Shown: piece after piece, positions 1 through 64,000 of the stretch
Layout: the number at the start of each line of letters is the position of its first letter
How positions within the stretch are numbered: position 1 is the stretch's first letter
NCBI RefSeq assembly: GCF_006716185.1
Contig: NZ_VFOP01000001.1
Span: forward strand, 3,782,001-3,846,000
DNA: 64,000 bases
Reading direction: 5' to 3'
Source: Ornithinicoccus hortensis
Lineage (GTDB): Bacteria; Actinomycetota; Actinomycetes; Actinomycetales; Dermatophilaceae
Translations under genes and position numbers: made by a program
Notes under the pieces: generated by a model
What the model was told of the DNA's origin: nothing
The model's input: only the letters and a program-made list of their open reading frames with translations
The model's database searches: none

Positions 1-694
1 CCATCGCGATCCACGCGTCGCCGATGTCCGGGGGCGCGGAGTCGAAGCGGACGCTGGCGCCCCGGTCGGCGCCCTCCACCAGGACCGTGTCGAGGCCCGG
101 GACGGCACCGTCCGGGGCGGGAGTCCCGGCCGTGACCACGATGGTGTCCTCGGCGGTCCCGTCGTAGGTCAGCACGAGGTCGACCTCATCCAGACCGTGG
201 CTGGCCAGCTGGTCCCGCAGCCGCGGCAGCAGGTCGGCGACCGCACCACCGATCTCCGACTCGTCGTCCACGTGCGCCTGCAGCGCCGCCAGGCGCAGGG
301 TCGGCAGCGTGCTGATCTCAAGGTTGCTGCTCATCGTGTGGTGTCCTCTCTGGAGCGCGGTGAGGCGCGTGCGCACCTCCTGCAGACGTGTTGTCGCCTC
401 GTCGATCTGGTCCACGAGCTCGCGCTCCCGGTCCCGGAGGAGCCGGGTGAGCCGCTGCTGCGAGAGCTGGCCGCCGAGCAGGTCCCCGATCGCCTCGAGG
501 CTGAACCCGACGGCCCGCAGCGAGGCGATCGCCCGGACCCGCCCGACCTGGTGCCGCGCGTACCGGCGGTAGCCGGTGAACTCGTCGACCGAGGAGGGGG
601 CCAGCAGGCCCACCTCCTCCCAGTGCCGCAGCATCCGCCGGGACACCCCAGTCGCGTGCGCCATCTCTCCGATGCTCAACATGTCAGGACCCAT
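1..694 (-). CDS. MerR-family regulator with GyrI-like effector domain, partial at left edge
   Basis: The reverse strand encodes an N-terminal MerR winged helix-turn-helix (about residues 5-75, with the RMLRHWEEVGLL recognition segment), a coiled-coil linker (about 85-118) and the start of a C-terminal bacterial-transcription-activator effector-binding (GyrI-like) domain, which runs off the window. MerR proteins with this tail bind hydrophobic drugs or metabolites and activate promoters by twisting an over-long spacer. The ATG at 694 has GGGAGGG six bases upstream; an internal ATG at 682 is an alternative. A MerR-type dyad overlaps the ribosome binding site, so autoregulation is likely. Family assignment is firm; the ligand is unknown. 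Confidence 0.85.
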   Translation of the reverse strand, partial: MGPDMLSIGEMAHATGVSRRMLRHWEEVGLLAPSSVDEFTGYRRYARHQVGRVRAIASLRAVGFSLEAIGDLLGGQLSQQRLTRLLRDRERELVDQIDEATTRLQEVRTRLTALQRGHHTMSSNLEISTLPTLRLAALQAHVDDESEIGGAVADLLPRLRDQLASHGLDEVDLVLTYDGTAEDTIVVTAGTPAPDGAVPGLDTVLVEGADRGASVRFDSAPPDIGDAWIAM

Positions 695-698
695 CGCA

Positions 699-721
699 GA
701 CCCTCCCACCGTGTCAAGGTC
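699..721. promoter_or_regulatory. MerR-type dyad upstream of the merR gene
   Basis: A 23-bp imperfect inverted repeat with GACC...GGTC ends lies immediately upstream of the regulator start and contains its Shine-Dalgarno sequence. Size and position fit a MerR operator, suggesting feedback on its own gene. Binding is inferred. Confidence 0.5.
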
Positions 722-782
722 AATCGCCGGTCAGGTCGCGCAGCCCGGGTGTCGTCATACCCCCATCCTGCGCTAACCCGGC

Positions 783-1946
783 TCACAGGCTGCGCGAGAT
801 GAGTTCCTTCATGATCTCGTTGGTCCCGCCGTAGATCTTCTGCACGCGGGCACCGGCATACAGGCGGGCGATCGGGTACTCCATCATGTAGCCGTAGCCG
901 CCGAAGATCTGCAGGCACCGGTCGGCGACCTCGCACTGCAGGTCGGTGCTCCAGTACTTCACCCGGGAGGCCGTCGCGGCGTCCAGCCTCCCGTCGAGGT
1001 GCAGCCCGATGCAGTAGTCGAGGAAGGTGCGTCCCGCGAGCACGTCCGTGCTCACCTCCGCCAGGGTGAAGCGGGTGTGCTGGAAGGTCGCGATGGGGGC
1101 ACCGAAGGCCTCCCGCTCCTTGGCGTAGGCCACCGCCAGTTCCACGGCGAGGTCGGCCGACCCGACGGCGCTGATCGCGATCGCCAACCGTTCCTGCGGC
1201 AGTTGGCGCATCAGCTGGTAGAAGCCCTGCCCCTCCTGCTCGCCCAGCAGGTTCTCGACCGGCACCCGCAGGTCCGTGAAGGAGAGCTCGCGGGTGTCCT
1301 GACCGTGCTGCCCGATCTTCTCCAGCACCCGTCCCCGCTGGTAGCCGTCGGCGCCCTCGACCTCAGCCAGGATCAGCGAGATGCCCCGTGCGCCCTCCCC
1401 GCCGGTGCGGGCGACGATCACGACCAGCCCGGCGTGCGAGGCGTTGGTGATGAACGTCTTGCTGCCGTTGATCACGTAGTGGTCGCCCTCCCGGCGGGCG
1501 GTGGTGCGAATCCGTTGCAGGTCGGACCCGGTCGACGGCTCGGTCATCGCGATCGCCCCGATCAGCTCGCCGGCGGCCATCCGTGGCAGCCAGCGCTGCT
1601 TCTGCTCCTCGGAGCCGTAGGCGAGCAGGTAGTGCGCCACGATCGAGGAGTGCACGGCATAGCCCAGCGCGTCGTCGCCGGAACGCCCCTGCTCCCAGAG
1701 CACCGCGGCCTCGTGGGCGAAGCTGCCGCCGCCACCGCCGTACTCCTCGGGCACCGAGACGCACAGCAGGCCGGCCGCACCGGCCGCCCGCCACGTCTCC
1801 GCGTCGACCTGGTGCTGCGCGGCGAACCGCTCGGCGTGCGGCGTCACCTCGCGCTCGAAGAAGGTCCGGGCGAGTGCCGCGACGTCGGCGACCTCGTCCT
1901 CCATCCAGGGCGAACGGTAGCTCGGGGACTGCACGGGCTCGGGCAC
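783..1946 (-). CDS. Acyl-CoA dehydrogenase family protein
   Basis: A 387-residue flavoprotein of the acyl-CoA dehydrogenase family, which introduces an alpha-beta double bond into acyl-CoA thioesters and passes electrons to ETF in the cytoplasm. The FAD/substrate signature AMTEPSTGSD sits mid-protein and the C-terminal signature QIFGGYGYMMEYP and YGGTNEIMKELISR are present. The C-terminal motif reads YGGT rather than the YEGT of medium-chain enzymes, so the catalytic glutamate must lie elsewhere, as in long-chain or isovaleryl types. The GTG start at 1946 follows GGAG at good spacing. A CoA-transferase gene lies 44 bp upstream on the same strand, probably one operon; its substrate is not evident. 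Confidence 0.9.
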   Translation of the reverse strand: MPEPVQSPSYRSPWMEDEVADVAALARTFFEREVTPHAERFAAQHQVDAETWRAAGAAGLLCVSVPEEYGGGGGSFAHEAAVLWEQGRSGDDALGYAVHSSIVAHYLLAYGSEEQKQRWLPRMAAGELIGAIAMTEPSTGSDLQRIRTTARREGDHYVINGSKTFITNASHAGLVVIVARTGGEGARGISLILAEVEGADGYQRGRVLEKIGQHGQDTRELSFTDLRVPVENLLGEQEGQGFYQLMRQLPQERLAIAISAVGSADLAVELAVAYAKEREAFGAPIATFQHTRFTLAEVSTDVLAGRTFLDYCIGLHLDGRLDAATASRVKYWSTDLQCEVADRCLQIFGGYGYMMEYPIARLYAGARVQKIYGGTNEIMKELISRSL

Positions 1947-1990
1947 GGGGCTCTCCTTCGGTGGGTCCGGGTGGGGGGTTCGGTCGTCGG

Positions 1991-2848
1991 TCAGTGGGGT
2001 CCGGTCGGGCGGGGCGCGACCGCGACCAGGGGCAGGTCCCGCTCCTGCGCCCACTCCTGCCAGGCCCGCGCCGTCCGCGTCGTGAACAGGTCGGCCAGCC
2101 GCGGCCGGGTCAGGCCTGCCGGGTCGACGCCCAGGGCCTCCGCGAGCCGCTGGGCGAAGTGCGGTTCGAGCGCGGCGAGCGCGACCTGCCCGTCCGCCGC
2201 GGCATACAGGTCGTAGGTGGGCAGGCCTCCCCCGAGCAGCCCGCCCGGTGCGGTCAGCCCGTGGGTGAAGGGGGCGGCCAGGGTCGTCGCGACATCGGCC
2301 AGCACGACCGTGCGGTGGGTGCCCTTCCCGGTTCGGGAGCACTCGACCAGCGCCGCGGTGGCCTCCGCCGCGGCGCGCTCGCCGCCGGCCAGGTCCACGG
2401 CCAGGGTGGTCGGCAGCCGCCCGTCCCCGAGCAGTCCGGCGGCCGCCTGGTAGGTGAGGTCGTGACCCGCCACGTCGGCACGTGCCCCCGTGTGGCCCAC
2501 GATCTCGACCTGGCACAGCCGGGTATGCCGTCCGCCCACCGAGGCGGGGTCCAGCCCGAGCCGGGCGAGGGCGGCGGGGCGGGAGCTGGTGACCAGGACG
2601 TCGGCCGCTGACAACAGCACCTCCAGCCGCTCCCGCCCGTCCCCGTCCTTGAGGTCGAGCCGCTCGATCGTCTGGCCCGCGTGCAGTTCGGCGAAGTAGG
2701 CGGGGGCGACCTGCTCCAGGGGGTCGCCGCCCGGTGGGAGCACGGTCGTGGCGCTGGCGCCCTGGGCGACCAGGCGGGCCACGGCGGCCGGCCCCGGCAG
2801 GTTGACGGCGAGACTGACCACCCGGATGTCCTCCAGCGGTCGGCTCAT
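1991..2848 (-). CDS. Short CaiB/BaiF family III CoA transferase or acyl-CoA racemase homologue
   Basis: A 285-residue member of the CaiB/BaiF (family III CoA transferase, alpha-methylacyl-CoA racemase) fold. It opens with a typical PLEDIRVVSLAVNLPGP segment and keeps the central GHDLTYQAAAGLL and the YDLYAAADGQVALAALEPHF block. Normal members are 350-400 residues, so this is a compact form with a shortened C-terminal half and may be a racemase-like or inactive version. The gene is probably leaderless: TATCGT lies exactly 6 nt before the ATG and no Shine-Dalgarno is seen. It precedes the acyl-CoA dehydrogenase in a likely two-gene operon acting on a branched or unusual acyl-CoA. Confidence 0.75.
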   Translation of the reverse strand: MSRPLEDIRVVSLAVNLPGPAAVARLVAQGASATTVLPPGGDPLEQVAPAYFAELHAGQTIERLDLKDGDGRERLEVLLSAADVLVTSSRPAALARLGLDPASVGGRHTRLCQVEIVGHTGARADVAGHDLTYQAAAGLLGDGRLPTTLAVDLAGGERAAAEATAALVECSRTGKGTHRTVVLADVATTLAAPFTHGLTAPGGLLGGGLPTYDLYAAADGQVALAALEPHFAQRLAEALGVDPAGLTRPRLADLFTTRTARAWQEWAQERDLPLVAVAPRPTGPH

Positions 2849-2894
2849 GTCCGCACGATACCTACCGGGTCTTTCGCTGGGGCGCGTTTGCCCG

Positions 2895-2936
2895 CATCAT
2901 GGTCCGGTGACTGCTGTGGACGGCGCCGGCCGGTGA
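2895..2936 (+). promoter_or_regulatory. Possible leaderless mini-ORF coupled to the LysE gene
   Basis: A -10-like CATCAT is followed after 6 nt by a GTG that opens a nine-codon reading frame (2907-2936). Its TGA overlaps the GTG start of the LysE-family gene as GTGA. This could be a leaderless leader peptide giving translational coupling. The -35 region is poor and the idea rests on geometry alone. Confidence 0.35.
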
Positions 2937-3664
2937 CCGGCACGGAATACCTGGCCTTCGTCGGGGCGAGCCTGGTGCTGGCCGTCACGCCCGGCCCGGA
3001 CACCTTCCTGACGCTGCGCTTCGGGGCCCGGGGCTTCCGTGCCGGGGTCGTCTACACCCTGGCGGTCACCGTCGGGATCGTCGCCTGGGCGGTGCTCACC
3101 CTCACCGGTGTCGCCGTGCTCCTGGAGACCTACCCCGGCCTGCGGGTCGGCATCACCCTGGTGGGCGGCAGCTACCTGGTCTACCTCGGCGTCGCCGCGC
3201 TGCTGCCGGTCATCCGGCGACACCGGGCACGGCGGCTGCAGCGCGCCCCGCGGGCCGCCGCCCTGGTGACCGCCGGCGGGCCCGCGCCAGCCACCGGGGA
3301 GCACGACGTCGGCCACCTTCCGGCGGCGCCGGGCGACCCGGTCGCACCGGGTGTGCCGACCCCGGGTGTCCGGTCGGGTCGGTCGGTCTTCGGCACCGGC
3401 CTGGTCAGTTCGTTGACCAACCCGAAGACGGGCCTGTTCTTCCTCGCCCTGCTCCCGCCGTTCCTGCCGGCCTCCCCGGACCTGCTCGACCGCGGCCTGC
3501 TGGTCGCCACCGTGGCCGCCGCCATCTTCGTCTACGGCGTCCTGCTGTCCGCGGTCGCCGACCGGGCCGGTCGGTTCCTGACCGGCGGGTCCGGCCCGGA
3601 CCTGGTCGACCTGGTCTCAGGCACGATCCTGGTCCTGCTGGGCCTGACCATCATCCTGCTCTGA
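2933..3664 (+). CDS. LysE/RhtB family amino-acid exporter
   Basis: A 243-residue inner-membrane protein of the LysE/RhtB translocator family, which exports amino acids or derivatives. It has the hallmark VLAVTPGPDTFLTLRFG near residue 20 and about six hydrophobic segments, with the second family block SSLTNPKTGLFFLALLPPF around residue 160. Between helices 3 and 4 lies an unusually long, Pro/Gly-rich cytoplasmic loop (about residues 95-145). The GTG start at 2933 is chosen because it overlaps the stop of a possible upstream mini-ORF and gives a normal N-terminus. The substrate cannot be told from sequence. Confidence 0.85.
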   Translation: MTGTEYLAFVGASLVLAVTPGPDTFLTLRFGARGFRAGVVYTLAVTVGIVAWAVLTLTGVAVLLETYPGLRVGITLVGGSYLVYLGVAALLPVIRRHRARRLQRAPRAAALVTAGGPAPATGEHDVGHLPAAPGDPVAPGVPTPGVRSGRSVFGTGLVSSLTNPKTGLFFLALLPPFLPASPDLLDRGLLVATVAAAIFVYGVLLSAVADRAGRFLTGGSGPDLVDLVSGTILVLLGLTIILL

Positions 3665-3718
3665 CCTCGACCCCGTCACCGGTCGAATCCCCGTCCACGG
3701 ATGAACACCGGTCAACCG

Positions 3719-3755
3719 ACGGGTGGCTGCCCCATGGAGTGGGGCAGCCACCCGT
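3719..3755. terminator. Strong hairpin between convergent genes
   Basis: A perfect 15-bp GC-rich stem (arms 3719-3733 and 3741-3755) with a 7-nt loop lies between the convergent LysE and Nudix genes. It lacks a T-run, as is usual for actinobacterial terminators, and could serve both strands. Confidence 0.8.
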
Positions 3756-3796
3756 GTCCGCTGCCACACCTTGATGGTCGGCTGACGGGTGGACCT

Positions 3797-4243
3797 TCAA
3801 CCCCGGGTGGGCCGGTCCTCGATGAGGGTGAGCGCGACGTCGACGATGTCTGCTCGCGGGAGCGCGGGCACCTCGGCCACCGGCAACCAGCGCGCCACCT
3901 CGGTGGTGCCATCAACCTCGGTGGTGCCCAACTCTCCGCCGGTGATGGTGGCCTCGAAGATGAACCGTTGGGACCGGAACGGCCTGCGATCGGCTGTCGC
4001 GCCGACGGTGAAGTGGTGGTCGGCCAGGAGCGGCCCGAGCGCCACGTGGTAGCCCGTCTCCTCGTAGGCCTCCCGCACCGCGGCGTCCTGCAGGGACTCG
4101 TCGAACTCCACTCCGCCGCCCGGCATGGTCCACCCGGGCTCGCTGCGGGCGTCGCCCTTGAACCAGGTCAGGAGGATCCGCCCGGCACGGTCGGTGAGCA
4201 ACACGTACGCGGCGAGCCTGGTGTCGTAGTCCCTGAAGTCCAC
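3797..4243 (-). CDS. Nudix hydrolase
   Basis: A cytoplasmic pyrophosphohydrolase of the Nudix family. The Nudix box (G-x5-E-x7-REUxEExGU) is complete, running from GGGVEFDES to REAYEETGY about residues 45-68. Such enzymes hydrolyse nucleoside diphosphates linked to another moiety; the substrate here is unknown. The frame is open to an ATG at 4339, but that would overlap the upstream protease gene by 65 bp and adds residues without family character. I therefore prefer the GTG at 4243, giving 148 residues, a normal family size. It ends convergently with the LysE gene, with a strong hairpin between them. Confidence 0.8.
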   Translation of the reverse strand: MDFRDYDTRLAAYVLLTDRAGRILLTWFKGDARSEPGWTMPGGGVEFDESLQDAAVREAYEETGYHVALGPLLADHHFTVGATADRRPFRSQRFIFEATITGGELGTTEVDGTTEVARWLPVAEVPALPRADIVDVALTLIEDRPTRG

Positions 4244-4274
4244 CCGGCGACAGTAGGCGATCAGGGGGCCAGCC

Positions 4275-5090
4275 TCACCCGGATATCGGAGCGCTGCCCG
4301 CAGCCCAGCGCCGACCGGGCACGTCCAGCCACCAGTCAAAGAGGTCGATGGCCGGCGTCCCGAGGATCACCTCAACGGGCTCGGTCAGGTGCGCCGTCGC
4401 GGCGCGCAGGTCGGTGAAGGCGATCCGGTGCGGGGCCAGCAGCAGGTCGTCCGCGAGGCGGCCCTCGACGATCGTCGCCGTCGGTGTCTGCACGGTCGTT
4501 CCCGTCGCGTCCGTCCCCGGCGCGCTGCCGTGGTCGGTGAACAGTTGCGGCACCCGGTCCGCCAGCGCGGTGTCGACCACGGTGATGCCTGCCCCGGTGT
4601 CCAGGACCGCGTTCACGCTGAGGCCGGGCCACGAGACCGGGATGCGGAGGTGGCCGGTGTCGTCGAGCGGGAGGCGGTGCGTCGGGCCGGGCGGGTCGTC
4701 CCCGCAGACCAGCACGCCCTCGCGCGGCCGGAAGGTGAACGGCTCCCTGCCCAGCACGTCCAGACCGAGCAACGCCCGGGCCCCGGGTTGCTCCGGGGGC
4801 ACCAGCTCGACCTCCAGGTCGGACACGCGCACCCCGCCGAACTCGAGGCCACCCAGCCGGGCACTCCGGGACCGGCCGCTGCCGAGCACGCCGCGCGACT
4901 CGGCATACCCTCCCCCGTCCCCACTCGAGGATCGGTCCACCAGCTGGGTGCGCGGACTGCCGGTGTCCAAGCACATCGTCTCTTCCCACCACGGGCCCTC
5001 CCGGGACTGCGCGATGGCGACCCGCACGGACCACGTCCAGCTCAGGGGGTCCTCCTCGTCGGGGACCCTGGCCACCAGAACGACGCTCAT
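4275..5090 (-). CDS. Aspartyl-protease-like protein with two DTG motifs
   Basis: A 271-residue protein with two retropepsin-type catalytic motifs on one chain: CLDTGSPRTQL near residue 40 and AVLDTGAGITVVD near residue 165, each followed by hydrophobic-hydrophobic-Gly segments (LLGLDVLG and VILGTPAIDLF). Bacterial retropepsin-like proteins usually carry one motif and dimerise; this one looks internally duplicated, as in eukaryotic pepsins. No signal peptide or membrane segment is seen, so it is probably cytoplasmic. It is likely leaderless (TACCCT 6 nt before the ATG). The function is not known; proteolysis is inferred from the motifs. Confidence 0.7.
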   Translation of the reverse strand: MSVVLVARVPDEEDPLSWTWSVRVAIAQSREGPWWEETMCLDTGSPRTQLVDRSSSGDGGGYAESRGVLGSGRSRSARLGGLEFGGVRVSDLEVELVPPEQPGARALLGLDVLGREPFTFRPREGVLVCGDDPPGPTHRLPLDDTGHLRIPVSWPGLSVNAVLDTGAGITVVDTALADRVPQLFTDHGSAPGTDATGTTVQTPTATIVEGRLADDLLLAPHRIAFTDLRAATAHLTEPVEVILGTPAIDLFDWWLDVPGRRWAAGSAPISG

Positions 5091-5114
5091 ACGGCGAGGG
5101 TATGTCGTGCCACG

Positions 5115-5897
5115 ATGGGGATCGTGGTGGAGGCCGGGGACGGAGTAGGCGCGGCGGCGCACGGGCGCAGCGACCCTCCCCCGCGCGAACCACGGTCGGA
5201 GTACCCCACCCTGCCGGCCGGGCAGGACGCCGGCGGGACCCGGCCGAGGTGGGAGCCGGGGACGGTGATCTTCTGGGTGGCCGCACCCGACTTCGGCCAG
5301 CCCATGCGGGTGGTGCGTGACGACGACAGGGGGCTGGTGGCCTGGCTGCCCGCCGGCTCCGACTGCCTCGCGGCGCGCCTGCCCGGTGGCCGCGAACTGC
5401 GCGAGGTCGCGACGGCCGACCGGTTGGACCTGCCGAGGACGCCGACCCGGGTGACCTGGCGCGGGCCGGGCATCCTGCGGGTCGCACCCGCCGGCGCGAC
5501 CCGGTCCTACTGGTACTTCCGGGAGGAGGACGGGAGCCCGCGGGGCACCTACGTCAACATCGAGCTCCCGCACCGCCGCGGCCGGTCCAGCACGGTGACC
5601 CGTGACCTCGTCCTCGACCTGCTGGTCGCGCCGGACGGCAGCAGGGAGTGGAAGGACCGGGACGAGCTCGAGGAGTTCTGCAGCCTCGGGATGCTCTCGA
5701 CCGGGCTCCGCGACTGGATCCTGCGTCAGGGCGCCCTGGCCGCCGAGGCCGTGGAGCAGCGGGCCTGGCCGCTGGACGAGGCCTGGTCCGGATGGACCCC
5801 ACCGGACGGCTGGGACGACCCGCTGCCGCTGCCCGGGTGGGTCCGTTACGAGGCCGACGAGGTGGGCACCGACCGCCGCAACAGGGCGGGCAGGTAG
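5115..5897 (+). CDS. DUF402 (FomD-like) protein
   Basis: A 260-residue protein with a DUF402 domain in its C-terminal two thirds. The family pattern is visible: YWYFREEDGSPRGTYVNIELP, then a conserved LVLDLLVAPDGS and a DRDELEEF acidic cluster that binds divalent metal in FomD and related nucleoside-diphosphate phosphatases. It probably hydrolyses a phosphate ester or anhydride. The first 55 residues are low-complexity, and the ATG at 5115 or GTG codons just after it could be the start. The 3' end overlaps the convergent soxR gene by about 50 bp, and that overlap holds one copy of a 29-bp repeat found again at 8849. Confidence 0.75.
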   Translation: MGIVVEAGDGVGAAAHGRSDPPPREPRSEYPTLPAGQDAGGTRPRWEPGTVIFWVAAPDFGQPMRVVRDDDRGLVAWLPAGSDCLAARLPGGRELREVATADRLDLPRTPTRVTWRGPGILRVAPAGATRSYWYFREEDGSPRGTYVNIELPHRRGRSSTVTRDLVLDLLVAPDGSREWKDRDELEEFCSLGMLSTGLRDWILRQGALAAEAVEQRAWPLDEAWSGWTPPDGWDDPLPLPGWVRYEADEVGTDRRNRAGR

Positions 5898-6331
5898 GCC
5901 GCCCCCGGGGCGGCGTCACTCTCGGCCGCCGTGTCGTCGGGGTTGGAGAAGGCACACCGGCGCATCGACAGACATCCGCAACCGATACAGGAGTCGAGAC
6001 CGTCCCGGAGCCGTTCCAGCGCCCGGATCTGCTCGTCGAGCCGGGCGCGCCAGTGCCGGGAGATCCGCTGCCAGTCGGCCTTCGTCGGCGTCCGGTTCTC
6101 CGGCAGCCGGCTCATCTCCTCCCGCACCTCCTCCAGACTCAGCCCGATGTTGCTCGCCGCGCGGATGAAGGCCAGCCGGCGCAGCACGTTGCGCTCGAAC
6201 CGCCGCTGACCCCCGCCGGTCCGGGTCGCGTGGATCAGTCCCTGTGCCTCGTAGTAGCGCAAGGCCGAGGGCGCAAACCCGCTGCGGTGCGCCACCTCCC
6301 CCACCGTCAGCGCGTCCCGGGTGTGCTTCAT
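5846..6331 (-). CDS. soxR: Redox-sensing MerR-family regulator SoxR
   Basis: A 161-residue SoxR: MerR helix-turn-helix at residues 9-75 (LTVGEVAHRSGFAPSALRYYE) and the diagnostic [2Fe-2S] ligand cluster CIGCGCLSMRRC near residue 120. Oxidation of the cluster by redox-cycling compounds turns SoxR into an activator. The ATG at 6331 has GGAGGG four to five bases upstream; an upstream TTG is disfavoured. Actinobacterial SoxR usually controls small sets of oxidoreductases and exporters directly, without SoxS. Here the divergent SDR gene is the obvious target, since both a SoxR-like box and a 19-bp-spacer promoter lie between them. The C-terminal tail carries the 29-bp repeat. Confidence 0.93.
   Translation of the reverse strand: MKHTRDALTVGEVAHRSGFAPSALRYYEAQGLIHATRTGGGQRRFERNVLRRLAFIRAASNIGLSLEEVREEMSRLPENRTPTKADWQRISRHWRARLDEQIRALERLRDGLDSCIGCGCLSMRRCAFSNPDDTAAESDAAPGAAYLPALLRRSVPTSSAS
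5852..5880. repeat. 29-bp direct repeat, copy 1
   Basis: These 29 bp recur identically and in the same orientation at 8849-8877. This copy lies inside the convergent overlap of the DUF402 and soxR coding sequences and encodes the RRSVPTSS end of SoxR. Confidence 0.9.
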
Positions 6332-6348
6332 GACGCCCTCCAAAATCT

Positions 6349-6364
6349 TTCAACCTACCTTGAA
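6349..6364. promoter_or_regulatory. SoxR-like box upstream of soxR
   Basis: TTCAA-N6-TTGAA is a perfect inverted repeat, similar to the central CTCAA...TTGAG of known SoxR operators, 18 bp upstream of the soxR start. It suggests autoregulation. The match is by eye. Confidence 0.5.
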
Positions 6365-6398
6365 CTCTGCCACTCGGAAGGCCAGCTGGTCAACGGGG

Positions 6399-6429
6399 TT
6401 GACTTCAAGCGAACTTCAACTTTCACGAT
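6399..6429 (+). promoter_or_regulatory. MerR/SoxR-type promoter of the SDR gene
   Basis: TTGACT and a weak CACGAT are separated by 19 bp, the over-long spacer typical of MerR-activated promoters. The spacer holds an imperfect dyad of TTCAAG/CTTCAA half-sites. This makes the SDR gene the probable SoxR target. Confidence 0.5.
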
Positions 6430-6460
6430 GGGGTGCACCACGACACCGAAGGAGTCCCCC

Positions 6461-7156
6461 ATGCCCATCGCACTCATCACCGGCGGGTCCGCCGGCCTCG
6501 GCCTGGCCCTCACCCGGTCGCTCACCACCGACGGCTGGACGGTCGTCACCGACGCCCGCGACGCTGGCCGCCTGAGCGCGGCCATCACGGACTTCGCGGA
6601 CCGGGTCCACGCGGTCCCCGGTGACGTCACCGACCCGGCGCACCGGCGCGCCCTGGTGGCCGAGGTCAACCGGTTGGGCCGGCTCGACCTGTTGGTACAC
6701 AACGCCAGCACCCTCGGCCCGGTCCCCCTGCGACCGCTGGCGGAACTGGAGGCCGATCAGCTGCGCTCGGTGTGGACCACCAACGTCGACGCGCCGCTCG
6801 AGCTGACCCGCGCCCTCCTGCCCCGTCTCCTCGAGGACGACGGGGTGCTCCTGGCCATATCGTCCGACGCGGCCGTGGCGCACTACGAGGGCTGGGGACC
6901 GTACGGCGCGTCCAAGGCGGCGCTGGACCACCTCACCCTGACGGTGGCCGAGGAAACTGGCGTGACGGCATACGCCGTCGACCCCGGCGACATGCGCACC
7001 CAGATGCACCAGGACGCCTTCCTCGGCGAGGACATCTCCGACCGGCCACTGCCCGCGACCGTGGTGCCGCACATGCGGGCGTTGCTCGACGCCCGCCCCC
7101 CGTCCGGTCGCTACCGGGCCGCCGACCTCGACGTGCCCGTGGCGAAGGGAGCCTGA
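6461..7156 (+). CDS. Short-chain dehydrogenase/reductase (SDR)
   Basis: A 231-residue classical SDR that uses NAD(P)H to reduce or oxidise a small carbonyl or alcohol. The cofactor motif TGGSAGLG is at residues 7-14, NAS at about 82-84 in place of NNAG, and the catalytic YGASK (Tyr and Lys) near residue 147, preceded by the SSDAA serine. The ATG at 6461 follows GAAGGAG. It is divergent from soxR and probably SoxR-activated, fitting a role in handling redox-active quinones or electrophiles. Its TGA is one base from the QueA-like start, so both are co-transcribed. Confidence 0.88.
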   Translation: MPIALITGGSAGLGLALTRSLTTDGWTVVTDARDAGRLSAAITDFADRVHAVPGDVTDPAHRRALVAEVNRLGRLDLLVHNASTLGPVPLRPLAELEADQLRSVWTTNVDAPLELTRALLPRLLEDDGVLLAISSDAAVAHYEGWGPYGASKAALDHLTLTVAEETGVTAYAVDPGDMRTQMHQDAFLGEDISDRPLPATVVPHMRALLDARPPSGRYRAADLDVPVAKGA

Positions 7157-7157
7157 C

Positions 7158-8216
7158 ATGACCGCGCTCAGCACCCGCCCCGCCACCCGGTTCCGCTCAC
7201 CCGGAGACATGACCGCCCCCGCACCGCCGGAGACCCGCGGCCTGGCCCGCGACGAGGTCCGGCTCCTGGTCGGCACGCGGGAGGGCATCACCCACACCCG
7301 GTTCCGGTCGCTGCCGGACCACCTGCGGGCCGGCGACCTGGTCGTGGTGAACAACTCGGCCACCCTGGCTGCCCAGGTCGACGGCGACCACGCCGGCACC
7401 GGACCCGTCGTGGTGCACGTGGCGACGCCGCTGGACGACGGCAGCTGGGTGGTCGAGGTGCGTTCGGCCCCTGCGGCAGCCGAACCCGTGCTGGACCTGT
7501 CCGCCGGGGACGTGCTGCAGGTGCACGGGGTCACGCTCACCCTGCTCGCCCCCTACCCGCACGAGGGCTCCTCGCCGAGCGGCGCCGGCAACCGGCTCTG
7601 GCGGGTCGCCCCGGAGGGTGGCCTCGCGGACGTGCTCGACCGGCACGGCCGGCCGATCTCCTACGGATACCTGGACCGCGCCTACCCCTTGTCGGCCTAC
7701 CAGACCGTCTTCGGCCACCTCCCCGGGAGCGCGGAGATGCCGTCGGCCGGCAGGCCGTTCACCGATGCGTTGGTGACCCGGCTCGTCCGCGCGGGTGTGG
7801 GGGTCGCCCCGATCACGCTCCATACCGGCGTCTCCTCCCAGGAAGTCGGCGAGGGCCCGCAGGCAGAACGGTTCGCCGTGCCCGAGGTCACCGCACGTCA
7901 GGTGAACACCGTCCGACTGACCGGCGGGCGCGTGATCGCCGTCGGGACGACCGTGGCCCGCGCGCTGGAGTCCGCGGTGACCTCAGGGGGCAGGGTGGTC
8001 GGGGACTCCGGGTGGACCGACCGGGTCATCACCCCGGACGACCCTGCGCGGGTGATCGACGGCCTGATCACCGGTTGGCACGACCCCGAGGCCTCCCATC
8101 TCTTGCTCGTCGAGTCGGTCGCCGGGCCGGAACTGACCCAGCGGGCCCACGACGCGGCCGTCGCGGAGGGCTACCACTGGCACGAGTTCGGCGACTCGGC
8201 GTTGCTGCTCCCCTGA
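7158..8216 (+). CDS. QueA-like S-adenosylmethionine:tRNA ribosyltransferase-isomerase homologue
   Basis: A 352-residue homologue of QueA, which transfers ribose from AdoMet to 7-aminomethyl-7-deazaguanine in tRNA during queuosine synthesis. Family blocks are visible: LVVVNNSATL near residue 58, the FGHLPGSAEMPSAGRPFTDALVTRL region, APITLHTGVSSQEVGEG and VIAVGTTVARALESA. No queuosine partner (tgt, queC, queD, queE, queF) lies in the window, and this gene sits in a soxR/SDR operon, so a different AdoMet-dependent role is possible. The ATG directly follows the SDR stop. Fold assignment is firm, function is not. Confidence 0.8.
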   Translation: MTALSTRPATRFRSPGDMTAPAPPETRGLARDEVRLLVGTREGITHTRFRSLPDHLRAGDLVVVNNSATLAAQVDGDHAGTGPVVVHVATPLDDGSWVVEVRSAPAAAEPVLDLSAGDVLQVHGVTLTLLAPYPHEGSSPSGAGNRLWRVAPEGGLADVLDRHGRPISYGYLDRAYPLSAYQTVFGHLPGSAEMPSAGRPFTDALVTRLVRAGVGVAPITLHTGVSSQEVGEGPQAERFAVPEVTARQVNTVRLTGGRVIAVGTTVARALESAVTSGGRVVGDSGWTDRVITPDDPARVIDGLITGWHDPEASHLLLVESVAGPELTQRAHDAAVAEGYHWHEFGDSALLLP

Positions 8217-8227
8217 CATCGTTGCCC

Positions 8228-8280
8228 CTGACATCGCCGCGGGGTGCGCGTTAGCGTGGCCCCGTGGTGACACCGTCATG
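8228..8280 (+). promoter_or_regulatory. Promoter and five-codon leaderless mini-ORF before the F420-type gene
   Basis: CTGACA and TAGCGT are separated by 18 bp. Six bases after TAGCGT a GTG (8264) opens a five-codon frame whose TGA overlaps the ATG of the next gene as ATGA. This predicts a leaderless transcript with translational coupling. The geometry is clear; function is inferred. Confidence 0.5.
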
Positions 8281-8742
8281 ACCGACCAACCCGCGCCAGG
8301 GGACAAGGCGCCCCGGGCCTACCGCCGGGGCCGCGGGCACCGGTTCGAGAACCGGGTCATGACCTTCGCGGCCGGGCTGGGCCTGATCCCCCACTCGACC
8401 GTGCTGATCACCCGGGGACGCAAGACCGGGCAGCGGCGGGAGAACCCGATCACCGTGCTCGACCACGGGGGACGGCAGTGGCTCGTCGCGCCGTACGGGC
8501 CGGTGCCGTGGGTGCTCAATGCCCGGGCCGCGGGGCGGGTGGAGATCCGCCGGCGGGGGCGCACGCGCGCCTACCGGGTGACCGAGGCCGGTCCCGAGCA
8601 GGCCGGGCCGGTGCTCAAGGACTACGTCCGGATCGCCACGGTCACCCGGGCCTACTTCGTGGCCGACAAGGACGACCCCGCCGAGGCGTTCTCGGCCGAG
8701 GCCGACCGGCACCCGGTGTTCGAACTGACCCCGGCCGACTGA
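8278..8742 (+). CDS. Deazaflavin (F420)-dependent nitroreductase family protein
   Basis: A 154-residue protein of the DDN family (F420H2-dependent quinone/nitro reductases), with the characteristic split-barrel pattern STVLITRGRKTGQRRENPITVL followed by GRQWLVAPYGPVPWVLNARAAG. Members reduce quinones or nitro compounds using F420H2 at the membrane face and protect against oxidative stress. That fits the preceding SoxR-controlled genes, though it has its own promoter. The ATG at 8278 has no Shine-Dalgarno and seems reached by coupling from a five-codon leader ORF. The exact acceptor is unknown. Confidence 0.85.
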   Translation: MTDQPAPGDKAPRAYRRGRGHRFENRVMTFAAGLGLIPHSTVLITRGRKTGQRRENPITVLDHGGRQWLVAPYGPVPWVLNARAAGRVEIRRRGRTRAYRVTEAGPEQAGPVLKDYVRIATVTRAYFVADKDDPAEAFSAEADRHPVFELTPAD

Positions 8743-8848
8743 GCTGCCTCCTCGCCAATACCGACCGGCGAGGCTACGACCGTGGCCACCACCCGGGAGG
8801 TCGCGTAACCAACCAGCCCTCCGGGAGACTCAGGACGGTTCATGACAC

Positions 8849-8877
8849 GGCCGACGAGGTGGGCACCGACCGCCGCA
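8849..8877. repeat. 29-bp direct repeat, copy 2
   Basis: Identical to 5852-5880. This copy is in a 383-bp gap between convergent genes (8743-9125); in the reverse strand it again encodes RRSVPTSS, within a short frame ending at a stop about 10 codons later. The rest of the gap holds an inverted repeat and a tandem array, and no gene I can support. Confidence 0.9.
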
Positions 8878-8938
8878 CCAGCGGGAACCCCGCCAACGCC
8901 ATGAACTCACCGCGGTCGGCCGTGACAGCTCGAAGATC

Positions 8939-9006
8939 GCCATGCACTTTGGGTCATGCAGAATACGTCGCCGCACGCGCATCCTGCATGACGCAAACTG
9001 CATGGC
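8939..9006. repeat. Long imperfect inverted repeat, 26-bp arms
   Basis: Arms 8939-8964 and 8981-9006 match at 23 of 26 positions around a 16-nt loop. Each arm holds two ATGCA-type boxes. It lies downstream of both neighbouring convergent genes, so it could be a terminator, a cruciform, or the remains of a small mobile element; no open reading frame belongs to it. Confidence 0.85.
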
Positions 9007-9014
9007 CCTCCGAC

Positions 9015-9117
9015 GGCCGCGTCCAGGCAGCGGAGGCCGCGTCCAGGCAGCGGAGGCCGCCCCCGGGGCACGGTGGACGCCCCCGGGGCAGGGTGGACCC
9101 CCCGGGGCAGGGTGGAC
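9015..9117. repeat. Tandem array of about 20-bp units
   Basis: Two identical 20-bp units (9015-9034, 9035-9054) are followed by three near-identical 19-20-bp units (9059-9078, 9079-9098, 9099-9117) of a second type. The array ends just before the tetR stop codon. There are no spacers, so it is a minisatellite and not CRISPR. Confidence 0.9.
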
Positions 9118-9125
9118 GCCCCGCC

Positions 9126-9743
9126 TCAGGCCTGCAGCCGACCCGCCAGCTGCCGGGCGAGGTCCGCGAGGCAGGCATCGAGCAGGGCGTCGTCCCGGCT
9201 GGCGAGCCAGTTCTGGGACAGGCCCACGAGCTGGGCGAAGACCATCTCGCCCAGGACCTTTACGTCGGCGTCCCACCGGAGGTCTCGGGAGGCCGCCAGT
9301 TCCTCCAGCACCCGGGCCATCCCGGCGCGGTAGTCCTGGATGCTCTCCCTGGCCAGCGCGGCGAGCACCTCGTCCCGGGCACCCATCAGCGTCAGCTCCT
9401 GCAGCACCAGCTCGACGCCGGGCTCGTCCCGCAGGCTCGCGGCGCAAGCACGCAGCGCCTCGCCGAGCACCTGCTCGGGGGCACCTTCCTGCTGCGCCGC
9501 GCGGTGGATCAGCTGCATCGCCGAGTCGATGTCGGCGGCGAAGACCGCGGCGATCAGCTCCGCCTTGGAGTGGAAGGCGTAGTGCACCGCCCCGAGGGGC
9601 ACCCCGGCGCGCTGCGCGACCGCCCGGGTGGTCAGGCTCCAGGCGCCCTGGTCCTGCATCACCTCCATAGCGGCCCGGGTCAACTGCCGGCGCCGCTCCT
9701 CGACCGGCACGTGGGCGCGCGTCGCCTTCGCCCGGCCGCTCAT
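9126..9743 (-). CDS. TetR-family transcriptional regulator
   Basis: A 205-residue TetR repressor: helix-turn-helix at about residues 35-60 (TTRAVAQRAGVPLGAVHYAFHSKAELI) and an all-helical ligand domain behind it. Its ATG overlaps the stop of the preceding MFS transporter gene by 4 bp (ATGA), so the repressor is translated together with the pump it most likely controls. A TTGGTCA/TGACCAA dyad upstream of the transporter is the candidate operator. The inducer is unknown. Confidence 0.9.
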   Translation of the reverse strand: MSGRAKATRAHVPVEERRRQLTRAAMEVMQDQGAWSLTTRAVAQRAGVPLGAVHYAFHSKAELIAAVFAADIDSAMQLIHRAAQQEGAPEQVLGEALRACAASLRDEPGVELVLQELTLMGARDEVLAALARESIQDYRAGMARVLEELAASRDLRWDADVKVLGEMVFAQLVGLSQNWLASRDDALLDACLADLARQLAGRLQA

Positions 9744-11317
9744 CGGGCGTACTCCCGCCGGGGCTCCGCCCGGTCCGTGGCGGTGGGTCCGTCGTCCTGC
9801 CCCCCGGCGCTCCCGTGCGACCGGCGACCCGGCCGGCGCAGCAGCACGAGGGCCTGCACCCCGGCATACGCACAGACCACGGTGGCGACGCCGAAGACCA
9901 GCGACTGGCCGGAGGCGAAGGCCTGGTGCGCGACGTCCAGGAACGGCTCGACGAGCCCCGCGGGCAGGTCGGCGGCGACGTGCTCGGCACCGCCGAGCGT
10001 CTGCTGCGCCGCCTCGAGCGCCGCGGCGGGCACCCCCTCGGGGGCGCCGTCGGCCAGGCTGCTGCGGTAGACCGCCAGGCCGAGGGTGCCCAGCACGGCG
10101 GTGCCCATCGCCCCGCCGAACTCGTAGGCGGTCTCGGAGATCGCGGCGGCGCCACCGGCCCGCTCCTGCGGCGCGCTGGAGACGATCGCGTCGACGGTCA
10201 GCGTCTCGGCCAGCCCCACCCCGGCGCCGGCGAACACCCCCGCGACGAGGAGCAGCGCCAGTTCACCGTCGCTGCTCAGGAAGGTCGCGACCAGGAAGCC
10301 CGCGGCCGCCAGGAGCATCCCCCCGCCCACGACCAGGGACATCGGCAGGCGCGCGGCCAGGCGGGGCGCGACCAGCGCGCCGACGATCGTGGCCACCGCC
10401 AGCGGCAGGATCCACAGGCCGGCCTCCAGCGGGGACATGCCTACCACCAGCTGGAGGTACTGCGGCAGGAAGAACAGCATCCCGAGGAAGGCGAAGACGC
10501 TGAGCAGGTTGGTCACGACGGCGACGCTGAACGTGCGCCGCGCGAACAGCCGGACGTCGAGCAACGGCTCGGCCAGCCCGAGCTGACGCCGGACGAAGAC
10601 GACCAGCAGGACGATCCCGATCAGGACGGTGCCCACGGCGACCGCCGACAGACCGTCCTTGCCGAACGCCTTCAACCCGTAGACCAGGGTCAGCATGCCG
10701 CTGATCGAGAGCAGCGCGGACAGGACGTCGAACGGACCGGGCGCCGGGTTGCGGGACTCCGGCAGGAACAGCAGGGCACCCACCACGAGCAGCACCATCA
10801 CCGGCACGTTGATCAGGAAGACCGACCCCCACCAGAAGTGCTCCAGCAGGAATCCCCCGAGGATCGGGCCGACGGCGGACCCTCCGGCGAAGGCCGAGCC
10901 CCAGACGGCGATGGCCATGGTGTGCTCGCGCGGATCCTGGAAGATCGTCCGGATCAGCGACAGGGTCGAGGGCATCAGGGTCGCCCCGCCCACACCCAGC
11001 AGCGCCCGAGCCGCCAACAGCATCTCGGGGCTGGTGGACACGGCCGCCAGGACGGAGGCCGCGCCGAACGCGCCCGCCCCGATCATCAGCAGCCGGCGGC
11101 GCCCGATCCGGTCGCCGACGTTGCCCATCAGCACCAGCAGCCCGGCGAGCAGGAACGAGTAGATGTCGATGATCCACAGCAGCTGGGAGCTACTCGGCGC
11201 CAGGTCCTCGCTCAGCGCGGGCACGGCGAAGCCGAGGACGGACATGTCGATGCTGATCAGCAGCACCGGAAGGACCAGCACGGCCAGGCCGGTCCAGCGA
11301 CGCACGCGTGGGGTCAC
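9740..11317 (-). CDS. MFS drug exporter, DHA2 (14-TM) type
   Basis: A 525-residue major-facilitator proton antiporter of the drug:H+ DHA2 family with about 14 membrane segments. Motif A-like GNVGDRIGRRRLLMIGA is after helix 2, and motif C-like GGSAVGPILGGFLLEHFWWGSVFLINVP is in helix 5-6. Such pumps export quaternary amines, antiseptics or antibiotics. The GTG start at 11317 follows GGAGGAG. It forms an operon with the downstream tetR; a probable TetR operator and promoter lie within the end of the upstream monooxygenase gene. Substrate unknown. Confidence 0.9.
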   Translation of the reverse strand: MTPRVRRWTGLAVLVLPVLLISIDMSVLGFAVPALSEDLAPSSSQLLWIIDIYSFLLAGLLVLMGNVGDRIGRRRLLMIGAGAFGAASVLAAVSTSPEMLLAARALLGVGGATLMPSTLSLIRTIFQDPREHTMAIAVWGSAFAGGSAVGPILGGFLLEHFWWGSVFLINVPVMVLLVVGALLFLPESRNPAPGPFDVLSALLSISGMLTLVYGLKAFGKDGLSAVAVGTVLIGIVLLVVFVRRQLGLAEPLLDVRLFARRTFSVAVVTNLLSVFAFLGMLFFLPQYLQLVVGMSPLEAGLWILPLAVATIVGALVAPRLAARLPMSLVVGGGMLLAAAGFLVATFLSSDGELALLLVAGVFAGAGVGLAETLTVDAIVSSAPQERAGGAAAISETAYEFGGAMGTAVLGTLGLAVYRSSLADGAPEGVPAAALEAAQQTLGGAEHVAADLPAGLVEPFLDVAHQAFASGQSLVFGVATVVCAYAGVQALVLLRRPGRRSHGSAGGQDDGPTATDRAEPRREYAR

Positions 11318-11382
11318 GGTGCTCCTCCGGGGGGTCTTCGGGCGGGCAGTGCCCCGCCGACGCGTCCCAGTCTGACAGAAAG

Positions 11383-11411
11383 TTGGTCATCCGTCCAAGT
11401 CGGTTGACCAA
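11383..11411. promoter_or_regulatory. Candidate TetR operator before the MFS/tetR operon
   Basis: TTGGTCA and TGACCAA form a 7-bp-arm inverted repeat around 15 bp, next to a possible reverse-strand TTGGAC/TCAGAC promoter. It sits 70-90 bp upstream of the transporter start and overlaps the stop codon of the monooxygenase gene. Confidence 0.45.
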
Positions 11412-12388
11412 GTCGCTCGGGGAGCCAGGTCCGCGAGCGCGGCGTCGCTGTCGGCCAGGGCCTGCCGGTCGTATGTCGAGGCGAAGGCGAGCACCTCGGC
11501 CGCGCCGGTGCGGTCCACCAGGTCCTCCAGCGCTGCGGCGACCTCGTCGCGGGTGCCGTGGACCCCCTGGGCCAGGTGTCGCTCGACCAGCGCCTGCTGC
11601 CGCGGCGTCAGGGTGCGGTGCGGAGCCGGCCGCAACGGGGGAAAGGCCCCGGTCTCGCGCGACTCGGCCATCGCCCATGCCTCGTGCAGCGCCAGCCCGC
11701 GGGCCTCCTCCCGGGTCGCACCGATCAGCACGTCCACGCTGATCAGCACGGTCGGCTCCGGGTGGCCGGGGCTGGGTCGGTAGGCCTGTCGGTACTGCTC
11801 CAGCGGCGCGAGGTCGCCGTGCAGCACGGGCCCGCCGACCACGACGGGAAGGCCCCGCTCGGCGGCCACCGCCAGCCCCGACCCCGTGGCGAGGACATAG
11901 ACCGGCGGCGGCTCCGCGTCCTGCGGCATGACCGTCACCGGGCCGGTCCCGTCGAGGAACCCGACGAGCTCGGTCAGGTCCGCGGCGAAGTCCTCCGGCC
12001 CGTAGCGTCGGACCCGGAGTGCCTCGCGCACCGGGGCCGTGAACCCCAACGAGCGCCCGACGCCAAGGTCGATCCGACCCGGGTGCAGGGCCGCGAGCAT
12101 GCGGGCCTGCTCGGCGACCACGATCGGGCTGTGGTTCGGCAGCATCACCCCGCCCGAGCCGACCCGGATGCGCTCGGTCCTGGCCGCGATCGCGGCCATC
12201 AGCACCGGCGGGCTGCCGCTGGCGATGCCCGGGACGGCGTGGTGCTCGGCCACCCAGATCCGGCGGAAGCCCAGGGCCTCCGCGCGGCGGGCCCGGTCCA
12301 CGGTGTCGCGCAAGGCCTGCCCGGCCTCCTCGCCCTCCCGGGTGCGCGACCGGTCCAGCAGGGAGATCGGGACGGAGATCGCGGTCAT
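11387..12388 (-). CDS. LLM-class flavin-dependent monooxygenase (MsnO8-like)
   Basis: A 333-residue bacterial-luciferase-like TIM-barrel oxidoreductase using FMN or F420. The N-terminal SVPISLLDRS, the RRIWVAEHHAVPGIASGSPPVL block and RIRVGSGGVMLPNHSPIVVAEQ are typical of the MsnO8 subgroup. No second component (flavin reductase) is adjacent. The ATG at 12388 lies 8 bp from the stop of the upstream PatB/MalY-type lyase gene, so the two are probably one operon, perhaps in sulfur-compound metabolism; that link is inference. Confidence 0.87.
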   Translation of the reverse strand: MTAISVPISLLDRSRTREGEEAGQALRDTVDRARRAEALGFRRIWVAEHHAVPGIASGSPPVLMAAIAARTERIRVGSGGVMLPNHSPIVVAEQARMLAALHPGRIDLGVGRSLGFTAPVREALRVRRYGPEDFAADLTELVGFLDGTGPVTVMPQDAEPPPVYVLATGSGLAVAAERGLPVVVGGPVLHGDLAPLEQYRQAYRPSPGHPEPTVLISVDVLIGATREEARGLALHEAWAMAESRETGAFPPLRPAPHRTLTPRQQALVERHLAQGVHGTRDEVAAALEDLVDRTGAAEVLAFASTYDRQALADSDAALADLAPRATWSTDLDG

Positions 12389-12395
12389 ACCCGGG

Positions 12396-13610
12396 TCAAC
12401 GACCCGGACCCCTGGTGACCTTCCCCATCCGCTCGATCGCCTCGGTCAGGATCGCCCGGGAGGTGGCGAAGTTGAGCCGGACGCGGCCGACCCCACCCGT
12501 CCCGAAGGCGGGACCGGCGCTCAGCGCCACCCGGCACTCCTCCAGGAAGGCCGCCTGCGGGCCGGCGCTCGTGGTGACCAGTCCCGGCTCGACCCCGTCC
12601 CCGTCGGGCAGGCCCAGCCCCCGGCAGTCCAGCCACGCCAGGAAGGTGGCCTCGGGCACGGCATACCGCACCTCGGGCAGGTGCTCGGCGAGCAGGTCCG
12701 CCACCAGGTGCCGGTTCTGCTCCAGTCCCGCGAGGAGCGCGTCCAGCCAGGGCCCGCCCTCGGCATACGCCGCCGTGTGGCCGATGGCGGCCAGGTGGCT
12801 GGCGCCGTGGCCGACCACCTCCGGGACCCGGGCCAGGTCCTGCGCCGCGTCCTCGCCCGCCATCGCCACGGCCGCCTTGAGGCCGGCCAGGTTCCACGCC
12901 TTCGAACCCGACATCAGGGACAGCCCGCGCTCCCCGCCGTCGACGTCGAGGTAGGGCACGAAGCTCGCCCCGGCATACACCAGCGGCGCGTGGATCTCAT
13001 CGACCACGACGCGCACGCCGTGCTCGGCCGCGAGGGCGGCGACCGCGGTCAGTTCCTCCCGGGTGTGCACCGTCCCGGTGGGGTTGTGCGGGTTGCACAG
13101 CAGGTATGCCGCGCGCCGCCCGTCCGCCGTGGCCCGGCCGAAGGCGTCGTCGAGGGCCGCCAGGTCGATCCGGAGGTGCTCGTCGAGCGGCGCCTCCTCC
13201 ACCCGGCGGTCCAGGTAGGCCGCGAACGCGTAGAACGGCGGGTAGACCGGGCAGTTGACCACGACCGTGTCGCCGGGGTCGGTGACCAGCCGGAGCATCT
13301 CGACGACGCCGAGCATCACGTCGGGCATGATCGCCACCCGATCCGGGTGCGGGCCCTCCCACCCCCACCGCTGGCGGGCGAAGCCGGCGAGCGCCTCGGC
13401 ATACGGCCCCGACCCGGAGCAGTAGCCGGTGTCCCCGCGGGACATCGCGTCCGAGACGGCCCGGTGCACCGCCTCGACGAGCGGCACGTCCATCTCGGCG
13501 ACCCACAGCGGGAGCACGTCCTCGGGGTAGGCGCGCCACTTGATGCTGGTGCGGGTGCGCAGCTGGTCCAGGGTCAGCTGCTCGAGGGGGTTGGGGTGCG
13601 AGGGGCTCAT
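12396..13610 (-). CDS. MalY/PatB-type PLP-dependent C-S beta-lyase (aminotransferase class I/II)
   Basis: A 404-residue fold-type I PLP enzyme of the MalY/PatB family, which cleaves cystathionine and other cysteine S-conjugates to pyruvate, ammonia and a thiol. Landmarks are [11 protein letters not shown] near residue 35, [12 protein letters not shown] near 175, [12 protein letters not shown] near 210 and the PLP-lysine motif [12 protein letters not shown] near 240. The frame is open further, but the ATG at 13610 gives the normal start ([12 protein letters not shown]) with AGGA upstream. It is 8 bp from the following LLM monooxygenase, suggesting a joint operon that might oxidise or release sulfur from thiol conjugates. 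Confidence 0.88.
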
Positions 13611-13619
13611 AGATCCATC

Positions 13620-13654
13620 CTGCCCGAGCGCCGTTCCGGTCGGCACCGGGGCAG
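13620..13654. terminator. Imperfect hairpin after the BCCT gene
   Basis: CTGCCC and GGGCAG-type arms frame a GC-rich imperfect stem between the end of the BCCT pseudogene and the start of the lyase gene. It may end transcription of the transporter. There is no T-run and there are mismatches, so support is modest. Confidence 0.4.
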
Positions 13655-13659
13655 GGGGG

Positions 13660-15511
13660 CTACCCGCCCTGGTTCACCTTCTCCTGCGAGTTCTCGAACT
13701 CGGGTGAGTCGAACACCTCACCGGCCAACGGGTCGCGGGTGTGCTCGACCTGCACGTCCCCGGTCCCCAGGTCGACCCGCACGTGCCCCGGGCTCAGCGG
13801 TCGGTAGGGGACGATCGGCCTGCCCTCGCCCATCCCCGGCCCGGCCTCGCCCGGCTCGAAACCGCCGAGCGTCGCCGAGATCCCGCGCAGCCCCTTCAGG
13901 GCCCCGCGGCGCTGCGCCGGCGCACCGCCGTCCGCTTCGTCGCCACCCGGTTGCGGGAGCACCTGCAGGTAGTTCGGCATCGTCGCCACTTCGTGCCGGA
14001 AGGCCCTGAGCAGCGACAGGCAGGCCAGCACCAGGATCACCGACAACGGTGCCGCGGTGAAGATCGACAGGGTCTGCAGGGCGGTCAGCGCCACGCTGCC
14101 CCCGACGACGAGCAGCGCCGCCGCGGCGGCACCCTCCAGGACGGACCAGTAGACACGGGTCACGATGGGCGTCTCCACGGTCCCGCCCGAGGCGAGCATG
14201 TCGATCACCAGCGAGCCGGAGTCCGAGGAGGTGACGAAGAAGAAGACGATCACGATCATGGCCACGACGCTCAGCACGGTGGTCAGGCCGCCGGGCAGCG
14301 ACTCCAGGAACTGGAAGAGGGCGGTGTTGCTGTCGACCGTGGTCGCGCCCGTCTCCGGGTCCACCACCGTCATCGAGCCGCTCTCCTGCTGGAGGCGGAT
14401 CGCAGAGTTGCCGAAGATGGTGAACCACAGCAGGCTGGCCACGGTCGGCGCGAGCAGCACGCCGACCACGAACTCCCGGATCGTGCGCCCGCGCGAGATG
14501 CGGGCGATGAACATGCCGACGAAGGGCGCCCAGCTGGTCCACCAGCCCCAGTAGCCGATGGTCCAGGCGGCCTCCCAGCCGTCACCGGTGAAGGCGCCCA
14601 CGTGCCACATCGACTCGGGCAGCAGGCTGAGGTAGGTCCCGACGTTCTCCGGGAAGGACTTCATCAGGAAGATCGTCGGTCCCAGGACGAACACCAGGAC
14701 CGCCAGCAGTGTGGCGACCGACATGTTGAAGTTGGAGAGCCACTTCAGGCCCTTGTGCACCCCGGAGACCACGGACCAGACGGCGATCGCGGTGATCACC
14801 ACGATGAGGCCGATGATCAGGGCGGGGACCTCTCGGCCCAGCCGAGGAACTCCAGGCCACCCAGGATCTGGCTGACCCCGAAGCCGAACGAGGTCGCCAC
14901 GCCGAACAGGGTGCCCACGATGGCGATCGTGTCGATGGTGTGCCCGATCCAGCCCTCGACCCGCTTGCGGCCGATGAGCGGCTCCAGCAGCCACCGCACC
15001 GCGAGCGGGCGTCCCCGCCGGAAGGTCATGGAGGCCAGACCCAGGCCCACGACGGCGTAGATCGCCCAGGGGTGCAGCCCCCACTGCAGCATCATCAGGC
15101 CCACCGACTCCTGGGCCGCGGGCAGCGACTCCGCCTCGTTCCCGAAGGCCTCGGGCGGGATCACGTAGTGCGACAGCGGCTCGGCGACCCCGAAGAACAC
15201 CAGCCCGATCCCCATACCGGCGCTGAAGAGCATCAGGAACCAGGACACCAGGCCGAACTCCGGACGTTCGTCGTCGCGACCGAGCCGGATCCGGCCGACG
15301 CGGGACACGGCGCAGTAGAGCGCGAAGAACAGGAAGATGTTGACGGCCACCACGTACCACCACCCGACGCCGTCGGTGATCCAGCCGTTGAGCTGGGTCA
15401 CCCCTTCGTCGAGGGCCTCGCCGGCCGGCTGAACACGATGGTGGCGATGATCAGGCCGATGATCGCCACGGACGCGCGGACGAAGACCCCCGACCGAGTC
15501 GTCCCCATCAT
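13660..15511 (-). pseudogene. BCCT-family betaine/choline/carnitine transporter, two frameshifts
   Basis: The reverse strand encodes a full BCCT transporter, but in three frames. Segment 1 (15511 to about 15425) gives the N-terminus and first helix. Segment 2 (about 15425 to 14835) holds DGVGWWYVVAVNIFLFFALYC, the RPEFGLVSWFLMLFSAGMG block and GVAEPLSHYV. Segment 3 (about 14830 to 13660) holds SVVSGVHKGLKWLSNFNM, the signature YWGWWTSWAPFVGMFIARI and the C-terminal helices and tail. Each junction looks like one missing base. All family landmarks and codon bias persist on either side, so the decay is recent or the sequence has errors. If intact, it would import glycine betaine or choline. The ATG at 15511 follows GGAGGGG. 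Confidence 0.85.
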
Positions 15512-15784
15512 CCGCCCCTCCGGAGCCGTCCGGGCGTCGAGGCCATGCGCGGGCCAACTTCCTCAGATCGTGCGGGCTGCGGTCGTGGGCCGGTCGGCCC
15601 GGTGGACCGCCAGCCATCCGTGTGAGCTGGTGTCACCTCCCGCGGTACCAGGTCTGGGGACTGCGCGCCGCAATCCTGTCATAGTCCGGACCACCGCGGA
15701 CCGGGCTGTGCCACACCTCCCCCGGTCAGCGACGGCCGGAAAAGGGGTGGCGGCCGGCCGCGCCGACCCGGCAGGGTTCGTGGC

Positions 15785-16552
15785 ATGACGGACGTGCACT
15801 GGCTCGGCCAGGACCAGATCTGGGACACCGTGGCTGCGGAGAACTACGACTCTCCGGGCACCGGCATGTTCGCCCCGGAGGTGCTCGGCCCCACGGTCGA
15901 CCGGTTGGCCGGGCTGGCTGGGGACGGGCCGGTCCTGGAGTTCGCGATCGGCACCGGTCGCGTCGCGGTGCCGCTCGCCGGGCGGGGGATCCCGGTCAGC
16001 GGCATCGAGTTGTCCGCGCCGATGGTCCAGGAGCTGCGCCACAAGGTCGACGAGACGACCCTGCCGGTCGTCATGGGCGATATGGCGACCGCCCGGGTGG
16101 CCGGTGAGTTCTCGCTGGTCTTCCTGGTGTTCAACACGATCGCCAACCTGCTCACCCAGGAGGAGCAGGTCGCCTGCTTCCGGAACGCCGCGGCCCACCT
16201 GCGGCCCGGTGGCCGGTTCGTCATCGAGCTCTGGGTGCCGGAGCTGCGGTCCCTGCCCCCGGGCAAGCGCGCCACCGTCGGGGCGGTGGAGGACAGCTAC
16301 CTCCTGGTCGACACCTACGACGTGCTGCACCAGCACGTGGTCTCCCACCACGTCCGGTTCGGCGACGGCCGGGAAGCCCGGATCGGTCGCACCCCGCACC
16401 GCTACGTCTGGCCCGCGGAGCTGGACCTGATGGCCCAGCTGGCCGGCTTCGAGCTGGAGTCGCGGCACGCCGACTGGACCGGCGGCGAGTTCACCGCCGA
16501 GTCGACCTCGCACGTCTCCGTCTACCGCCTGCCCGGCGCAGCCGACGCCTGA
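15785..16552 (+). CDS. Class I SAM-dependent methyltransferase
   Basis: A 255-residue Rossmann-fold methyltransferase. Motif I (VLEFAIGTGRVAVPLA, around residue 45) binds AdoMet, the acidic GIELS follows as motif II, and LRPGGRFVIELWVPE is post-II. The C-terminal RYVWPAELDLMAQLAGFELESRHADW is typical of small-molecule methyltransferases. The substrate is not evident. The gene is divergent from the BCCT transporter and is followed by a hairpin. A CAGGGT hexamer 7 nt before the ATG, with no Shine-Dalgarno, suggests a near-leaderless message. Confidence 0.85.
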   Translation: MTDVHWLGQDQIWDTVAAENYDSPGTGMFAPEVLGPTVDRLAGLAGDGPVLEFAIGTGRVAVPLAGRGIPVSGIELSAPMVQELRHKVDETTLPVVMGDMATARVAGEFSLVFLVFNTIANLLTQEEQVACFRNAAAHLRPGGRFVIELWVPELRSLPPGKRATVGAVEDSYLLVDTYDVLHQHVVSHHVRFGDGREARIGRTPHRYVWPAELDLMAQLAGFELESRHADWTGGEFTAESTSHVSVYRLPGAADA

Positions 16553-16559
16553 CTAGCGA

Positions 16560-16578
16560 TGTCCTCGGGACGAGGACA
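16560..16578. terminator. Hairpin after the methyltransferase gene
   Basis: A perfect 8-bp stem (TGTCCTCG/CGAGGACA) with a 3-nt loop begins 8 bp after the methyltransferase stop, between convergent genes. No T-run. Confidence 0.6.
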
Positions 16579-16673
16579 CCTCACGGCCGGACACGCATCG
16601 TGCCGAGTGGACGCGTTGTGGCCGCTCCCGGCCGAAAGAACGGCAACAAGGCGTACGGTCGGCGCCTCCTCGC

Positions 16674-17621
16674 TCAGCCGCCAGCGTCGGCCAGCACCTC
16701 GGCCAGGCGGCGCCGGCCGTACTCGACGAACGCCGGGTGGGTGTCCCAGTAGTAGGAGATCCCGTCGACGGCCAGCGCCAAAATCCACCCGCGGGCCCTC
16801 AGCCAGGTCACGTCGTCCACCCCCAGCTCGCGCCGGTAGGTCTCCCGCGCGGCCGGGGACACCATCGCCCACACGGCACCGGCATCGATCGTCGGGTCGC
16901 CGACCGACAGGCCGCCGAAGTCGACCACGGCGCTCAACCGGTCGTCGGTGACCAGCAGGTTGAACGGGATCAGGTCGGTGTGCACCCAGCGGTCCTGCTG
17001 CTGCGCCGGGAGCGCGCACGCCTCGTCCCACAACCGGGCTGCGCGGTCGAGGTCGTCGGGCAGGCCCCGTCGGCGGCAGCCGGCCAGGCCCCGTTGGACC
17101 AGGTCGTCCACGGCGGACAGATCACCGGCACGGAACCAGCCCGGACGCCGGTGGACCGGCACCTCGGGCAGCGGCGCGTCCCACAGCGCCCGCACGAACT
17201 CGGCCAGGTCCCGGACCAGCCGGTCCTCGTCCCGGACCGGGTTGGTCCACGCGTCCTGGCCAGGCAGCCAGCGGTAGACCGCCCACGGCCACGGGAACCC
17301 GGGGCCAGGAACCCCCCTCTCGACCGGCTCGGGGACCGGGAGCGGCAGGTGCGGGGCGAGCGTCGGCAGCCAGGCCAGCTCCGCGGCGATGGTGGTCACG
17401 GAGCTGCTCCGCCGGGGCATCCGCACCACGAGGTCCGGGCCCAGCCGGTAGAGCACGTGCGCCGACCCCGCGGAGTGCAGCCGGGTCAGCGGGAGGTCGT
17501 GCCACCGGGGGAACTGGGCGTCGACCAGCCGCCGCACCACCTCGGGCGCGGCCACCAGTTCGTCGGCGTGCAGCACCGGCTCGTCGTCGACGAAGCCGGT
17601 CGCCGTCGGTCCGCCACCCAT
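16674..17621 (-). CDS. Aminoglycoside phosphotransferase (APH)-family kinase
   Basis: A 315-residue protein-kinase-like phosphotransferase. The catalytic loop VHTDLIPFNLLV (H-x-D-x4-N) is near residue 217 and the metal-binding VVDFGGLSVGD near 235; a nucleotide-binding VVRMP lysine/arginine region is about residue 70. The family includes antibiotic kinases but also choline and fructosamine kinases, so resistance should not be assumed. The brace motif has D rather than G in H-x-D, which is normal. Leaderless start: TACGCT lies 6 nt before the ATG. Confidence 0.85.
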   Translation of the reverse strand: MGGGPTATGFVDDEPVLHADELVAAPEVVRRLVDAQFPRWHDLPLTRLHSAGSAHVLYRLGPDLVVRMPRRSSSVTTIAAELAWLPTLAPHLPLPVPEPVERGVPGPGFPWPWAVYRWLPGQDAWTNPVRDEDRLVRDLAEFVRALWDAPLPEVPVHRRPGWFRAGDLSAVDDLVQRGLAGCRRRGLPDDLDRAARLWDEACALPAQQQDRWVHTDLIPFNLLVTDDRLSAVVDFGGLSVGDPTIDAGAVWAMVSPAARETYRRELGVDDVTWLRARGWILALAVDGISYYWDTHPAFVEYGRRRLAEVLADAGG

Positions 17622-17710
17622 GCCCCCAGCGTAGACGGCCCGGGACGGACGTCCGCTGGCTTCGCCCGGTCCGGCGGCTCGGCACACCCGGTCCGGGCGA
17701 GCAGCGGGGC

Positions 17711-18211
17711 TCAGCCCTCCGGCATGACGGTGGCGGCCAGCACCGCCCCGAGTTCCTGACACGCCGCCAGGGCCTGCCGGTCCGGCTGCCCGGTCACCTC
17801 CAGCGGCGGGGCGACGGCATCCCAGCCGAGCGCCGAGGCGATGCTCCCGATCGCCCGCACGGCACCCTCCAGGCCCTCGTTCCCGTGGACGTACACGGCA
17901 TACGGGCGGCCCCGGGTCGCATCCAGGCACGGGTAGTAGATCTGGTCGAAGAAGTGCTTCAGCGCCCCCGACATGTAGCCGATGTTGGCCGGCGTGCCGA
18001 GCAGGTAGGCGTCGGCCTCCAGGACGTCCACGGCCGAGGCGGTAAGGGCCGGCCGCACGACCACGTCCACGCCCTCGATCTCCTCGTCGCGCGCCCCGGC
18101 GAGCGCGGCCTCGAGCAGCGCCTGCATCCCCGGGGACGGGGTGTGGTGCACCACGAGCAGCCGCCTCCGGTCGGCGACGGGCTGCGTCGCGGGGTCCTGG
18201 GGCCGGGTCAT
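17711..18211 (-). CDS. Flavodoxin-like NAD(P)H-dependent FMN reductase
   Basis: A 166-residue flavodoxin-fold protein. The N-terminal LLVVHHTPSPGMQALLEA phosphate loop replaces the usual T-x-T-G-x-T, and LLGTPANIGYMSGALKHFFDQIYY is the flavin-edge loop of the NADPH-dependent FMN reductase group. It probably shuttles hydride to FMN and small acceptors in the cytoplasm. The ATG at 18211 has no clear Shine-Dalgarno; a TAGCCT hexamer lies 7 nt upstream. The partner is unknown. Confidence 0.8.
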   Translation of the reverse strand: MTRPQDPATQPVADRRRLLVVHHTPSPGMQALLEAALAGARDEEIEGVDVVVRPALTASAVDVLEADAYLLGTPANIGYMSGALKHFFDQIYYPCLDATRGRPYAVYVHGNEGLEGAVRAIGSIASALGWDAVAPPLEVTGQPDRQALAACQELGAVLAATVMPEG

Positions 18212-18275
18212 GCGCCTCAGGCTACGGGCTGTCGAGGAGGACCGGGAGGGGCCCCGCGCTCAGTACGCTTGTCCC

Positions 18276-18659
18276 GTGTCCGTGACGCCCACCGCGCCCC
18301 ATCGTGCCGCCCGGCTGCCCTACCGGGTGGTCGCCGTGGCGACGGTGCTGACGCACTTCGGCTTCGTCGTGCTGGCGGTCTTCGGCGGCTACCTGGCCTG
18401 GTGGCAGCCGTGGGTGGTGTGGCTGCACCTGCCGGCCCTCGCCTGGGCTGTCGCCGGTCAGGTCCGGGACCTGGAGTGCCCGCTGACCGTGCTGGAGGAC
18501 TGGGCCCGGCTGCGCGGCGGGTGGCCGGCGCTGACGCGGACCGGCTTCATCGACCACTACCTCACCGGGGTGGTCTTCCCGGCGTCGTGGAAGCCGGCGA
18601 TGCCCTGGATGCTGCTGGCCCTGGTCATCCCGTCCTGGGTCGGGCTCGCCCTGCGCTGA
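18276..18659 (+). CDS. DUF2784 family membrane protein
   Basis: A 127-residue membrane protein with three to four hydrophobic segments and the DUF2784 signature: [30 protein letters not shown] (the conserved C-P-L-T-x-L-E) and a terminal HYL...FP segment. The function of the family is unknown. Starts with GTG at 18276, chosen because TACGCT lies exactly 6 nt upstream (leaderless); a second GTG two codons later is possible. It ends convergently with the UvrA paralogue. Confidence 0.85.
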
Positions 18660-18695
18660 CCGGCCCCGCGGCCACGGGATCGACCGGGTCGCGGC

Positions 18696-21104
18696 TCAGG
18701 TCCCCGGTCCGGCCGCGACGACCCGGCCACCGTCGGCGCCCGCGCCGGGGCCGAGCTCGATGGTCCAGTCCGAGGTGGCCAGCGCGGCGGGGTCGTGCTC
18801 GACGACGACCACGGTGTGCCCCGCGTCCACGAGCGCGTGCAGCGTCGCGAGCAGCCGGTGCACGTCCGCCGGGTGCAGGCCCGAGGTCGGCTCGTCCAGC
18901 AGGTAGAGGGTCGCCGCACGACGCTCCTTCTGCAGCTCGGTGGCCAGCTTGATCCGCTGCGCCTCGCCGCCGGACAGCTCGGTCGCAGGCTGCCCGAGGG
19001 TCAGGTAGCCCAGCCCCAGGGCCTGCAGGGCGGCGAGCGCGCGCCGGACCGGGGGCTCGCCGTCGAACACCGGCAGCGCCTCGTCGACGGTGAGCCGGAG
19101 CACGTCGGCGATGGTCCGGCCCTCCCAGGTGACCTCGAGCGTCTCCGGGTTGTAGCGGTCACCGCCGCAGGTCGGGCAGGTGGAGTAGGTCCCGGGCAGG
19201 AACAGCAGCTCGACCGCCACGGCACCCTCCCCCTGGCAGGTCTCACAGCGCCCGGCGGCGGTGTTGAAGCTAAACCGACCGGCGGTGAAGCCGCGCTCCC
19301 GGGCCGCGTCGGTCTGCGCGAACCGCTTGCGCACGTGGTCGAACAGCCCGGTGTAGGTCGCCAGGTTGGACCGCGGCGTCCGGCCGATCGGCTTCTGGGT
19401 GATCGGCACCAGCCGGGTCGGGCGCCCCTCCCCCTGCGCCGACGCCAACCCGACGCTCCCCCCGTCGTCGGTGGGCTCGTCGGGATCCGGCTGGTCCTCC
19501 ACGCGGGCCAGTCGGTCGCCGACGGCATCGTGTATGCCGTGCAGCAGGGTGGTCTTGCCCGACCCGGACACCCCGGTGACGGTGGTGAAGGCCCGCAGCG
19601 GCACCCGGACCTCCAGCTGCTGCAGGTTGTGGGCGGACAGGCCGGAGACGGTGAGCCACCCGGAGGGTTCGCGTGGCCCGGCCGCGGTCCCGGGGCCGTC
19701 GGCACGGACCTCGCGCGGGTGGACCGGCTGCGCCAGGTAGCGGGCGGTGACCGACCCGGCAACGTCGGCCAACCCGTCGACCGGCCCGGAGTAGAGGACG
19801 TGGCCGCCCTGCGTCCCCGCGCCCGGGCCCACGTCGACCACCCAGTCGCAGGCGCCGACCACGGCCATGTCGTGCTCGACCACGAGCACCGAGTTGCCGG
19901 CCTCGACCAGGCCGCGGAGCACTGCCAGGAGCGGTTCGACGTCGCGGGGGTGCAGCCCGGCGGAGGGTTCGTCGAGGACGTACACCACGCCATACAGCCC
20001 GGAGCGCAGCGACGTCGCCAGCCGGAGCCGCTGCAGCTCCCCGGTCGAGACCGACGGTGTGGGACGGCCCAGGTCGAGGTGGCCGAGCCCGAGGGTGAGC
20101 AGGACGTCGAGCCGCCCCGTCAGGTCGGTCAGCAGCATCCGCTCGGCGGCCTCCGTGGCGGTGCCGTCCTCCGGCAGGTCCGCCAGCCGGGAGCGCAGGA
20201 CCGGCAGCAGGTCGGCGACCGGCCGGTGCTGCGCCTCGTCGATCGCCATCCCCTGCCAGGTGACCCGCAGCGCGTCCGGTCCGAGCCGGCGGCCCGCACA
20301 GAGCGGACACGGCGAGGTCTGCACGAACCGCAGCGCCCGGGCCCGTTGGGTGGCACTCTTGGTCTCGCTCAGCGTGCGCATCAGGTAGCGGGCGGCGCTG
20401 GAGTAAGTCCCCTGGTAGGGCCGGTGGATCCGCTCGGGGTCCCGGTCGGCCACGACGGTGACCACCGGCTGCTCGTCGGTGAACAGGATCCAGTCCCGGC
20501 TCTCCTGCGGGAGCTCGCGCCACGGTGCATGGATGTTGTGGCCGAGGGTGGCCACGATGTCGCGGTAGTTCTTGCCCAGCCAGGCACCGGGCCAGGCGGC
20601 GATGGCCCCCTGCGCGATCGACAGGTCGGGGTCGGGCACCATCGAGGCCTCGGTGGGCCGGTGGACCACCCCGAGGCCGGAGCACTCCGGGCAGGCGCCG
20701 ACCGCCGTGTTCGGCGAGAAGTGGTCGGAGTCCATCGGCGCGACGTCCTCGGGGTAGTCCCCGCACCGCGACCACAGCATCCGCAGGGTGTTGCCGGTGG
20801 TGGTGATCGTGCCTACGGTGGAGCGGCTGGACGGCGCGGCCTGCCGCTGCTCGAGGGCGACCGCCGGCGGCAGGCCGGTGATGTCCCGCACCTGCGGGTC
20901 GATCGCGGTGTGGATCAGCCGCCGGGCGAACGGCGCGACCGAGTCGAAGTAGCGCCGCTGCGCCTCCCCGTGGACCGTCCCGAACGCCAGCGAGGACTTG
21001 CCCGACCCGGAGATCCCGGTGATCGCCACGAGCCGGTCCCGCGGGATCTCGACGTCGACGTCGCGCAGGTTGTGCAGCCGGGCACCGTGGACGTGGATGG
21101 TCAC
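18696..21104 (-). CDS. UvrA-like ABC ATPase (class II / DrrC-type paralogue)
   Basis: An 802-residue UvrA paralogue with two ABC modules: Walker [10 protein letters not shown] near residue 30 and GVSGSGKTT near 500; zinc CxxC pairs ([12 protein letters not shown]...CPTC); signatures [10 protein letters not shown] and [11 protein letters not shown]; Walker [15 protein letters not shown] and [13 protein letters not shown]. It is about 150 residues shorter than repair UvrA, mainly through loss of the UvrB-binding and insertion regions. Short paralogues such as DrrC are linked to tolerance of DNA-intercalating drugs. The first signature lacks the canonical LSGGE. Start ATG at 21104; the gntR gene ends 11 bp upstream, so they may be co-transcribed. 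Confidence 0.9.
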
Positions 21105-21114
21105 CGACCCATCC

Positions 21115-21873
21115 TCACACCCCGTCGCCGCCCCCGTCCGGGTCGCTCGGCCCCGGGTCGTGGGGGCCCGGCTCGTGGGGGCCCGGGTCGTTGGGGTCCG
21201 GCTCGCTGGGGTGCCCGGTCGCGTGCCGGGCGGCCAGGATGTGGGAGCGCATGACGGCCTCGGCCCACTCCCCGTCGCCGGCGCGGGCGGCCTCGACCAG
21301 TTCCTGGTGGTGCTGCATCGAGCGCTCGAGGGAGCGGGGGTCGTACTGCCGGAAGGTCCGGGTCACGATGGCGGGCCGGAACAGCGCCTGCAGCGCGATC
21401 GCCAGGTGCCGGTTGCCGCAGCGCTCGACGAAGACGGCGTGGAAGGCGTTGTTCAGCGCGGTGAGCCCGGCCGGGTCCTGCCCGCCCCGGACGACCTCCT
21501 GCATCCGGGCGTTCAGGTCCTCGAGCTCGGCCAGGTCCTCCTCCCCGAGCCCGGGCACCGCCAGCCGGCAGGCGACCGGCTCGAAGTGCGCCCGGATGTC
21601 GTAGAGGGCCGCGGTGTCCTCGGGGGTGAAGGACACCAGCTGGGCGCCCTTGTTGGGGGTGGCGTCGACCAGCCCCTCGGCAGCGAGCCGCTTCAACGCG
21701 TCCCGCACCGGGGTGCGGCTCACCCCGAGGTCGCGGGCCAGCGCCTGCTCGAAGAGCCGCTCACCGGCCTCGAACCGCCCCTCGGAGATCTGGGCGAGCA
21801 GCTCGGCATACACCCGGTCAGAGGCGTCGCCCGAGGTGGGCTCCGCGGACTCGCCGGCTCGCGGTTGCGACAT
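21115..21873 (-). CDS. GntR-family regulator (FCD subfamily)
   Basis: A 252-residue FadR-type GntR: winged helix at about residues 20-85 (FEQALARDLGVSRTPVRDALKRLAAEGLV) and an FCD helical ligand domain with the metal-binding pattern (NAFHAVFVERCGNRHL, and the HILAARHATGH end). The last 30 residues are a low-complexity GPHxPGPSDP-like tail encoded by 15-bp tandem repeats. It lies downstream of the lyase and CoA-transferase genes it probably controls; palindromes ATTGCATGCAAT and ATTGTATGCAGA in the shared hyu promoter region are candidate operators. The effector is likely an organic acid intermediate (inference). Confidence 0.88.
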   Translation of the reverse strand: MSQPRAGESAEPTSGDASDRVYAELLAQISEGRFEAGERLFEQALARDLGVSRTPVRDALKRLAAEGLVDATPNKGAQLVSFTPEDTAALYDIRAHFEPVACRLAVPGLGEEDLAELEDLNARMQEVVRGGQDPAGLTALNNAFHAVFVERCGNRHLAIALQALFRPAIVTRTFRQYDPRSLERSMQHHQELVEAARAGDGEWAEAVMRSHILAARHATGHPSEPDPNDPGPHEPGPHDPGPSDPDGGGDGV

Positions 21874-21912
21874 GCGCTCCCCCTTCGGGTCGGCGGGCCG
21901 GGGCCCGCTGGG

Positions 21913-22857
21913 TCAGTCCGGCCAGCGCGCGCCGGCCAGGTCGGCCCGGCTGCCGCCGCGCGTCACGAACGACGTGGACGGTATGCCGGTCAGTTCCACG
22001 CTGCGTTCTACCACAGCCAGGTATGCCGTGAGGTCGATTCCGGTGCGGATGCCCAGGCTGTCGCAGAGGTGGACCAGATCCTCCATCGGCGCGTTGCCCA
22101 GGACCGTAGGGTCGCCGGGGAACCACAGGTCGCCGCCGAGGCCGGCGAACGAGGCCTCCAACCAGGTCGCCCCGGCGGCCAGTGCCGCGAGCGCGTTGGC
22201 GGGGGCGAACCCATTGCGGTTGTGCAGGTGCACACCGACCTCCAGGTCCGGGTGCCGGGCGAGGGTCTCGGTGACGCCGGCGAAGACCTCGCCGGGGTGC
22301 TCCTGCCCGGAGGTGCAGGCCAGGTAGACCCCGGCGGCCCCCGCGTCCACGGCCGCGTCGACGACCCGCTCCCGCTCGGCGCGCGGCACCGGGCCGCGGG
22401 CGGGGGCGAAGAAGGAACAGGCCACGGCCACCACGAGGCGCGCCCCGGCGGACTGCACGACACGGGCCACCTCGGGCAACTCGGCGAGGAGCTCGGCGGT
22501 GCCCCGCCGCTGGTTGCGCCGGCTGACCTCCTCGTCCGCGGACACGACGACCACGACCTCGTCCAGCCCGCAGTCGGCGGCGCGCTGGGCGCCGCGCAGG
22601 TTGGGCGCCAGGCCGCGGTAGCGCACGCCGTCCGGGCGCGGGACCGCCGCCATCACCTCCGCGGCGTCGGCGAGCTGGGGCAACACCTTGGGGTGGGCGA
22701 AGGACACGGCCTCGATCTCGGTGACGCCCGCGGCGATCAGCAGGCGGACCAGCTCGACCTTGTCCTCGGTGCGCAACGGCTCGGGCACGGCCTGCAGCCC
22801 GTCGCGCAGCCCCACCTCGACCAGGCGCACGGAGTCGGGCAGGGCGTGCGTCGTCAT
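21913..22857 (-). CDS. HMG-CoA lyase-like (HMGL/DRE-TIM) enzyme
   Basis: A 314-residue DRE-TIM metallolyase similar to hydroxymethylglutaryl-CoA lyase, which splits a 3-hydroxyacyl-CoA into acetyl-CoA and a keto acid. VEVGLRDGLQ near residue 15 is the RDG catalytic motif, ACSFF and VGVHLHNRNGFAPANALAAL give the HxH metal site, and EASFAGLGGDLWFPGDPTVLGNAPMEDLVHL is the C-terminal block, with GD where HMG-CoA lyases have the GCPYA flexible loop. Missing loop cysteine pattern suggests another substrate such as citramalyl-CoA. Its ATG overlaps the CoA-transferase stop (ATGA). Confidence 0.85.
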   Translation of the reverse strand: MTTHALPDSVRLVEVGLRDGLQAVPEPLRTEDKVELVRLLIAAGVTEIEAVSFAHPKVLPQLADAAEVMAAVPRPDGVRYRGLAPNLRGAQRAADCGLDEVVVVVSADEEVSRRNQRRGTAELLAELPEVARVVQSAGARLVVAVACSFFAPARGPVPRAERERVVDAAVDAGAAGVYLACTSGQEHPGEVFAGVTETLARHPDLEVGVHLHNRNGFAPANALAALAAGATWLEASFAGLGGDLWFPGDPTVLGNAPMEDLVHLCDSLGIRTGIDLTAYLAVVERSVELTGIPSTSFVTRGGSRADLAGARWPD

Positions 22858-24083
22858 ACCAGCCCCCGCTCCCTCAGGTCGGCGAGACGGTCGGCGGCGA
22901 TGCCGACCTCGGCGAGCACCTCCTCGGTGTGCTCCCCGAGCGGGGCACCCGGCCACCGGACCCCGCCGGCGGTGCGGGACAGCCGGGGGAAGACGTTCTG
23001 CATCTTGAGGCCGCCGAGGACCGGGTGGTCCACCTCGGTGATCGACTCGCGGGCGGCGAACTGCGGGTCGGCCAGCATCTCGACCGGGCGGAAGATCTTG
23101 CCGTGCGGCACTGAGTGCTCGACCAGCAGCGCCTCCAGCTCCTCGGCCTCGAGCTCGGAGGTGAACTCCCCGATCAGCGTGTCCAGCTCGACCTGCCGCT
23201 CACCTCGCGCCAGGTGGGTGGCGTATCGCTCGTCGGTCGCCAGGTCCGGCCGGCCCATGGCCGCGGCGAGCCGGGCGAAGACGGTGTCCTGGTTGGCCGC
23301 GATGAGCATCCAGGTCCCGCCCTTGGTCGGGTAGACGTTGCTCGGGGCGATCTTGGGCAGCACCGCGCCGGTCCGCTCCCGCTGGTAGCCGGTCAGCTGC
23401 CACTCCGGCACGAGCGACTCCATCACGCCCAGCACCGCCTCGTAGATCGCGGAGTCCACCATCTGACCGCGGCCGCTGACGTCGCGTTCGCGCAGCGCGG
23501 CCAGGGCACCGATCGTGGCGAACATCGCGGCCAGCGTGTCACCGATCGAGATGCCCATCCGGGACGGCGGGGTGCTGGGGTCGCCCACGACGTAGCGCAG
23601 CCCACCCATCGCCTCCCCGATCGCGCCGTAGCCCGGCCGCTCGGCATACGGCCCGTCCTGCCCAAAGCCGGAGACCCGGACCATCACCAGACCGGGGTTC
23701 AGCTCGCGCAGCGCCTCGTACCCCATCCCCCAGCGCTCCATGGTCCCCGGCCGGAAGTTCTCCACCAGCACGTCCGCGCCGGCGATCAGCGACCGCGCGA
23801 TGTCCTGCCCCTCCGGCTCGCGCAGGTTCAGCGTGACCGACTTCTTGTTGCGTCCCACGACCGACCACCAGAGGGACTGCCCCTTCGGCAGCTCCCGGCC
23901 CCACTGGCGCAGCGGGTCGCCGCGGCTCGGGTCCTCGATCTTGACCACGTCGGCGCCCAGGTCCCCGAGGAGCTGACCGCAGAACGGACCGGCCAGCAGC
24001 TGGCCGACCTCGACGACCCGCAGGCCCTCCAGCGGGCCGGATCCGGCGGGCTCGGGCTGCGGTGGCTCGGGTGCGGTGGTCAC
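22854..24083 (-). CDS. CaiB/BaiF family III CoA transferase
   Basis: A 409-residue full-length formyl-CoA-transferase-type enzyme. It has LEGLRVVEVGQLLAGPF with the catalytic aspartate region GDLGADVVKIEDPSRGDPLR, RNKKSVTLNLREPEG, VLVENFRPGTMERWGMGY and DTLAAMFATIGALAAL. It activates a carboxylic acid by transferring CoA from another thioester; the downstream HMGL-like lyase probably cleaves the product. GTG start at 24083 with AAGGAG nine bases upstream. First gene of the leftward arm of a divergent cluster facing hyuA, with a shared operator region. Confidence 0.9.
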   Translation of the reverse strand: MTTAPEPPQPEPAGSGPLEGLRVVEVGQLLAGPFCGQLLGDLGADVVKIEDPSRGDPLRQWGRELPKGQSLWWSVVGRNKKSVTLNLREPEGQDIARSLIAGADVLVENFRPGTMERWGMGYEALRELNPGLVMVRVSGFGQDGPYAERPGYGAIGEAMGGLRYVVGDPSTPPSRMGISIGDTLAAMFATIGALAALRERDVSGRGQMVDSAIYEAVLGVMESLVPEWQLTGYQRERTGAVLPKIAPSNVYPTKGGTWMLIAANQDTVFARLAAAMGRPDLATDERYATHLARGERQVELDTLIGEFTSELEAEELEALLVEHSVPHGKIFRPVEMLADPQFAARESITEVDHPVLGGLKMQNVFPRLSRTAGGVRWPGAPLGEHTEEVLAEVGIAADRLADLRERGLV

Positions 24084-24132
24084 GGTGGCGGCTCCTTGTG
24101 GTGGGCGCGGGCAACGACGATTGCGCGATCTA

Positions 24133-24144
24133 TTGCATGCAATG
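24133..24144. promoter_or_regulatory. Perfect 12-bp palindrome, GntR operator candidate 1
   Basis: ATTGCATGCAAT is a perfect palindrome in the divergent CoA-transferase/hyuA intergenic region. FadR-type GntR proteins bind such short A/T-ended palindromes. It lies near the expected start site of the leftward transcript. Confidence 0.65.
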
Positions 24145-24152
24145 TGACAGAA

Positions 24153-24167
24153 GAATCTCGGATTCTC
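24153..24167. promoter_or_regulatory. AGAATC-N3-GATTCT palindrome
   Basis: A perfect 6-bp-arm inverted repeat between the two candidate GntR sites; a further GATTCTT half-site follows at about 24183. It could bind a second regulator or be part of the reverse-strand promoter. Confidence 0.4.
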
Positions 24168-24194
24168 AACCCTTGTGTCCCAGATTCTTGAATG

Positions 24195-24206
24195 ATTGTA
24201 TGCAGA
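24195..24206. promoter_or_regulatory. GntR operator candidate 2
   Basis: ATTGTATGCAGA matches the palindrome at 24133 in 9 of 12 positions and lies just upstream of the -35 of hyuA, a position fit for repression or activation of the rightward arm. Confidence 0.55.
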
Positions 24207-24210
24207 CCCC

Positions 24211-24239
24211 TTGACGGGTGGACCGGTCCGCCCTAGCGT
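24211..24239 (+). promoter_or_regulatory. hyuA promoter
   Basis: TTGACG and TAGCGT are separated by exactly 17 bp, a good actinobacterial housekeeping promoter, about 68 bp before the hyuA start. Confidence 0.6.
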
Positions 24240-24307
24240 GGGCGCCAGTCAGACCCGTGACCGATGACCCGTTCCCGGCGCCGCCGCGCGCCGTCTGAGG
24301 AGGACCC

Positions 24308-26377
24308 ATGACCTTTCGGCTCGGCGTGGACGTGGGTGGCACCTTCACCGACATCCTGCTCATCAACGAGGAGACCGGGGAGTCCTTCCGGGAGAAGACC
24401 TCCTCCACCCCGGAGGACCAGTCGATCGGCGTCCTGCGCGGGATCGAGGCGGTCTGCCGCACGGCCGGGGTGGGCACGGACGAGGTCCGCGCGGTGCTGC
24501 ACGGCACCACGGTCGCGACCAACGCGATCCTGGAGCAGAAGGGCGCGCGGGTCGGCCTGGTCACCACCCGCGGGTTCCGGCAGATCCTGCAGATCGCCCG
24601 CTCCTTCGTCCCCGGCGGGCTGGCCGGCTGGATCATCTGGCCCAAGCCGGAGCCGCTGGCCGCGCTGGAGGACACCGTCGAGGTGACCGAGCGGGTCGGC
24701 AGCGACGGCGAGGTCGTCACCGAGCTGGACGAGGACGACGCCCGGGCCCAGCTGACCAGGCTGCGCGACCAGGGCATCGAGGCGCTGAGCATCAGCTTCA
24801 TCAACGCCTACGCCAACGACCGGCACGAGGTCCGGGTGGCCGAGCTGGCCGCCGAGATCCTCGGCGACATCCCGATCTCCCGGTCCTCGGCGGTCCTGCC
24901 CGAGCTGCGCGAGTACGAGCGCACCCTGACCACCGTGGCCAACGCCTACGTCCAGGGCCAGGTGGCCCGCTACGTGCGCAACCTGGAGGGCCAGCTGCAC
25001 GGCTCCGGGTTGGACGCGGACCTGTCCATCCTGCGCAGCGACGGTGGCCTGGTCTCCGCCGCGGTCGCCGCGGACAGCCCCGTGTCGCTGCTGCTCTCCG
25101 GTCCCGCGGGCGGGGTCACCGGCGCAGCCTGGGTCGCCGAGCAGGCCGGCTTCGAGGACATCCTCACCTTCGACATGGGCGGCACCTCGACCGACGTCGC
25201 CCTGGTGCAGGGGCTGACGCCCCGGGTCGGCCGCGAGACCAACGTCGGCGACCTGACCGTGCGCGCCACCTCGCTCGACGTGCGCACGGTCGGCGCCGGT
25301 GGCGGCTCGATCGCGCACGTGCCACCGCTGACCCAGGCGCTGCGCGTCGGCCCCCAGTCCGCCGGCGCCGTCCCCGGTCCCGCCTCCTACGGGCACGGCG
25401 GCACGGAGCCGACGGTGACCGACGCCGACGTCGTGCTGGGCTACCTGCCGCAGGAACTGGCCGGCGGCGAGATCAGCCTCGACGTCGAGGCGGCGCACGC
25501 CGCCGTGAAGGCGATCGGCGACGCGACCGGCCTGCCGTCCGTGCAGGCCGCGGCCGAGGGCATCTACGACATCGTCAACGAGAACATCTACGGGGCACTC
25601 AAGCTGGTCTCCACCCAGCAGGGCTTCGACCCGCGCGACTTCGCCCTGATGGCCTTCGGCGGGGCCGGCCCGCTGCACGCCAACGCGCTCGGGGTGCTCA
25701 CCGGCGCCTGGCCGGTCATCATCCCGCCCTCCCCCGGCGTCCTCGCCGCGTACGGCGACGCCACGACGAGCATGCGGGACGAGGCGGTGCAGACCCTGAT
25801 CCGCCGGTTCGGCGAACTCACCGACGAGGAGCTGCGCTCGCTGCTGCACGGCCTGGCCGAACAGGCCCGGACCTCGCTGCTCGAGGCGGGTCTGTCCGAG
25901 GAGGAGCTGACCACCAGCTTCGCGGTGGACCTGCGCTACCACGGGCAGGGCTTCGAGATCCCCGTGACGATCGACGCCGCGGACCTGGACGGTCCCGCGC
26001 TGGACACGTTGCGCGCGGCCTTCGACGCCGAGCACGACCGGCTGTTCAACTTCCTGCTGTCCAACGAGCACGAGCTGGTGACCGCCCGCGCCACCGTGAG
26101 CGGCCCCCGCCCGGAGATGGCCGCCACCGTGCTGGACGAGGGCGGGCCCGACCCGTCGGCGGCCGCCCGGCGCACCCACCAGCTGTGGGTCGAGGGCCAG
26201 GAGGTCGAGGCGACGATCTACGACCGCGCCAAGCTGCTGGCCGGCAACGTGGTCACCGGCCCGGCCGTGATCGCCGAGATGGACTCCACCACGCTCGTGC
26301 TCCCCGGGCACGCCGCCACCGTGCACCCCAGCGGCAGCCTGCTCATCCGCCCCACCGACTCCGCCGCGAAGGACTGA
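24308..26377 (+). CDS. hyuA: Hydantoinase/oxoprolinase family protein, subunit A
   Basis: A 689-residue ASKHA-fold ATPase subunit of the hydantoinase/oxoprolinase/acetone-carboxylase family. GVDVGGTFTDILLINEETG at the N-terminus is the phosphate-binding loop, HGTTVATNAILE follows, and the HydA domain with LTFDMGGTSTDVALV and RTVGAGGGSIAHV is central. With subunit B it drives ATP-dependent ring opening of hydantoin-like lactams or related carboxylations. ATG at 24308 follows GAGGAGG. First gene of the rightward operon hyuA-hyuB-cysteine hydrolase. The specific lactam is not shown by sequence. Confidence 0.92.
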   Translation: MTFRLGVDVGGTFTDILLINEETGESFREKTSSTPEDQSIGVLRGIEAVCRTAGVGTDEVRAVLHGTTVATNAILEQKGARVGLVTTRGFRQILQIARSFVPGGLAGWIIWPKPEPLAALEDTVEVTERVGSDGEVVTELDEDDARAQLTRLRDQGIEALSISFINAYANDRHEVRVAELAAEILGDIPISRSSAVLPELREYERTLTTVANAYVQGQVARYVRNLEGQLHGSGLDADLSILRSDGGLVSAAVAADSPVSLLLSGPAGGVTGAAWVAEQAGFEDILTFDMGGTSTDVALVQGLTPRVGRETNVGDLTVRATSLDVRTVGAGGGSIAHVPPLTQALRVGPQSAGAVPGPASYGHGGTEPTVTDADVVLGYLPQELAGGEISLDVEAAHAAVKAIGDATGLPSVQAAAEGIYDIVNENIYGALKLVSTQQGFDPRDFALMAFGGAGPLHANALGVLTGAWPVIIPPSPGVLAAYGDATTSMRDEAVQTLIRRFGELTDEELRSLLHGLAEQARTSLLEAGLSEEELTTSFAVDLRYHGQGFEIPVTIDAADLDGPALDTLRAAFDAEHDRLFNFLLSNEHELVTARATVSGPRPEMAATVLDEGGPDPSAAARRTHQLWVEGQEVEATIYDRAKLLAGNVVTGPAVIAEMDSTTLVLPGHAATVHPSGSLLIRPTDSAAKD

Positions 26378-26380
26378 CCC

Positions 26381-28252
26381 ATGGCCGACTTGCTCCAGAC
26401 CGTGACCGAGCCCCTGCCCAGGGTAGACGTCGACGTGGTCACCCTCGACCTGATCGAGAACGGGCTGCGCAGCGCCCGCTACGAGATGGACGAGGTGCTC
26501 TTCCGCACGGCGCTCTCCCCCGGCATCCGGGAGCAGCACGACGAGTTCCCGCTGATCGGTGACCCCGAGGGCAAGATGGTGGTCGGTCAGTTCGGGCTGT
26601 CCATCCCCGACTTCCTCGACAACTTCGAGGGCACCATCGAGGAGGGCGACGTGCTGATGACGTCCGACCCCTACTCGTGTGGTGCGGCGATCAGCCACGC
26701 CAACGACTGGTTGGTCGTCATGCCGATCTACTTCGAGGGCCGGATCGTCGGGTGGGCCTCGCAGTTCGGGCACATGTCGGACGTCGGCGGCAAGACTCCC
26801 GCCTCGATGCCGACCGACGCGCGGACCATCTTCGAGGAGGGCGTGGTGATCCCACCCTTCAAGCTCTACAAGAAGGGGCAGCTGGACGAGGACGCTCTGC
26901 GGATCATCCTCAACCAGGTCCGCAAGCCCGACTGGAACCGGGCCGACCTCAACGGCATCGTCGCCGCCTGCCGCACCGCGTCCCGCCGGGTCCAGGAGAT
27001 GTGCGCCAGGTTCGGCGCCGACACCTACACCTCGGCGCTGGAGGCCCTGCTCGACCGCAACTACCGGGCGATGAAGACGCTGCTGGCGATGGTCTTCGAG
27101 GAGGGCAAGCCGCTGTCCTTCACCGACTACATCGACGACGACGGCCGGGGCAACGGCCCGTTCGAGCTGACCATGACGATCACCCGCACCGGAGACAAGG
27201 TGCTGATCGACCTGGCCGGGAGCAGCCCGCAGGCCGAGGGCCCGATCAACTACTACATCAACGAGAACCTGATCCGGATGTTCTTCGGCATCTACATGAT
27301 CACCGTCGCCGACCCGCAGATCCTGTGGAACGACGGCTACTACCCGCTGGTGGACGTCAACATCCCCGAAGAGTCCTTCTGGAAGCCGAAGTACCCGGCG
27401 GCGCTGAACGGCCGCAACCACGGCATCGGCCGGCTGTTCGACCTGTTCGGCGGCCTGCTCGGCCAGTCCAACCCGGACCTGCTCAACGGCGCCGGGTTCT
27501 CCTCCTCCCCGCACTTCATGTACTCGGGCAACTACTCCGAGGGCGAGCGCAAGGGCGAGTGGTTCCAGCTGTACTCGATCGGCTTCGGCGGCATCCCCGG
27601 CCGACCGGTCGGCGACGGCCCCGACGGCCACTCGCTGTGGCCCTCGTTCGTCAACATCCCCTGCGAGTACCTGGAGTCCTACTACCCGCTGCGGATCGAC
27701 CGCTGGGAGACGGTGACCGACACCGGCGGCGCCGGGCTGCACCGCGGGGGCAACGGGGTCGACGTCTCCTACCGCTTCCTGGAGCCGGGCACCATCGCGA
27801 TCCACGACGACCGCTGGCTCACCTACCCGTGGGGCGTCCTGGGCGGCGAGCCCGGCGCGCGCGGCACCAAGTGGATCGAGCGGGCCGACGGCACACGGGA
27901 GGTGCTGCCGAGCAAGGTACACGACGTCGAGGTGCACCGCGACGACGTGCTGCACTTCGTCACCTGGGGCGGTGGCGGGTGGGGCGACCCGGTAGAGCGG
28001 GACGCCGACCTGGTGGCGCTGGAGGTGCGGCGCGGCCTGATCTCCCCGGAGGGCGCCCGGCGCTACGGCGTGGTCTGCGACGAGGCCGGCACGGTCGACG
28101 CGGCGGCCACCGACGCGCTGCGCACCCAGATCCGGTCCGGCCGGACCGGCGACCTGCCGCTGTTCGACAAGGGCCCCGACCTGGAGACGATCCTGCGCAC
28201 CGCCCAGGAGGAGACCGGACTGCCCGCCCCCACCGCACCGAGACCGCTGTGA
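26381..28252 (+). CDS. hyuB: Hydantoinase/oxoprolinase family protein, subunit B
   Basis: A 623-residue HydB-type catalytic subunit, partner of the preceding gene. Typical blocks are LDLIENGLRSARYEMDEVL, the TSDPYSCGAAISHANDW metal/substrate region, FGHMSDVGGKTPASMP and the C-terminal GGAGLHRGGNG. The gap to hyuA is only 3 bp, consistent with a stable two-subunit complex. The next gene starts within its stop codon. Homologues include N-methylhydantoin amidohydrolase, 5-oxoprolinase and acetone carboxylase; the neighbouring amidohydrolase favours the N-methylhydantoin-type reading (inference). Confidence 0.92.
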   Translation: MADLLQTVTEPLPRVDVDVVTLDLIENGLRSARYEMDEVLFRTALSPGIREQHDEFPLIGDPEGKMVVGQFGLSIPDFLDNFEGTIEEGDVLMTSDPYSCGAAISHANDWLVVMPIYFEGRIVGWASQFGHMSDVGGKTPASMPTDARTIFEEGVVIPPFKLYKKGQLDEDALRIILNQVRKPDWNRADLNGIVAACRTASRRVQEMCARFGADTYTSALEALLDRNYRAMKTLLAMVFEEGKPLSFTDYIDDDGRGNGPFELTMTITRTGDKVLIDLAGSSPQAEGPINYYINENLIRMFFGIYMITVADPQILWNDGYYPLVDVNIPEESFWKPKYPAALNGRNHGIGRLFDLFGGLLGQSNPDLLNGAGFSSSPHFMYSGNYSEGERKGEWFQLYSIGFGGIPGRPVGDGPDGHSLWPSFVNIPCEYLESYYPLRIDRWETVTDTGGAGLHRGGNGVDVSYRFLEPGTIAIHDDRWLTYPWGVLGGEPGARGTKWIERADGTREVLPSKVHDVEVHRDDVLHFVTWGGGGWGDPVERDADLVALEVRRGLISPEGARRYGVVCDEAGTVDAAATDALRTQIRSGRTGDLPLFDKGPDLETILRTAQEETGLPAPTAPRPL

Positions 28253-28941
28253 CCGGACACCCCCACCACAGGACCTCCGCGGCGGGCCCCGACGGCACGG
28301 ACCGCGACGCCGCTCCTGTCTCCGAGGCGTTCGCGGAGGGATTCGCCGGGTCGCTGTCGCCCGGCCGACGCCCTGCCGTCCTCGCCGTCGACCTGATGCG
28401 CGCCTACTTCGAGCCGGGCAGTCCGTTCTGCCTGCCCGACGACGGGTGCGTCCGGGCCGCCGCGGAGGTCCTGTCCAGCGCACGGGAGGCGGGGGTGCCG
28501 GTCATCCACACGGTCGTGCGCTACGGCCCCGACGGTGTCGACGGCGGTGTGTTCCTGCGCAAGGTGCCGGCCCTCCGGCTGCTGATCGGGGACACCGACC
28601 TGGGCCGGCCGATGCCCCAGGTGGCCCCGCTCCCCGGCGAGCCGGTGGTGGTCAAGCAGTACGCCAGCGCCTTCTTCGGCACCTCGCTGGCCTCCACCCT
28701 CCAGTCCATGGGGGTGGACACCGTCGTGGTCCTCGGCGTGAGCACCAGCGGCTGCGTCCGGGCCAGCGCCGTCGACGCGCTCCAGCACGGCTTCGTCCCG
28801 CTCGTGGTGCGCGAGGCGGTCGGCGACCGCGAGCCGGCGGTGCACGAGGCGTCCCTCTACGACCTGCAGGCGAAGTATGCCGAGGTCGTCTCGCTCGCCG
28901 ACACCACGGCATACCTCTCCGGCACCGGCCGGGCGGACTGA
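28249..28941 (+). CDS. Cysteine hydrolase of the isochorismatase / N-carbamoylsarcosine amidase family
   Basis: A 230-residue isochorismatase-fold hydrolase. The catalytic triad is visible: Asp in VLAVDLMRAYF (about residue 48), Lys in VVVKQYASAFFGT (about 135) and Cys in GVSTSGCVRASA (about 170). The same family contains N-carbamoylsarcosine amidohydrolase. Its GTG overlaps the hyuB stop (GTGA), so it is the third gene of the operon. A ring-opening HyuAB followed by a carbamoyl hydrolase reproduces the creatinine/N-methylhydantoin route, giving an amino acid plus ammonia and CO2. The family is clear; the substrate is inference. Confidence 0.88.
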   Translation: MTGHPHHRTSAAGPDGTDRDAAPVSEAFAEGFAGSLSPGRRPAVLAVDLMRAYFEPGSPFCLPDDGCVRAAAEVLSSAREAGVPVIHTVVRYGPDGVDGGVFLRKVPALRLLIGDTDLGRPMPQVAPLPGEPVVVKQYASAFFGTSLASTLQSMGVDTVVVLGVSTSGCVRASAVDALQHGFVPLVVREAVGDREPAVHEASLYDLQAKYAEVVSLADTTAYLSGTGRAD

Positions 28942-28986
28942 CCCGCCCCGTCCGGACCGGCGCGGCGGTGGGAAGGTCCGCGCGGC

Positions 28987-29724
28987 TCAGCGGCGGTAGA
29001 CGTCCACCAGCAGGCTGTGCTCGACCCCCGTCGTCTCCTTCCCACCGCCGAGGATCTGCTGCAGCAGCCGCGGGGGCTTGGGGAAGTCCTCGGGCAGCGC
29101 GTCGTTGTAGGCACGGTGCTCCTCCAGGGAGGCCACCGCCGCGTCGAGGTACCCGGTGACGTCGATGTAGTGGCTCCCGTCCCGCGGCGAGGGCACCACG
29201 ATGGTGGGCACGTGCCAGGGTTCGAGCCCCTCCTGCACCAGTTCGGGGAAGATCCACCGGTTGCCGGCGGCCGCGCAGGCGTCGAGCGTCTCGACACCGA
29301 CGGCGCGGTGGTCGGCCTGGTTGAGCGCCCCGGGCCCGAAGGTCAGCGCGAACGGCGTGCCGACGACCAGGTCCGGGCGGGACCGCCGGATCTCCCGCGC
29401 GATGTCGCGGCGCAGCGCGAGCCCCGGCTCGACCACGCCGTCACGGTGGGTGCCGAACCGGACCTCGCTCACCCCGACGACGGCCGCGGAGGCCCGCTCC
29501 TCCTGCTCCCGGACCGCGGCCGCCTCGTCCGGATTCATCGTGTCGATCCCCGCCTCCCCCCGGGTGAGCAGGAAGTAGTGCACCTCGGCGCCAGCCGCGA
29601 TCCACTTGGCGACGGCGGCCGAGGTGCCGTACTCGATGTCGTCCGGGTGCGCGACGACGCACAGCACCCGCTCGAAGGCGTCGGTGAGTTCCTGGACCTG
29701 GCGGGGGTTCGTGGGGGTGGTCAC
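28987..29724 (-). CDS. PIG-L/LmbE family deacetylase
   Basis: A 245-residue zinc-dependent N-deacetylase fold of the PIG-L/LmbE family, which includes mycothiol MshB and bacillithiol enzymes. The zinc motif AHPDDIEYG is at about residue 26, and the third ligand is in GALNQADHRAVG. The family deacetylates N-acetylglucosamine conjugates or amide-linked small molecules. It is shorter than MshB (about 290 residues) and lacks obvious MshB neighbours, so I leave it unnamed. Likely leaderless: TAGCGT exactly 6 nt before the GTG. It converges on the cysteine hydrolase gene. Confidence 0.87.
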   Translation of the reverse strand: MTTPTNPRQVQELTDAFERVLCVVAHPDDIEYGTSAAVAKWIAAGAEVHYFLLTRGEAGIDTMNPDEAAAVREQEERASAAVVGVSEVRFGTHRDGVVEPGLALRRDIAREIRRSRPDLVVGTPFALTFGPGALNQADHRAVGVETLDACAAAGNRWIFPELVQEGLEPWHVPTIVVPSPRDGSHYIDVTGYLDAAVASLEEHRAYNDALPEDFPKPPRLLQQILGGGKETTGVEHSLLVDVYRR

Positions 29725-29803
29725 ACCACGACGCTACCCGCACCCGGCGAGGGCCGCCCGTCCCCCGCGGGAATGCCCCGGAGGGTGCAGCGGTTCCCCC
29801 GGC

Positions 29804-30505
29804 ATGAAGATCGACATCTGGTCCGACATCGTGTGCCCGTTCTGCTACATCGGCAAGCGCCACCTCGAGCTCGCCCTGGAGCAGTTCCCGCACCGCGACC
29901 AGGTCGAGGTCGTGTGGCACAGCTTCCAGCTCGACCCGTCGGCCCCCGCCGAGGTCACCGAGCCGTCCAGCCAGATGCTGGCCCGCAAGTACGGCATGTC
30001 GGTCGAGCAGGCCCGCGCCAACCAGCAGGCGCTGGAGCAGCAGGCGGCCGGTGTCGGCCTGGAGTACCACCTGGAGACCACCCGGACCGGCAACACCTTC
30101 GACATCCACCGGGTGATCCACCTGGCCGCCGAGCAGGGCCTCGGCGACGCCGCCCACGAGCGGTTCATGAAGGCGCACTTCACCGACAACGAGCCGGTCA
30201 ACGACCCGGAGGTGCTGGTCCGCCTGGCCACCGAGGTCGGGTTGGAGGAGTCCCGGGTCCGCGAGGTGCTCGCCGGCCAGGAGTATGCCGACGCCGTCCG
30301 GGCCGACATCGACCAGGCCCGCGCCTACGGCGCGCGCGGGGTGCCCTTCTTCGTGCTCGCCGAGGCCGTCGGCGTCTCCGGCGCCCAGCCGGTGGAGGTC
30401 TTCACCCGCGTCCTGGACCAGGCGTGGGCCACCGCCAACCCGCTGCAGATGGTGGGCGACGCGGCCGATGGCGAGGCGTGCGAGGGCGACTCCTGCGCGG
30501 TGTGA
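29804..30505 (+). CDS. DsbA-family oxidoreductase, FrnE-like
   Basis: A 233-residue thioredoxin-fold protein with an inserted helical domain. The active site DIVCPFCYIGK (CPFC) is at residues 8-18 and the cis-proline GVPFFVL near 183. A C-terminal CEGDSC pair resembles the second cysteine motif of FrnE. No signal peptide, so it acts in the cytoplasm, unlike periplasmic DsbA. FrnE-type proteins are linked to polyketide folding and to oxidative-stress tolerance. ATG at 29804. Confidence 0.9.
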   Translation: MKIDIWSDIVCPFCYIGKRHLELALEQFPHRDQVEVVWHSFQLDPSAPAEVTEPSSQMLARKYGMSVEQARANQQALEQQAAGVGLEYHLETTRTGNTFDIHRVIHLAAEQGLGDAAHERFMKAHFTDNEPVNDPEVLVRLATEVGLEESRVREVLAGQEYADAVRADIDQARAYGARGVPFFVLAEAVGVSGAQPVEVFTRVLDQAWATANPLQMVGDAADGEACEGDSCAV

Positions 30506-30548
30506 CGCCCTTCGCGGACCCCCGCGGCGCCTCCCCCGCACGCGACGA

Positions 30549-31619
30549 TCAGACGGGGGTGGCCAGCAGCTCCGTGAGGTGAGAGTCGACCTCGGCCAGG
30601 TAGGACTCCTCGAAGCCGAACAGCCCGAAGTGGCCGGCGACCGTGTGCAGCACCCGCAGCTCGCTGTTCGGCGTCAGCGCCTGCTCGGCGGCGCAGTCCC
30701 GCGGCGGGAAGAACATGTCCTCGTCGTGCGGCATCACGAAGACCTTGGCGGTGACCCGCCCGAGCGCCGCGGCGAGGTCGCCGCCGGTGTTGCGGGCGAC
30801 GTCGCCGCGCTGCCACTTCCACCCCATCACCAGCAGCGCGTTGGGGTCCATCGCGGTGAAGACGGCGCGGATGAACCGGTCGCGGAACTCCTCGAAGGTG
30901 TCCCAGGTGACGTCCGGCAGCTCGATGCCGCGCCAGAACTCGGTCTTCCAGAACTCCGTCGACAGACCCAGCACCGCCCAGATGTCGGCGTGCCGGGCCA
31001 GCCCCGCCACCACGTCCGCGTGGTCGGCATACTCCCCGCCGTTCCAGCCCGGGTCCGAGGTGATCGCGTCCAGCAGCGTCTGGGTGAACAGGAAGTCGTG
31101 CGGGGTGTTCTGGGCCGTGCCGGCGATCGGGGCGGCGCGCAGCACCTTGTCCGGGAAGCGCACCGCCCACTCCCAGGTCTGCTGCGCACCCATCGACCCG
31201 CCGACGACCAGCGCCAGTCGCTCGATCCCGAAGACCTCGCGCAGCAGCTGCTCCTGGGCACGCACGTCGTCCCCGATCCGCACGTCCGGGAACTTCGACA
31301 TCGCGATCTCGCCGTCGGTGTTGTGCGGCGAGGTGGACAGCCCGTTGCCGATCTGGTTGACCACGACGATGAAGTACTTCTCCGGGTCCAGCGCCCGCCC
31401 CGGCCCGATGTAGACCAACTCCCAGGTCTGGTGCGTCCCGGAGAACCAGGTCGGGATCAGGATCGCGTTGTCCTTGGCCTCGTTGAGCTCGCCGTAAGTG
31501 GCCACCGCCAGCTGCAGGTCCGGGATCACCCCGCCCTCCTCGAGCTCGAACCGGCCGAGCGAGTGGAGCTCGTAGGCCCCCTGGACCTCGGGCGTGTAGA
31601 ACGGGTTCTCTAGGGCCAT
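30549..31619 (-). CDS. MetX-like alpha/beta-hydrolase (homoserine O-acyltransferase family)
   Basis: A 356-residue alpha/beta-hydrolase of the homoserine O-acetyltransferase (MetX) family. The nucleophile elbow VVGGSMGAQQTWEW is near residue 140, the acid in MPHDEDMFFPP near 295 and the histidine in VAGHFGLFG near 328. The MetX-diagnostic GSMGGMQ is replaced by GSMGAQQ, so it may act on another alcohol or be a hydrolase. ATG at 31619. A near-perfect 31-bp palindrome lies 60 bp upstream and may be its operator. Confidence 0.82.
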   Translation of the reverse strand: MALENPFYTPEVQGAYELHSLGRFELEEGGVIPDLQLAVATYGELNEAKDNAILIPTWFSGTHQTWELVYIGPGRALDPEKYFIVVVNQIGNGLSTSPHNTDGEIAMSKFPDVRIGDDVRAQEQLLREVFGIERLALVVGGSMGAQQTWEWAVRFPDKVLRAAPIAGTAQNTPHDFLFTQTLLDAITSDPGWNGGEYADHADVVAGLARHADIWAVLGLSTEFWKTEFWRGIELPDVTWDTFEEFRDRFIRAVFTAMDPNALLVMGWKWQRGDVARNTGGDLAAALGRVTAKVFVMPHDEDMFFPPRDCAAEQALTPNSELRVLHTVAGHFGLFGFEESYLAEVDSHLTELLATPV

Positions 31620-31679
31620 CGGACTCTCCTCATCGAGTGGGACCGGGGGTATGCCGCCAGCCTAGAGCCGGCCACCCCT

Positions 31680-31710
31680 GCAGGATTATCGGGTTACCCG
31701 GTAATCCTGC
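31680..31710. promoter_or_regulatory. 31-bp near-perfect palindrome upstream of the MetX-like gene
   Basis: GCAGGATTA and TAATCCTGC form 9-bp outer arms, and CGGG/CCCG form inner arms around TTA. It lies between the end of the VOC pseudogene and the MetX-like start, so it could be a terminator for the former or an operator for the latter. AT-rich outer arms favour a protein site. Confidence 0.55.
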
Positions 31711-31806
31711 GCTTCGTACCAGAAACTTCCCGGTCGATAGCGCCAGGTTCCGGGGTGAAGCCGGCCCGAGGTGCCGATCCCGGGCGTCGATCCGGTCCGG
31801 GCCGCC

Positions 31807-32157
31807 TCACCGGTGCTGGACCACGTTGATCACGTTGCCGTCCGGGGCCCGCACGAAGAACCGGCGCACCCCCCACTCCTCGGTGGTCAACGGGTGCACG
31901 ATCTCGTAGCCCAGCTCGCGGGCCTCGGCGTAGGCGGCGTCGACGTCCTCGGCGTGCACCGAGATCACCGGGTCTTCCGAGGCCCGGGCGTCCCGGGTGA
32001 GCAGCTACAGGTGGGCGCCGGTCTCCGGCGAGGTGAAGCGGGCCACCCAGCCCAGGTTGAACTCCTCGGTCGCCAGCCCCAGGAAGCCGGTGTAGAAGGT
32101 CCGGGCCGAGTCGATGTCGGGCACCCTCAGGTCGGCCGTCACCCGCGTGATGCGCAT
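31807..32157 (-). pseudogene. VOC/glyoxalase-family protein with internal amber stop
   Basis: A 116-residue vicinal-oxygen-chelate protein read in one frame from the ATG at 32157, interrupted at codon 51 by TAG (32007-32005) between GAHL and LLTRDA. In homologues this spot is normally a short polar residue such as Gln, so CAG to TAG is a likely one-base change. The sequence on both sides keeps the family pattern (VPDIDSARTFYTGFLG; FFVRAPDGNVINVVQ). Metal ligands seem retained. It is inactive unless read through or a sequencing error. Confidence 0.85.
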
Positions 32158-32273
32158 CGCTGCTCCTGCCTGTCGCGGACCTCCCGATCCTGCCAGACCT
32201 CGACCAAAGTCGCCCCCGGACAGATGCTTTGGACCGATGCACCCCTCCCGCCAGCCGCCTACGGTGGTGCCTC

Positions 32274-33275
32274 GTGAACCCGCTCCGCCTCCGCATCCTG
32301 CCCGTGCTCGGGCTGTACCTCCTCGCCCCGTGGATGGCCGAGTTCTCCTGGGGCGGGCTGGGCCTGACCGACATGGTGGTGGGCCTGCTCTACCCGCTCT
32401 ACGGCTGCGCCGCGCTCCTGGTCCGCGAGGTCGCCCGCCGCACCGGCCGCGGCTGGCCGACGATGCTGCTGCTGGCCGGCGCGTTCGGGGTCCTCCAGGC
32501 CGGCGTGGTGGACCAGTCCATGTTCAACCCGCACTACCTCGACTTCGACTTCACCCAGCCCGCCCACGTCCCGGGCCTGGGGATCTCGGGGATCTACGCG
32601 CTGAGCTTCGTGGTGGGGCACGTGGTGGTGAGCATGGCCGTGCCGATCGCCCTCGTCGAGACGTATGCCGTGCGCCTGGGTCCGCGACCGTGGCTCGGCC
32701 GGGTGGGGCTCACCGTCGTCGCGCTGCTCTACGTCCTGGCCGCGGCGGCCAACTACGTGGACGTCAAGGAGAACTACGGCCACGGCTTCCAGGCGGCTCC
32801 GGCGCAGACCGGCTTCGCGGTCGCGCTGGTCCTGGTCCTGGTGCTGCTGGCGCTGACCCGGCGCCCGGGCACCCAGCCCGTCACCGGTGGGACCGCGCCG
32901 GCGCCCTGGCTGGTGGCGCTCGGGGCCTTCCTGGCCTACCAGTTCTGGCTGCCGCACGAGAGCTGGGCCGGGGTCGCGGTGGCCGTGGTGGTGCTGCCCG
33001 TGGCGGCGCTCACCCTCACCCGGTGGTCGCGGCGCGCGGGATGGGGACCGTGGCACCGGTTCGCGGCGGCGGCCGGGGTCGCCCTGGTGGGGCCGATCAC
33101 CGCGTTCACCAGCGACCCGTACGAGGAGGTCGCCGCCTCCACCGAGCTCCTCAACGACGCGATCGCCACGCTCATCCCGCTGCTGCTGGTCGCGGCCGGG
33201 TGGTGGACGCTGCGCGCGACCGGGCCCCGGGTCGCGCACGGGGCGGCCCGCTCCGCCGTACCCTCGGACGGGTGA
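32274..33275 (+). CDS. Integral membrane protein of unknown function
   Basis: A 333-residue protein with about nine hydrophobic segments (PVLGLYLLAPWMAEFSW, MLLLAGAFGVLQ, ALSFVVGHVVVSMAV and others). I recognise no family signature with certainty; the N-terminal APWMAEF and FTQPAHVPG segments recall uncharacterised actinobacterial membrane proteins. It may start leaderlessly (TACGGT 8 nt before the GTG). The following GNAT gene overlaps its stop codon as GTGA, so the two are translated together. Confidence 0.75.
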   Translation: MNPLRLRILPVLGLYLLAPWMAEFSWGGLGLTDMVVGLLYPLYGCAALLVREVARRTGRGWPTMLLLAGAFGVLQAGVVDQSMFNPHYLDFDFTQPAHVPGLGISGIYALSFVVGHVVVSMAVPIALVETYAVRLGPRPWLGRVGLTVVALLYVLAAAANYVDVKENYGHGFQAAPAQTGFAVALVLVLVLLALTRRPGTQPVTGGTAPAPWLVALGAFLAYQFWLPHESWAGVAVAVVVLPVAALTLTRWSRRAGWGPWHRFAAAAGVALVGPITAFTSDPYEEVAASTELLNDAIATLIPLLLVAAGWWTLRATGPRVAHGAARSAVPSDG

Positions 33276-33694
33276 GCCGCTGCCAGTTCGTGACCGCCGC
33301 CCAGCTGGAGTCCGCCCAGGTCCTCGACCTGTACGACGCGGTCGGCTGGACGGCCTACACCCGTGACCCCGTGGCCCTGCACGAGGCCCTGGCCGGCTCG
33401 CACCGGCTCGTCGCCGCCCACGGCCCCGACGGCCGCCTCGACGGGCTGGCCCGCTCGATCTCCGACGGCGCCACCATCGTCTATCTGCAGGACATCCTGG
33501 TCCGGCCCGCCACCCAGCGCACCGGCCTCGGGCGGGCGCTCGTGCAGACCCTGCTGTCGGCATACGACGAAGTGCGCCAGCAGGTGCTGATCACCGACAC
33601 CGAGCCCGGCCAACGGGCCTTCTACGAGGCCCTCGGGTTCACCGAGGCCCACGACATGGACCCCGGGATCCGGGCCTTCGTGCGGTTCCGCTGA
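33272..33694 (+). CDS. GNAT-family N-acetyltransferase
   Basis: A 140-residue GCN5-related acetyltransferase using acetyl-CoA. Motif A is IVYLQDILVRPATQRTGLGRALVQTLL (R/Q-x-x-G-x-G/A near residue 88), and YEALGFTEAHD is motif B. The beginning AQVLDLYDAVGWTAYTRDP is typical of a small GNAT subgroup in actinobacteria. GTG start overlaps the stop of the membrane protein gene. Substrate unknown. Confidence 0.87.
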   Translation: MSRCQFVTAAQLESAQVLDLYDAVGWTAYTRDPVALHEALAGSHRLVAAHGPDGRLDGLARSISDGATIVYLQDILVRPATQRTGLGRALVQTLLSAYDEVRQQVLITDTEPGQRAFYEALGFTEAHDMDPGIRAFVRFR

Positions 33695-33756
33695 CGGCCC
33701 GGTGCGAGGATGGGGGTCCGGCGCCACGGCATACCGACTCCCGGGAGGTGATCCCC

Positions 33757-34284
33757 GTGGACCCGACCATCGAGGCCGTCGAGGGTGACATCACGACCCA
33801 ACGGCTGGACGCCATCGTCAACGCGGCCAACAGCTCCCTGCTCGGCGGGGGCGGGGTGGACGGCGCCATCCACGCCGCCGCGGGGCCGGCCCTCCTGCGG
33901 GAGTGCCGCGAGCTGCGGGCGGGGCGCTACCGCGACGGCCTGCCGGTGGGTGAGGCGGTGGCGACCGGCGCCGGCGACCTGCCGGCCCGCTGGGTGATCC
34001 ACACCGTCGGCCCGAACCGGCACCGCGGCCAGACCGACCCGGCGCTGCTCGCCGCCTGCTTCACCCACTCCCTCGACGTCGCCACCGAGCTTGGGGCCGG
34101 CAGCATCGCCTTCCCGGCGATCAGCGCCGGGGTCTACGGGTGGGACGCCGACGAGGTGGCCCGGGTCGCGGTCGACGCGGTCCGGGGCCGGGTCGACGGG
34201 GGCGAGCCGGTGCCGGGACTCATCCGGTTCGTGCTGTTCGGGCAGCGGGTGCACGACGCATTCCGGGCCGCGCTGCAGGCCTGA
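33757..34284 (+). CDS. Macro-domain ADP-ribose / O-acetyl-ADP-ribose hydrolase
   Basis: A 175-residue stand-alone macro domain (YmdB/MacroD type) that removes ADP-ribose from O-acetyl-ADP-ribose or from proteins. IVEAVEGDIT, DAIVNAANSSLLGGGGVDGAIHAAAGP (catalytic loop 1) and AFPAISAGVYGWDADEVA (loop 2) are all present. I prefer the GTG at 33757, which follows GGGAGG by 8 nt, over the GTG at 33748 that would overlap it. It lies alone between GNAT and a DUF218 gene. Confidence 0.92.
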   Translation: MDPTIEAVEGDITTQRLDAIVNAANSSLLGGGGVDGAIHAAAGPALLRECRELRAGRYRDGLPVGEAVATGAGDLPARWVIHTVGPNRHRGQTDPALLAACFTHSLDVATELGAGSIAFPAISAGVYGWDADEVARVAVDAVRGRVDGGEPVPGLIRFVLFGQRVHDAFRAALQA

Positions 34285-34293
34285 CCCGGGCTG

Positions 34294-35298
34294 CTAGCGG
34301 ACCACGAGCCAGGCGAGCGCCCCGGCCGCCAGCGCGACGACCACCGCGACCGCGGCGTGGAAGATCGGGCTGCGCGCGAGGACGGCGATGAACTCCCGGA
34401 GGACGGCGGAGGGGAAGTAGTAGCGGGCGGTCGGGGCCCCCACGACCTGGGCGTCCAGGCCGAGCTCCCGGGCGATGATCGCCGCCCGGAAGGCGTGGAA
34501 GTCGTTGGTGGTGACCACCAGCGAGGTGCCCAGCCCCTCACCCAACAGGAGGTCCCGGGACAGCGTCAGGTTCTCCTCGGTGGTGCGGGACCGGTCCTCG
34601 ACCCGCACCAGCTCGGCGTCGGCCCCCTCGCGCAGGGCGTACCGGGCCATGACCGCGCCCTCCGGCGCGTCCTCGTCCGACCCCTGGCCGCCGGACAGCA
34701 CCAGGACCGGGCGCCGCCCGGCCTCCTGCTCGGACCCGAGGATCTCCAGGCCCCGGTCGATCCGGGCGGCCAGCAGCGGCGGGACGCGGTCCCCGAAGAC
34801 CTTGGACCCCAGCACCACGATGGCGTCCATCCCCGGGTGCGGCGCCTGCCGGGCATAGACGGCGCCGTAGACCACGAACGCGGTCAACAGCAGGCCGAAC
34901 GTCGCCGACACCGCCAGGCCGGCCACCGCGGGGATGACCAGCCAGCTCCAGGACAGCACGATCCCCAGCCCGAGCAGGAGCAGCAGCCCGGCCACGCCAC
35001 CCAGCGCCCCGAGGGTGAGCAGGTTGCCCAGCCCGTGGCCCTCGCGGCGGACCACGACCACCCCGGTGTAGGCCAGGTAGCCGACGAGCACCAGGTTGGC
35101 CACGACCAGTCCGACGGCCAGCAGGACCGCCAGGCCGCCCCCGACCATGGGGGACAGCGTCACCACGGTCAGCACCACCGAGACCACGAGGTAGCCCACT
35201 GCGCCGACGACGGCCACGGCCGAGCTCAGCCGCCGCGGGTCGGAGCCGCGCTGGCGCAGCCCCCTGCGCAGGTCCGGCTCCCGGGCGTCGACCAGCAC
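34294..35298 (-). CDS. DUF218 (YdcF/SanA/ElyC-type) membrane protein
   Basis: A 334-residue protein: four to five N-terminal membrane segments (about residues 20-160), then a DUF218 domain beginning MDAIVVLGSKVFGDRVPPLLAARIDRG, with VLVLSGGQGSDEDAPEGAVMARYAL and DRSRTTEENLTLSRDLL, and a final C-terminal membrane helix. SanA/YdcF/ElyC relatives act in envelope integrity and cell-wall lipid intermediates. I take the GTG at 35298. The coding frame continues upstream into sequence that abuts the truncated glycosyltransferase, so the 5' end may also have been altered by a rearrangement. Confidence 0.8.
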   Translation of the reverse strand: MLVDAREPDLRRGLRQRGSDPRRLSSAVAVVGAVGYLVVSVVLTVVTLSPMVGGGLAVLLAVGLVVANLVLVGYLAYTGVVVVRREGHGLGNLLTLGALGGVAGLLLLLGLGIVLSWSWLVIPAVAGLAVSATFGLLLTAFVVYGAVYARQAPHPGMDAIVVLGSKVFGDRVPPLLAARIDRGLEILGSEQEAGRRPVLVLSGGQGSDEDAPEGAVMARYALREGADAELVRVEDRSRTTEENLTLSRDLLLGEGLGTSLVVTTNDFHAFRAAIIARELGLDAQVVGAPTARYYFPSAVLREFIAVLARSPIFHAAVAVVVALAAGALAWLVVR

Positions 35299-35358
35299 CA
35301 GGCCGGACGCATAGCCGCTGATCCCCCGCGTGTCGACGAAGACGAGGCCGGCGAGACG

Positions 35359-36402
35359 GTGCATCCGGCGTCGGCGTGGCTGGCCAACGAGTCGGCGCAC
35401 ATCGAGGACGAGGCGGACGAGCACGACCTGCACGCCTTCCAGGCGATCCGCCGGATGGACGAGATCCTGGTCAACAACTTCATGGTGTTCCAGGACGTGG
35501 TCGAGGAGGGCTGCTACGACCTGGTCGTCGGCGACGAGGCGTGGGACGTCGACTACTTCCTGCACGAGAACCCCGAGCTGAAGAGGTTCGCGTTCGCGTG
35601 GATGACCGACTTCGTCGGGTGGGTCCCCATGCCCGACGGCGGCGAGCACGAGGTCGCCCTGACCGCCGACTACAACGCCGAGATGATCGAGCAGCGGGCC
35701 CGCTACGGCAGGGTCCGCGACCGGTCGATCTTCGTGGGCAGCCCCGAGGACGTCGTCGACCTCCCCTTCGGCCCCGGCCTGCCCGGGATCCGGGAGTGGA
35801 CCGAGGCCAACTTCGACTTCGCCGGCTACGTCACCGGCTTCGTGCCGCCGACGCAGCAGGAGCGCGAGCAGGTGCGGCGCCGGCTCGGCTACGGCGAGGA
35901 CGACCTCCTGTGCGTCGTGACGGTCGGCGGCTCCGGGGTCGGCGGGCCGTTGCTGCACCGGGTGCTCGACGCGGTGCCCGCCGCCCGCCGGCTGGTGCCC
36001 GGGCTGCGCTTCCTCGTCGTCACGGGGCCACGCATCGACCCGGCCGGCCTGCCGCGGCGGCGCGGCGTCAGCTATCGCGGCTACCTGCCCGAGCTCTACC
36101 GTCAGCTGGCGGCCTGCGACCTCGCCGTGGTCCAGGGCGGGCTGACCACCTGCATGGAGCTCGCGGCGGCCGACCGGCCCTTCCTCTACGTGCCGCTGCG
36201 CCACCACTTCGAGCAGAACGTCCACGTCCGGCACCGGCTGGAGCGCTACGGCGCCGGGCGCTGCGTGGACTACGAGGAGGCCTGCGACCCCGACGCGCTC
36301 GCGGTCGCGATGGCCAAGGAGCTGCACCGGGAGGAGCACGCCATACCCGTGGAGACCGACGGTGCGCAGCGGGCGGGCGAGATGCTCGCGGAGCTGATCT
36401 GA
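35359..36402 (+). pseudogene. Glycosyltransferase, 5'-truncated
   Basis: A GT-B type (UGT/MurG-like) glycosyltransferase missing its N-terminus. What remains includes VVGDEAWDVDYFLHENPELK, the WMTDFVGWVPMP block, VVTVGGSGVGGPLLHRVLDA and the nucleotide-sugar region LAVVQGGLTTCMELAAADRPFLYVPLRHHFEQN. Full-length relatives carry about 60-70 more residues with a G-x-G-H-x-x-R loop at the start; here that part is replaced by the divergent DUF218 upstream sequence. The frame is open and a GTG at 35359 could serve as start, but the acceptor-site loop is lost, so activity is doubtful. Confidence 0.75.
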
Positions 36403-36428
36403 TGCGCGCCCGGCGGCCTGACCAGCTA

Positions 36429-38219
36429 CTAAGGCCGCCGGGGTGACCCGGCTCCCACATGGTGGTCACGGCTCGCCCCCGCTCCCCGGTATGCGGCCAC
36501 CAGCAGCGGGTGCAGCTGCATCAGGTCGGCGTCGGGCGAGACGGCCCTCACGTGCACCAACGCGTCGCTGCGCTCACTGACGACCACGTCCCAGCCGGCC
36601 GAGCCCAGCCCCTCGGCCAGTCCCCGGAGCTCGTCCGCGTTGGGCCAGCTGGCCCTGCCGACGTAGAACGTCGGACGCCCGGACCTGGGGAGCGAGACCT
36701 CGCAGAAGCGCCGGCGCGGTTTGTCGGTGCCCCCTGGGCGCACCGCATACCAACGCCAGCGGGAGGAGCAGTTGCTCTCCGTCGCCACGAACTCGCCGAC
36801 GTCGGCCCGGACCGCATTCTCCAGCGCCGCTATCCGATCGAGGACGGTCGGGTCGCTGATCCGGGCGCGCTGGTTGCTCACCCGGGAGGCCAGGTCGAGG
36901 ACCCGGGCGATCGCCGGCTCCCGCTCACGGGTCTGGTGGCCCATCGTGACGGAGGTGATCTGCATGACCTCCTCGACGCGCTGACCGTCCACGGACTGTC
37001 CGTCGCGGAGGTCGAGGGCGTCTGCATACCTCGTGATGAACTCTAGGAACGCCCCGAACCGGTCCTTCTCGACGCCGTGCGTCACCCACGGCTCCTGGTC
37101 CTCCGGGTCACCGCTGTCATCCGCGAGCCGGAGCACGCCCTCGAGGAGCGCGCCCTTGCCGTCGGCGTCCCTCTCGTCCAGCTCGGCGTAGAAGCCGGCG
37201 TAGGCGGTCTGCAGTGCCGCGCTGCCAAGGAACTCGACCGGTCTCAGCCGGGGTGCGGACCCGCCCCGGACGTGGTCCTGGATGCACGTGTTGAGGGCGA
37301 CGGCGTTGAGGATCCGCTTGACCGAGCGGGGATTGCGTCCGATCGAGGAACGGAGCAGGTCGACAGCCGTGGCCGAGTCCTCACCCAGGTCGGCGCTGTG
37401 CGCCCGCAGCAGCGGTTCGATCTCGAAGGAGGACACCGGCATGTGGAAGGGGACCTGGATGATCTTGTCGAAGAAAGCGGCGGCCTTGCGCTCGTCGAAC
37501 TCGGGGCCGTACTTGTCACGGACGCCCTGGCGGACGACGTTGAAGTCGATGGCGAGCACGTAGACGCATCCGTCCACGTCCATCACCGTCTTGAGGATCT
37601 CCATGATCTCCACGGCCCGGGTGGGGCGGATCCGATCCAGGTCGTCGACGAAGATCACCGTCCGGTGCGCTGGTCCCTTGGCGCTGTTGTTGACCGCGAC
37701 GATCTCGGCGAACTCCTCGCGAAGCTCCTCGAACAGCCCGGCGGGTCCACGGTCGTCCCCCGTCTCCAGGAGCTTCCCGACGAAGGCGTCCACCGTGGTC
37801 GAGGCGATGTCGCCGCCGATCCGGTCGGCGACGATGTGGCTGAACGTGCTGGCCGCCGCCCGGCCGGCCTTCGTCGTCGCCAGCCACGCTCTCCGCAGGA
37901 AGGCGTTCTTCCTGCCCGTGCCGTCGTCCGTCAGCCGGGTCATGATCGTCTGGAGCAGGTGGAAGGGGAGGTCCTCGCCGAGGTCGAACTGCGAGTACTG
38001 CCAGGTGTTGAACGAGACGACGGTGGCGTCGCGGAGGTGGCCCTGCACCAAGGACATCGTCGATGTCTTGCCGGTGCCCCAGTCACCCTGCACCGCGATG
38101 GTCATCGGCATGGGGCAGCGCAGGATGAAGTCCGCCAGACCCGCGGCGTAGCCGCTGATCCCGAGCTGGTCGTCCCGCTCCGACCCGACGGGCAGGTCGC
38201 TGATCCCGATTCCGTCCAC
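36429..38219 (-). CDS. KAP-family P-loop NTPase
   Basis: A 596-residue KAP NTPase (STAND-like P-loop). Walker A GDWGTGKT is at residues 45-52, and Walker B VIFVDDLDR at about 188-196. The insert between them, which in many KAP proteins holds membrane helices, is here soluble. The C-terminal third (about 400-596) has no family I recognise. KAP NTPases occur sporadically and are often linked with membranes, phages and conflict systems. The GTG at 38219 follows AAAGGAA. It lies 46 bp after an HTH/ECF-S-like membrane protein gene in the same direction, so they probably work together. Confidence 0.85.
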   Translation of the reverse strand: MDGIGISDLPVGSERDDQLGISGYAAGLADFILRCPMPMTIAVQGDWGTGKTSTMSLVQGHLRDATVVSFNTWQYSQFDLGEDLPFHLLQTIMTRLTDDGTGRKNAFLRRAWLATTKAGRAAASTFSHIVADRIGGDIASTTVDAFVGKLLETGDDRGPAGLFEELREEFAEIVAVNNSAKGPAHRTVIFVDDLDRIRPTRAVEIMEILKTVMDVDGCVYVLAIDFNVVRQGVRDKYGPEFDERKAAAFFDKIIQVPFHMPVSSFEIEPLLRAHSADLGEDSATAVDLLRSSIGRNPRSVKRILNAVALNTCIQDHVRGGSAPRLRPVEFLGSAALQTAYAGFYAELDERDADGKGALLEGVLRLADDSGDPEDQEPWVTHGVEKDRFGAFLEFITRYADALDLRDGQSVDGQRVEEVMQITSVTMGHQTREREPAIARVLDLASRVSNQRARISDPTVLDRIAALENAVRADVGEFVATESNCSSRWRWYAVRPGGTDKPRRRFCEVSLPRSGRPTFYVGRASWPNADELRGLAEGLGSAGWDVVVSERSDALVHVRAVSPDADLMQLHPLLVAAYRGAGASRDHHVGAGSPRRP

Positions 38220-38265
38220 AGTGAGGTTCCTTTCCTCGTGCAGGTGTGAAGTGCGCTTCCGGGCG

Positions 38266-39321
38266 CTACGCGTCGCCACCGCGGGCCGGTGCCCAACCGC
38301 GCAGTCCCGGGTCCCGCGCGCCCCGGTCGAGACGGCCGAGGACGGCGAAGAGGTGACCACCGGGGACCGGCGTTCGGCAGCTCAGCACCGACACCACCGT
38401 GAGGATGAGGAACCCGGAGAGCAGCTTGTCCGCCAGCGACATCATCAGGTTGGCGTGAAGCACGGCGAGCCAGTGCGGCTCACCCAGCGCGGTCAGGCCG
38501 TTGACGAACCCTGCCGAGTGCCCGGTGTCGCCGCCGAACAGCAGCAGCAGCAGAGGGGTGGCGAGGGAGGTGCAGACCAGACCGACCAGCACCGTCAGGC
38601 CGAAGAACCGCGGCAGCGAGCGCCCCTGGCCGAAGCGGCGCACGCCATACCCCCAGACCAGCGCCCCCGCGATGTTGACCACGACGAAGGGCACGGTCGT
38701 GAGGCCGTGCAGTCCCGTCCCCACCAGGTGCGTGGCGATCGCGACCAGCACCCCGTGCCAGGGTCCTAGCGCGATGGCGGCGATCCCGGTGCCGGCCATG
38801 TCGAGGAAGATGGTCAGGCCGAAGGCTTCCACCGTGGCGTATCCGAGCAGGTTGAGAGCGAGGCAGCCGAGCAGGACCAGTGCCCGGTATGCCGTCTCCC
38901 GGCCGACGGTCTCGTCGTCCGCGGGGCGAGGGGCCGGGGCCGGGCGGGCGGGGGCGTCCGGGGCCGTCGCCGGGGATGGGTCTGCGGCCCGGTCGGGCCG
39001 GACGGGCGGGGTGGTGGCGATGACCTCGGACGCCAGGCGGACGTGCAGGCACCGCTGCCGGAAGTGGTCACCGTCCCCTCCGAGCGCCTGCGCGATGTCG
39101 GCGACCAGGTCGGCGTCCAGACGGGTGCGGTCCTGGCGGAAGGCGTCGTAGACCGTGGTCCTGGCAGGGCGCGCGAGCCGGTCCGGCACCCCGGAGGCCT
39201 CCCGCAGCGCGGCGACCCGACGCACGATCTCGGCGTAGGAGGTGCCGCCGGCCTCGCCCCTGAGCCTCTGCAGGTCCCGCACGACCTGGTCGACGGAGTC
39301 GTCCGAAGCGTCCGTCTCCAC
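38266..39321 (-). CDS. Fusion of an HTH-type N-terminus with an ECF-S-like membrane domain
   Basis: A 351-residue protein of two parts. Residues about 15-80 look like an XRE-type helix-turn-helix (SYAEIVRRVAALREASGVP, ARTTVYDAFRQDRTRLDADLVADIAQAL). After a Pro/Ala-rich linker, residues about 125-335 have six or so helices resembling S components of ECF vitamin transporters (TIFLDMAGTGIAAIALGPW). I prefer the GTG at 39321, which follows GAAGGGG; an ATG 30 bp upstream is possible. A membrane-tethered DNA-binding sensor next to a KAP NTPase is unusual. No ECF ATPase or T component is nearby. Confidence 0.7.
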   Translation of the reverse strand: METDASDDSVDQVVRDLQRLRGEAGGTSYAEIVRRVAALREASGVPDRLARPARTTVYDAFRQDRTRLDADLVADIAQALGGDGDHFRQRCLHVRLASEVIATTPPVRPDRAADPSPATAPDAPARPAPAPRPADDETVGRETAYRALVLLGCLALNLLGYATVEAFGLTIFLDMAGTGIAAIALGPWHGVLVAIATHLVGTGLHGLTTVPFVVVNIAGALVWGYGVRRFGQGRSLPRFFGLTVLVGLVCTSLATPLLLLLFGGDTGHSAGFVNGLTALGEPHWLAVLHANLMMSLADKLLSGFLILTVVSVLSCRTPVPGGHLFAVLGRLDRGARDPGLRGWAPARGGDA

Positions 39322-39465
39322 GGATCCACCCCTTCCCTGCTGCGTCACCATTGCCCTGCCGGCACGTGCCCGTAACGGACCGGTTGCTGGCGACTGTAGC
39401 GTCGGCGCGACCTGTTCGCCGTCGTCCGATGCCGTTCGGAGTTGTTCGGACCGTCCCGGAACCAC

Positions 39466-39494
39466 CTGACCAGCAGTGATCCGGCTCCTAGCGT
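39466..39494 (+). promoter_or_regulatory. Promoter of the lipoprotein gene
   Basis: CTGACC and TAGCGT with a 17-bp spacer lie 40 bp before the lipoprotein start. The divergent HTH/ECF gene begins 145 bp to the left; GTTCGGA repeats at about 39434-39450 may bind a regulator. Confidence 0.5.
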
Positions 39495-39533
39495 GTCCCC
39501 TGTCGATCTCCATGCACACCCAAGGACGGCCTG

Positions 39534-40643
39534 ATGACACGTTTCACTCTCCGACGCACCGTCGCCACCGTTGGTGCAGCGTCTCTCATCCTCACCGGCT
39601 GTGGATCTGCAGAACCGGACGCAGGAGGGCCGGTGGCGTCGGCGGAAGGAGCGCCACAGGACACGGCACCGGAGACGGACGACCCAACAGCGACGACCGA
39701 CGCGGCGGCGGGGTCGGCCGACGCGGCCGCCACGACCACTCCGGCACCACCGCCGGAAGCCGAGGCCGGGCTGCTGATCAATGACCTGAGGGAGGACATC
39801 CCGCGCCAGGAAGTGAGCCAGCCGACCGAGGGAGTCTTCGGGACGCCGGACGGGACGGTGGAGATCACGTCGGTCGGCCGGGCGGACTCCGTCCCAGGAC
39901 ATGTGCATGGAGGTCCGGAGTCGGCATACGTCGCCGCTCCCGGGGAGGAGTTCTACGTCTTCGAGGTCAGCTTCGTGCCGGGCGAGGACGATCAGACCCC
40001 ACCGACCGAGCTCCACGTGGACTCCCAGGGCACCCGGAAGCTGGTGAAGGAGCTGTCGCAGGGGGACAGCTCCTTCCTCGCAAGCCTGCCCGTGGGAGGC
40101 GAGGGTGCCAGCCTGGTGGTCTCGGCCGACGGCCACGAGCAGGTCTTCGACATCGCGACAGGGGCCCGGGTCGCCGATCCGCTCACCGACACCTACCTGC
40201 GCCGGGTGGTGCAGCAGGACCTGACCGACGTCCTCAGCTACGGGCCGGTCCCCGGTTACGAGGACCGGCAGTTCACCGCAGACGTCCGGCTGCGGTCGGC
40301 CCGCATCACGCCCTACGTGCCCCCGCGCATCGGGTCGCAGCGGTGGGCCGAGCCCGGGAGCATGTGGCTGGTCATGGAGTACCGGCTCGAGTACGACGCC
40401 ACCAGGGCTGGCTGGTCCGACCGACACGCCACGCTGACCTGGACGATCGAGGGTGCGGAACCAGTCGTCCAGGAGGGTCGGCTCTGGGGGAGGGACGAGG
40501 AGGTCGTGATGAGCATCCCGGCGGACTTCGACTCCTTCGACGTGGCGGTCGCCAACCAGGCGGAGCTGCGCGAGCGGTTTGGCGGCAGCACAGTCAAGGA
40601 GTTCGGGTCCGAGTCGTTCAGCCTCAGCTTCCCCGTCGACTGA
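39534..40643 (+). CDS. Predicted lipoprotein of unknown function
   Basis: A 369-residue exported lipoprotein: charged N-terminus, hydrophobic stretch and lipobox LTGC with the modified Cys at about residue 23. A Thr/Ala/Asp-rich linker (about 28-78) precedes a folded domain with two related beta-rich halves (DGTVEITSVGRAD..., RFTADVRLRSARITPY...), similar in style to DUF4352-like extracellular domains. No catalytic motif seen. It is divergent from the HTH/ECF-S/KAP pair and could be its extracellular partner, which is inference. A GACGGCGCCGTC palindrome follows the stop. Confidence 0.75.
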   Translation: MTRFTLRRTVATVGAASLILTGCGSAEPDAGGPVASAEGAPQDTAPETDDPTATTDAAAGSADAAATTTPAPPPEAEAGLLINDLREDIPRQEVSQPTEGVFGTPDGTVEITSVGRADSVPGHVHGGPESAYVAAPGEEFYVFEVSFVPGEDDQTPPTELHVDSQGTRKLVKELSQGDSSFLASLPVGGEGASLVVSADGHEQVFDIATGARVADPLTDTYLRRVVQQDLTDVLSYGPVPGYEDRQFTADVRLRSARITPYVPPRIGSQRWAEPGSMWLVMEYRLEYDATRAGWSDRHATLTWTIEGAEPVVQEGRLWGRDEEVVMSIPADFDSFDVAVANQAELRERFGGSTVKEFGSESFSLSFPVD

Positions 40644-40683
40644 AGGGCACGGCGACCGACGGCGCCGTCACCGTCGGGCCGAG

Positions 40684-40986
40684 TCAAATGTTCATCAGGG
40701 TTCCTGAGGAGGAGTTCACGGTCACCTTCCCGACCGCTGACGCCAGGTGAGCCGACGCAGATCTCCGCTCCACGACGCGGTGCAGCCACGCCTTCACCGG
40801 CGCGAGGAAGACGGCCACTGCCGCGCTGGCCAGCAACGAGGTGCCCCGTCCCGCCTCGGCCCCGAGCACGCCGGTCGCCAGGGCCAGCGTCCCGAAGTAG
40901 GTGGCCAGCACGATGCCGGTCATCACGGCATACACGATGGTGCGCTCCAGGACCGCTGCGATGTCGAAGAGCCCGGCCCGCAGCAC
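40684..40986 (-). pseudogene. Fragment of a sensor histidine kinase membrane region
   Basis: A 100-codon frame encoding two membrane helices. Its LRAGLFDIAAVLERTIVYAV and AVFLAPVKAWLHRVVER closely follow the pattern seen just before the dimerisation domain of a large actinobacterial histidine-kinase group (L-R-x-x-L-Y-D-I-D-x-V-L-x-R-T, then F-x-P-x-R-x-x-L-Q-R). The kinase core is absent: after this helix the frame ends within 20 codons. It begins 75 bp after the DUF4230 gene on the same strand. The rest of 40644-41060 shows no gene. I treat it as a gene remnant; a small intact membrane protein is the alternative. Confidence 0.5.
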
Positions 40987-41060
40987 GCCGATCCCGACGG
41001 GGGCCGGCGCGGCCGGGACGTCTGCCGCTGGGGGAGGGGACGGAAGTCGCCCTGACTGCT

Positions 41061-41717
41061 TCAGCGCAGGGGATCGTCGAAGGTGATCGTGATGTTCTCG
41101 TATCCCAGCGCACCGAGCAGGCCGCGCAGCATCGCGGTCGTGTTCTCCTCGGCGAGGTCGACCAGCATGCCCTCGCCGCTGGCCGCCGCGGTCATCTGCT
41201 CGACGGCCCTCAGCTGGGCCTCACGCTCCAGGTCCGAGCCCTTCCACCTGTTGGTGATGCCCTTGTCGTGGCTGACGACGTAGCTGGTCGCGAGGTCGAG
41301 CACGGGCGTGCCCACCGTCGGAGCCGGCAGGGTGATGGCCACCATCGTGCCGTCGTCGGACACCGTGACGCTGCTCTCGTCGAGGCCGCTGAAGTCCACC
41401 ACCCCGTCGACGTCCCCCTTGCCGACGTAGAGGACCCGCTCGCCGCTGACCCAGTCAGGCAGGTATGCGGTGTCCTTCTCGATGTCGACCACGGTCTCGT
41501 AGTGCGCCTTCGCGGCGTGGAACTCGCTGATCTCGGTGAGCGACTCCAGCACCGACGGGCCGGTGCGGTCGGTCGTCCCCTCCTGGAAGGGGTTCCACGA
41601 GGGTTCGTAGTCGAGGACGCCGGCGGCGCCGACCAGCGCCAGGATCAGGACGGGAATCGCCAAGATGACAGCCAGCAAACGAATGCCCCGGCGCCGGTGA
41701 GCGCCCGGATCCCCCAC
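41061..41717 (-). CDS. DUF4230 family membrane-anchored protein
   Basis: A 218-residue protein with an N-terminal membrane anchor (LLAVILAIPVLILALVG, about 13-30) and a DUF4230 domain: VLESLTEISEFHAAKAHYETVVDIEKD is the family opening, followed by LYVGKGDVDGVVDFSGL. The function is unknown; the domain is likely outside the membrane. No ATG is available; the GTG at 41717 overlaps the VanZ gene end by 73 bp, so translation is probably coupled. A histidine-kinase fragment follows. Confidence 0.75.
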   Translation of the reverse strand: MGDPGAHRRRGIRLLAVILAIPVLILALVGAAGVLDYEPSWNPFQEGTTDRTGPSVLESLTEISEFHAAKAHYETVVDIEKDTAYLPDWVSGERVLYVGKGDVDGVVDFSGLDESSVTVSDDGTMVAITLPAPTVGTPVLDLATSYVVSHDKGITNRWKGSDLEREAQLRAVEQMTAAASGEGMLVDLAEENTTAMLRGLLGALGYENITITFDDPLR

Positions 41718-42583
41718 TGGTGTGGCCGGGGACGGCCCCCGTCGGGCCGGACGGGGCGCAGGTAGACCAGGTGCTGGCCCAGCGTCGCCCCGGCGCTGGC
41801 CGGCACCACCAGCAGGAACACCACGGCGGCGGCGAGCGTGGCGCCGACCTCGATCAGCACCGTGTGCCCCGTGTAGACGCGGTCCGTGAGGTAGAGGGCG
41901 ATCCGCACCGCCACCGGCACGCCGGTGCCGACGAGGAGGACCGACAGCACGTCCACCGTCATCCCGGTCAGGCGGCGCAGCGGCCGCACCGGCTGCGGCC
42001 GGTCGGCCGGGTCGGTGTGCTGACCCGGCACCCACCGCAGCACCGGGGCCAAACCGACGCCGATCGCCGCGCCGAGCGTGTTGGCCAGCAGGTCGTCGGT
42101 GTCGAACAGCCGGTAGGCGAACGGGTAGGTCCACCACAGGCCGGCCAGCTGGGTCAGCTCGATCAGCAGCGACCCCCCGAGGCCGAGCGCGATGCAGCGT
42201 CCGGGGCGCCACCGGAACAGGTGCCGGGTGAGCATCCCCAGCGGCACGAAGAACGCGACGTTGAGGACCACCTGGCGCAGCATGGAGTCGCGCAGCAGGC
42301 CGCCGATCCCCCCGGAACGGTCGATCTCGGTGAGGAAGTGGAACGGGACGAACTGGGCGCGCAGCGTCCCGTCGCAGATCAGCTGCGCGGCGTCCGGCAG
42401 CGGGACGATCGTGTAGGCCCACAGCGCCATCAGGTAGATCAGGCCGCCGGCGCTCAGCAGCGCGTGACCCGGCCCGGTGGTGCCGCGGCGGAAGCTCCAG
42501 GCGATGTAGGGGATGAAGGCCAGCGGGACCAGCACGAGGCCGAAGAAGACCGCCAGCAGGGCGGAGGCGCTGAACCCGTCCAC
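41645..42583 (-). CDS. VanZ-like / RDD membrane protein
   Basis: A 312-residue membrane protein. The N-terminal two thirds are VanZ-like: QFVPFHFL, NVAFFVPLGMLTRHL and ELTQLAGLWWTYPFAYRLFDTDDLLANTLGAAIG give the conserved N...F-x-P-x-G and E...D-x-x-D-x-x-x-N-x-x-G pattern. The C-terminal third has RDD-like features (RLTGMTVDVLSVLLV, GQHLVYLRPV). VanZ relatives affect glycopeptide tolerance or envelope traits, but most are uncharacterised. GTG start at 42583; TAGGGT 7 nt upstream may be a leaderless promoter. Confidence 0.8.
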   Translation of the reverse strand: MDGFSASALLAVFFGLVLVPLAFIPYIAWSFRRGTTGPGHALLSAGGLIYLMALWAYTIVPLPDAAQLICDGTLRAQFVPFHFLTEIDRSGGIGGLLRDSMLRQVVLNVAFFVPLGMLTRHLFRWRPGRCIALGLGGSLLIELTQLAGLWWTYPFAYRLFDTDDLLANTLGAAIGVGLAPVLRWVPGQHTDPADRPQPVRPLRRLTGMTVDVLSVLLVGTGVPVAVRIALYLTDRVYTGHTVLIEVGATLAAAVVFLLVVPASAGATLGQHLVYLRPVRPDGGRPRPHQWGIRALTGAGAFVCWLSSWRFPS

Positions 42584-42613
42584 CCCCGCAACCCTAGGGG
42601 CTACCGGCGCGGC

Positions 42614-42952
42614 TCACCCGGCAGGATGACCGGCCACCAACGGCGTATCGGCGCCGATCGCACCCAGTTTGGCCGCCCCGCCCGGGGAGTCCAGCGGCTC
42701 CTCCCGCCCGGGGAGCACCTGGGTGAAGAACTCCTCGTTGTCCCGCAGGTAGGGCCCGAACTGCTCGGGGAGGTCGTCCTCGTAGTAGATCGCCTCGACC
42801 GGGCACACCGGCTCGCAGGCGCCGCAGTCCACGCACTCGTCCGGGTGGATGTAGAGCGAGCGCGCACCCTCGTAGATGCAGTCGACCGGACACTCCTCCA
42901 CGCACGCACGGTCCATCACGTCGATGCACGGCTGGGCGATCACGTAGGTCAC
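42614..42952 (-). CDS. fdxA: Seven-iron ferredoxin
   Basis: A 112-residue [3Fe-4S][4Fe-4S] ferredoxin. It begins TYVIAQPCIDVMDRACVEECPVDCIYEG and continues with CVDCGACEPVCPVEAIYYEDD; the first cluster motif has the spacing of seven-iron types. It transfers electrons to cytochromes P450 or other oxidoreductases in the cytoplasm. The GTG at 42952 follows GGAAGGAGG, one of the best ribosome binding sites in the window. Divergent from a DsbA-fold gene across an AT-rich operator-like region. Confidence 0.95.
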   Translation of the reverse strand: MTYVIAQPCIDVMDRACVEECPVDCIYEGARSLYIHPDECVDCGACEPVCPVEAIYYEDDLPEQFGPYLRDNEEFFTQVLPGREEPLDSPGGAAKLGAIGADTPLVAGHPAG

Positions 42953-42997
42953 CGCGGCCTCCTTCCGGTCGATCCAGCGGGTGGTCCGGGTCTATTA

Positions 42998-43017
42998 TTT
43001 CACAATCCTTTGTGTAA
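42998..43017. promoter_or_regulatory. AT-rich operator-like dyad in the fdxA/DsbA-fold intergenic region
   Basis: TTTCACAA-N4-TTGTGTAA is an 8-bp-arm repeat with one mismatch inside the only markedly AT-rich stretch of the region. ArsR- or MarR-type regulators bind such sites. It probably regulates the rightward gene at 43087. Confidence 0.5.
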
Positions 43018-43086
43018 AATAAAGGGCATCCGGCCATCCCGGGGCCGAGGGTCCCCGGGCGCCGTCGACGAGCAAGGAGCACGACC

Positions 43087-43725
43087 ATGGACGAGGTCAT
43101 CTACGCCGACTTCACCAGCCCCGCCGCCTACCTGGCCGGCCTGCGCCTGGACGCCCTGGCCGCCGCGGGCGAGCCGGTCCCCGACTGGCGGCCCGTCGCG
43201 TGGCACCCCCGGCTCCCCCGGACCGGGCTGGGCCTGGACGCCGAGGGCCGGGCCAACCAGCAGCGGGCCGTGGAGCGGGTCCGGTCGCTCACCGACCCGC
43301 GCGAGGAGTTCCCGGCCAGCGCCCCGGGCTTCCTGCCGCACCCGGACGGCCCGATCTCCGCGTATGCCGAGGCCTACCTGGCCGGCGTCGGCCCCGAGGT
43401 CAGGCGGCTGCTGCTGCACGCCTACTGGGCGGAGCACCAGGACATCGGCAACCCGGAGGTGCTGCGCCGGCTGCTGGCGCCGGCGCTGAAGTCGGGCCAC
43501 AGCCGCACGGATGCCGTGCGCAACTTCGGGTATGCCGTGTCCCCCGCCCGGATGCCGCTGTCCACCCTGGCCTTCCACCTGATGCGGGACTGGCAGCAGG
43601 CCTGGCAGGCGCTGGGCACGCACCCCGACGTCACGCTCGTGGCGCCGGGCCGGCCGGCGCTCACCGGTGCCGCCGCGCTCGACGCGCTCGGCGTCGTCGG
43701 GGCACCCCAGACCGTCTCGGCCTGA
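43087..43725 (+). CDS. DsbA-fold oxidoreductase-like protein lacking CxxC
   Basis: A 212-residue thioredoxin-fold protein of the DsbA/2-hydroxychromene-2-carboxylate isomerase group. The start DEVIYADFTSPAAYLAGLRLDAL matches the family, but the active-site CxxC is replaced by SPAAY, and the cis-Pro region is not evident. It may be a glutathione-independent isomerase or a binding protein. ATG at 43087 follows AAGGAG. A strong AT-rich dyad lies upstream. The function is not known. Confidence 0.75.
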   Translation: MDEVIYADFTSPAAYLAGLRLDALAAAGEPVPDWRPVAWHPRLPRTGLGLDAEGRANQQRAVERVRSLTDPREEFPASAPGFLPHPDGPISAYAEAYLAGVGPEVRRLLLHAYWAEHQDIGNPEVLRRLLAPALKSGHSRTDAVRNFGYAVSPARMPLSTLAFHLMRDWQQAWQALGTHPDVTLVAPGRPALTGAAALDALGVVGAPQTVSA

Positions 43726-43751
43726 CCACCGGACCACCCAGGGTCGGCACG

Positions 43752-43982
43752 GTGCGCGACGACCAGCCCCACCTCCCGCGCTGGGCGCGGGCCCTGGCGC
43801 GCCGCGTCCTGGACCGCGCGGCGCAGGAGGCGGCGGACGCGATGCAGACCTGGGGGCCGGTGCCGGACGCGTCCCCCGAGCAGGTCTCCCGGGCACGCCT
43901 GGAGCTGGTCGAGCTGCTCGTGGACCTCGGGCGGCCCGAGGAGGCGCGGGAGGTCGCCCGGCGGTACCGGCCCCGCCCGTGA
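43752..43982 (+). CDS. Small helical protein of unknown function
   Basis: A 76-residue frame beginning at GTG 43752 with strong third-position GC bias. The C-terminal SRARLELVELLVDLGRPEEAREVARRYR resembles one TPR hairpin. No named family. It follows the DsbA-fold gene by 26 bp and ends 8 bp from the convergent response-regulator gene, so a reading frame here is plausible but unproven. Confidence 0.55.
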   Translation: MRDDQPHLPRWARALARRVLDRAAQEAADAMQTWGPVPDASPEQVSRARLELVELLVDLGRPEEAREVARRYRPRP

Positions 43983-43989
43983 CCACCGG

Positions 43990-44616
43990 TCAGGGACCGA
44001 GCAGCCCCTGCTCCCGCAGGGCCGCGACCGCCCCGGTGCGGTTGTCCACCCCGAGCTTGTCGAAGGCGTGCGCCAGGTGCGTCTTCACGGTGGCCTCGCT
44101 GATGAACAGCTCCTTGGCGATCGCCCGGTTGGCGCGGCCCTGCGCGACCAGACGCAGCACCTCGAGCTCCCGGTCGGTGATCCTCGGTCCCGGTCGACGC
44201 ATCCGGGTCATCAGCCGGTGCACCAGGGCCGGGGCCAGCACCGTCTCGCCGCGCGCGGCCGCGTGCACCGCGTCCAGGATCACCTGCGGCGCCGCGTCCT
44301 TGACCAGGTAGCCGGCTGCGCCGGCCTCGACGGCCCGGACGATGTCGGCGTCGTGGTCGTAGGTGGTCAGGATCATCACGGCGGGCGGGTCGGCGGCCGC
44401 CCGCAGCCGCTCGGTGGCGGTCACCCCGTCGATCCCCTCGCCCAGCCGAAGGTCCATCAGCACCACGCCGGGCGCGAGCCGCGGCGCGAGCGCGAGGGCC
44501 TGCTCCCCGGACCCCGCCTCGCCCACGACCTCGAGGCCGGGGTCGGTCTCCAGCAGCGCCCGCAGGCCGGACCGGACGACCGGGTGGTCGTCCACGATGA
44601 GCACCCGCACCGTCAC
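43990..44616 (-). CDS. NarL/LuxR-type response regulator
   Basis: A 208-residue response regulator. The receiver domain (residues 1-120) has DDHPVVRSG acidic pair, phospho-acceptor Asp in VVLMDLRLGEGIDG (about 55), conserved Thr in ILTTYDHD and Lys in YLVKDA. The C-terminal LuxR helix-turn-helix reads ITDRELEVLRLVAQGRANRAIAKELFISEATVKTHLAHAFDKLG. GTG overlaps the kinase stop as GTGA, so kinase and regulator are translated together. Likely target: the MMPL promoter with its palindromes. Confidence 0.93.
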   Translation of the reverse strand: MTVRVLIVDDHPVVRSGLRALLETDPGLEVVGEAGSGEQALALAPRLAPGVVLMDLRLGEGIDGVTATERLRAAADPPAVMILTTYDHDADIVRAVEAGAAGYLVKDAAPQVILDAVHAAARGETVLAPALVHRLMTRMRRPGPRITDRELEVLRLVAQGRANRAIAKELFISEATVKTHLAHAFDKLGVDNRTGAVAALREQGLLGP

Positions 44617-45836
44617 GGTGTCCTTCCCTGTTGGGGTCCCCGCAGCGGCAGGTGCGCCGCCAGGGCGGTGCCGTCCCCGGGCACGCTCTCCACCTCGAGG
44701 CCGCCGCCGAGGTCGCGCAGCCGGTCCCGCATCGCGCGGAGCCCGTAGCCCCCGCCACCGGCCGCGAGCCGCCCGGCCGACCACGCCGCGACGTCGAAGC
44801 CCACCCCGTCGTCGAGCACGTCCAACCGCACGGTGTCCCCGGCGTTGGTCAGCGTGACCGCGACCGTGCGGGCCGCGGCGTGGGCGCGCACGTTGGCCAG
44901 GGCGGACTGCGCCACCCGCAGCAGGGCGACCTCCTCGGTCGTGCTGAGCACGGCGACCTCCCCGTCGACCTCCAGGCGGGTGTCCAGCCCGGTCTCCTGC
45001 TCGAGCCGGGCCAGCAGCCGCCCCAGCGAGGCGGCGAGCCCGACGTCCAGCTGGGCCGGCGTCAGGGCGCGGACCACGGCGCGGGACTCGGCCAGGTTCT
45101 CCGCGGCGGTGGCCTCGATCTGCCCGAGGAGCTCGCGCAGCCGGGCGGGGTCCTGCTGCTCCGCCCCGGCCCGGGACAGCAGCAGGATCGAGGAGAACCC
45201 CTGGGCCAGCGTGTCGTGGATGTCCCGCGACAACCGGGTCCGCTCGGTCAGCGCCCCGGCCTCCCGCTGGGTGCGCGCCAGGTCGTCGTGCAGCTCCACC
45301 ATCTCGGCCTGGGTGCTGACCAGGCGGTCGACCAGCTGCTGGCGCTCCCGCGCCTCCCGGGTGAGCAGCTGGGCGCCCCACCCGATCCCGACAGCCACGA
45401 CGCACCCGATGGCGGGCCCGACGACGGCCGCCGGGTGCGCCCCGACCGTCAGCTGGGCCGCCACGACGGCGGCCAGCACCGCCACGGCATACGGCAGGGC
45501 CCAGCGCAGCCCGAGCACGTGCACGCACAGCAGCCACAGCGAGAAGGCGACCCAGACGAACTCGGTGGAGACGAGCAGCAGGCCACCCCAGCAGATGGTG
45601 AGCAGCACCAGCCACCACGGACCGGACCGGCGGACGGGGCGCAGTGCCCCGACCGCGTAGACCGCCAGGGTCACCGGGACGAGGACGGCCAGCGGCGGGT
45701 ATGCCGTGCCGGTCGCCACCGCGCGCCAGGTCCCGATGGCCAGGAGCACCAGGAACAGGGCGTGGCTGCCGGTCGCCAACAGCCGCGCCGCACCCGCGGC
45801 GGGGTGCGGCGACGGCTGGACGGCGCTGGTGGTCAT
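44613..45836 (-). CDS. Sensor histidine kinase (HisKA_3, NarX-type)
   Basis: A 407-residue membrane kinase: about five to six N-terminal membrane helices (residues 20-165), a coiled coil, the HisKA_3 box RLSRDIHDTLAQGFSSI with the phospho-His near residue 210, and a HATPase_c domain ending DDGVGFD...GGGYGLRAMRDRLRDLGG. It senses an unknown membrane signal and phosphorylates the overlapping response regulator. It follows the MMPL exporter gene by 33 bp, so exporter, kinase and regulator form one operon. Confidence 0.93.
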   Translation of the reverse strand: MTTSAVQPSPHPAAGAARLLATGSHALFLVLLAIGTWRAVATGTAYPPLAVLVPVTLAVYAVGALRPVRRSGPWWLVLLTICWGGLLLVSTEFVWVAFSLWLLCVHVLGLRWALPYAVAVLAAVVAAQLTVGAHPAAVVGPAIGCVVAVGIGWGAQLLTREARERQQLVDRLVSTQAEMVELHDDLARTQREAGALTERTRLSRDIHDTLAQGFSSILLLSRAGAEQQDPARLRELLGQIEATAAENLAESRAVVRALTPAQLDVGLAASLGRLLARLEQETGLDTRLEVDGEVAVLSTTEEVALLRVAQSALANVRAHAAARTVAVTLTNAGDTVRLDVLDDGVGFDVAAWSAGRLAAGGGGYGLRAMRDRLRDLGGGLEVESVPGDGTALAAHLPLRGPQQGRTP

Positions 45837-45869
45837 CGGGCTCCTGCGGTGACGGGTGCGGGCCCCACG

Positions 45870-48050
45870 CTATCCGTTGGCGGGGACGTCGGCGGCCGGT
45901 CGCGAGGGCCACCACATCCGGTCGCCGAGCAGGGCGAACAGGGCCGGCACCAACACGGTGCGGACCACGAGGGTGTCCAGGAGTACGCCCAGCCCGACGA
46001 TGAGGCCGAGCTGGCCGAGGGTGACCAGGGGCAGCACCCCCAGGGCAGCGAACACCCCGGCCAGGACGACCCCGGCGCTGGTGATCACCGCACCCGTGTG
46101 CGCCACGGCCCGGACCATCCCCCGGCGCGTGCCGTGCGCCGCGGCCTCCTGCCGGGCCCGGTGCACCAGGAAGATCGTGTAGTCGATGCCGAGGGCGACC
46201 AGGAACAGGAACGCCAGCAGCGGGACCATCACGTCCAGCGCGGGGAAGCCGAAGAGGGTGCGACCGATCCAGGCCCCCGCCCCGATCGCGGCCGCGGAGC
46301 TGGCCACGTTGACCACGAGCAGCAGCAGGGGGGCGACCAGCGCCCGGAGCAGCAGCACGAGGACGGCGAGGGCCACCGCCAGCACCAGCGGCGCGACGAC
46401 CAGCAGGTCGTGGTCGGCCGCCGCGCGGGCATCCAGGTCCTGGGCCGTCGCGCCACCGACGAGCGCGTCGGCCCCCGGCACGCCCTGCACGGCGGTCCGC
46501 ACGGTGTCGACCAGGTCGAGCGCGGCGTCGGTGCCCGGGGCGGGCTCGCCGACCACGCTGAAGCGGACCAGCTCACCGGCGTCGGTGTCGCTCGTGCCGG
46601 TCTCCCGGACGGCGACGACGCCGTCCACACCGGTGAGGGCCTGCTCGACCTCCTCGGAGGCCCCTGCGGCGGCGACCACGACGAGGGGCGAGGCCTCCCC
46701 GGCCGGGAAGTGCTCGGCGAGCACCTCCAGACCGGCGGCGGACTCGGAGGCGACCCGGAACTTCTCGGTCTGGGTCAGGCCGACCGAGGTCCCGAGCAGG
46801 CCGGTCGCCAGCACCGCGAGCAGGGCCACCGAGGCCGCGACGACCCGGGCGGGGCGACGCACCACGACCCCGGCGATCCGGGACCAGACACCGTGCTCGG
46901 TCGGGTCGGTCGTGCCGGGGCGCGGCACGAACGGCCAGAAGGCGCGGCGTCCCACGACGGCCAGGGCCGGGGGCAGCACCAGCAGGACGGCGGCCAGCGC
47001 GATGACCAGTCCGGCCGCCGAGGCGACGCCCAGCCCGCGGGTCCCGGGGAGGGTCGCCAGCGACAGGGTGAGCAGCGCCAGGACGACCGTGACGTTGCTG
47101 GCCAGGACCGCGGGGACGGCCCCGCGCCAGGCCGTGGCGAGCGCCGCCCGGTGGTCGGCCGTGCGGTGCAGCCCCTCCCGGTAGCGGGAGATGAGCAGGA
47201 GCGCGTAGTTGGTCCCCGCACCGAAGACCAGGACGCTGACGATCCCGGCGTCGAACTGCAGGTCCAGCGCGCGGCCCAGGGCCGCGGTCGCCACGGCGGC
47301 CAACTGGTCGGCGGTGCCCACGACGGCGAGGGGCACCAGGAACAGGATCGGGGACCGGTAGGTGAGGATCAGCAGGAGGGCGACGATCCCGACGGTCACC
47401 AGCAACAGGGTGATGTTGGCCCCGTCGAAGGCCGAGGCGACGTCCGCGCCGAACGCCGGACCGCCGGTCACCTGGGCGGTCAGCCCGGCCGGCAGCGCCC
47501 CGTCGTCCTGCTGCGCCGCGACGGCGTCCCGCAGTTGCCCGATGGTGTCGGCGTTCGCGCTGTTGTCGGCGCCGAGGGTCATCGGCACCTGGAGGATCGC
47601 GGCGCGGCCGTCCTCGGCGGTCAGGGGTGGGGAGGCCTCGTGGCCGGTGACCGCGCTCAGCCCGGTGGCCAGCTCTGCACCGGCCGCGAGGTCGCCCTCG
47701 GTCAGGGCCGCCCCGTCGCGGGACAGCACCACCAGCACCGGGGCGACGTCCGAGCCGGGGAACTGGTCGGCCAGCGCCTCGGCCATCGCCGACTCCGAGG
47801 TCGCGGGCACCGAGTCGGCACGGGCCGGCGCCTCCTCCCCGCGCAGCGGACCGAGCACGGCGAGCATCGCCACCAGGGCCAGCGCCAGCGCGACCCAGGC
47901 GCCCCGGCGCGAGGTGAGCCACCCTGCGACGCCCGTGCGGCGGGGCGTCGGCCCGCCCGCGGCTCCGCCGTATGTCGACGGCCGCGTGGCCCCGTGCGTG
48001 GCCCGGTGATGCGTGGTGTGCGTGTGACGGTCTGGCGCCTGCGTGGACAT
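45870..48050 (-). CDS. MMPL/RND-family transporter
   Basis: A 726-residue MMPL (RND superfamily) transporter with two six-helix bundles, each preceded by an extracytoplasmic loop. The proton-relay regions FGAGTNYALLLISRYREGL (first half) and LGIDYTIFLVHRARQEA (second half) carry the conserved D/N-Y pair; in the first, Asp is replaced by the T-N-Y form. It likely exports lipids or lipophilic drugs. ATG at 48050. The N-terminal 45 residues are hydrophilic and His/Thr-rich. Promoter region has two palindromes and a 33-bp repeat array. Confidence 0.9.
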   Translation of the reverse strand: MSTQAPDRHTHTTHHRATHGATRPSTYGGAAGGPTPRRTGVAGWLTSRRGAWVALALALVAMLAVLGPLRGEEAPARADSVPATSESAMAEALADQFPGSDVAPVLVVLSRDGAALTEGDLAAGAELATGLSAVTGHEASPPLTAEDGRAAILQVPMTLGADNSANADTIGQLRDAVAAQQDDGALPAGLTAQVTGGPAFGADVASAFDGANITLLLVTVGIVALLLILTYRSPILFLVPLAVVGTADQLAAVATAALGRALDLQFDAGIVSVLVFGAGTNYALLLISRYREGLHRTADHRAALATAWRGAVPAVLASNVTVVLALLTLSLATLPGTRGLGVASAAGLVIALAAVLLVLPPALAVVGRRAFWPFVPRPGTTDPTEHGVWSRIAGVVVRRPARVVAASVALLAVLATGLLGTSVGLTQTEKFRVASESAAGLEVLAEHFPAGEASPLVVVAAAGASEEVEQALTGVDGVVAVRETGTSDTDAGELVRFSVVGEPAPGTDAALDLVDTVRTAVQGVPGADALVGGATAQDLDARAAADHDLLVVAPLVLAVALAVLVLLLRALVAPLLLLVVNVASSAAAIGAGAWIGRTLFGFPALDVMVPLLAFLFLVALGIDYTIFLVHRARQEAAAHGTRRGMVRAVAHTGAVITSAGVVLAGVFAALGVLPLVTLGQLGLIVGLGVLLDTLVVRTVLVPALFALLGDRMWWPSRPAADVPANG

Positions 48051-48059
48051 CTCTCTCCC

Positions 48060-48077
48060 TGGAATCGACTGATTCCA
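48060..48077. promoter_or_regulatory. TGGAATC-N4-GATTCCA palindrome before the MMPL gene
   Basis: A perfect 7-bp-arm inverted repeat 9 bp upstream of the MMPL start codon, so protein or RNA structure here would block ribosome access. Confidence 0.5.
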
Positions 48078-48126
48078 GGGAACCGCCGATCCGGCTCCGT
48101 CACATCGGCGTTCCGGGCGGCTCCCC

Positions 48127-48146
48127 CATCATCCGTTCGGATGATG
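48127..48146. promoter_or_regulatory. CATCATCC-N4-GGATGATG palindrome before the MMPL gene
   Basis: A perfect 8-bp-arm inverted repeat 76 bp upstream of the MMPL start. NarL/LiaR-type regulators bind comparable dyads, so it is the best candidate site for the operon's own response regulator. Confidence 0.55.
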
Positions 48147-48167
48147 TCCCCCGGCTCCTCCCCCTCG

Positions 48168-48266
48168 ACCGGACGCGTCGTCTGGCGGCCTCCCACCCCC
48201 ACCGGACGTCTCATCGGTCCAGGATCCGCCCCCACCGGACGCGTCGTCGGTCCAGGCCGGGGCCGC
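48168..48266. repeat. Three tandem 33-bp repeats upstream of the MMPL operon
   Basis: Units begin at 48168, 48201 and 48234, each opening with ACCGGACG; units 2 and 3 share about 20 of their first 23 bases. A 33-bp period is close to three helical turns, so the copies face the same side of the DNA. Confidence 0.8.
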
Positions 48267-48282
48267 CCTGCAGACCAGCGAC

Positions 48283-48867
48283 CTACCCGCGGGCCGGCCA
48301 CCCCGGGTCGCGCCCGAGCAGCGCCACCAGCTGGTCGAGCCGGGACTCCGACGGGGTCGGGAGCGGCGGCGCGAAGATGCCTGCGGCGGCGTGCGAGCTC
48401 ACCCGCGGCTTCTCGTAGGCGAAGGCGGCCTCGACGGCGTCCGGCACCCCGGCATACGGGACGCCCGCCCCGCGGGCCAGGTCCCAGGCGTGCACCGTGA
48501 GGTCGACCAGCATCTGGCTGGCGTACTCGCGGGTGCCGATCTGCCCGAAGGAGACGTGGACGGGTGCGGCCGGGTCGGCCGTGCCGAAGGCCAGCATCGA
48601 CCCGGCGACCGCGCGGCGCCACGCCCCGGCCGGGTCCTGGCCCAGCACGTCGCCGTCGTAGCGGTCACCGACCTGGTCCAGGGTCTCCCCGCGGAGCAGG
48701 TGCGGCGCCCAGAGGTGCTCGCTGGTGAGGTGGTTGAGCACGTCCCGCACGCTCCACCCGGCGCACGGCGAGGGCGCTTCCCACGCATCCGGCGCGATCC
48801 GGTCCACGACGGCGCCGACCTCGCGGGCGGCCTCGGGCAGGAGCACGATCTCGGTGCGTTCGTCCAT
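48283..48867 (-). CDS. TIGR03086-family / DinB-like metal-binding protein
   Basis: A 194-residue protein of the TIGR03086 group (mycothiol-dependent maleylpyruvate isomerase/DinB fold). The N-terminal WEAPSPCAGWSVRDVLNHL is diagnostic, and HLTSEH plus LTVHAWDLARG supply the three-His metal site. Members are common in actinobacteria and some use mycothiol, but most have no known reaction. The ATG at 48867 is preferred over an upstream start that lacks family similarity. It follows a gntR gene by 4 bp. Confidence 0.85.
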   Translation of the reverse strand: MDERTEIVLLPEAAREVGAVVDRIAPDAWEAPSPCAGWSVRDVLNHLTSEHLWAPHLLRGETLDQVGDRYDGDVLGQDPAGAWRRAVAGSMLAFGTADPAAPVHVSFGQIGTREYASQMLVDLTVHAWDLARGAGVPYAGVPDAVEAAFAYEKPRVSSHAAAGIFAPPLPTPSESRLDQLVALLGRDPGWPARG

Positions 48868-48871
48868 CCCC

Positions 48872-49606
48872 CTACCCTGCCCCTCCGGTGGCGCCGAGCG
48901 CATCCCGGGTGGGTTTCCGGACCGAGCGCCGGGCATTGCTGCCGGTGGCCCGCCGCGTCTCCAGGCTGGTCGTCACCTCCTGCTCGGCGACCTCCAGCCG
49001 CTGCAACAGCTGTGCCTTGGCCTCCTCGGGGCGCCGCTCCATGATCAGCGTGCAGTACTCCCGGTGCAGCCGCAGCACCTCGGTGTAGTCCGACGGTTCG
49101 TCGCTCTCCACCTGGGACAGGGTGAGGTTCATCCGGGCCATCAACCGCTCGTGCAGGCTGATCAGGTACCTGGAGCCGGTGAGCGCGACGGTCTCGGAGT
49201 GGCACCGCCGGTCCGCCTGGACGAGCCCGTAGTGGTCCCGGCCGGCGACCGCCTCGGCCATCTCCTCCAGCGTCTCCCGCAGCGGCGCGAAGGCCTCGTC
49301 CGGCAGCGACGCCGCGGCATCGATCCCCGCGCACTCCAGGACCCGCCGGGCGACGTACATCTCCCGGACCTCCTCCACGGTGAGCGTGGTGACCTGCAGG
49401 ATCCGGGTGCTCGGGTGCCGGGTCAGCAGGCCCTCGCCCACCAGCGTCTTGAGCACCTCGCGCAGCGTCGGCCGGGAGATCCCCAACTCCTGGGCCATCG
49501 CCTCCTCGGTCACCGCGTCCCCGGGCTGCAGGGTGCCGTCGAGGATCTGCGCCCGCAGGATCGACAGGCCCTGCTCGGCGACGGTCTCGCGTCGCACCTT
49601 CGCCAC
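48872..49606 (-). CDS. GntR-family regulator (FCD subfamily)
   Basis: A 244-residue FadR-type GntR: winged helix about residues 10-80 (EEAMAQELGISRPTLREVLKTLVGEGLL) and FCD domain with RRVLECAGIDAAASL and ADRRCHSETVALTGSRYL. GTG 49606 is preferred because GGAGAAG lies just upstream; an ATG at 49660 is possible. It lies next to, and probably controls, the flavoprotein/ABC-importer operon; a TGTCA-N7-TGACA dyad before the binding-protein gene is the candidate operator. Confidence 0.88.
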   Translation of the reverse strand: MAKVRRETVAEQGLSILRAQILDGTLQPGDAVTEEAMAQELGISRPTLREVLKTLVGEGLLTRHPSTRILQVTTLTVEEVREMYVARRVLECAGIDAAASLPDEAFAPLRETLEEMAEAVAGRDHYGLVQADRRCHSETVALTGSRYLISLHERLMARMNLTLSQVESDEPSDYTEVLRLHREYCTLIMERRPEEAKAQLLQRLEVAEQEVTTSLETRRATGSNARRSVRKPTRDALGATGGAG

Positions 49607-49702
49607 GGGTCTTCTCCGTCCCGGGGACGTCCCTGTCCCCCTGGTCTTACCTACCGACATGGTGCAAACTACCGGGTCGCCTGCCGGGAGGGACGCCCCC
49701 GG

Positions 49703-50863
49703 TCACTGCTCGCCGGGTTTGCGGGGGGTGCGGGGGCTGGCGATCTCGGCGACCCCCTCGAACCGGGCCGGCCGGAAGTCGGCGAACCGCGCGTCCTCCC
49801 CGTCACCGAGCACCTCGGCCGCAACGGCCTCGCTGAGGAAGGGGGCCAGGGTCACCCCGCTGTGCGTCGCGACGACATACAGCCAGTCCCGGTCCACGGC
49901 GGGTCCGACCACGGTCAACCCGTCGGCGGGCATCGCGCGCCGTCCCACGAGGACCCGGCGGATCCGGGCTCCGGCGGCCTGCGGCACGACCGCGCGCAAC
50001 CGCTGCAGGAACTCCTCGGCCAGCGGCGAGTCGGGGCCGGGCACCGCCTCCGGGTCGGCCGTGGCGTCGAGGTCCAGGGCCTGCAGCAGCAGCCGCCCGC
50101 CCCCCGACGGCCGCAGGTTCAGCCACGGGGTCGTCACCACCCGGTCCAGGCGCACCGGCACCGGGTCCGTCTCCAGCAGGTAGCCGACCGTCAGGTCGCC
50201 CGGTTCCTGGTAGGTCGCCATCGGGACGCTCGTGCCGGCGAGCGCGGCCAGGTCCGAGGTCCACCGGCCGACGGCCGAGACGACCCGGTCGGCCGCCAGC
50301 ACCGTGCCGTCCGCCAGGGTGACCTGCGCCCCGCCGTCCCCGCCGGAGAGCGCGACGACCTCGTCACCCGTGCGCAGCCGGACCCCCGCGCGCAGGCCCT
50401 GCCCGAGCACGTGCGCCAGGTAGAGCTGCGGGTGGACGAAGGCCTCCTCGCGGAAGTAGGCGACCAGCGCGGCCGCGTCGGGGACGAGCACGTCGGGCAG
50501 CAGGTCGCGGGCCCGGGCGGGGTCGATCTCCTCCACCGGGTAGCCGCGCTCCACCATCCGGTCCATCCGGCCGCGCAGGTGCCGCACGTGGGCCTCGTCG
50601 ACCGCGATCTCCACGTGCCCGCCGGCGCCGAGCCAGTCACTCCCGTCCGCCGCCAGCCGGTGGTGGGCGCGCACCCCCTCGGCGTTGAGCGCGAAGTAGC
50701 TGTCCGGCTCCTTGCCGTTGGAGTTGACCCACGCGTATGACGTGGCGGAGGTGCCCGCGCCGACCGGTCCCCGGTCGACCAGGGTGACCTGCGCGCCGCG
50801 GCGCGCCAGCCCGGTGGCGATCGAGGCCCCGACCACTCCGGCGCCGATGACGACTGTCTGCAT
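49703..50863 (-). CDS. FAD-dependent amine oxidoreductase (DAO family)
   Basis: A 386-residue DAO-family flavoprotein (D-amino-acid, sarcosine or glycine oxidase type). VVIGAGVVGASIATGLARRGAQVTLVD is the dinucleotide fold, followed by GTSATSYAWVNSNG; the C-terminal GRRAMPADGLTVVGPAVDRDWLYVVATHSGVTLAPFLSEAVAAEV is the FAD pyrophosphate region. It oxidises a C-N bond, releasing amine and aldehyde or keto acid. No covalent-FAD cysteine is apparent. It sits last in an operon with a polar amino-acid importer, so the imported compound is its likely substrate. Confidence 0.88.
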   Translation of the reverse strand: MQTVVIGAGVVGASIATGLARRGAQVTLVDRGPVGAGTSATSYAWVNSNGKEPDSYFALNAEGVRAHHRLAADGSDWLGAGGHVEIAVDEAHVRHLRGRMDRMVERGYPVEEIDPARARDLLPDVLVPDAAALVAYFREEAFVHPQLYLAHVLGQGLRAGVRLRTGDEVVALSGGDGGAQVTLADGTVLAADRVVSAVGRWTSDLAALAGTSVPMATYQEPGDLTVGYLLETDPVPVRLDRVVTTPWLNLRPSGGGRLLLQALDLDATADPEAVPGPDSPLAEEFLQRLRAVVPQAAGARIRRVLVGRRAMPADGLTVVGPAVDRDWLYVVATHSGVTLAPFLSEAVAAEVLGDGEDARFADFRPARFEGVAEIASPRTPRKPGEQ

Positions 50864-50889
50864 ACCTGCTCCTCGTTCGGGTTGTGGGG

Positions 50890-51672
50890 TCACAGCACCT
50901 TGCTCAGGAAGTCTTGCGTCCGGCGGTGCTGCGGGTTGACCAGGACGTCCTGGGGCGGGCCCGCCTCGACCACGACGCCGTCGTCCATGAAGACCACGGA
51001 GTCGGCGACCTCGCGGGCGAAGCCCATCTCGTGGGTGACCACGATCATCGTCATGCCGGACCGGGCCAGGTCCTTCATCACGTCCAGCACCTCCCCGACC
51101 AGCTCGGGGTCCAGCGCCGAGGTCGGCTCGTCGAAGAGCATCAGCTTGGGCTCCATCGCCAGCGCGCGGGCGATCGCCACGCGCTGCTGCTGGCCGCCGG
51201 AGAGCGCGCCGGGGTAGGCGTGGCTCTTGTCCGACAGGCCGACCCGCTCGAGCAGGCCCATCGCCCGCTCCTTCACCACCTGGCGGCGCTCACCGCGCAC
51301 CCCGACCGGGGCGGCCATGATATTCTGCAGCACGGTCATGTGCGGGAACAGGTTGAACCGCTGGAACACCATGCCGATCTCGGCCCGCATCCCGGCGACC
51401 TCGGACTCCTTGAGCTCGTAGAGCTTGCCCTGGTGCTCCCGGTAGCCCACCAGCTGGCCGTCCACGGTGAGCCGGCCGGCGCTGATCGTCTCCAGGTGGT
51501 TGATCAACCGGATGAACGTGGTCTTGCCCGACCCGGACGGCCCCAGCAGGGTCATCACCTCGCCGCGGCGGACCTCCAGGTTGATCCCCTTGAGCACCTC
51601 GAGGGTGCCGAAGGACTTGCGGATGTCCTCCGCCCGGACCATGGGGCGATCGGTGCTCTGGGTGTCGGTCAT
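50890..51672 (-). CDS. Polar amino-acid ABC transporter ATP-binding protein
   Basis: A 260-residue ABC ATPase of the GlnQ/HisP type. Walker [10 protein letters not shown] near residue 46, Q-loop [14 protein letters not shown], signature [16 protein letters not shown] and Walker [16 protein letters not shown], then the H-loop VVTHEM. Its ATG overlaps the permease stop (ATGA). It powers uptake through the adjacent permease and lipoprotein. Confidence 0.93.
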
Positions 51673-52607
51673 CGCTGCTCCTGCCCCTCGGTCCGGACGC
51701 CGCGGCGTCGTTGCAGCTCGATCAACCGCCGCATCCGCCCGCCGGCCAACCGGTCGCTGCGGCTGTAGTGCCGCTCGATGTAGTACTGCCCCACGGTGAG
51801 CACCGAGGTGACGATGATGTACCAGATCGAGGCGGTGATCAGCAGCGGGATGGTCTCGAAGTTGTCGGCGTAGATGAGCTGCGCGGCATACAGCAGCTCG
51901 GGGAAGGCCAGCACGCTGACCAGCGAGGTCGTCTTCAACATCGAGATGGTGTTGTTGCCGGTCGGCGGGATGATCACCCGCATCGCCTGCGGCAGCACGA
52001 TCTGGCGCAGGATCCGGCCGCGCTTCATGCCCAGCGCCTGGGCGGCCTCGGTCTGTCCCTTGTCGACGGACAGGATGCCGGCCCGCACGATCTCGGCCAT
52101 GTAGGCGCCCTCGTTGAGCCCGAGCCCCAGGATCGCCGCCATGACCGGGGTGATCAGCACGTTCGTGTCGAACTGGACGAACTCGGGACCGAACGGGACG
52201 CCCAGCGAGATCACCGGGTAGAGCGCCGAGATGTAGCCCCAGAAGAGGAGCTGGACGAAGACCGGGGTGCCGCGGAAGAACCACAGGTAGAGCCAGCTGG
52301 TCCAGGACAGCGCCGGGTTGCTGGACAGCCGCATGACCGCCAGGCACACCCCGAGCACCACGCCGAGCACCATGGCGATGGCGGTCAGCTGCAGGGTCTT
52401 GAGCAGGCCGTCCAGGATGCGGACCGAGGTGAAGTACTCCCCGACCACGTCCCAGCCGAAGTTCTCGTTCGTGAGCAGGGTGTTGACCAGCATCGCGGCC
52501 AGGACCGCGATCACCGCGTAGCTGATCCACCGGAACGGGTGGCGCAGCTTCACCACCTTCTGCGCGTGCCCGGCCTGGGTGGCCGGGGTCGTCGAGGCGA
52601 CGGTCAC
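51669..52607 (-). CDS. Polar amino-acid ABC transporter permease
   Basis: A 312-residue HisM/GlnP-type permease. About six membrane helices are seen; [21 protein letters not shown] opens the domain, and the EAA loop [32 protein letters not shown] contacts the ATPase. Only one permease is present, so it should form a homodimer. GTG at 52607; the binding protein lies 35 bp upstream. Confidence 0.93.
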
Positions 52608-52641
52608 GGCATACCCCCTCCGGCCGCGGCGGGACCGGACC

Positions 52642-53583
52642 TCACTCCAGCGCCCCGTTGATCTCGGACGCCTCGATCCCGATGTCCTGCAGGTTCCACC
52701 GGGTCAGGATCTCCTCGTAGGCCCCGCTCTCGATGAGCAGGTTGAGGGCGCCGTTGACCGGCTCGACGAGCTCGCTGTCCTTGGGGAAGGCCACGCCGCC
52801 GGGGTTCGGGTTGCGCACCAGCGGGCCGACGACCTCGAAGTCCTCGGGGTTCTTCTGCGCCGCGTCGAGCAGCGGAGGGGCGTCCAGCATGACCCCGTCG
52901 ATCCGCCCGCTCTTCAGCGCGAGCTGGGCCTGCGGGCCGTCCTGGTAGACCTGCGCGGTCGGCGGCTCCTTGCCGTCCTCCTCGCAGCGCGGCCCGTGGG
53001 CCGGCAGGAAGGTGGACTGCTGGAGCGAGCCGCGGATCACGCCGATGTCTACCCCGCAGGCCTCCTCGGAGGTGATCCCCTCCGGGTTGCCCGCCGGCAC
53101 CATGATCATGGTGCCGTTCCAGTAGAAGGTGGCGAAGTCGACGACCTCCTCGCGCTCCTTGGTGTCGCCGATCGAGCCCATCGCCATGTCGACCTTGTGC
53201 GCCTCCAGCGCCGGGATGATGCCGTCGAAGGAGGTCGGAACCATCTCGATCTCCAGCCCCAGCACGTCGCCGATCGCATCGGCCAGGTCCGGCTCGAGGC
53301 CGACCAGGGTCTTCCCGTCGGGGCCCATCGACTCGAACGGCGGGTAGTTCGGGTTGATCGCCATCCGGATGACGCCGGCCTCCTTGAGGTCGTCCGGGAC
53401 CTGGGCGGCCAGTTCCTCGTCGACCTCGATGACCGGGCCGGAGGAGGCAGCGGCCCCGTCCGCCGACGCGTCGGCGCCGTCGGCCGGTTCGTCACTCGGG
53501 GAGGAGCCGAGCCCGCAGGAGGTCAGCAGCAGGGCGGCGGCCAGGGTGAGGCCACCCCGGGACAGGTGGTGGGACAGGGACAT
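52642..53583 (-). CDS. Amino-acid-type solute-binding lipoprotein
   Basis: A 313-residue family 3 extracellular solute-binding protein. The lipobox LLTSCG places the lipidated Cys at about residue 23, after which an Asp/Ala-rich spacer leads to RMAINPNYPPFESMGPDGKTLVGLEPDLADAIGDVLGLE, the hallmark opening. It delivers a small polar amine or amino acid to the permease. ATG at 53583 with AGGAG upstream. First gene of the operon, with a promoter and GntR-like dyad upstream. Confidence 0.92.
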   Translation of the reverse strand: MSLSHHLSRGGLTLAAALLLTSCGLGSSPSDEPADGADASADGAAASSGPVIEVDEELAAQVPDDLKEAGVIRMAINPNYPPFESMGPDGKTLVGLEPDLADAIGDVLGLEIEMVPTSFDGIIPALEAHKVDMAMGSIGDTKEREEVVDFATFYWNGTMIMVPAGNPEGITSEEACGVDIGVIRGSLQQSTFLPAHGPRCEEDGKEPPTAQVYQDGPQAQLALKSGRIDGVMLDAPPLLDAAQKNPEDFEVVGPLVRNPNPGGVAFPKDSELVEPVNGALNLLIESGAYEEILTRWNLQDIGIEASEINGALE

Positions 53584-53595
53584 GCGTTCTCCTCT

Positions 53596-53612
53596 TGTCA
53601 TCTTGTCTGACA
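53596..53612. promoter_or_regulatory. TGTCA-N7-TGACA dyad, GntR operator candidate
   Basis: An inverted repeat between the promoter and start of the binding-protein gene. FCD-type GntR regulators bind similar TTGTC/GACAA dyads; the gntR gene lies at the other end of the cluster. Confidence 0.5.
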
Positions 53613-53619
53613 GTAAGGC

Positions 53620-53649
53620 ACCCTGACACTGGCTCCGGACCGGCGTCAA
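53620..53649 (-). promoter_or_regulatory. Promoter of the amino-acid importer operon
   Basis: On the reverse strand TTGACG and CAGGGT are spaced by 18 bp, ending just before the TGTCA dyad. Confidence 0.5.
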
Positions 53650-53720
53650 GGGACTCCCGGGTCAATTCCTGGCAAAGTCCGACGTTCGCCCGCCCCGGAC
53701 GTCCGGCCTACAGTGGAGTC

Positions 53721-53945
53721 ATGCCGAACCTGTCCGAGGTCGAGATCCGCGACGAGTCCATCCGCCTGGGCCAGCTGCTCAAGCTGGCCAACCTCGTGCA
53801 GGACGGCGCCATGGCCCGGATGGTGATCGAGAACGGCGAGGTGACCGTGGACGGCCAGGTGGTGGTCCGCCGCGGCACCCAGGTGCGTCCCGGCGCGGTG
53901 GTGGGGTATGCCGGGGAGTCAGTCCTCGTGACCAGCGGCGGCTGA
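53721..53945 (+). CDS. S4-domain RNA-binding protein (YbcJ/YaaA-like)
   Basis: A 74-residue stand-alone S4 domain: IRLGQLLKLANLVQDGAMARMVIENGEVTVDGQVVVRRGTQVRPG is the complete alpha-L RNA-binding motif. Relatives bind rRNA or tRNA and act in ribosome-associated tasks. Leaderless: TACAGT lies exactly 6 nt before the ATG. The DinB-like gene begins 3 bp after its stop, so both are probably one transcript. Confidence 0.9.
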   Translation: MPNLSEVEIRDESIRLGQLLKLANLVQDGAMARMVIENGEVTVDGQVVVRRGTQVRPGAVVGYAGESVLVTSGG

Positions 53946-53948
53946 GCG

Positions 53949-54458
53949 GTGGGCCACGGCTCCCACCACGACGCGGGCGCCTTCGGGCAGCCGCTCCGGC
54001 AGCAGTTCGAGGCCTTCCTGGACGAGCACCGCGCGGCGCTGCGCGGCAGCCTCGACGGGCTGACCGAGGAGCAGGCCCGCCGGCAGCTGGTGCCGTCGAA
54101 GACGACCCTGCTCGGGCTGCTGAAGCACGCGACGTTCGTGGAGCAGGTGTGGTTCGACGAGGCCGTCACCGGTCGCTCGAGGTCGCAGATCGGGATCCCG
54201 GAGACCCCTGACGAGTCGTTCGACCTCGCTGAAGACGACACCATCGAGTCGGTATGCCGCGCCCACCAGGAGGCGTGCGCGGCCTCCCGCCGGGCGACGG
54301 CAGACCTCGCCGTCGACGACCTCGTGCACGGCAACCGGCGGGGTGCGCTGCCGCTGCGCTGGGTTTACCTGCACGTGCTGCGCGAGCTGGCCCAGCACTG
54401 CGGCCACGCCGACATCCTGCGCGAGCAGGTCCTGGCCGGCCGGACAGAGCACCCCTAG
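53949..54458 (+). CDS. DinB/DUF664 family protein
   Basis: A 169-residue four-helix-bundle protein of the DinB/DUF664 group. GLTEEQARRQLVPSKTTLLGLLKHATFVEQVWF supplies the first metal His, and HVLRELAQHCGHADILREQ the second and third. Actinobacterial members may use mycothiol as thiol cofactor. GTG start 3 bp after the S4 gene. The reaction is unknown. Confidence 0.88.
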   Translation: MGHGSHHDAGAFGQPLRQQFEAFLDEHRAALRGSLDGLTEEQARRQLVPSKTTLLGLLKHATFVEQVWFDEAVTGRSRSQIGIPETPDESFDLAEDDTIESVCRAHQEACAASRRATADLAVDDLVHGNRRGALPLRWVYLHVLRELAQHCGHADILREQVLAGRTEHP

Positions 54459-54493
54459 GGCCGGGCGGGCCCGGCAGGGGGCCTACCGCACCG

Positions 54494-56689
54494 TCACCCG
54501 TCGTCCACGGTCGCCATGGCCTCCTCGACGGCCGGCACCAGCCGGGCCCGGAGCGGCTCGATCAGGGACATCGCGTAGGTGTTCGTGATGTGCGAGCCCT
54601 GCCGGTAGACCAGCACGTCGCCGATGACCGGTGGGCACTCCTCCAGCGGACAGATCCAGTCGTTCATCGAGATGAAGGTCGCGGTGGGCACCTCCTCGGC
54701 GGCCCGCCGCAGCGGCCGGGTGCCGCTGCCGTCGCCCCGCTCGAAGGTGCACTGCGACACGTCGTCCCGGTGCTCCGAGACGCACTCGTAGACGCTGAGC
54801 TCCCCCGGGGCCGGGGTATCCGCCAGCACGACGACCGGGATGCCGGCCTCACCCAGGTCGGTCCAGTAGTCGACATACCCCTGCGCCATCAGCTCGGTGC
54901 GCTCCGCGTCGGTCCCCTCACCGGCCCGCCCCTTGACCCCGGACACGATGACGACGTCGGGGCGTTCCGGGCCGAGCAGCCGCTCGCGGAGCTGCTCCCC
55001 CCACCGCGCGCAGCTGCCGTCCTCGTCGACCTGCGCCGAGGACCACGGGCACCCGGACCGGTTGTAGGTGCGCACCGCCCACCCCTCCTGGGCACCGATC
55101 TCCTCCAGCACGTCGCCCCACTGCCCGATCTTGGAATCACCGGCCAGCGCCACGACCAGGTCCCCGTCGGGGTCACCGCCGTCGCACCGGATCACCTCGG
55201 TGCTGCCGACCGACCCGGCACAGCCGCGCGGATAGATGCTCGGCACGTCCTCGATCGCCAGCAGCGGGTCCGGGGTGATCGACTCCGGGGTGAGGTCGAT
55301 CTGGTCGATGTCCGGCCCGGCCGCCGCGGGGTCGGCCGGCTGCGTCGGCTCGTCGTCCTCGGCCGGGTCCTCCCGCGGCTCCGCCCTACGGCTCGCCGCG
55401 TCGTCGCCCCCCGCACCCTCGGCCCCCGAGCCACCGGGCACCGCGGCGGTCTCCCCCGCCCCGTCTCCCCGGTCCACCAGGGAGCCCGCCCCCGCCGCGG
55501 GGCCGTCGGCCTGCTCGATGGAGGACTCCATCCCGCGCACCAGGCCGAACCCGGCGCCGGCACCGACGACGGTGCAGGCCGCCCCGACCGCGAGCGCCAG
55601 GACGGGCACCCGCGCCATGACGGCGGCCGTCCGGACCGGGTCCTCCACCAGCACGTAGGTCAATCGGGCAGGGAGGAAGGCGAACAGCGAGATGGCGATC
55701 CCCTGCCAGAGGGCCAGCTCGCCCCACGCCGCCGCAGCCACGACGAGCAACGGCCAGTGCCACAGGTAGAGCGAGTAGGACAGCGCGCCGGTCCCCCGCA
55801 TCGGGGCGCTGCCGAGGAACCGGACCGGCCCACCGGCCCGGGCGTTGAACCCGCCGGCGATCACCGCCGAGGTGCCCAGCGTCGGCAACAGCGCGGCATA
55901 CCCCGGCCAGGCGGTGTCCGTCCCCAGCAGCACGGCCGACCCCAGCAGCGCCAGCACCCCGGCCCAGGCCAGCGCGGTCGCGGCGGTGGGGGTGAGCCGC
56001 TGCCAGGTGGCGGCGGTGAGCGCGACCAGGCTCCCGATCCCGAGCTCCCACAGCCGGGTGGTCGTCACGAAGTAGGCGGTCTGCGGGGACAGCGCGGTCT
56101 GCACCACCGACCAGGTGAGCGAGGCCAGCACGACGACCGCGAGCAGCAGCCCCAGCAGCGGCCGGGTGCGCAGCCCGTGCCGCCGGACCAGCCAGGCGCC
56201 GAGCACCATCAGCAGCGGCCACACGATGTAGAACTGCTCCTCCACCGCCAGCGACCAGTAGTGCTGGACCGGGGAGGCCACCGAGTCCTCGGCCAGGTAG
56301 TCCACGGAGCGGTCGGCCAGCCGCCAGTTGATCAGGTAGACGGCCGAGCCGACGAGGTCGCCGCCGATCTCGGCCCACCGGATCCGCGGGACGAACAGCC
56401 AGGTCAGCACCCCGGTCACGACCAGCACCAGGGACGCCGCGGGCAGCAGCCGTTTGGCGCGCCGGGCGTAGAAGGAGGTCAGCGACACCCGCCCGGAGCG
56501 CTCCACCTCGCGCACCAGCAGGCCGGTGATCAGGAAGCCGGAGATCACGAAGAAGACGTCGACCCCGGCAAAGCCCCCGGGCACGAGGGGCACCCCCGCG
56601 TGGAAGGCCAGCACCATCAGCACCGCGACCGCGCGGAGCCCCTCGATGTCGGGGCGGAAGGATGCGTTCGCCGCCGCTCGGCCAGCCAC
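54494..56689 (-). CDS. OafA-type acyltransferase with C-terminal SGNH domain
   Basis: A 731-residue membrane protein. Residues about 1-345 form the acyltransferase-3 domain with ten to eleven helices (FRPDIEGLRAVAVLMVLAFHAG with the catalytic His; GVDVFFVISGFLITGLL; VEEQFYIVWP). A Pro/Asp/Glu-rich linker follows, then an extracytoplasmic SGNH hydrolase domain with block I ALAGDSKIGQW and the late YRQGSHIT block. It O-acylates surface glycans. Leaderless GTG at 56689: TACAGT 6 nt upstream. A longer frame to 56794 is less likely. Confidence 0.88.
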   Translation of the reverse strand: MAGRAAANASFRPDIEGLRAVAVLMVLAFHAGVPLVPGGFAGVDVFFVISGFLITGLLVREVERSGRVSLTSFYARRAKRLLPAASLVLVVTGVLTWLFVPRIRWAEIGGDLVGSAVYLINWRLADRSVDYLAEDSVASPVQHYWSLAVEEQFYIVWPLLMVLGAWLVRRHGLRTRPLLGLLLAVVVLASLTWSVVQTALSPQTAYFVTTTRLWELGIGSLVALTAATWQRLTPTAATALAWAGVLALLGSAVLLGTDTAWPGYAALLPTLGTSAVIAGGFNARAGGPVRFLGSAPMRGTGALSYSLYLWHWPLLVVAAAAWGELALWQGIAISLFAFLPARLTYVLVEDPVRTAAVMARVPVLALAVGAACTVVGAGAGFGLVRGMESSIEQADGPAAGAGSLVDRGDGAGETAAVPGGSGAEGAGGDDAASRRAEPREDPAEDDEPTQPADPAAAGPDIDQIDLTPESITPDPLLAIEDVPSIYPRGCAGSVGSTEVIRCDGGDPDGDLVVALAGDSKIGQWGDVLEEIGAQEGWAVRTYNRSGCPWSSAQVDEDGSCARWGEQLRERLLGPERPDVVIVSGVKGRAGEGTDAERTELMAQGYVDYWTDLGEAGIPVVVLADTPAPGELSVYECVSEHRDDVSQCTFERGDGSGTRPLRRAAEEVPTATFISMNDWICPLEECPPVIGDVLVYRQGSHITNTYAMSLIEPLRARLVPAVEEAMATVDDG

Positions 56690-56784
56690 CTGCGTACTGT
56701 ACGTCGGCGGGGGGCCAGGACCCGCCCGGCGCACCGCGCGGGTCCCCGGGTGGCGCGACGGGGGTCTTCGCGTCACGCTGGGGT

Positions 56785-57369
56785 ATGCCGACACTCAGCC
56801 ACCGCGACCGGGTCACCCGGGCGATGGAGCAGACCCCGCGGGCGGACTTCCTGCCGCGCGCGGTGCGGCACGCCGCGGCCCGGAACACCGCCCTGCAGAT
56901 CGGCTTCGGGTCGACCTGCTCCCAACCGAGCACCGTGGCCACGATGCTGGAGCTGCTCGAGGTCCGGCCCGGGGACCGGGTGCTCGACGTGGGCGCCGGC
57001 TCCGGGTGGACCACCGCGCTGCTGGCCCGGCTGGCCGGACCGGACGGGTCGGTCCGCGGCACGGAGCGGGTGACCGCGCTGGCCGAGCTGGCCGCGGCCC
57101 GGCTGGTCGACGCGGGCCTGGGCACCGCCCGCATCGACCCGGCGGAACCCGGGGTGCTGGGCGCACCGGACGGCGCGCCCTACGACCGGATCCTGGTGTC
57201 GGCGATGGCACAGACCCTGCCGCAGGCGCTGGTCGACCAGCTCGCCGACGGGGGCCGGATGGTGCTGCCGCTGGCCGGCCGGGTCGTCCGGGTGGACCGG
57301 CACGGGGAGGCGACCCGGGTCACCAGGTCACCGGGGTGGTACCGGTTCGTGCCGCTGGTCGAGCCGTGA
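56785..57369 (+). CDS. Protein-L-isoaspartate O-methyltransferase family protein
   Basis: A 194-residue PCMT. FGSTCSQPSTVATMLELLEVRPGDRVLDVGAGSGWTTALLA includes the family S/T-x-P-x-x-V/T loop and AdoMet motif I, and YDRILVSAMAQTLPQALVDQLADGGRMVLPL is the post-II region. It methylates isoaspartyl residues to start repair of aged proteins; some actinobacterial relatives instead modify RiPP peptides. ATG at 56785. The distance to the right-edge RiPP gene is too large to link them. Confidence 0.87.
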   Translation: MPTLSHRDRVTRAMEQTPRADFLPRAVRHAAARNTALQIGFGSTCSQPSTVATMLELLEVRPGDRVLDVGAGSGWTTALLARLAGPDGSVRGTERVTALAELAAARLVDAGLGTARIDPAEPGVLGAPDGAPYDRILVSAMAQTLPQALVDQLADGGRMVLPLAGRVVRVDRHGEATRVTRSPGWYRFVPLVEP

Positions 57370-57378
57370 CCGGTCCGG

Positions 57379-57672
57379 TCAGGTGTGGTCGGGGTCGACC
57401 AGGTCCTGGTACTCCGGGTGCCGCTCCAGGTAGGCCTGCACGAACGGACAGGTCGGGATGATCCGCAGGTTGTCCTCCCGCAGCTGCTCCAGGGTGCCGC
57501 GGACCAGTGCCCCGCCGACGCCCTTGCCCTCGAACGAGGGGTCGACCTCGGTGTGCGTCAGGTTGATCGTGGTGCCCGAGGTGACATAGGCCAGGATCCC
57601 GGCGACCTCGCCGCCCAGGGACGCCTCGTAGCGGGACTCGGCCGGGTCGTGCGTAACGGTGACCTCACTCAT
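57379..57672 (-). CDS. YjdJ/Gtl3-type small GNAT acetyltransferase
   Basis: A 97-residue minimal GNAT of the N-acetyltransferase YjdJ type, with YEASLGGEVAGILAYVTSG, the HTEVDPSFEGKGVGGALV acetyl-CoA loop and PTCPFVQAYLERHPEYQDLV, whose conserved Cys is the proposed nucleophile. Leaderless: CACAGT lies 6 nt before the ATG. It ends 10 bp from the convergent PCMT gene. Confidence 0.9.
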   Translation of the reverse strand: MSEVTVTHDPAESRYEASLGGEVAGILAYVTSGTTINLTHTEVDPSFEGKGVGGALVRGTLEQLREDNLRIIPTCPFVQAYLERHPEYQDLVDPDHT

Positions 57673-57730
57673 GACCCCACTGTGGCACCTCCCCGGCGGC
57701 GGCGCTGCGCGGGTGGGCAGGTCACGCAGG

Positions 57731-58633
57731 TCAGGAGTCGGCGATCCCGTTGCGCAGGTGGTCCGGGACCTGGGGGCAGTCCGACCCGGCGAGACGTTCG
57801 TCCAAGTTGGAGATCCGCCGGGTCAGCGGCCCACGACTCGCCTCCTCGATGAACTCCTCGCGGTCGATCAGCCAGTAGACCGGTGACCCGCTCTGCGCCT
57901 CGCAGGTCCGCCAGTCGGTCGCCAGGTGGTCGTAGACCTCGGCCCAGTCCTCCTGGGTGAGGTCGGCGTAGGCCCACGCCGGCTGGTTCAGGATGGCGCA
58001 CCGCCGGGCGGCCCAGGCCAGGTCGACGTCGCGCATGTCCTGGACCACCCAGGGCACACCGTCCTGCACCCTGGCCTGGTAGCCCTGCCCGGCGATGCAC
58101 TGCGACATCGCCCCCGGCCAGTCTTCGACCGGGACGGTCTGGGTGTCCGCGGGGTCGATGTCCTTGGGTCGCACCCAGGACAGCCGGTAGCCGTTGGAGT
58201 ACCAGAGCCACTCCAGCTGGTAGACGTAGGCGTCGACGGTGAGCGAGGTGTGCCCCCGCGGACTCCCGAGGAGCCGGACCAGGGTCTCGCTGGGCTCGCC
58301 GTTGGTCCGCTCCAGGGCACCCGCCTCGAGGGCCTCGCGGGCGGCGTCCGTCGCCTCGTGCCCGAGGTCGACGGGCCGGTCGTCGGCCACGCTCTCCCCG
58401 GCGGGGACCGCCTGACCCCCGGAGCGCACGGCCTGGTCCAGCCAGACCGCGCTGCCGCCGATCGCGAGCACGGCGGCCATCGCCCCGGCGACCACCGCGG
58501 TGCGGCGCCGGCGGGTGCGCCGACGGGCCCGCTCGGTCAGCGCCTGGCCGGGGCTGACCACGGGGTCCATCGGCTCGGCCGCCTCGCTGAGCAGGGCGGC
58601 CAGCCGCTGCTCGCCACGCGTGGGGATCCTCAC
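57731..58633 (-). CDS. Membrane-anchored protein paired with an ECF sigma factor
   Basis: A 300-residue protein: cytoplasmic Arg-rich N-terminus (about 1-45), one membrane helix (TAVVAGAMAAVLAIGGSAVWL) and an extracytoplasmic domain with several Trp/Tyr and two likely disulfide Cys pairs. Its GTG overlaps the sigma factor stop (GTGA), the usual arrangement of a sigma factor with a membrane partner. No zinc-binding anti-sigma motif (H-x3-C-x2-C) is seen, so it is not a ZAS-type anti-sigma; regulation of the sigma factor is inference. Confidence 0.7.
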   Translation of the reverse strand: MRIPTRGEQRLAALLSEAAEPMDPVVSPGQALTERARRRTRRRRTAVVAGAMAAVLAIGGSAVWLDQAVRSGGQAVPAGESVADDRPVDLGHEATDAAREALEAGALERTNGEPSETLVRLLGSPRGHTSLTVDAYVYQLEWLWYSNGYRLSWVRPKDIDPADTQTVPVEDWPGAMSQCIAGQGYQARVQDGVPWVVQDMRDVDLAWAARRCAILNQPAWAYADLTQEDWAEVYDHLATDWRTCEAQSGSPVYWLIDREEFIEEASRGPLTRRISNLDERLAGSDCPQVPDHLRNGIADS

Positions 58634-59223
58634 CGGTCCGCACCCCCTCGGCCGAACAGCCCGCGGAGGCCGGCACCGGCCTCCCGGCGCTCGGCATCCG
58701 CCGTCCACCCCGAGACGGTCGTCTCGTCCTCGCTGAGCACCGAGGAGTCCCGCAGCGCCTGCATACCGCGGGAGGCCCGGCTCTTCACGGTGCCCTCCCG
58801 GCAGCCGAGGACCCGGGCTATCTCGGCCACCGACAGGTCTTCGTAGTAGCGCAGCACCAGCACCACCCGCTGGTCCACCGGTAGTTCGCGCAGCGCCGCC
58901 CGGACACTCACGACCGAGGCCACCCGGTCATCGAGCGACCGGGTTTCCCGTTCGGGATCGGAGTCCGGCAGGTGTTCGGTGGGGACCTCCCCGGACCAGC
59001 GGCGGCGCCGGTCGCGGACCAGCAGACGCACCATCGTGGTGCGGGTGTAGGACTCCGCTGCCCCGATCACCTCCAACCTGTGCCACGAGTCGAAGGTGCG
59101 CAACAACGCTTCCTGCAGCAGGTCCTCGGCAGTGTGCCGGTTGCCGGTGAACAGGATGGCCGCCCGCAGCATGGACGCGTAGCGCGCGTCGACGAATGCC
59201 GTGAACTCCTTGCTGCGGCGCAC
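58630..59223 (-). CDS. SigE-type ECF RNA polymerase sigma factor
   Basis: A 197-residue ECF sigma factor of the SigE (SigE70) family. Region 2 is FVDARYASMLRAAILFTGNRHTAEDLLQEALLR (residues 8-40), and region 4 LPVDQRVVLVLRYYEDLSVAEIARVLGCREGTVKSRASRG (about 115-155). The 40-residue C-terminal extension is unusual. GTG start at 59223 after GGAGCGAGG. It likely controls its own operon with the membrane protein that follows. Confidence 0.92.
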   Translation of the reverse strand: MRRSKEFTAFVDARYASMLRAAILFTGNRHTAEDLLQEALLRTFDSWHRLEVIGAAESYTRTTMVRLLVRDRRRRWSGEVPTEHLPDSDPERETRSLDDRVASVVSVRAALRELPVDQRVVLVLRYYEDLSVAEIARVLGCREGTVKSRASRGMQALRDSSVLSEDETTVSGWTADAERREAGAGLRGLFGRGGADR

Positions 59224-59339
59224 CCTCGCTCCTCGTCTGTCCCCGGCCCCGGGCGTCTGTCGCCCGGGCGCTCCATCAGCAAAGAGGCCCTGGCCGGGCG
59301 AACGGTTCCACTCCCCACCACCGTATGCCCACGGGCCGC

Positions 59340-59969
59340 TCAGCGCGTGGGTGCGCCGTCGGTCTCCTCGCGGGGGGCGGCGCCGCGTCGCTGCAGAAAA
59401 CGGTCCACCACGGCACCGAGGATCACCGCGAGGGTGATCGCCAGGACCGCACCCAGCAGTGGGTTCTCCTCCATCCAGTGACCTGCCACGGCCCCGATCG
59501 CCACCGAGTACGCCGCCCAGGAGGTGACCGCCAGCAGGTCGCAGGCGATGAACCGGCCCCGGTGGAACCGGGTGATCCCGGCGGTGACGTTGACCGCGAC
59601 CCGACCGACCGGGATGTAGCGAGCAACGATGATGATCATCGCCCCGCGTCTGGCCAACTGTTGGTCAGCCCAGTCCAGCATCGTGGACATCTTGAACCGC
59701 TTCGAATGACGCAGCCGCCGCAGTCCCCCGTTCCGCCCGAGGGTGTAGGCGATGTTGTCACCGGCGAAGGCTCCGCCCGCCGCGACCAGGAACAAGAGCA
59801 CCAGGGACGGCTCGCCCACGGACGCGCTCACCGCCGCCAGTGCGACCACGACCGACTCGCTCGGAAGCGGCGGGAAGAAACCGTCGAGCAGGCACAGCGC
59901 GAAGACCACCGGCAGCACCCAGGTCGCCCCCGCGTGGTCCTGGATGAACTGGTTCAGAGCGTCGAACAC
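59340..59969 (-). CDS. DedA/SNARE-associated (VTT domain) membrane protein
   Basis: A 209-residue DedA-family protein, inner-membrane phospholipid scramblase-like. The landmarks FFPPLPSESVVVALAA, AGDNIAYTLGR and FIPVGRVAVNVTAGITRFHRGRF-type stretch (R-F-x-P-x-x-R, here RYIPVGR) are clear. DedA proteins recycle undecaprenyl phosphate or maintain proton motive force. GTG 59969 has GGGAGG upstream and removes an implausible Ser/Arg-rich extension. Confidence 0.9.
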   Translation of the reverse strand: MFDALNQFIQDHAGATWVLPVVFALCLLDGFFPPLPSESVVVALAAVSASVGEPSLVLLFLVAAGGAFAGDNIAYTLGRNGGLRRLRHSKRFKMSTMLDWADQQLARRGAMIIIVARYIPVGRVAVNVTAGITRFHRGRFIACDLLAVTSWAAYSVAIGAVAGHWMEENPLLGAVLAITLAVILGAVVDRFLQRRGAAPREETDGAPTR

Positions 59970-60049
59970 GTGCGACCTCCCGGCGCTCTCGTGGATGGAT
60001 CCGTCCCGACACGGGCGGCTCCAAAATACCCCCTGCTCCCCCGGCCGCG

Positions 60050-60559
60050 TCAGACCTGTTGCAGCCACCGTTCCAGCCGGGACTCCTGCTCCTGCGCCAG
60101 CGCGCGCACCAGGGCCACCTGTTCGACGTCGTGCAGCCGGGCGAGGTCCCCCAGGGTCGCGCCGGAGCGCAGTTCCTCCTGCAGGGTGGTCAACTCCATC
60201 CCGAGGACCCGAGCAGCGGTGTGCAGGTTCGTGCCCCCCGGGCCGAGGATGCCGGCCGCCGGCTCGGCCGGCGTCGACCCGGTCGGGACGGGGGCCGCGG
60301 CGCCTTCGGCGCCGGCGACCCGGTAGCCGGGCGACACCAGGTCCGACGGGAACGTGATGGCCGTGGCGGTGCCCCTATCGGAGTCCGGCGCCTGCCCCGG
60401 CCCCCCGGCCGGGTCATCGTCGTCACCGCTGTCCTGACAGACCGTCTCGCTTCCCTGGTCGGTGCCTGCCCTCGCGGCGGGTGCCACCAATCCGATCCCC
60501 AGCACGCTCGCCGTCCCCAACGTACCGGCGGTGACTGCTGTGGCAAACCGTCGCTTCAT
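60050..60559 (-). CDS. Secreted alanine-rich protein of unknown function
   Basis: A 169-residue exported protein: signal peptide MKRRFATAVTAGTLGTASVLGIGLVAPAARAG-type with cleavage after ARA (about residue 31), then an acidic spacer (SGDDDDPAGG). The C-terminal 60 residues, HTAARVLGMELTTLQEELRSGATLGDLARLHDVEQVALVRAL, match the short helical repeat seen in many actinobacterial secreted proteins (DUF2680/YckD-like). Function unknown. ATG at 60559. Confidence 0.75.
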   Translation of the reverse strand: MKRRFATAVTAGTLGTASVLGIGLVAPAARAGTDQGSETVCQDSGDDDDPAGGPGQAPDSDRGTATAITFPSDLVSPGYRVAGAEGAAAPVPTGSTPAEPAAGILGPGGTNLHTAARVLGMELTTLQEELRSGATLGDLARLHDVEQVALVRALAQEQESRLERWLQQV

Positions 60560-60713
60560 CGCAGATGTCCCTTCCCCGGGGCTCGGCCGCCGCTCGCCGC
60601 GACGGCCTCGAGAGACCATCGTTCCTGCCGTTCCTGAGATCCGGCTGGGAGTGCGTGCGCGGGCCCGACAAATCGGGTTGCTTCCGTTGGCACGACCCCG
60701 CGAGGCTGACGTC

Positions 60714-61118
60714 ATGACCTCATACATCTCGCACACCTCAGTCGATTGCCGCGACGCGTTCGCCCTCTCCGAGTGGTGGAAGCAGGTCCTGGACTACGTC
60801 GACGATCCGGAGGACCCGAACGCGGCGGGCCATGAGGAGTGCCTGATCCAATCCCCTGACGGGGAGCACCGGGTGCTGTTCATCGAGGTCCCCGAGGGCA
60901 AACAGGTCAAGAACCGGATCCACTTCGACCTGCGTCCCTCCTCGGGCAACCAGGCCGAGGAACTCGCGCGCCTGTTAGGGCTCGGCGCCACTGAACTCGA
61001 GGACCGCCGCGACAGCTACGGCCCGGGCACCGGCTGGGTTGTGCTCGCCGACCCGGAGGGCAACGAGTTCTGCATCCTGCGCAGTCTGGCCGAGCGTCGC
61101 GAACCCACGGTGACCTGA
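60714..61118 (+). CDS. VOC/glyoxalase-like domain protein
   Basis: A 134-residue protein with a single glyoxalase-like (VOC, PF18029-type) domain, starting ISHTSVDCRDAFALSEWWKQVLDYV and ending GWVVLADPEGNEFCILRS. NRIHFDLRP-type and the final glutamate are metal-ligand candidates. Such proteins bind or chelate small molecules and occur as resistance or isomerase proteins. The start is ATG at 60714; the hexamer GAGGCT 6 nt upstream is a weak leaderless signal. Confidence 0.87.
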   Translation: MTSYISHTSVDCRDAFALSEWWKQVLDYVDDPEDPNAAGHEECLIQSPDGEHRVLFIEVPEGKQVKNRIHFDLRPSSGNQAEELARLLGLGATELEDRRDSYGPGTGWVVLADPEGNEFCILRSLAERREPTVT

Positions 61119-61148
61119 GCCCGCGGACGCAGCCAGTGCCGGACGGTC

Positions 61149-62366
61149 TCAGTGCGGATCGGCCCGCAGCGGCAGGGTCGCCGCCAACCGCCACCCACCC
61201 TCGCCGGTGGGGCCGGCGTCGAGTTCGCCGCCGAGCAACTGCACGCGCTCGCGCAGCCCGATGACGCCGAACCGGGAGACCGCGAAGCGGCGGGGCGGTT
61301 GCCGCTGTTGCTCCTGCCCCAGGGCGTTGACCACGTCCGCCCGGACAACCCCCTCCTCGACGTCGACCGCGACCTCGAACCGGACGGCGGCGCTGGGGGT
61401 CGAGTGCTTCAGGATGTTCGTGGTGCCCTCCCGAAGCAACCGCGACATGGTGGTCCGCACCCCGAACGGCACCTTGGACAGGTCCCCGGAGACGGCCGTG
61501 GTGACCGGGTGACCCAAATCCTCCAGGGACGCGGCGAGGTCGGCCAGTTCCGACCCCAGGTCGATGCTCGCCGCGGAGCTCGAGACCTCGTCGGTCGACG
61601 GGGGCTCGCGCATCAACCGCAGCAGCCGGCGCAGATCACCCAGCGCGGCCCGGGCCGAGTCGCCGATCACCTCGAAGGTCTCCCGCTCCGCACCGCCCTC
61701 GGGTGCCTGCATGGCACCGGCGCTGGACTGCATCGCGATGACGGTCAGGTCGTGGGCGACGATGTCGTGCAGTTCACGGGCCAGTTCGTCACGCTGCAAC
61801 TGGATCAGGTCCCCGGCGCGCCGGTCGAACTCCTCGATCTGCCGCCGGTCCTCGGCGCGGGTCGCCAGCAGGTAGCGCAGCGAGAGGCCGATGACCAGGG
61901 CCAGCACGAGCATCGCCAGGTAGCCGGAGACGAACGCCGAGGAGCTCAGCGCATGGTCCAGGAACGGGTTGACGATGGTCCACGCCACGGTGGTCACCAG
62001 GGCGATGACGAGCCCATGCCGCACCGCGGCGAAGGCCAGGAACCCGACGACGATGAGGATCTCGAGGGCAAAGGTCCCCGGCTGTGTCTGGGTGGCCACG
62101 AGCAACGCCTGCAGCAGCACCAACGGGACCCACGCCCACCCCGGTCGGAGCGCCACGACCAGCCACATCAGCACGTCTACCACGCACAGCGTCAGCTCCA
62201 GGGCCAGCGGGCCGAAACCATCGGGCCCGGAGTCCAGGACCCGCCATGCGGTGACCGTGTTGCCGACGAGGGCCACCGAGATGATGACGACCCGCAATAC
62301 CAACGGCAACTGCCCCCCGGACCAGAATCCGGGGGGCAGGCGAGAACCGTTCTTCAGCAGACCCAC
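61149..62366 (-). CDS. Sensor histidine kinase (HisKA_3 type)
   Basis: A 405-residue membrane kinase: four to five N-terminal helices (residues 20-160), coiled coil, HisKA_3 box RDELARELHDIVAHDLTVIAMQ (phospho-His near 205) and a HATPase_c domain ending FGVIGLRERVQLLGGELDAGP. GTG start at 62366 overlaps the end of the small secreted peptide gene by 13 bp, indicating coupled expression. Probable partner is the divergent response regulator at 62786. Confidence 0.9.
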   Translation of the reverse strand: MGLLKNGSRLPPGFWSGGQLPLVLRVVIISVALVGNTVTAWRVLDSGPDGFGPLALELTLCVVDVLMWLVVALRPGWAWVPLVLLQALLVATQTQPGTFALEILIVVGFLAFAAVRHGLVIALVTTVAWTIVNPFLDHALSSSAFVSGYLAMLVLALVIGLSLRYLLATRAEDRRQIEEFDRRAGDLIQLQRDELARELHDIVAHDLTVIAMQSSAGAMQAPEGGAERETFEVIGDSARAALGDLRRLLRLMREPPSTDEVSSSAASIDLGSELADLAASLEDLGHPVTTAVSGDLSKVPFGVRTTMSRLLREGTTNILKHSTPSAAVRFEVAVDVEEGVVRADVVNALGQEQQRQPPRRFAVSRFGVIGLRERVQLLGGELDAGPTGEGGWRLAATLPLRADPH

Positions 62367-62554
62367 GGGACGAGGCTACAGAGGTCAGGCATCCGGAACT
62401 GCGGGTCCACCTCCCCGTCGGTCAGCGTGGCAACGGTGGGAGCGAGCTCGCTCCCCGGGCCGGCGGCCTGGGCCGGGACGACCCCCACTGCCAAGGCGAT
62501 CGCGGCGACGGCTGCGGTGAGAATGATCCGGGGAGAGCTGGTGGTGGCGCGCAT
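62354..62554 (-). CDS. Small secreted peptide with C-terminal two-cysteine loop
   Basis: A 66-residue precursor: signal peptide (IILTAAVAAIALAVGVV, cleavage after PAQA, about residue 30), then a 36-residue mature part ending CSLVPWVC. The two cysteines could close a six-residue loop. It lies directly before and overlaps the histidine-kinase gene, the arrangement expected of a self-sensed peptide signal. ATG at 62554 with AGGGAA upstream. No known family. A pheromone role is inference. Confidence 0.65.
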   Translation of the reverse strand: MRATTSSPRIILTAAVAAIALAVGVVPAQAAGPGSELAPTVATLTDGEVDPQFRMPDLCSLVPWVC

Positions 62555-62716
62555 CGGGTTCCCTGCCTTCGGTTTCAGGTGGCCGGCTCGCCGCTGCGGT
62601 GGCCGGTGCTTTCAACCACTACGTTTCCCGCTGCGGGGTACCCGCGAACACATCCTTCCGTCCCCTGTCCATAGAGACAATAGGATGAATCGCCTGTCCG
62701 ACATTGGTTCTTGCCG

Positions 62717-62737
62717 CATGCCGGATCGCCCGGCATG
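62717..62737. promoter_or_regulatory. CATGCCGG-N5-CCGGCATG palindrome before the response regulator
   Basis: A perfect 8-bp-arm inverted repeat in the 231-bp divergent region between the peptide/kinase pair and the response regulator. The spacing fits a LuxR-type regulator site; it could control both directions. Confidence 0.55.
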
Positions 62738-62785
62738 AGGGTGCGCTCGCCCCAGTCGCGCCGTCGGTCCACTAGGGTCACGGCT

Positions 62786-63466
62786 ATGGATCCGATCGCC
62801 GGGGGCGAACCGCTACGTGTCCTGCTGGTCGATGACCAGAAGCTGATGCTCGAGGCCATGCGGGTCTTCATCGACAACGTCGAGGACTTCACCGTCGTCG
62901 GGGAGGCTGCCGACGGGGTCGTGGCAGTGCAGCAGGCACGGGCGCTGCGACCCGACATTGTGCTGATGGACCTGCAGATGCCCCGGATGGATGGTGTCGA
63001 AGCGACCCGCGCCATCCTCGAGGAGAATCCCGACCTGTTGGTCGTCGCGGTGACCACCTTCCACTCCCAGGAGTACGTCATCCCGGCGCTCAAGGCCGGG
63101 GCGAGCGGCTACCTGCTCAAGGACTCGACTCCGGCCGACATCGTTGCCGGGGTCCGGGCGGTGGTCGCCGGAGAGTTCGTGATCTCCTCCCAGGTGACCG
63201 ACGTCCTGGTCCGCAGCGTCCGGGAGGACCAGTCCCCCGCCCCGGCGCAACGCTCCACGCCCGAGGAGCTCGGGTTGAGCGACCGCGAGATGGAGGTCAT
63301 CGAGCTGCTGTGCCAGGGCAGTTCCAACCGGGAGATTGCCCAGCAGATGCACCTGGCGGAGCCGACGGTGAAGTCGCACATCGGCCGGATCATGCAGAAG
63401 CTGGACGTCCGCGACCGCGTCCAGATCGTCATCACCGCCTACCGGTCGGGACTGGCGCAGCTCTGA
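62786..63466 (+). CDS. NarL/LuxR-type response regulator
   Basis: A 226-residue response regulator: receiver with VLLVDDQKLML acidic pair, Asp in IVLMDLQMPRMDG (about 64), Thr in VAVTTFHS and Lys in YLLKDS; LuxR domain GLSDREMEVIELLCQGSSNREIAQQMHLAEPTVKSHIGRIMQKL. ATG at 62786; TAGGGT 7 nt upstream suggests a leaderless message. Divergent from the peptide-kinase pair and followed by a strong terminator. It could regulate the RiPP gene beyond. Confidence 0.92.
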   Translation: MDPIAGGEPLRVLLVDDQKLMLEAMRVFIDNVEDFTVVGEAADGVVAVQQARALRPDIVLMDLQMPRMDGVEATRAILEENPDLLVVAVTTFHSQEYVIPALKAGASGYLLKDSTPADIVAGVRAVVAGEFVISSQVTDVLVRSVREDQSPAPAQRSTPEELGLSDREMEVIELLCQGSSNREIAQQMHLAEPTVKSHIGRIMQKLDVRDRVQIVITAYRSGLAQL

Positions 63467-63477
63467 GTCACACGCCG

Positions 63478-63507
63478 AGTGGCCGGACCCGTCGGGGTCC
63501 GGCCACT
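63478..63507. terminator. Strong hairpin terminator
   Basis: A perfect 13-bp stem (arms 63478-63490 and 63495-63507) with a GTCG tetraloop 11 bp after the response-regulator stop, between convergent genes. No T-run, as usual in this genome. Confidence 0.85.
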
Positions 63508-63535
63508 GGTCACGCAACGCTGCGGGAGCGCCGCG

Positions 63536-63709
63536 TCAGCGTCGTTCGAGGCGATCTATCCGCTGCTCCAGCGAGATCACCCGGGCCCGCAGGTCGGGGT
63601 CGATGTGGTCGGCGGTGTCCCGGCTGCTGATGAGGCGCACGACCTGGACCAGGCCGCCCATCGCGATCGCCAGGAGCACGATCCAGGCGTACCAGGGGAT
63701 GGCGTCCAC
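63536..63709 (-). CDS. PspB-like small membrane protein
   Basis: A 57-residue protein: N-terminal membrane helix (YAWIVLLAIAMGGLVQVV), then a charged helix ending RVISLEQRIDRLERR, a coiled-coil. Size and layout resemble PspB of the phage-shock response. GTG at 63709 follows GGAGAG. No neighbour supports a Psp operon, so the resemblance may be architectural only. Confidence 0.6.
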   Translation of the reverse strand: MDAIPWYAWIVLLAIAMGGLVQVVRLISSRDTADHIDPDLRARVISLEQRIDRLERR

Positions 63710-63930
63710 GGTCTCTCCTCTCGTTCGTCGGCGCGGGTGCGTCCGACCATCCCATTGAGCCATTCCACCGGGAGCCGGGGGTACCGACAAAAGTCGCTAT
63801 CTCCGTGCGACCAAGGTGTCCGCCAGGTCGCGACCAGCGACGGATTCCAGGGGTTCCCCCAGGTCAGCAGAGTTGAGGCAGCCGGCAACCGTCGGTCTGT
63901 TTCAACTCAGGGCACACGAAGGAGAACACC

Positions 63931-64000
63931 ATGGAGAACAACAGCATCGAGCTGCCGGACCTGGACTTCGACGGGATCGAGGTGATGTCGGTCCGCGAGG
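63931..64000 (+). CDS. Probable thiopeptide (thiazolyl peptide) precursor, leader only, cut by right edge
   Basis: Twenty-three codons are visible, from ATG 63931 after GAAGGAGA. The encoded leader has the acidic pattern LPDLDFDGIEVMSVRE, which follows, from memory, the lactazole/berninamycin-type leader pattern D-L-D-x-x-x-I/L-x-V-x-S-V/L-R-D/E that precedes the core. The Ser/Cys-rich core itself lies beyond the window. The 220-bp gap before it (63710-63930) carries an AGTTGA...TCAACT repeat and little else. If right, a YcaO/dehydratase/pyridine-synthase cluster should follow. Confidence 0.6.
   Translation, partial: MENNSIELPDLDFDGIEVMSVRE

Follow-up and report, generated by a model that had tools for sequence, protein, structure and literature searches.

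Evidence for a lactazole-like thiopeptide gene cluster encoding an unusually long core peptide

Introduction

Lactazole-like clusters account for 251 of 508 annotated thiopeptide clusters, and by the account of the lactazole paper laz was the sole one characterised by 2020, its function being unknown (PMC7210931). In the pathway described there, LazDE cyclise Cys and Ser residues, the dehydrogenase part of LazF oxidises the azolines, LazB and the elimination part of LazF make dehydroalanine (Dha), and LazC builds the pyridine, with the leader leaving as an amide; the paper calls the fused elimination/dehydrogenase unusual and describes lactazole A itself as lacking antibacterial activity (PMC7210931). 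A 2014 review gives 12-17 residues for published thiopeptide cores and ties ring size to target (PMC3917276). The natural rings reported in the papers cited here have 14 or 17 members in pyritides, 26, 29 or 35 in others and 32 in lactazole (PMC9247985, PMC3917276, PMC7210931), while on engineered substrates the Laz and Mro enzymes yield 62- and 68-membered rings (PMC7210931, PMC9247985). The pyritides of Micromonospora rosaria, as described in PMC9247985, share with the locus reported here a split LanB (MroB, MroC) and a [4+2] pyridine synthase (MroD); they arise from two precursors, and differ in a core without Cys, the lack of azole-forming genes and their small rings.

Here we describe a locus that begins in the last bases of the window, by which we mean the whole 64,000-nucleotide stretch analysed (G000:C1:3782001-3846000), in a genome that is a single contig of 3.94 Mb. 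Genes past the window's edge lie in 20 kb extracted across it (L002) and are given in continued window numbering (L002 position plus 63000). We are confident that the locus is a thiopeptide biosynthetic cluster of the lactazole-like kind, its core being unusually long; this confidence extends to the thiopeptide cluster and not to its ring.

Results and discussion

The earlier note, made from the window alone, had described a start with a fine ribosome binding site and a 23-residue N-terminus, and had proposed that the window ends within a RiPP precursor followed by a biosynthetic cluster. GAAGGAGAACACC indeed precedes the start as a good ribosome binding site, and the frame runs on past the edge as a 57 aa peptide that passes the cut-offs of NF033400 (67.1 bits, cut-off 30), TIGR03892 (33.6 bits, cut-off 25) and PF19409 (54.2 bits, cut-off 23.5), all three scores being far above chance level. 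Taken alone, the 23 in-window residues (13.8 bits, E 0.042 against NF033400) are suggestive, not decisive, of a thiopeptide leader. The complete peptide has the form of a short thiopeptide precursor, a leader followed by a Ser/Cys/Thr-rich C-terminal core in the same frame, and its C-terminal part reads ...VREAVAVPETGAT-SGSSSCSSTSCCGSSSCCSSGSCG. From this we infer cleavage after residue 33, leaving residues 1-33 as the leader and residues 34-57, SGSSSCSSTSCCGSSSCCSSGSCG, as a 24-residue core. Upstream of the start, an inverted repeat, GAGTTGA...TCAACTC, is visible by eye at window positions 63870-63908 and is a possible operator.

The enzyme genes that the note had predicted, for a YcaO cyclodehydratase, a split LanB dehydratase and a pyridine synthase, were found in the 20 kb extension, and the precursor frame did not continue as a globular protein (Table 1). 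The cluster genes read as open frames, and the stretch from the precursor gene up to and including the LazF-like fusion measures 12.4 kb.

Table 1. Features of the locus inside the window and beyond its edge
Feature	Position	Strand	Matches and remarks
Sensor histidine kinase, 405 aa	61149..62366	-	PF07730 55.7 bits
66 aa peptide, signal-like N-terminus by eye	62354..62554	-	no family; ends DPQFRMPDLCSLVPWVC
LuxR/NarL-type response regulator, 226 aa	62786..63466	+	PF00072 97.8 bits, PF00196 71.3 bits
Small membrane protein, 57 aa, GTG start by eye	63536..63709	-	resembles, by eye, the protein at the same G029 place
Thiopeptide precursor gene, part in window	63931..64000	+	first 70 bases, 23 residues; translates MENNSIELPDLDFDGIEVMSVRE
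Full precursor gene, 57 aa	63931-64104 (L002:931-1104)	+	in-frame stop ends at 64104
ABC ATPase	64206-65117	+	PF00005 92.1 bits
ABC-2 permease	65119-65985	+	PF01061 61.5 bits
LanB N-terminal glutamylation protein, LazB-like	65985-68582	+	PF04738 92.2 bits
Pyridine-synthase homologue, LazC-like, TbtD-like	68579-69766	+	NF045556 127.3 bits (below cut-off 325); TbtD 5wa3
LazD-like protein, 557 aa	69759-71432	+	no family; hhalign to LazD-position protein
YcaO, LazE-like	71429-73252	+	PF02624 230.7 bits; TIGR03604 237.9 bits (above cut-off 219.25)
Extra SagB-like protein, 435 aa, GTG start chosen	73204-74511	+	no family; hhalign
LazF-like fusion, LanB C-terminal domain and SagB-type dehydrogenase	74508-76286	+	PF14028 149.3 bits, TIGR03891 105.4 bits, PF00881 28.9 bits, TIGR03605 63.9 bits (below cut-off 78.4)
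Hydrophobic peptide, 64 aa	76403-76597	+	
M20 peptidase	76594-77877	+	PF01546 66.6 bits

The split of LanB is plain from the family matches, with the glutamylation domain (PF04738) and the elimination domain (PF14028/TIGR03891) on different genes, the latter in a bifunctional LazF-like fusion with an azoline dehydrogenase. The YcaO protein is accompanied by its partner, which was recognised by profile comparison alone: the 557 aa protein aligns with the one that occupies the LazD position in a lactazole-like cluster of Streptomyces (hhalign 93.3%, E 2.6e-7), a comparison that rests on L030, since the L014 and L031 rows of the set are long stop-to-stop frames and probably misframed. Similarly, between the 435 aa protein and the SagB domain of a LazF-like set hhalign gave 93.4% (E 2.5e-7), whereas three control pairs stayed at 0.0-0.1%. 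Against Pfam and NCBIfam the 435 aa protein had no match, and its Clavibacter homologue reaches only 13.3 bits (E 0.093) with PF00881. Solved-structure searches with the LanB, SagB-like and LazD-like proteins gave no meaningful match. By homology to TbtD/PbtD, the remaining enzyme is a putative [4+2] pyridine synthase: it aligns to solved TbtD (5wa3) at E 1.8e-10, and by profile at E 1.5e-17 over nearly the full length. It is a homologue outside the TbtD/PbtD equivalog defined by NF045556.

By tblastn (E<=1e-3), the SagB-like gene is present in the window genome, G029, Clavibacter, L056, L057, L059, L015 and L017, and was not found in L014, L030, L031, L033, L034, L060 or L061; the L012 and L058 sequences end ahead of its place. 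It thus accompanies the long core, with G018 (L014) and L060 as exceptions, and could serve as an additional dehydrogenase or a subunit.

Compared with the lactazole A cluster of Streptomyces lactacystinaeus, the locus has the same enzyme set including the fused elimination/dehydrogenase, a core residue 2 that is no azole precursor (Trp in lactazole, Gly here) and an S-S-S-C motif in the core; it differs in a core of 24 rather than 14 residues and in a high rather than low Cys/Ser/Thr content (PMC7210931). Of the lactazole and berninamycin types that the earlier note named for the leader, lactazole agrees with the gene content and with core residue 2, which is not Cys; the core departs from it in length and in the possible position of the ring. 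Also additional to lactazole are the extra SagB-like protein, the ABC-2 transporter pair and the two-component system; no transporter pair is annotated near the L030 cluster, for which the annotation table is incomplete. The D-L-D...L-x-V-x-S leader block and an LPE-x-GAS end recur in two lactazole-like loci, L030 and L026. Their core, SWGSCSCQGSSSCA, we take to be lactazole-like.

Apart from the inserted SagB-like gene, the biosynthetic genes are arranged as in a lactazole-like cluster on a Streptomyces plasmid. Because the same parts are present in that order, we propose a lactazole pathway, each step by analogy to lactazole. The LazD-like protein would bind the leader block LDFDGIEVMSVRE, and the YcaO protein would turn core Cys and selected Ser/Thr residues into azolines; oxidation of these to azoles would fall to the SagB domain of the LazF-like fusion, perhaps aided by the extra SagB-like protein. 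Remaining Ser residues would be glutamylated by the LanB protein and converted to dehydroalanines by the LazF-like elimination domain. The pyridine synthase would then build the pyridine from Dha1 and a Dha far along the core, with loss of the leader, and the ABC transporter would export the product. Trimming and immunity are guesses at what the M20 peptidase and the 64 aa hydrophobic peptide might do; neither had a match in the sequence covered of the g404 loci, and the L012 contig ends ahead of the YcaO gene. Downstream of the M20 gene lies a Rce1-like (CPBP) protein (PF02517, 64.6 bits) with no match in the relatives' loci, followed by a frame whose translation looks like a subtilase with cell-wall-binding repeats; we take both to be outside the cluster.

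The core SGSSSCSSTSCCGSSSCCSSGSCG recurs with at most two changes in 11 precursors from 7 genomes: the window's own, the uncultured Arthrobacter contig NZ_CANLXP010000027.1 (L012), G029, and a tandem pair in each of four genomes of the actinomycete genus g404 (L056-L059, 6.1-7.4 Mb). Their consensus is SGSSSC[S/T]STSCCGSSSCCS[S/G]GSCG. The L012 core is identical to that of the window, the g404 cores carry one or two changes, and the enzymes are homologous. The g404 clusters differ in having two tandem precursors, at 5302-5484 and 5783-5959 in L056 and likewise in L057, L058 and L059, whose cores differ at residue 20 alone (S/G). An annotated relative, the cluster on plasmid pCL-A6099 of Clavibacter sp. 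A6099 (NZ_CP083440.1), has the same gene order including the ABC pair and the SagB-like protein, and its precursor, with core SGSSSSNSSSCCGSSSCCSSS, is annotated as a thiazolylpeptide-type bacteriocin; it differs in being plasmid-borne, in a core three residues shorter, in a TetR regulator downstream and in a pyridine synthase 40% identical to that of the present locus. Further core variants are SGSSSCHSTSCCGTCSCSSCCT in G018 and SGSSSCGGCSTCGSSSCCGGTEIE in one of three L060 precursors.

All 18 changes that separate window and L012 across the 37 codons of leader end and core are synonymous (plain counts). The other nine full-core comparisons gave 1-2 non-synonymous against 9-15 synonymous changes, and the Clavibacter comparison 4 against 13 over 34 codons. 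Near-identity of the core across three genera, against drift at synonymous positions, argues for a single compound that selection maintains. The far half of the core seems to be under selection as well, because all 5 changes between window and L012 in the codons of residues 13-24 are synonymous; these counts suggest that the far end is retained in the product or required for its making.

The cluster is accessory, since of 31 genomes of the genus three have the pyridine synthase (the window's own, G000, besides G029 at 64% identity and G018 at 30%), as do 6 of 186 family genomes; that of L012 is 58% identical. A class-level LanB search (E<=1e-20) returned 15 of 394 genomes, the window's own included. 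Five belong to g404, of which G1218, G1163 and G963 (44%) and G1257 (36-48%, in two pieces) carry the two tandem precursors and G1014 (29%) a different precursor. An order-level search with a pyridine-synthase alignment gave 5 of 396 genomes, all weak or partial except the window's own. Of 396 genomes searched at phylum level with a precursor profile, 3 matched: the window's own, one that is lactazole-like, and one in which the match was weak, partial and interrupted by a stop; this profile missed the g404 precursors, which the class-level LanB search alone found. Searching genome contigs with the single pyridine-synthase protein gave 14 pattern matches and one locus (L012), viral contigs searched with the alignment gave 48 pattern matches and 0 confirmed, and plasmid records held the pyridine synthase in four cases and the precursor in one. 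Precursor scans relied on ad hoc composition filters, and one of these scans yielded no precursor at 3 of its 10 loci (L062-L064).

Where the macrocycle closes is the interesting part of the locus. Inserting ten residues into lactazole gave a 62-membered ring (PMC7210931), that is, three atoms per residue, so that closure at Ser10 would give a 26-membered and closure at Ser16 a 44-membered ring. We lean, at slightly better than even chances, towards Ser16. In the six distinct cores that begin with SGSSS (the g46, lactazole-like and two other L060 precursors being excluded), columns 1-5, 10, 12, 13, 16 and 17 are invariant, among them G13, S16 and C17, and GSSSCC is kept in five of the six. The S-S-S-C at 14-17 corresponds to S10-S11-S12-C13 of lactazole, where, according to PMC7210931, no Ser of S10-S12 can be replaced by Ala and Cys13 is needed for efficient maturation. 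Against Ser16, the G018 core has GTCSCS in place of GSSSCC, yet it keeps S16-C17.

Closure at Ser10 in the same cluster, giving a classical 26-membered macrocycle with an exceptional 14-residue tail rich in azoles and Dha, has perhaps one chance in three. Ser10, too, is invariant in 6/6 cores, it is flanked by azole-capable residues in all six (T/S/C before, C/T after), and S8-T9-S10-C11 also resembles the lactazole S-S-S-C motif. Moreover, 26 is a known natural ring size and 44 is absent from the sizes that the review gives (PMC3917276), and the Laz enzymes accept tail extensions of up to 15 residues in vitro (PMC7210931). Against Ser10, residue 11 is Thr in L060, whereas the GSSSCC block at 13-18 is the part retained in most cores. 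The purely synonymous drift of residues 13-24 also speaks for the far end, with the reservation that a functional tail would be conserved too. Ser16 remains our preferred site, tentatively.

Other sites were set aside. The Ser1-Ser12 closure that makes the 32-membered ring of lactazole A is impossible because residue 12 of SGSSSCSSTSCCGSSSCCSSGSCG is Cys. Ser22 is ruled out by the Clavibacter, G018 and L060 cores, which lack it; Ser5 would require an 11-membered ring, which MroD does not form according to PMC9247985. Thr33 was set aside as a ring-forming residue on general chemical grounds alone.

Very unlikely is a linear, goadsporin-like azole/dehydroalanine peptide, in which the pyridine-synthase homologue would be inactive or a second elimination domain. 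The core has the composition of linear azole peptides, the homologue scores below the NF045556 cut-off, and goadsporin clusters also have a split LanB (PMC4603692), but the homologue aligns to TbtD over nearly its full length, it is present in 9/9 related loci with SGSSS cores by tblastn (L012, L013, L014, L029, L056-L060), and goadsporin-type clusters as described in PMC4603692 lack a [4+2] enzyme. That the cluster is decayed or silent we hold to be just as improbable: two candidate self-resistance routes are absent, with no TSNR_N-type methylase gene in the genome and no EF-Tu duplication found (1/6 EF-Tu-family matches above the cut-off), but the genes are open frames, core change between genera is almost purely synonymous, and the locus has both an ABC transporter and a regulator linked to the cluster. 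With neither resistance route found, we infer no target. Nor is the label antibiotic implied, since lactazole A has no antibacterial activity and no product has been seen here.

Our literature search found no product of SGSSSCSSTSCCGSSSCCSSGSCG, with most subscription journals outside its coverage, and a search with core fragments returned unrelated papers only. Surveys may well list the core, because public family models cover the precursor and the Clavibacter copy is annotated. What sets this lactazole-like cluster apart is its unusually long and strongly conserved core. As the peptide exceeds most published thiopeptides and recurs near-identical in other genera, the cluster probably makes a compound not yet characterised, with a ring or tail out of the ordinary; the product itself, its activity and its ring are all predicted from the genes. 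Either ring answer would extend known thiopeptide architecture, providing a natural case beside the engineered 62- and 68-membered rings.

A two-component system lies upstream of the precursor (Table 1). Within the genus, just 2 of 31 genomes have both kinase and regulator at E<=1e-60: that of the window and G029, whose orthologues are 53% and 73% identical, respectively, and arranged alike; the kinase occurs in 2 of 184 family genomes (E<=1e-40). G000 and G029 are also the genus members with the 24-residue core, and G018, with its variant core, is without the pair. The histidine kinase is therefore likely a regulator of the cluster. Near the clusters of L012, L035, L056, L057 and L058 no kinase match was found, and near those of L059 and L060 only distant kinases (about 30%); because the pair is not beside the cluster outside the genus, a general link between the two is weakened. 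The 66 aa frame overlaps the kinase start by 13 nt, and its G029 counterpart is a 32 aa frame ending DPMFRVPGVCNIFPWFC, with 9/17 residues identical and no evident signal sequence. Part of this likeness may be due to the kinase, since the end of the small frame runs into the kinase start in a different reading frame. From these two sequences, our guess is that the small Cys-ending peptide is a candidate pheromone or signal controlling the thiopeptide.

The boldest combination of these ideas, which we rate a long shot, would be a near-invariant 24-residue thiopeptide, found in several actinomycete genera, that forms a 44-membered macrocycle by closing at Ser16 and so exceeds the natural ring sizes in the cited papers, its dense azole pattern requiring the second SagB-like protein, and its production in the genus switched on by the small Cys-ending peptide as sensed by the linked histidine kinase.

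Several relatives showed further features. Three g46 genomes have a related precursor with core SGSIGTSSSSSSTCSAC, on the minus strand at L015 9040-9198, L016 8886-9044 and L017 8935-9093, with the SagB-like gene in the two loci searched for it by tblastn, L015 and L017. One in-frame TGA was counted in the pyridine-synthase matches of G156 and G160. L060 holds three different thiopeptide-like precursors, at 4381-4566 (-), 6592-6753 (+) and 6911-7087 (+), together with two pyridine-synthase matches and two YcaO matches. At L033 12684-12872 (+) and L061 5301-5486 (-), long Ser/Cys/Thr-rich precursors lie beside LanB-like genes and two YcaO matches, a gene content that recalls the coryneazolisins as described in PMC4603692.
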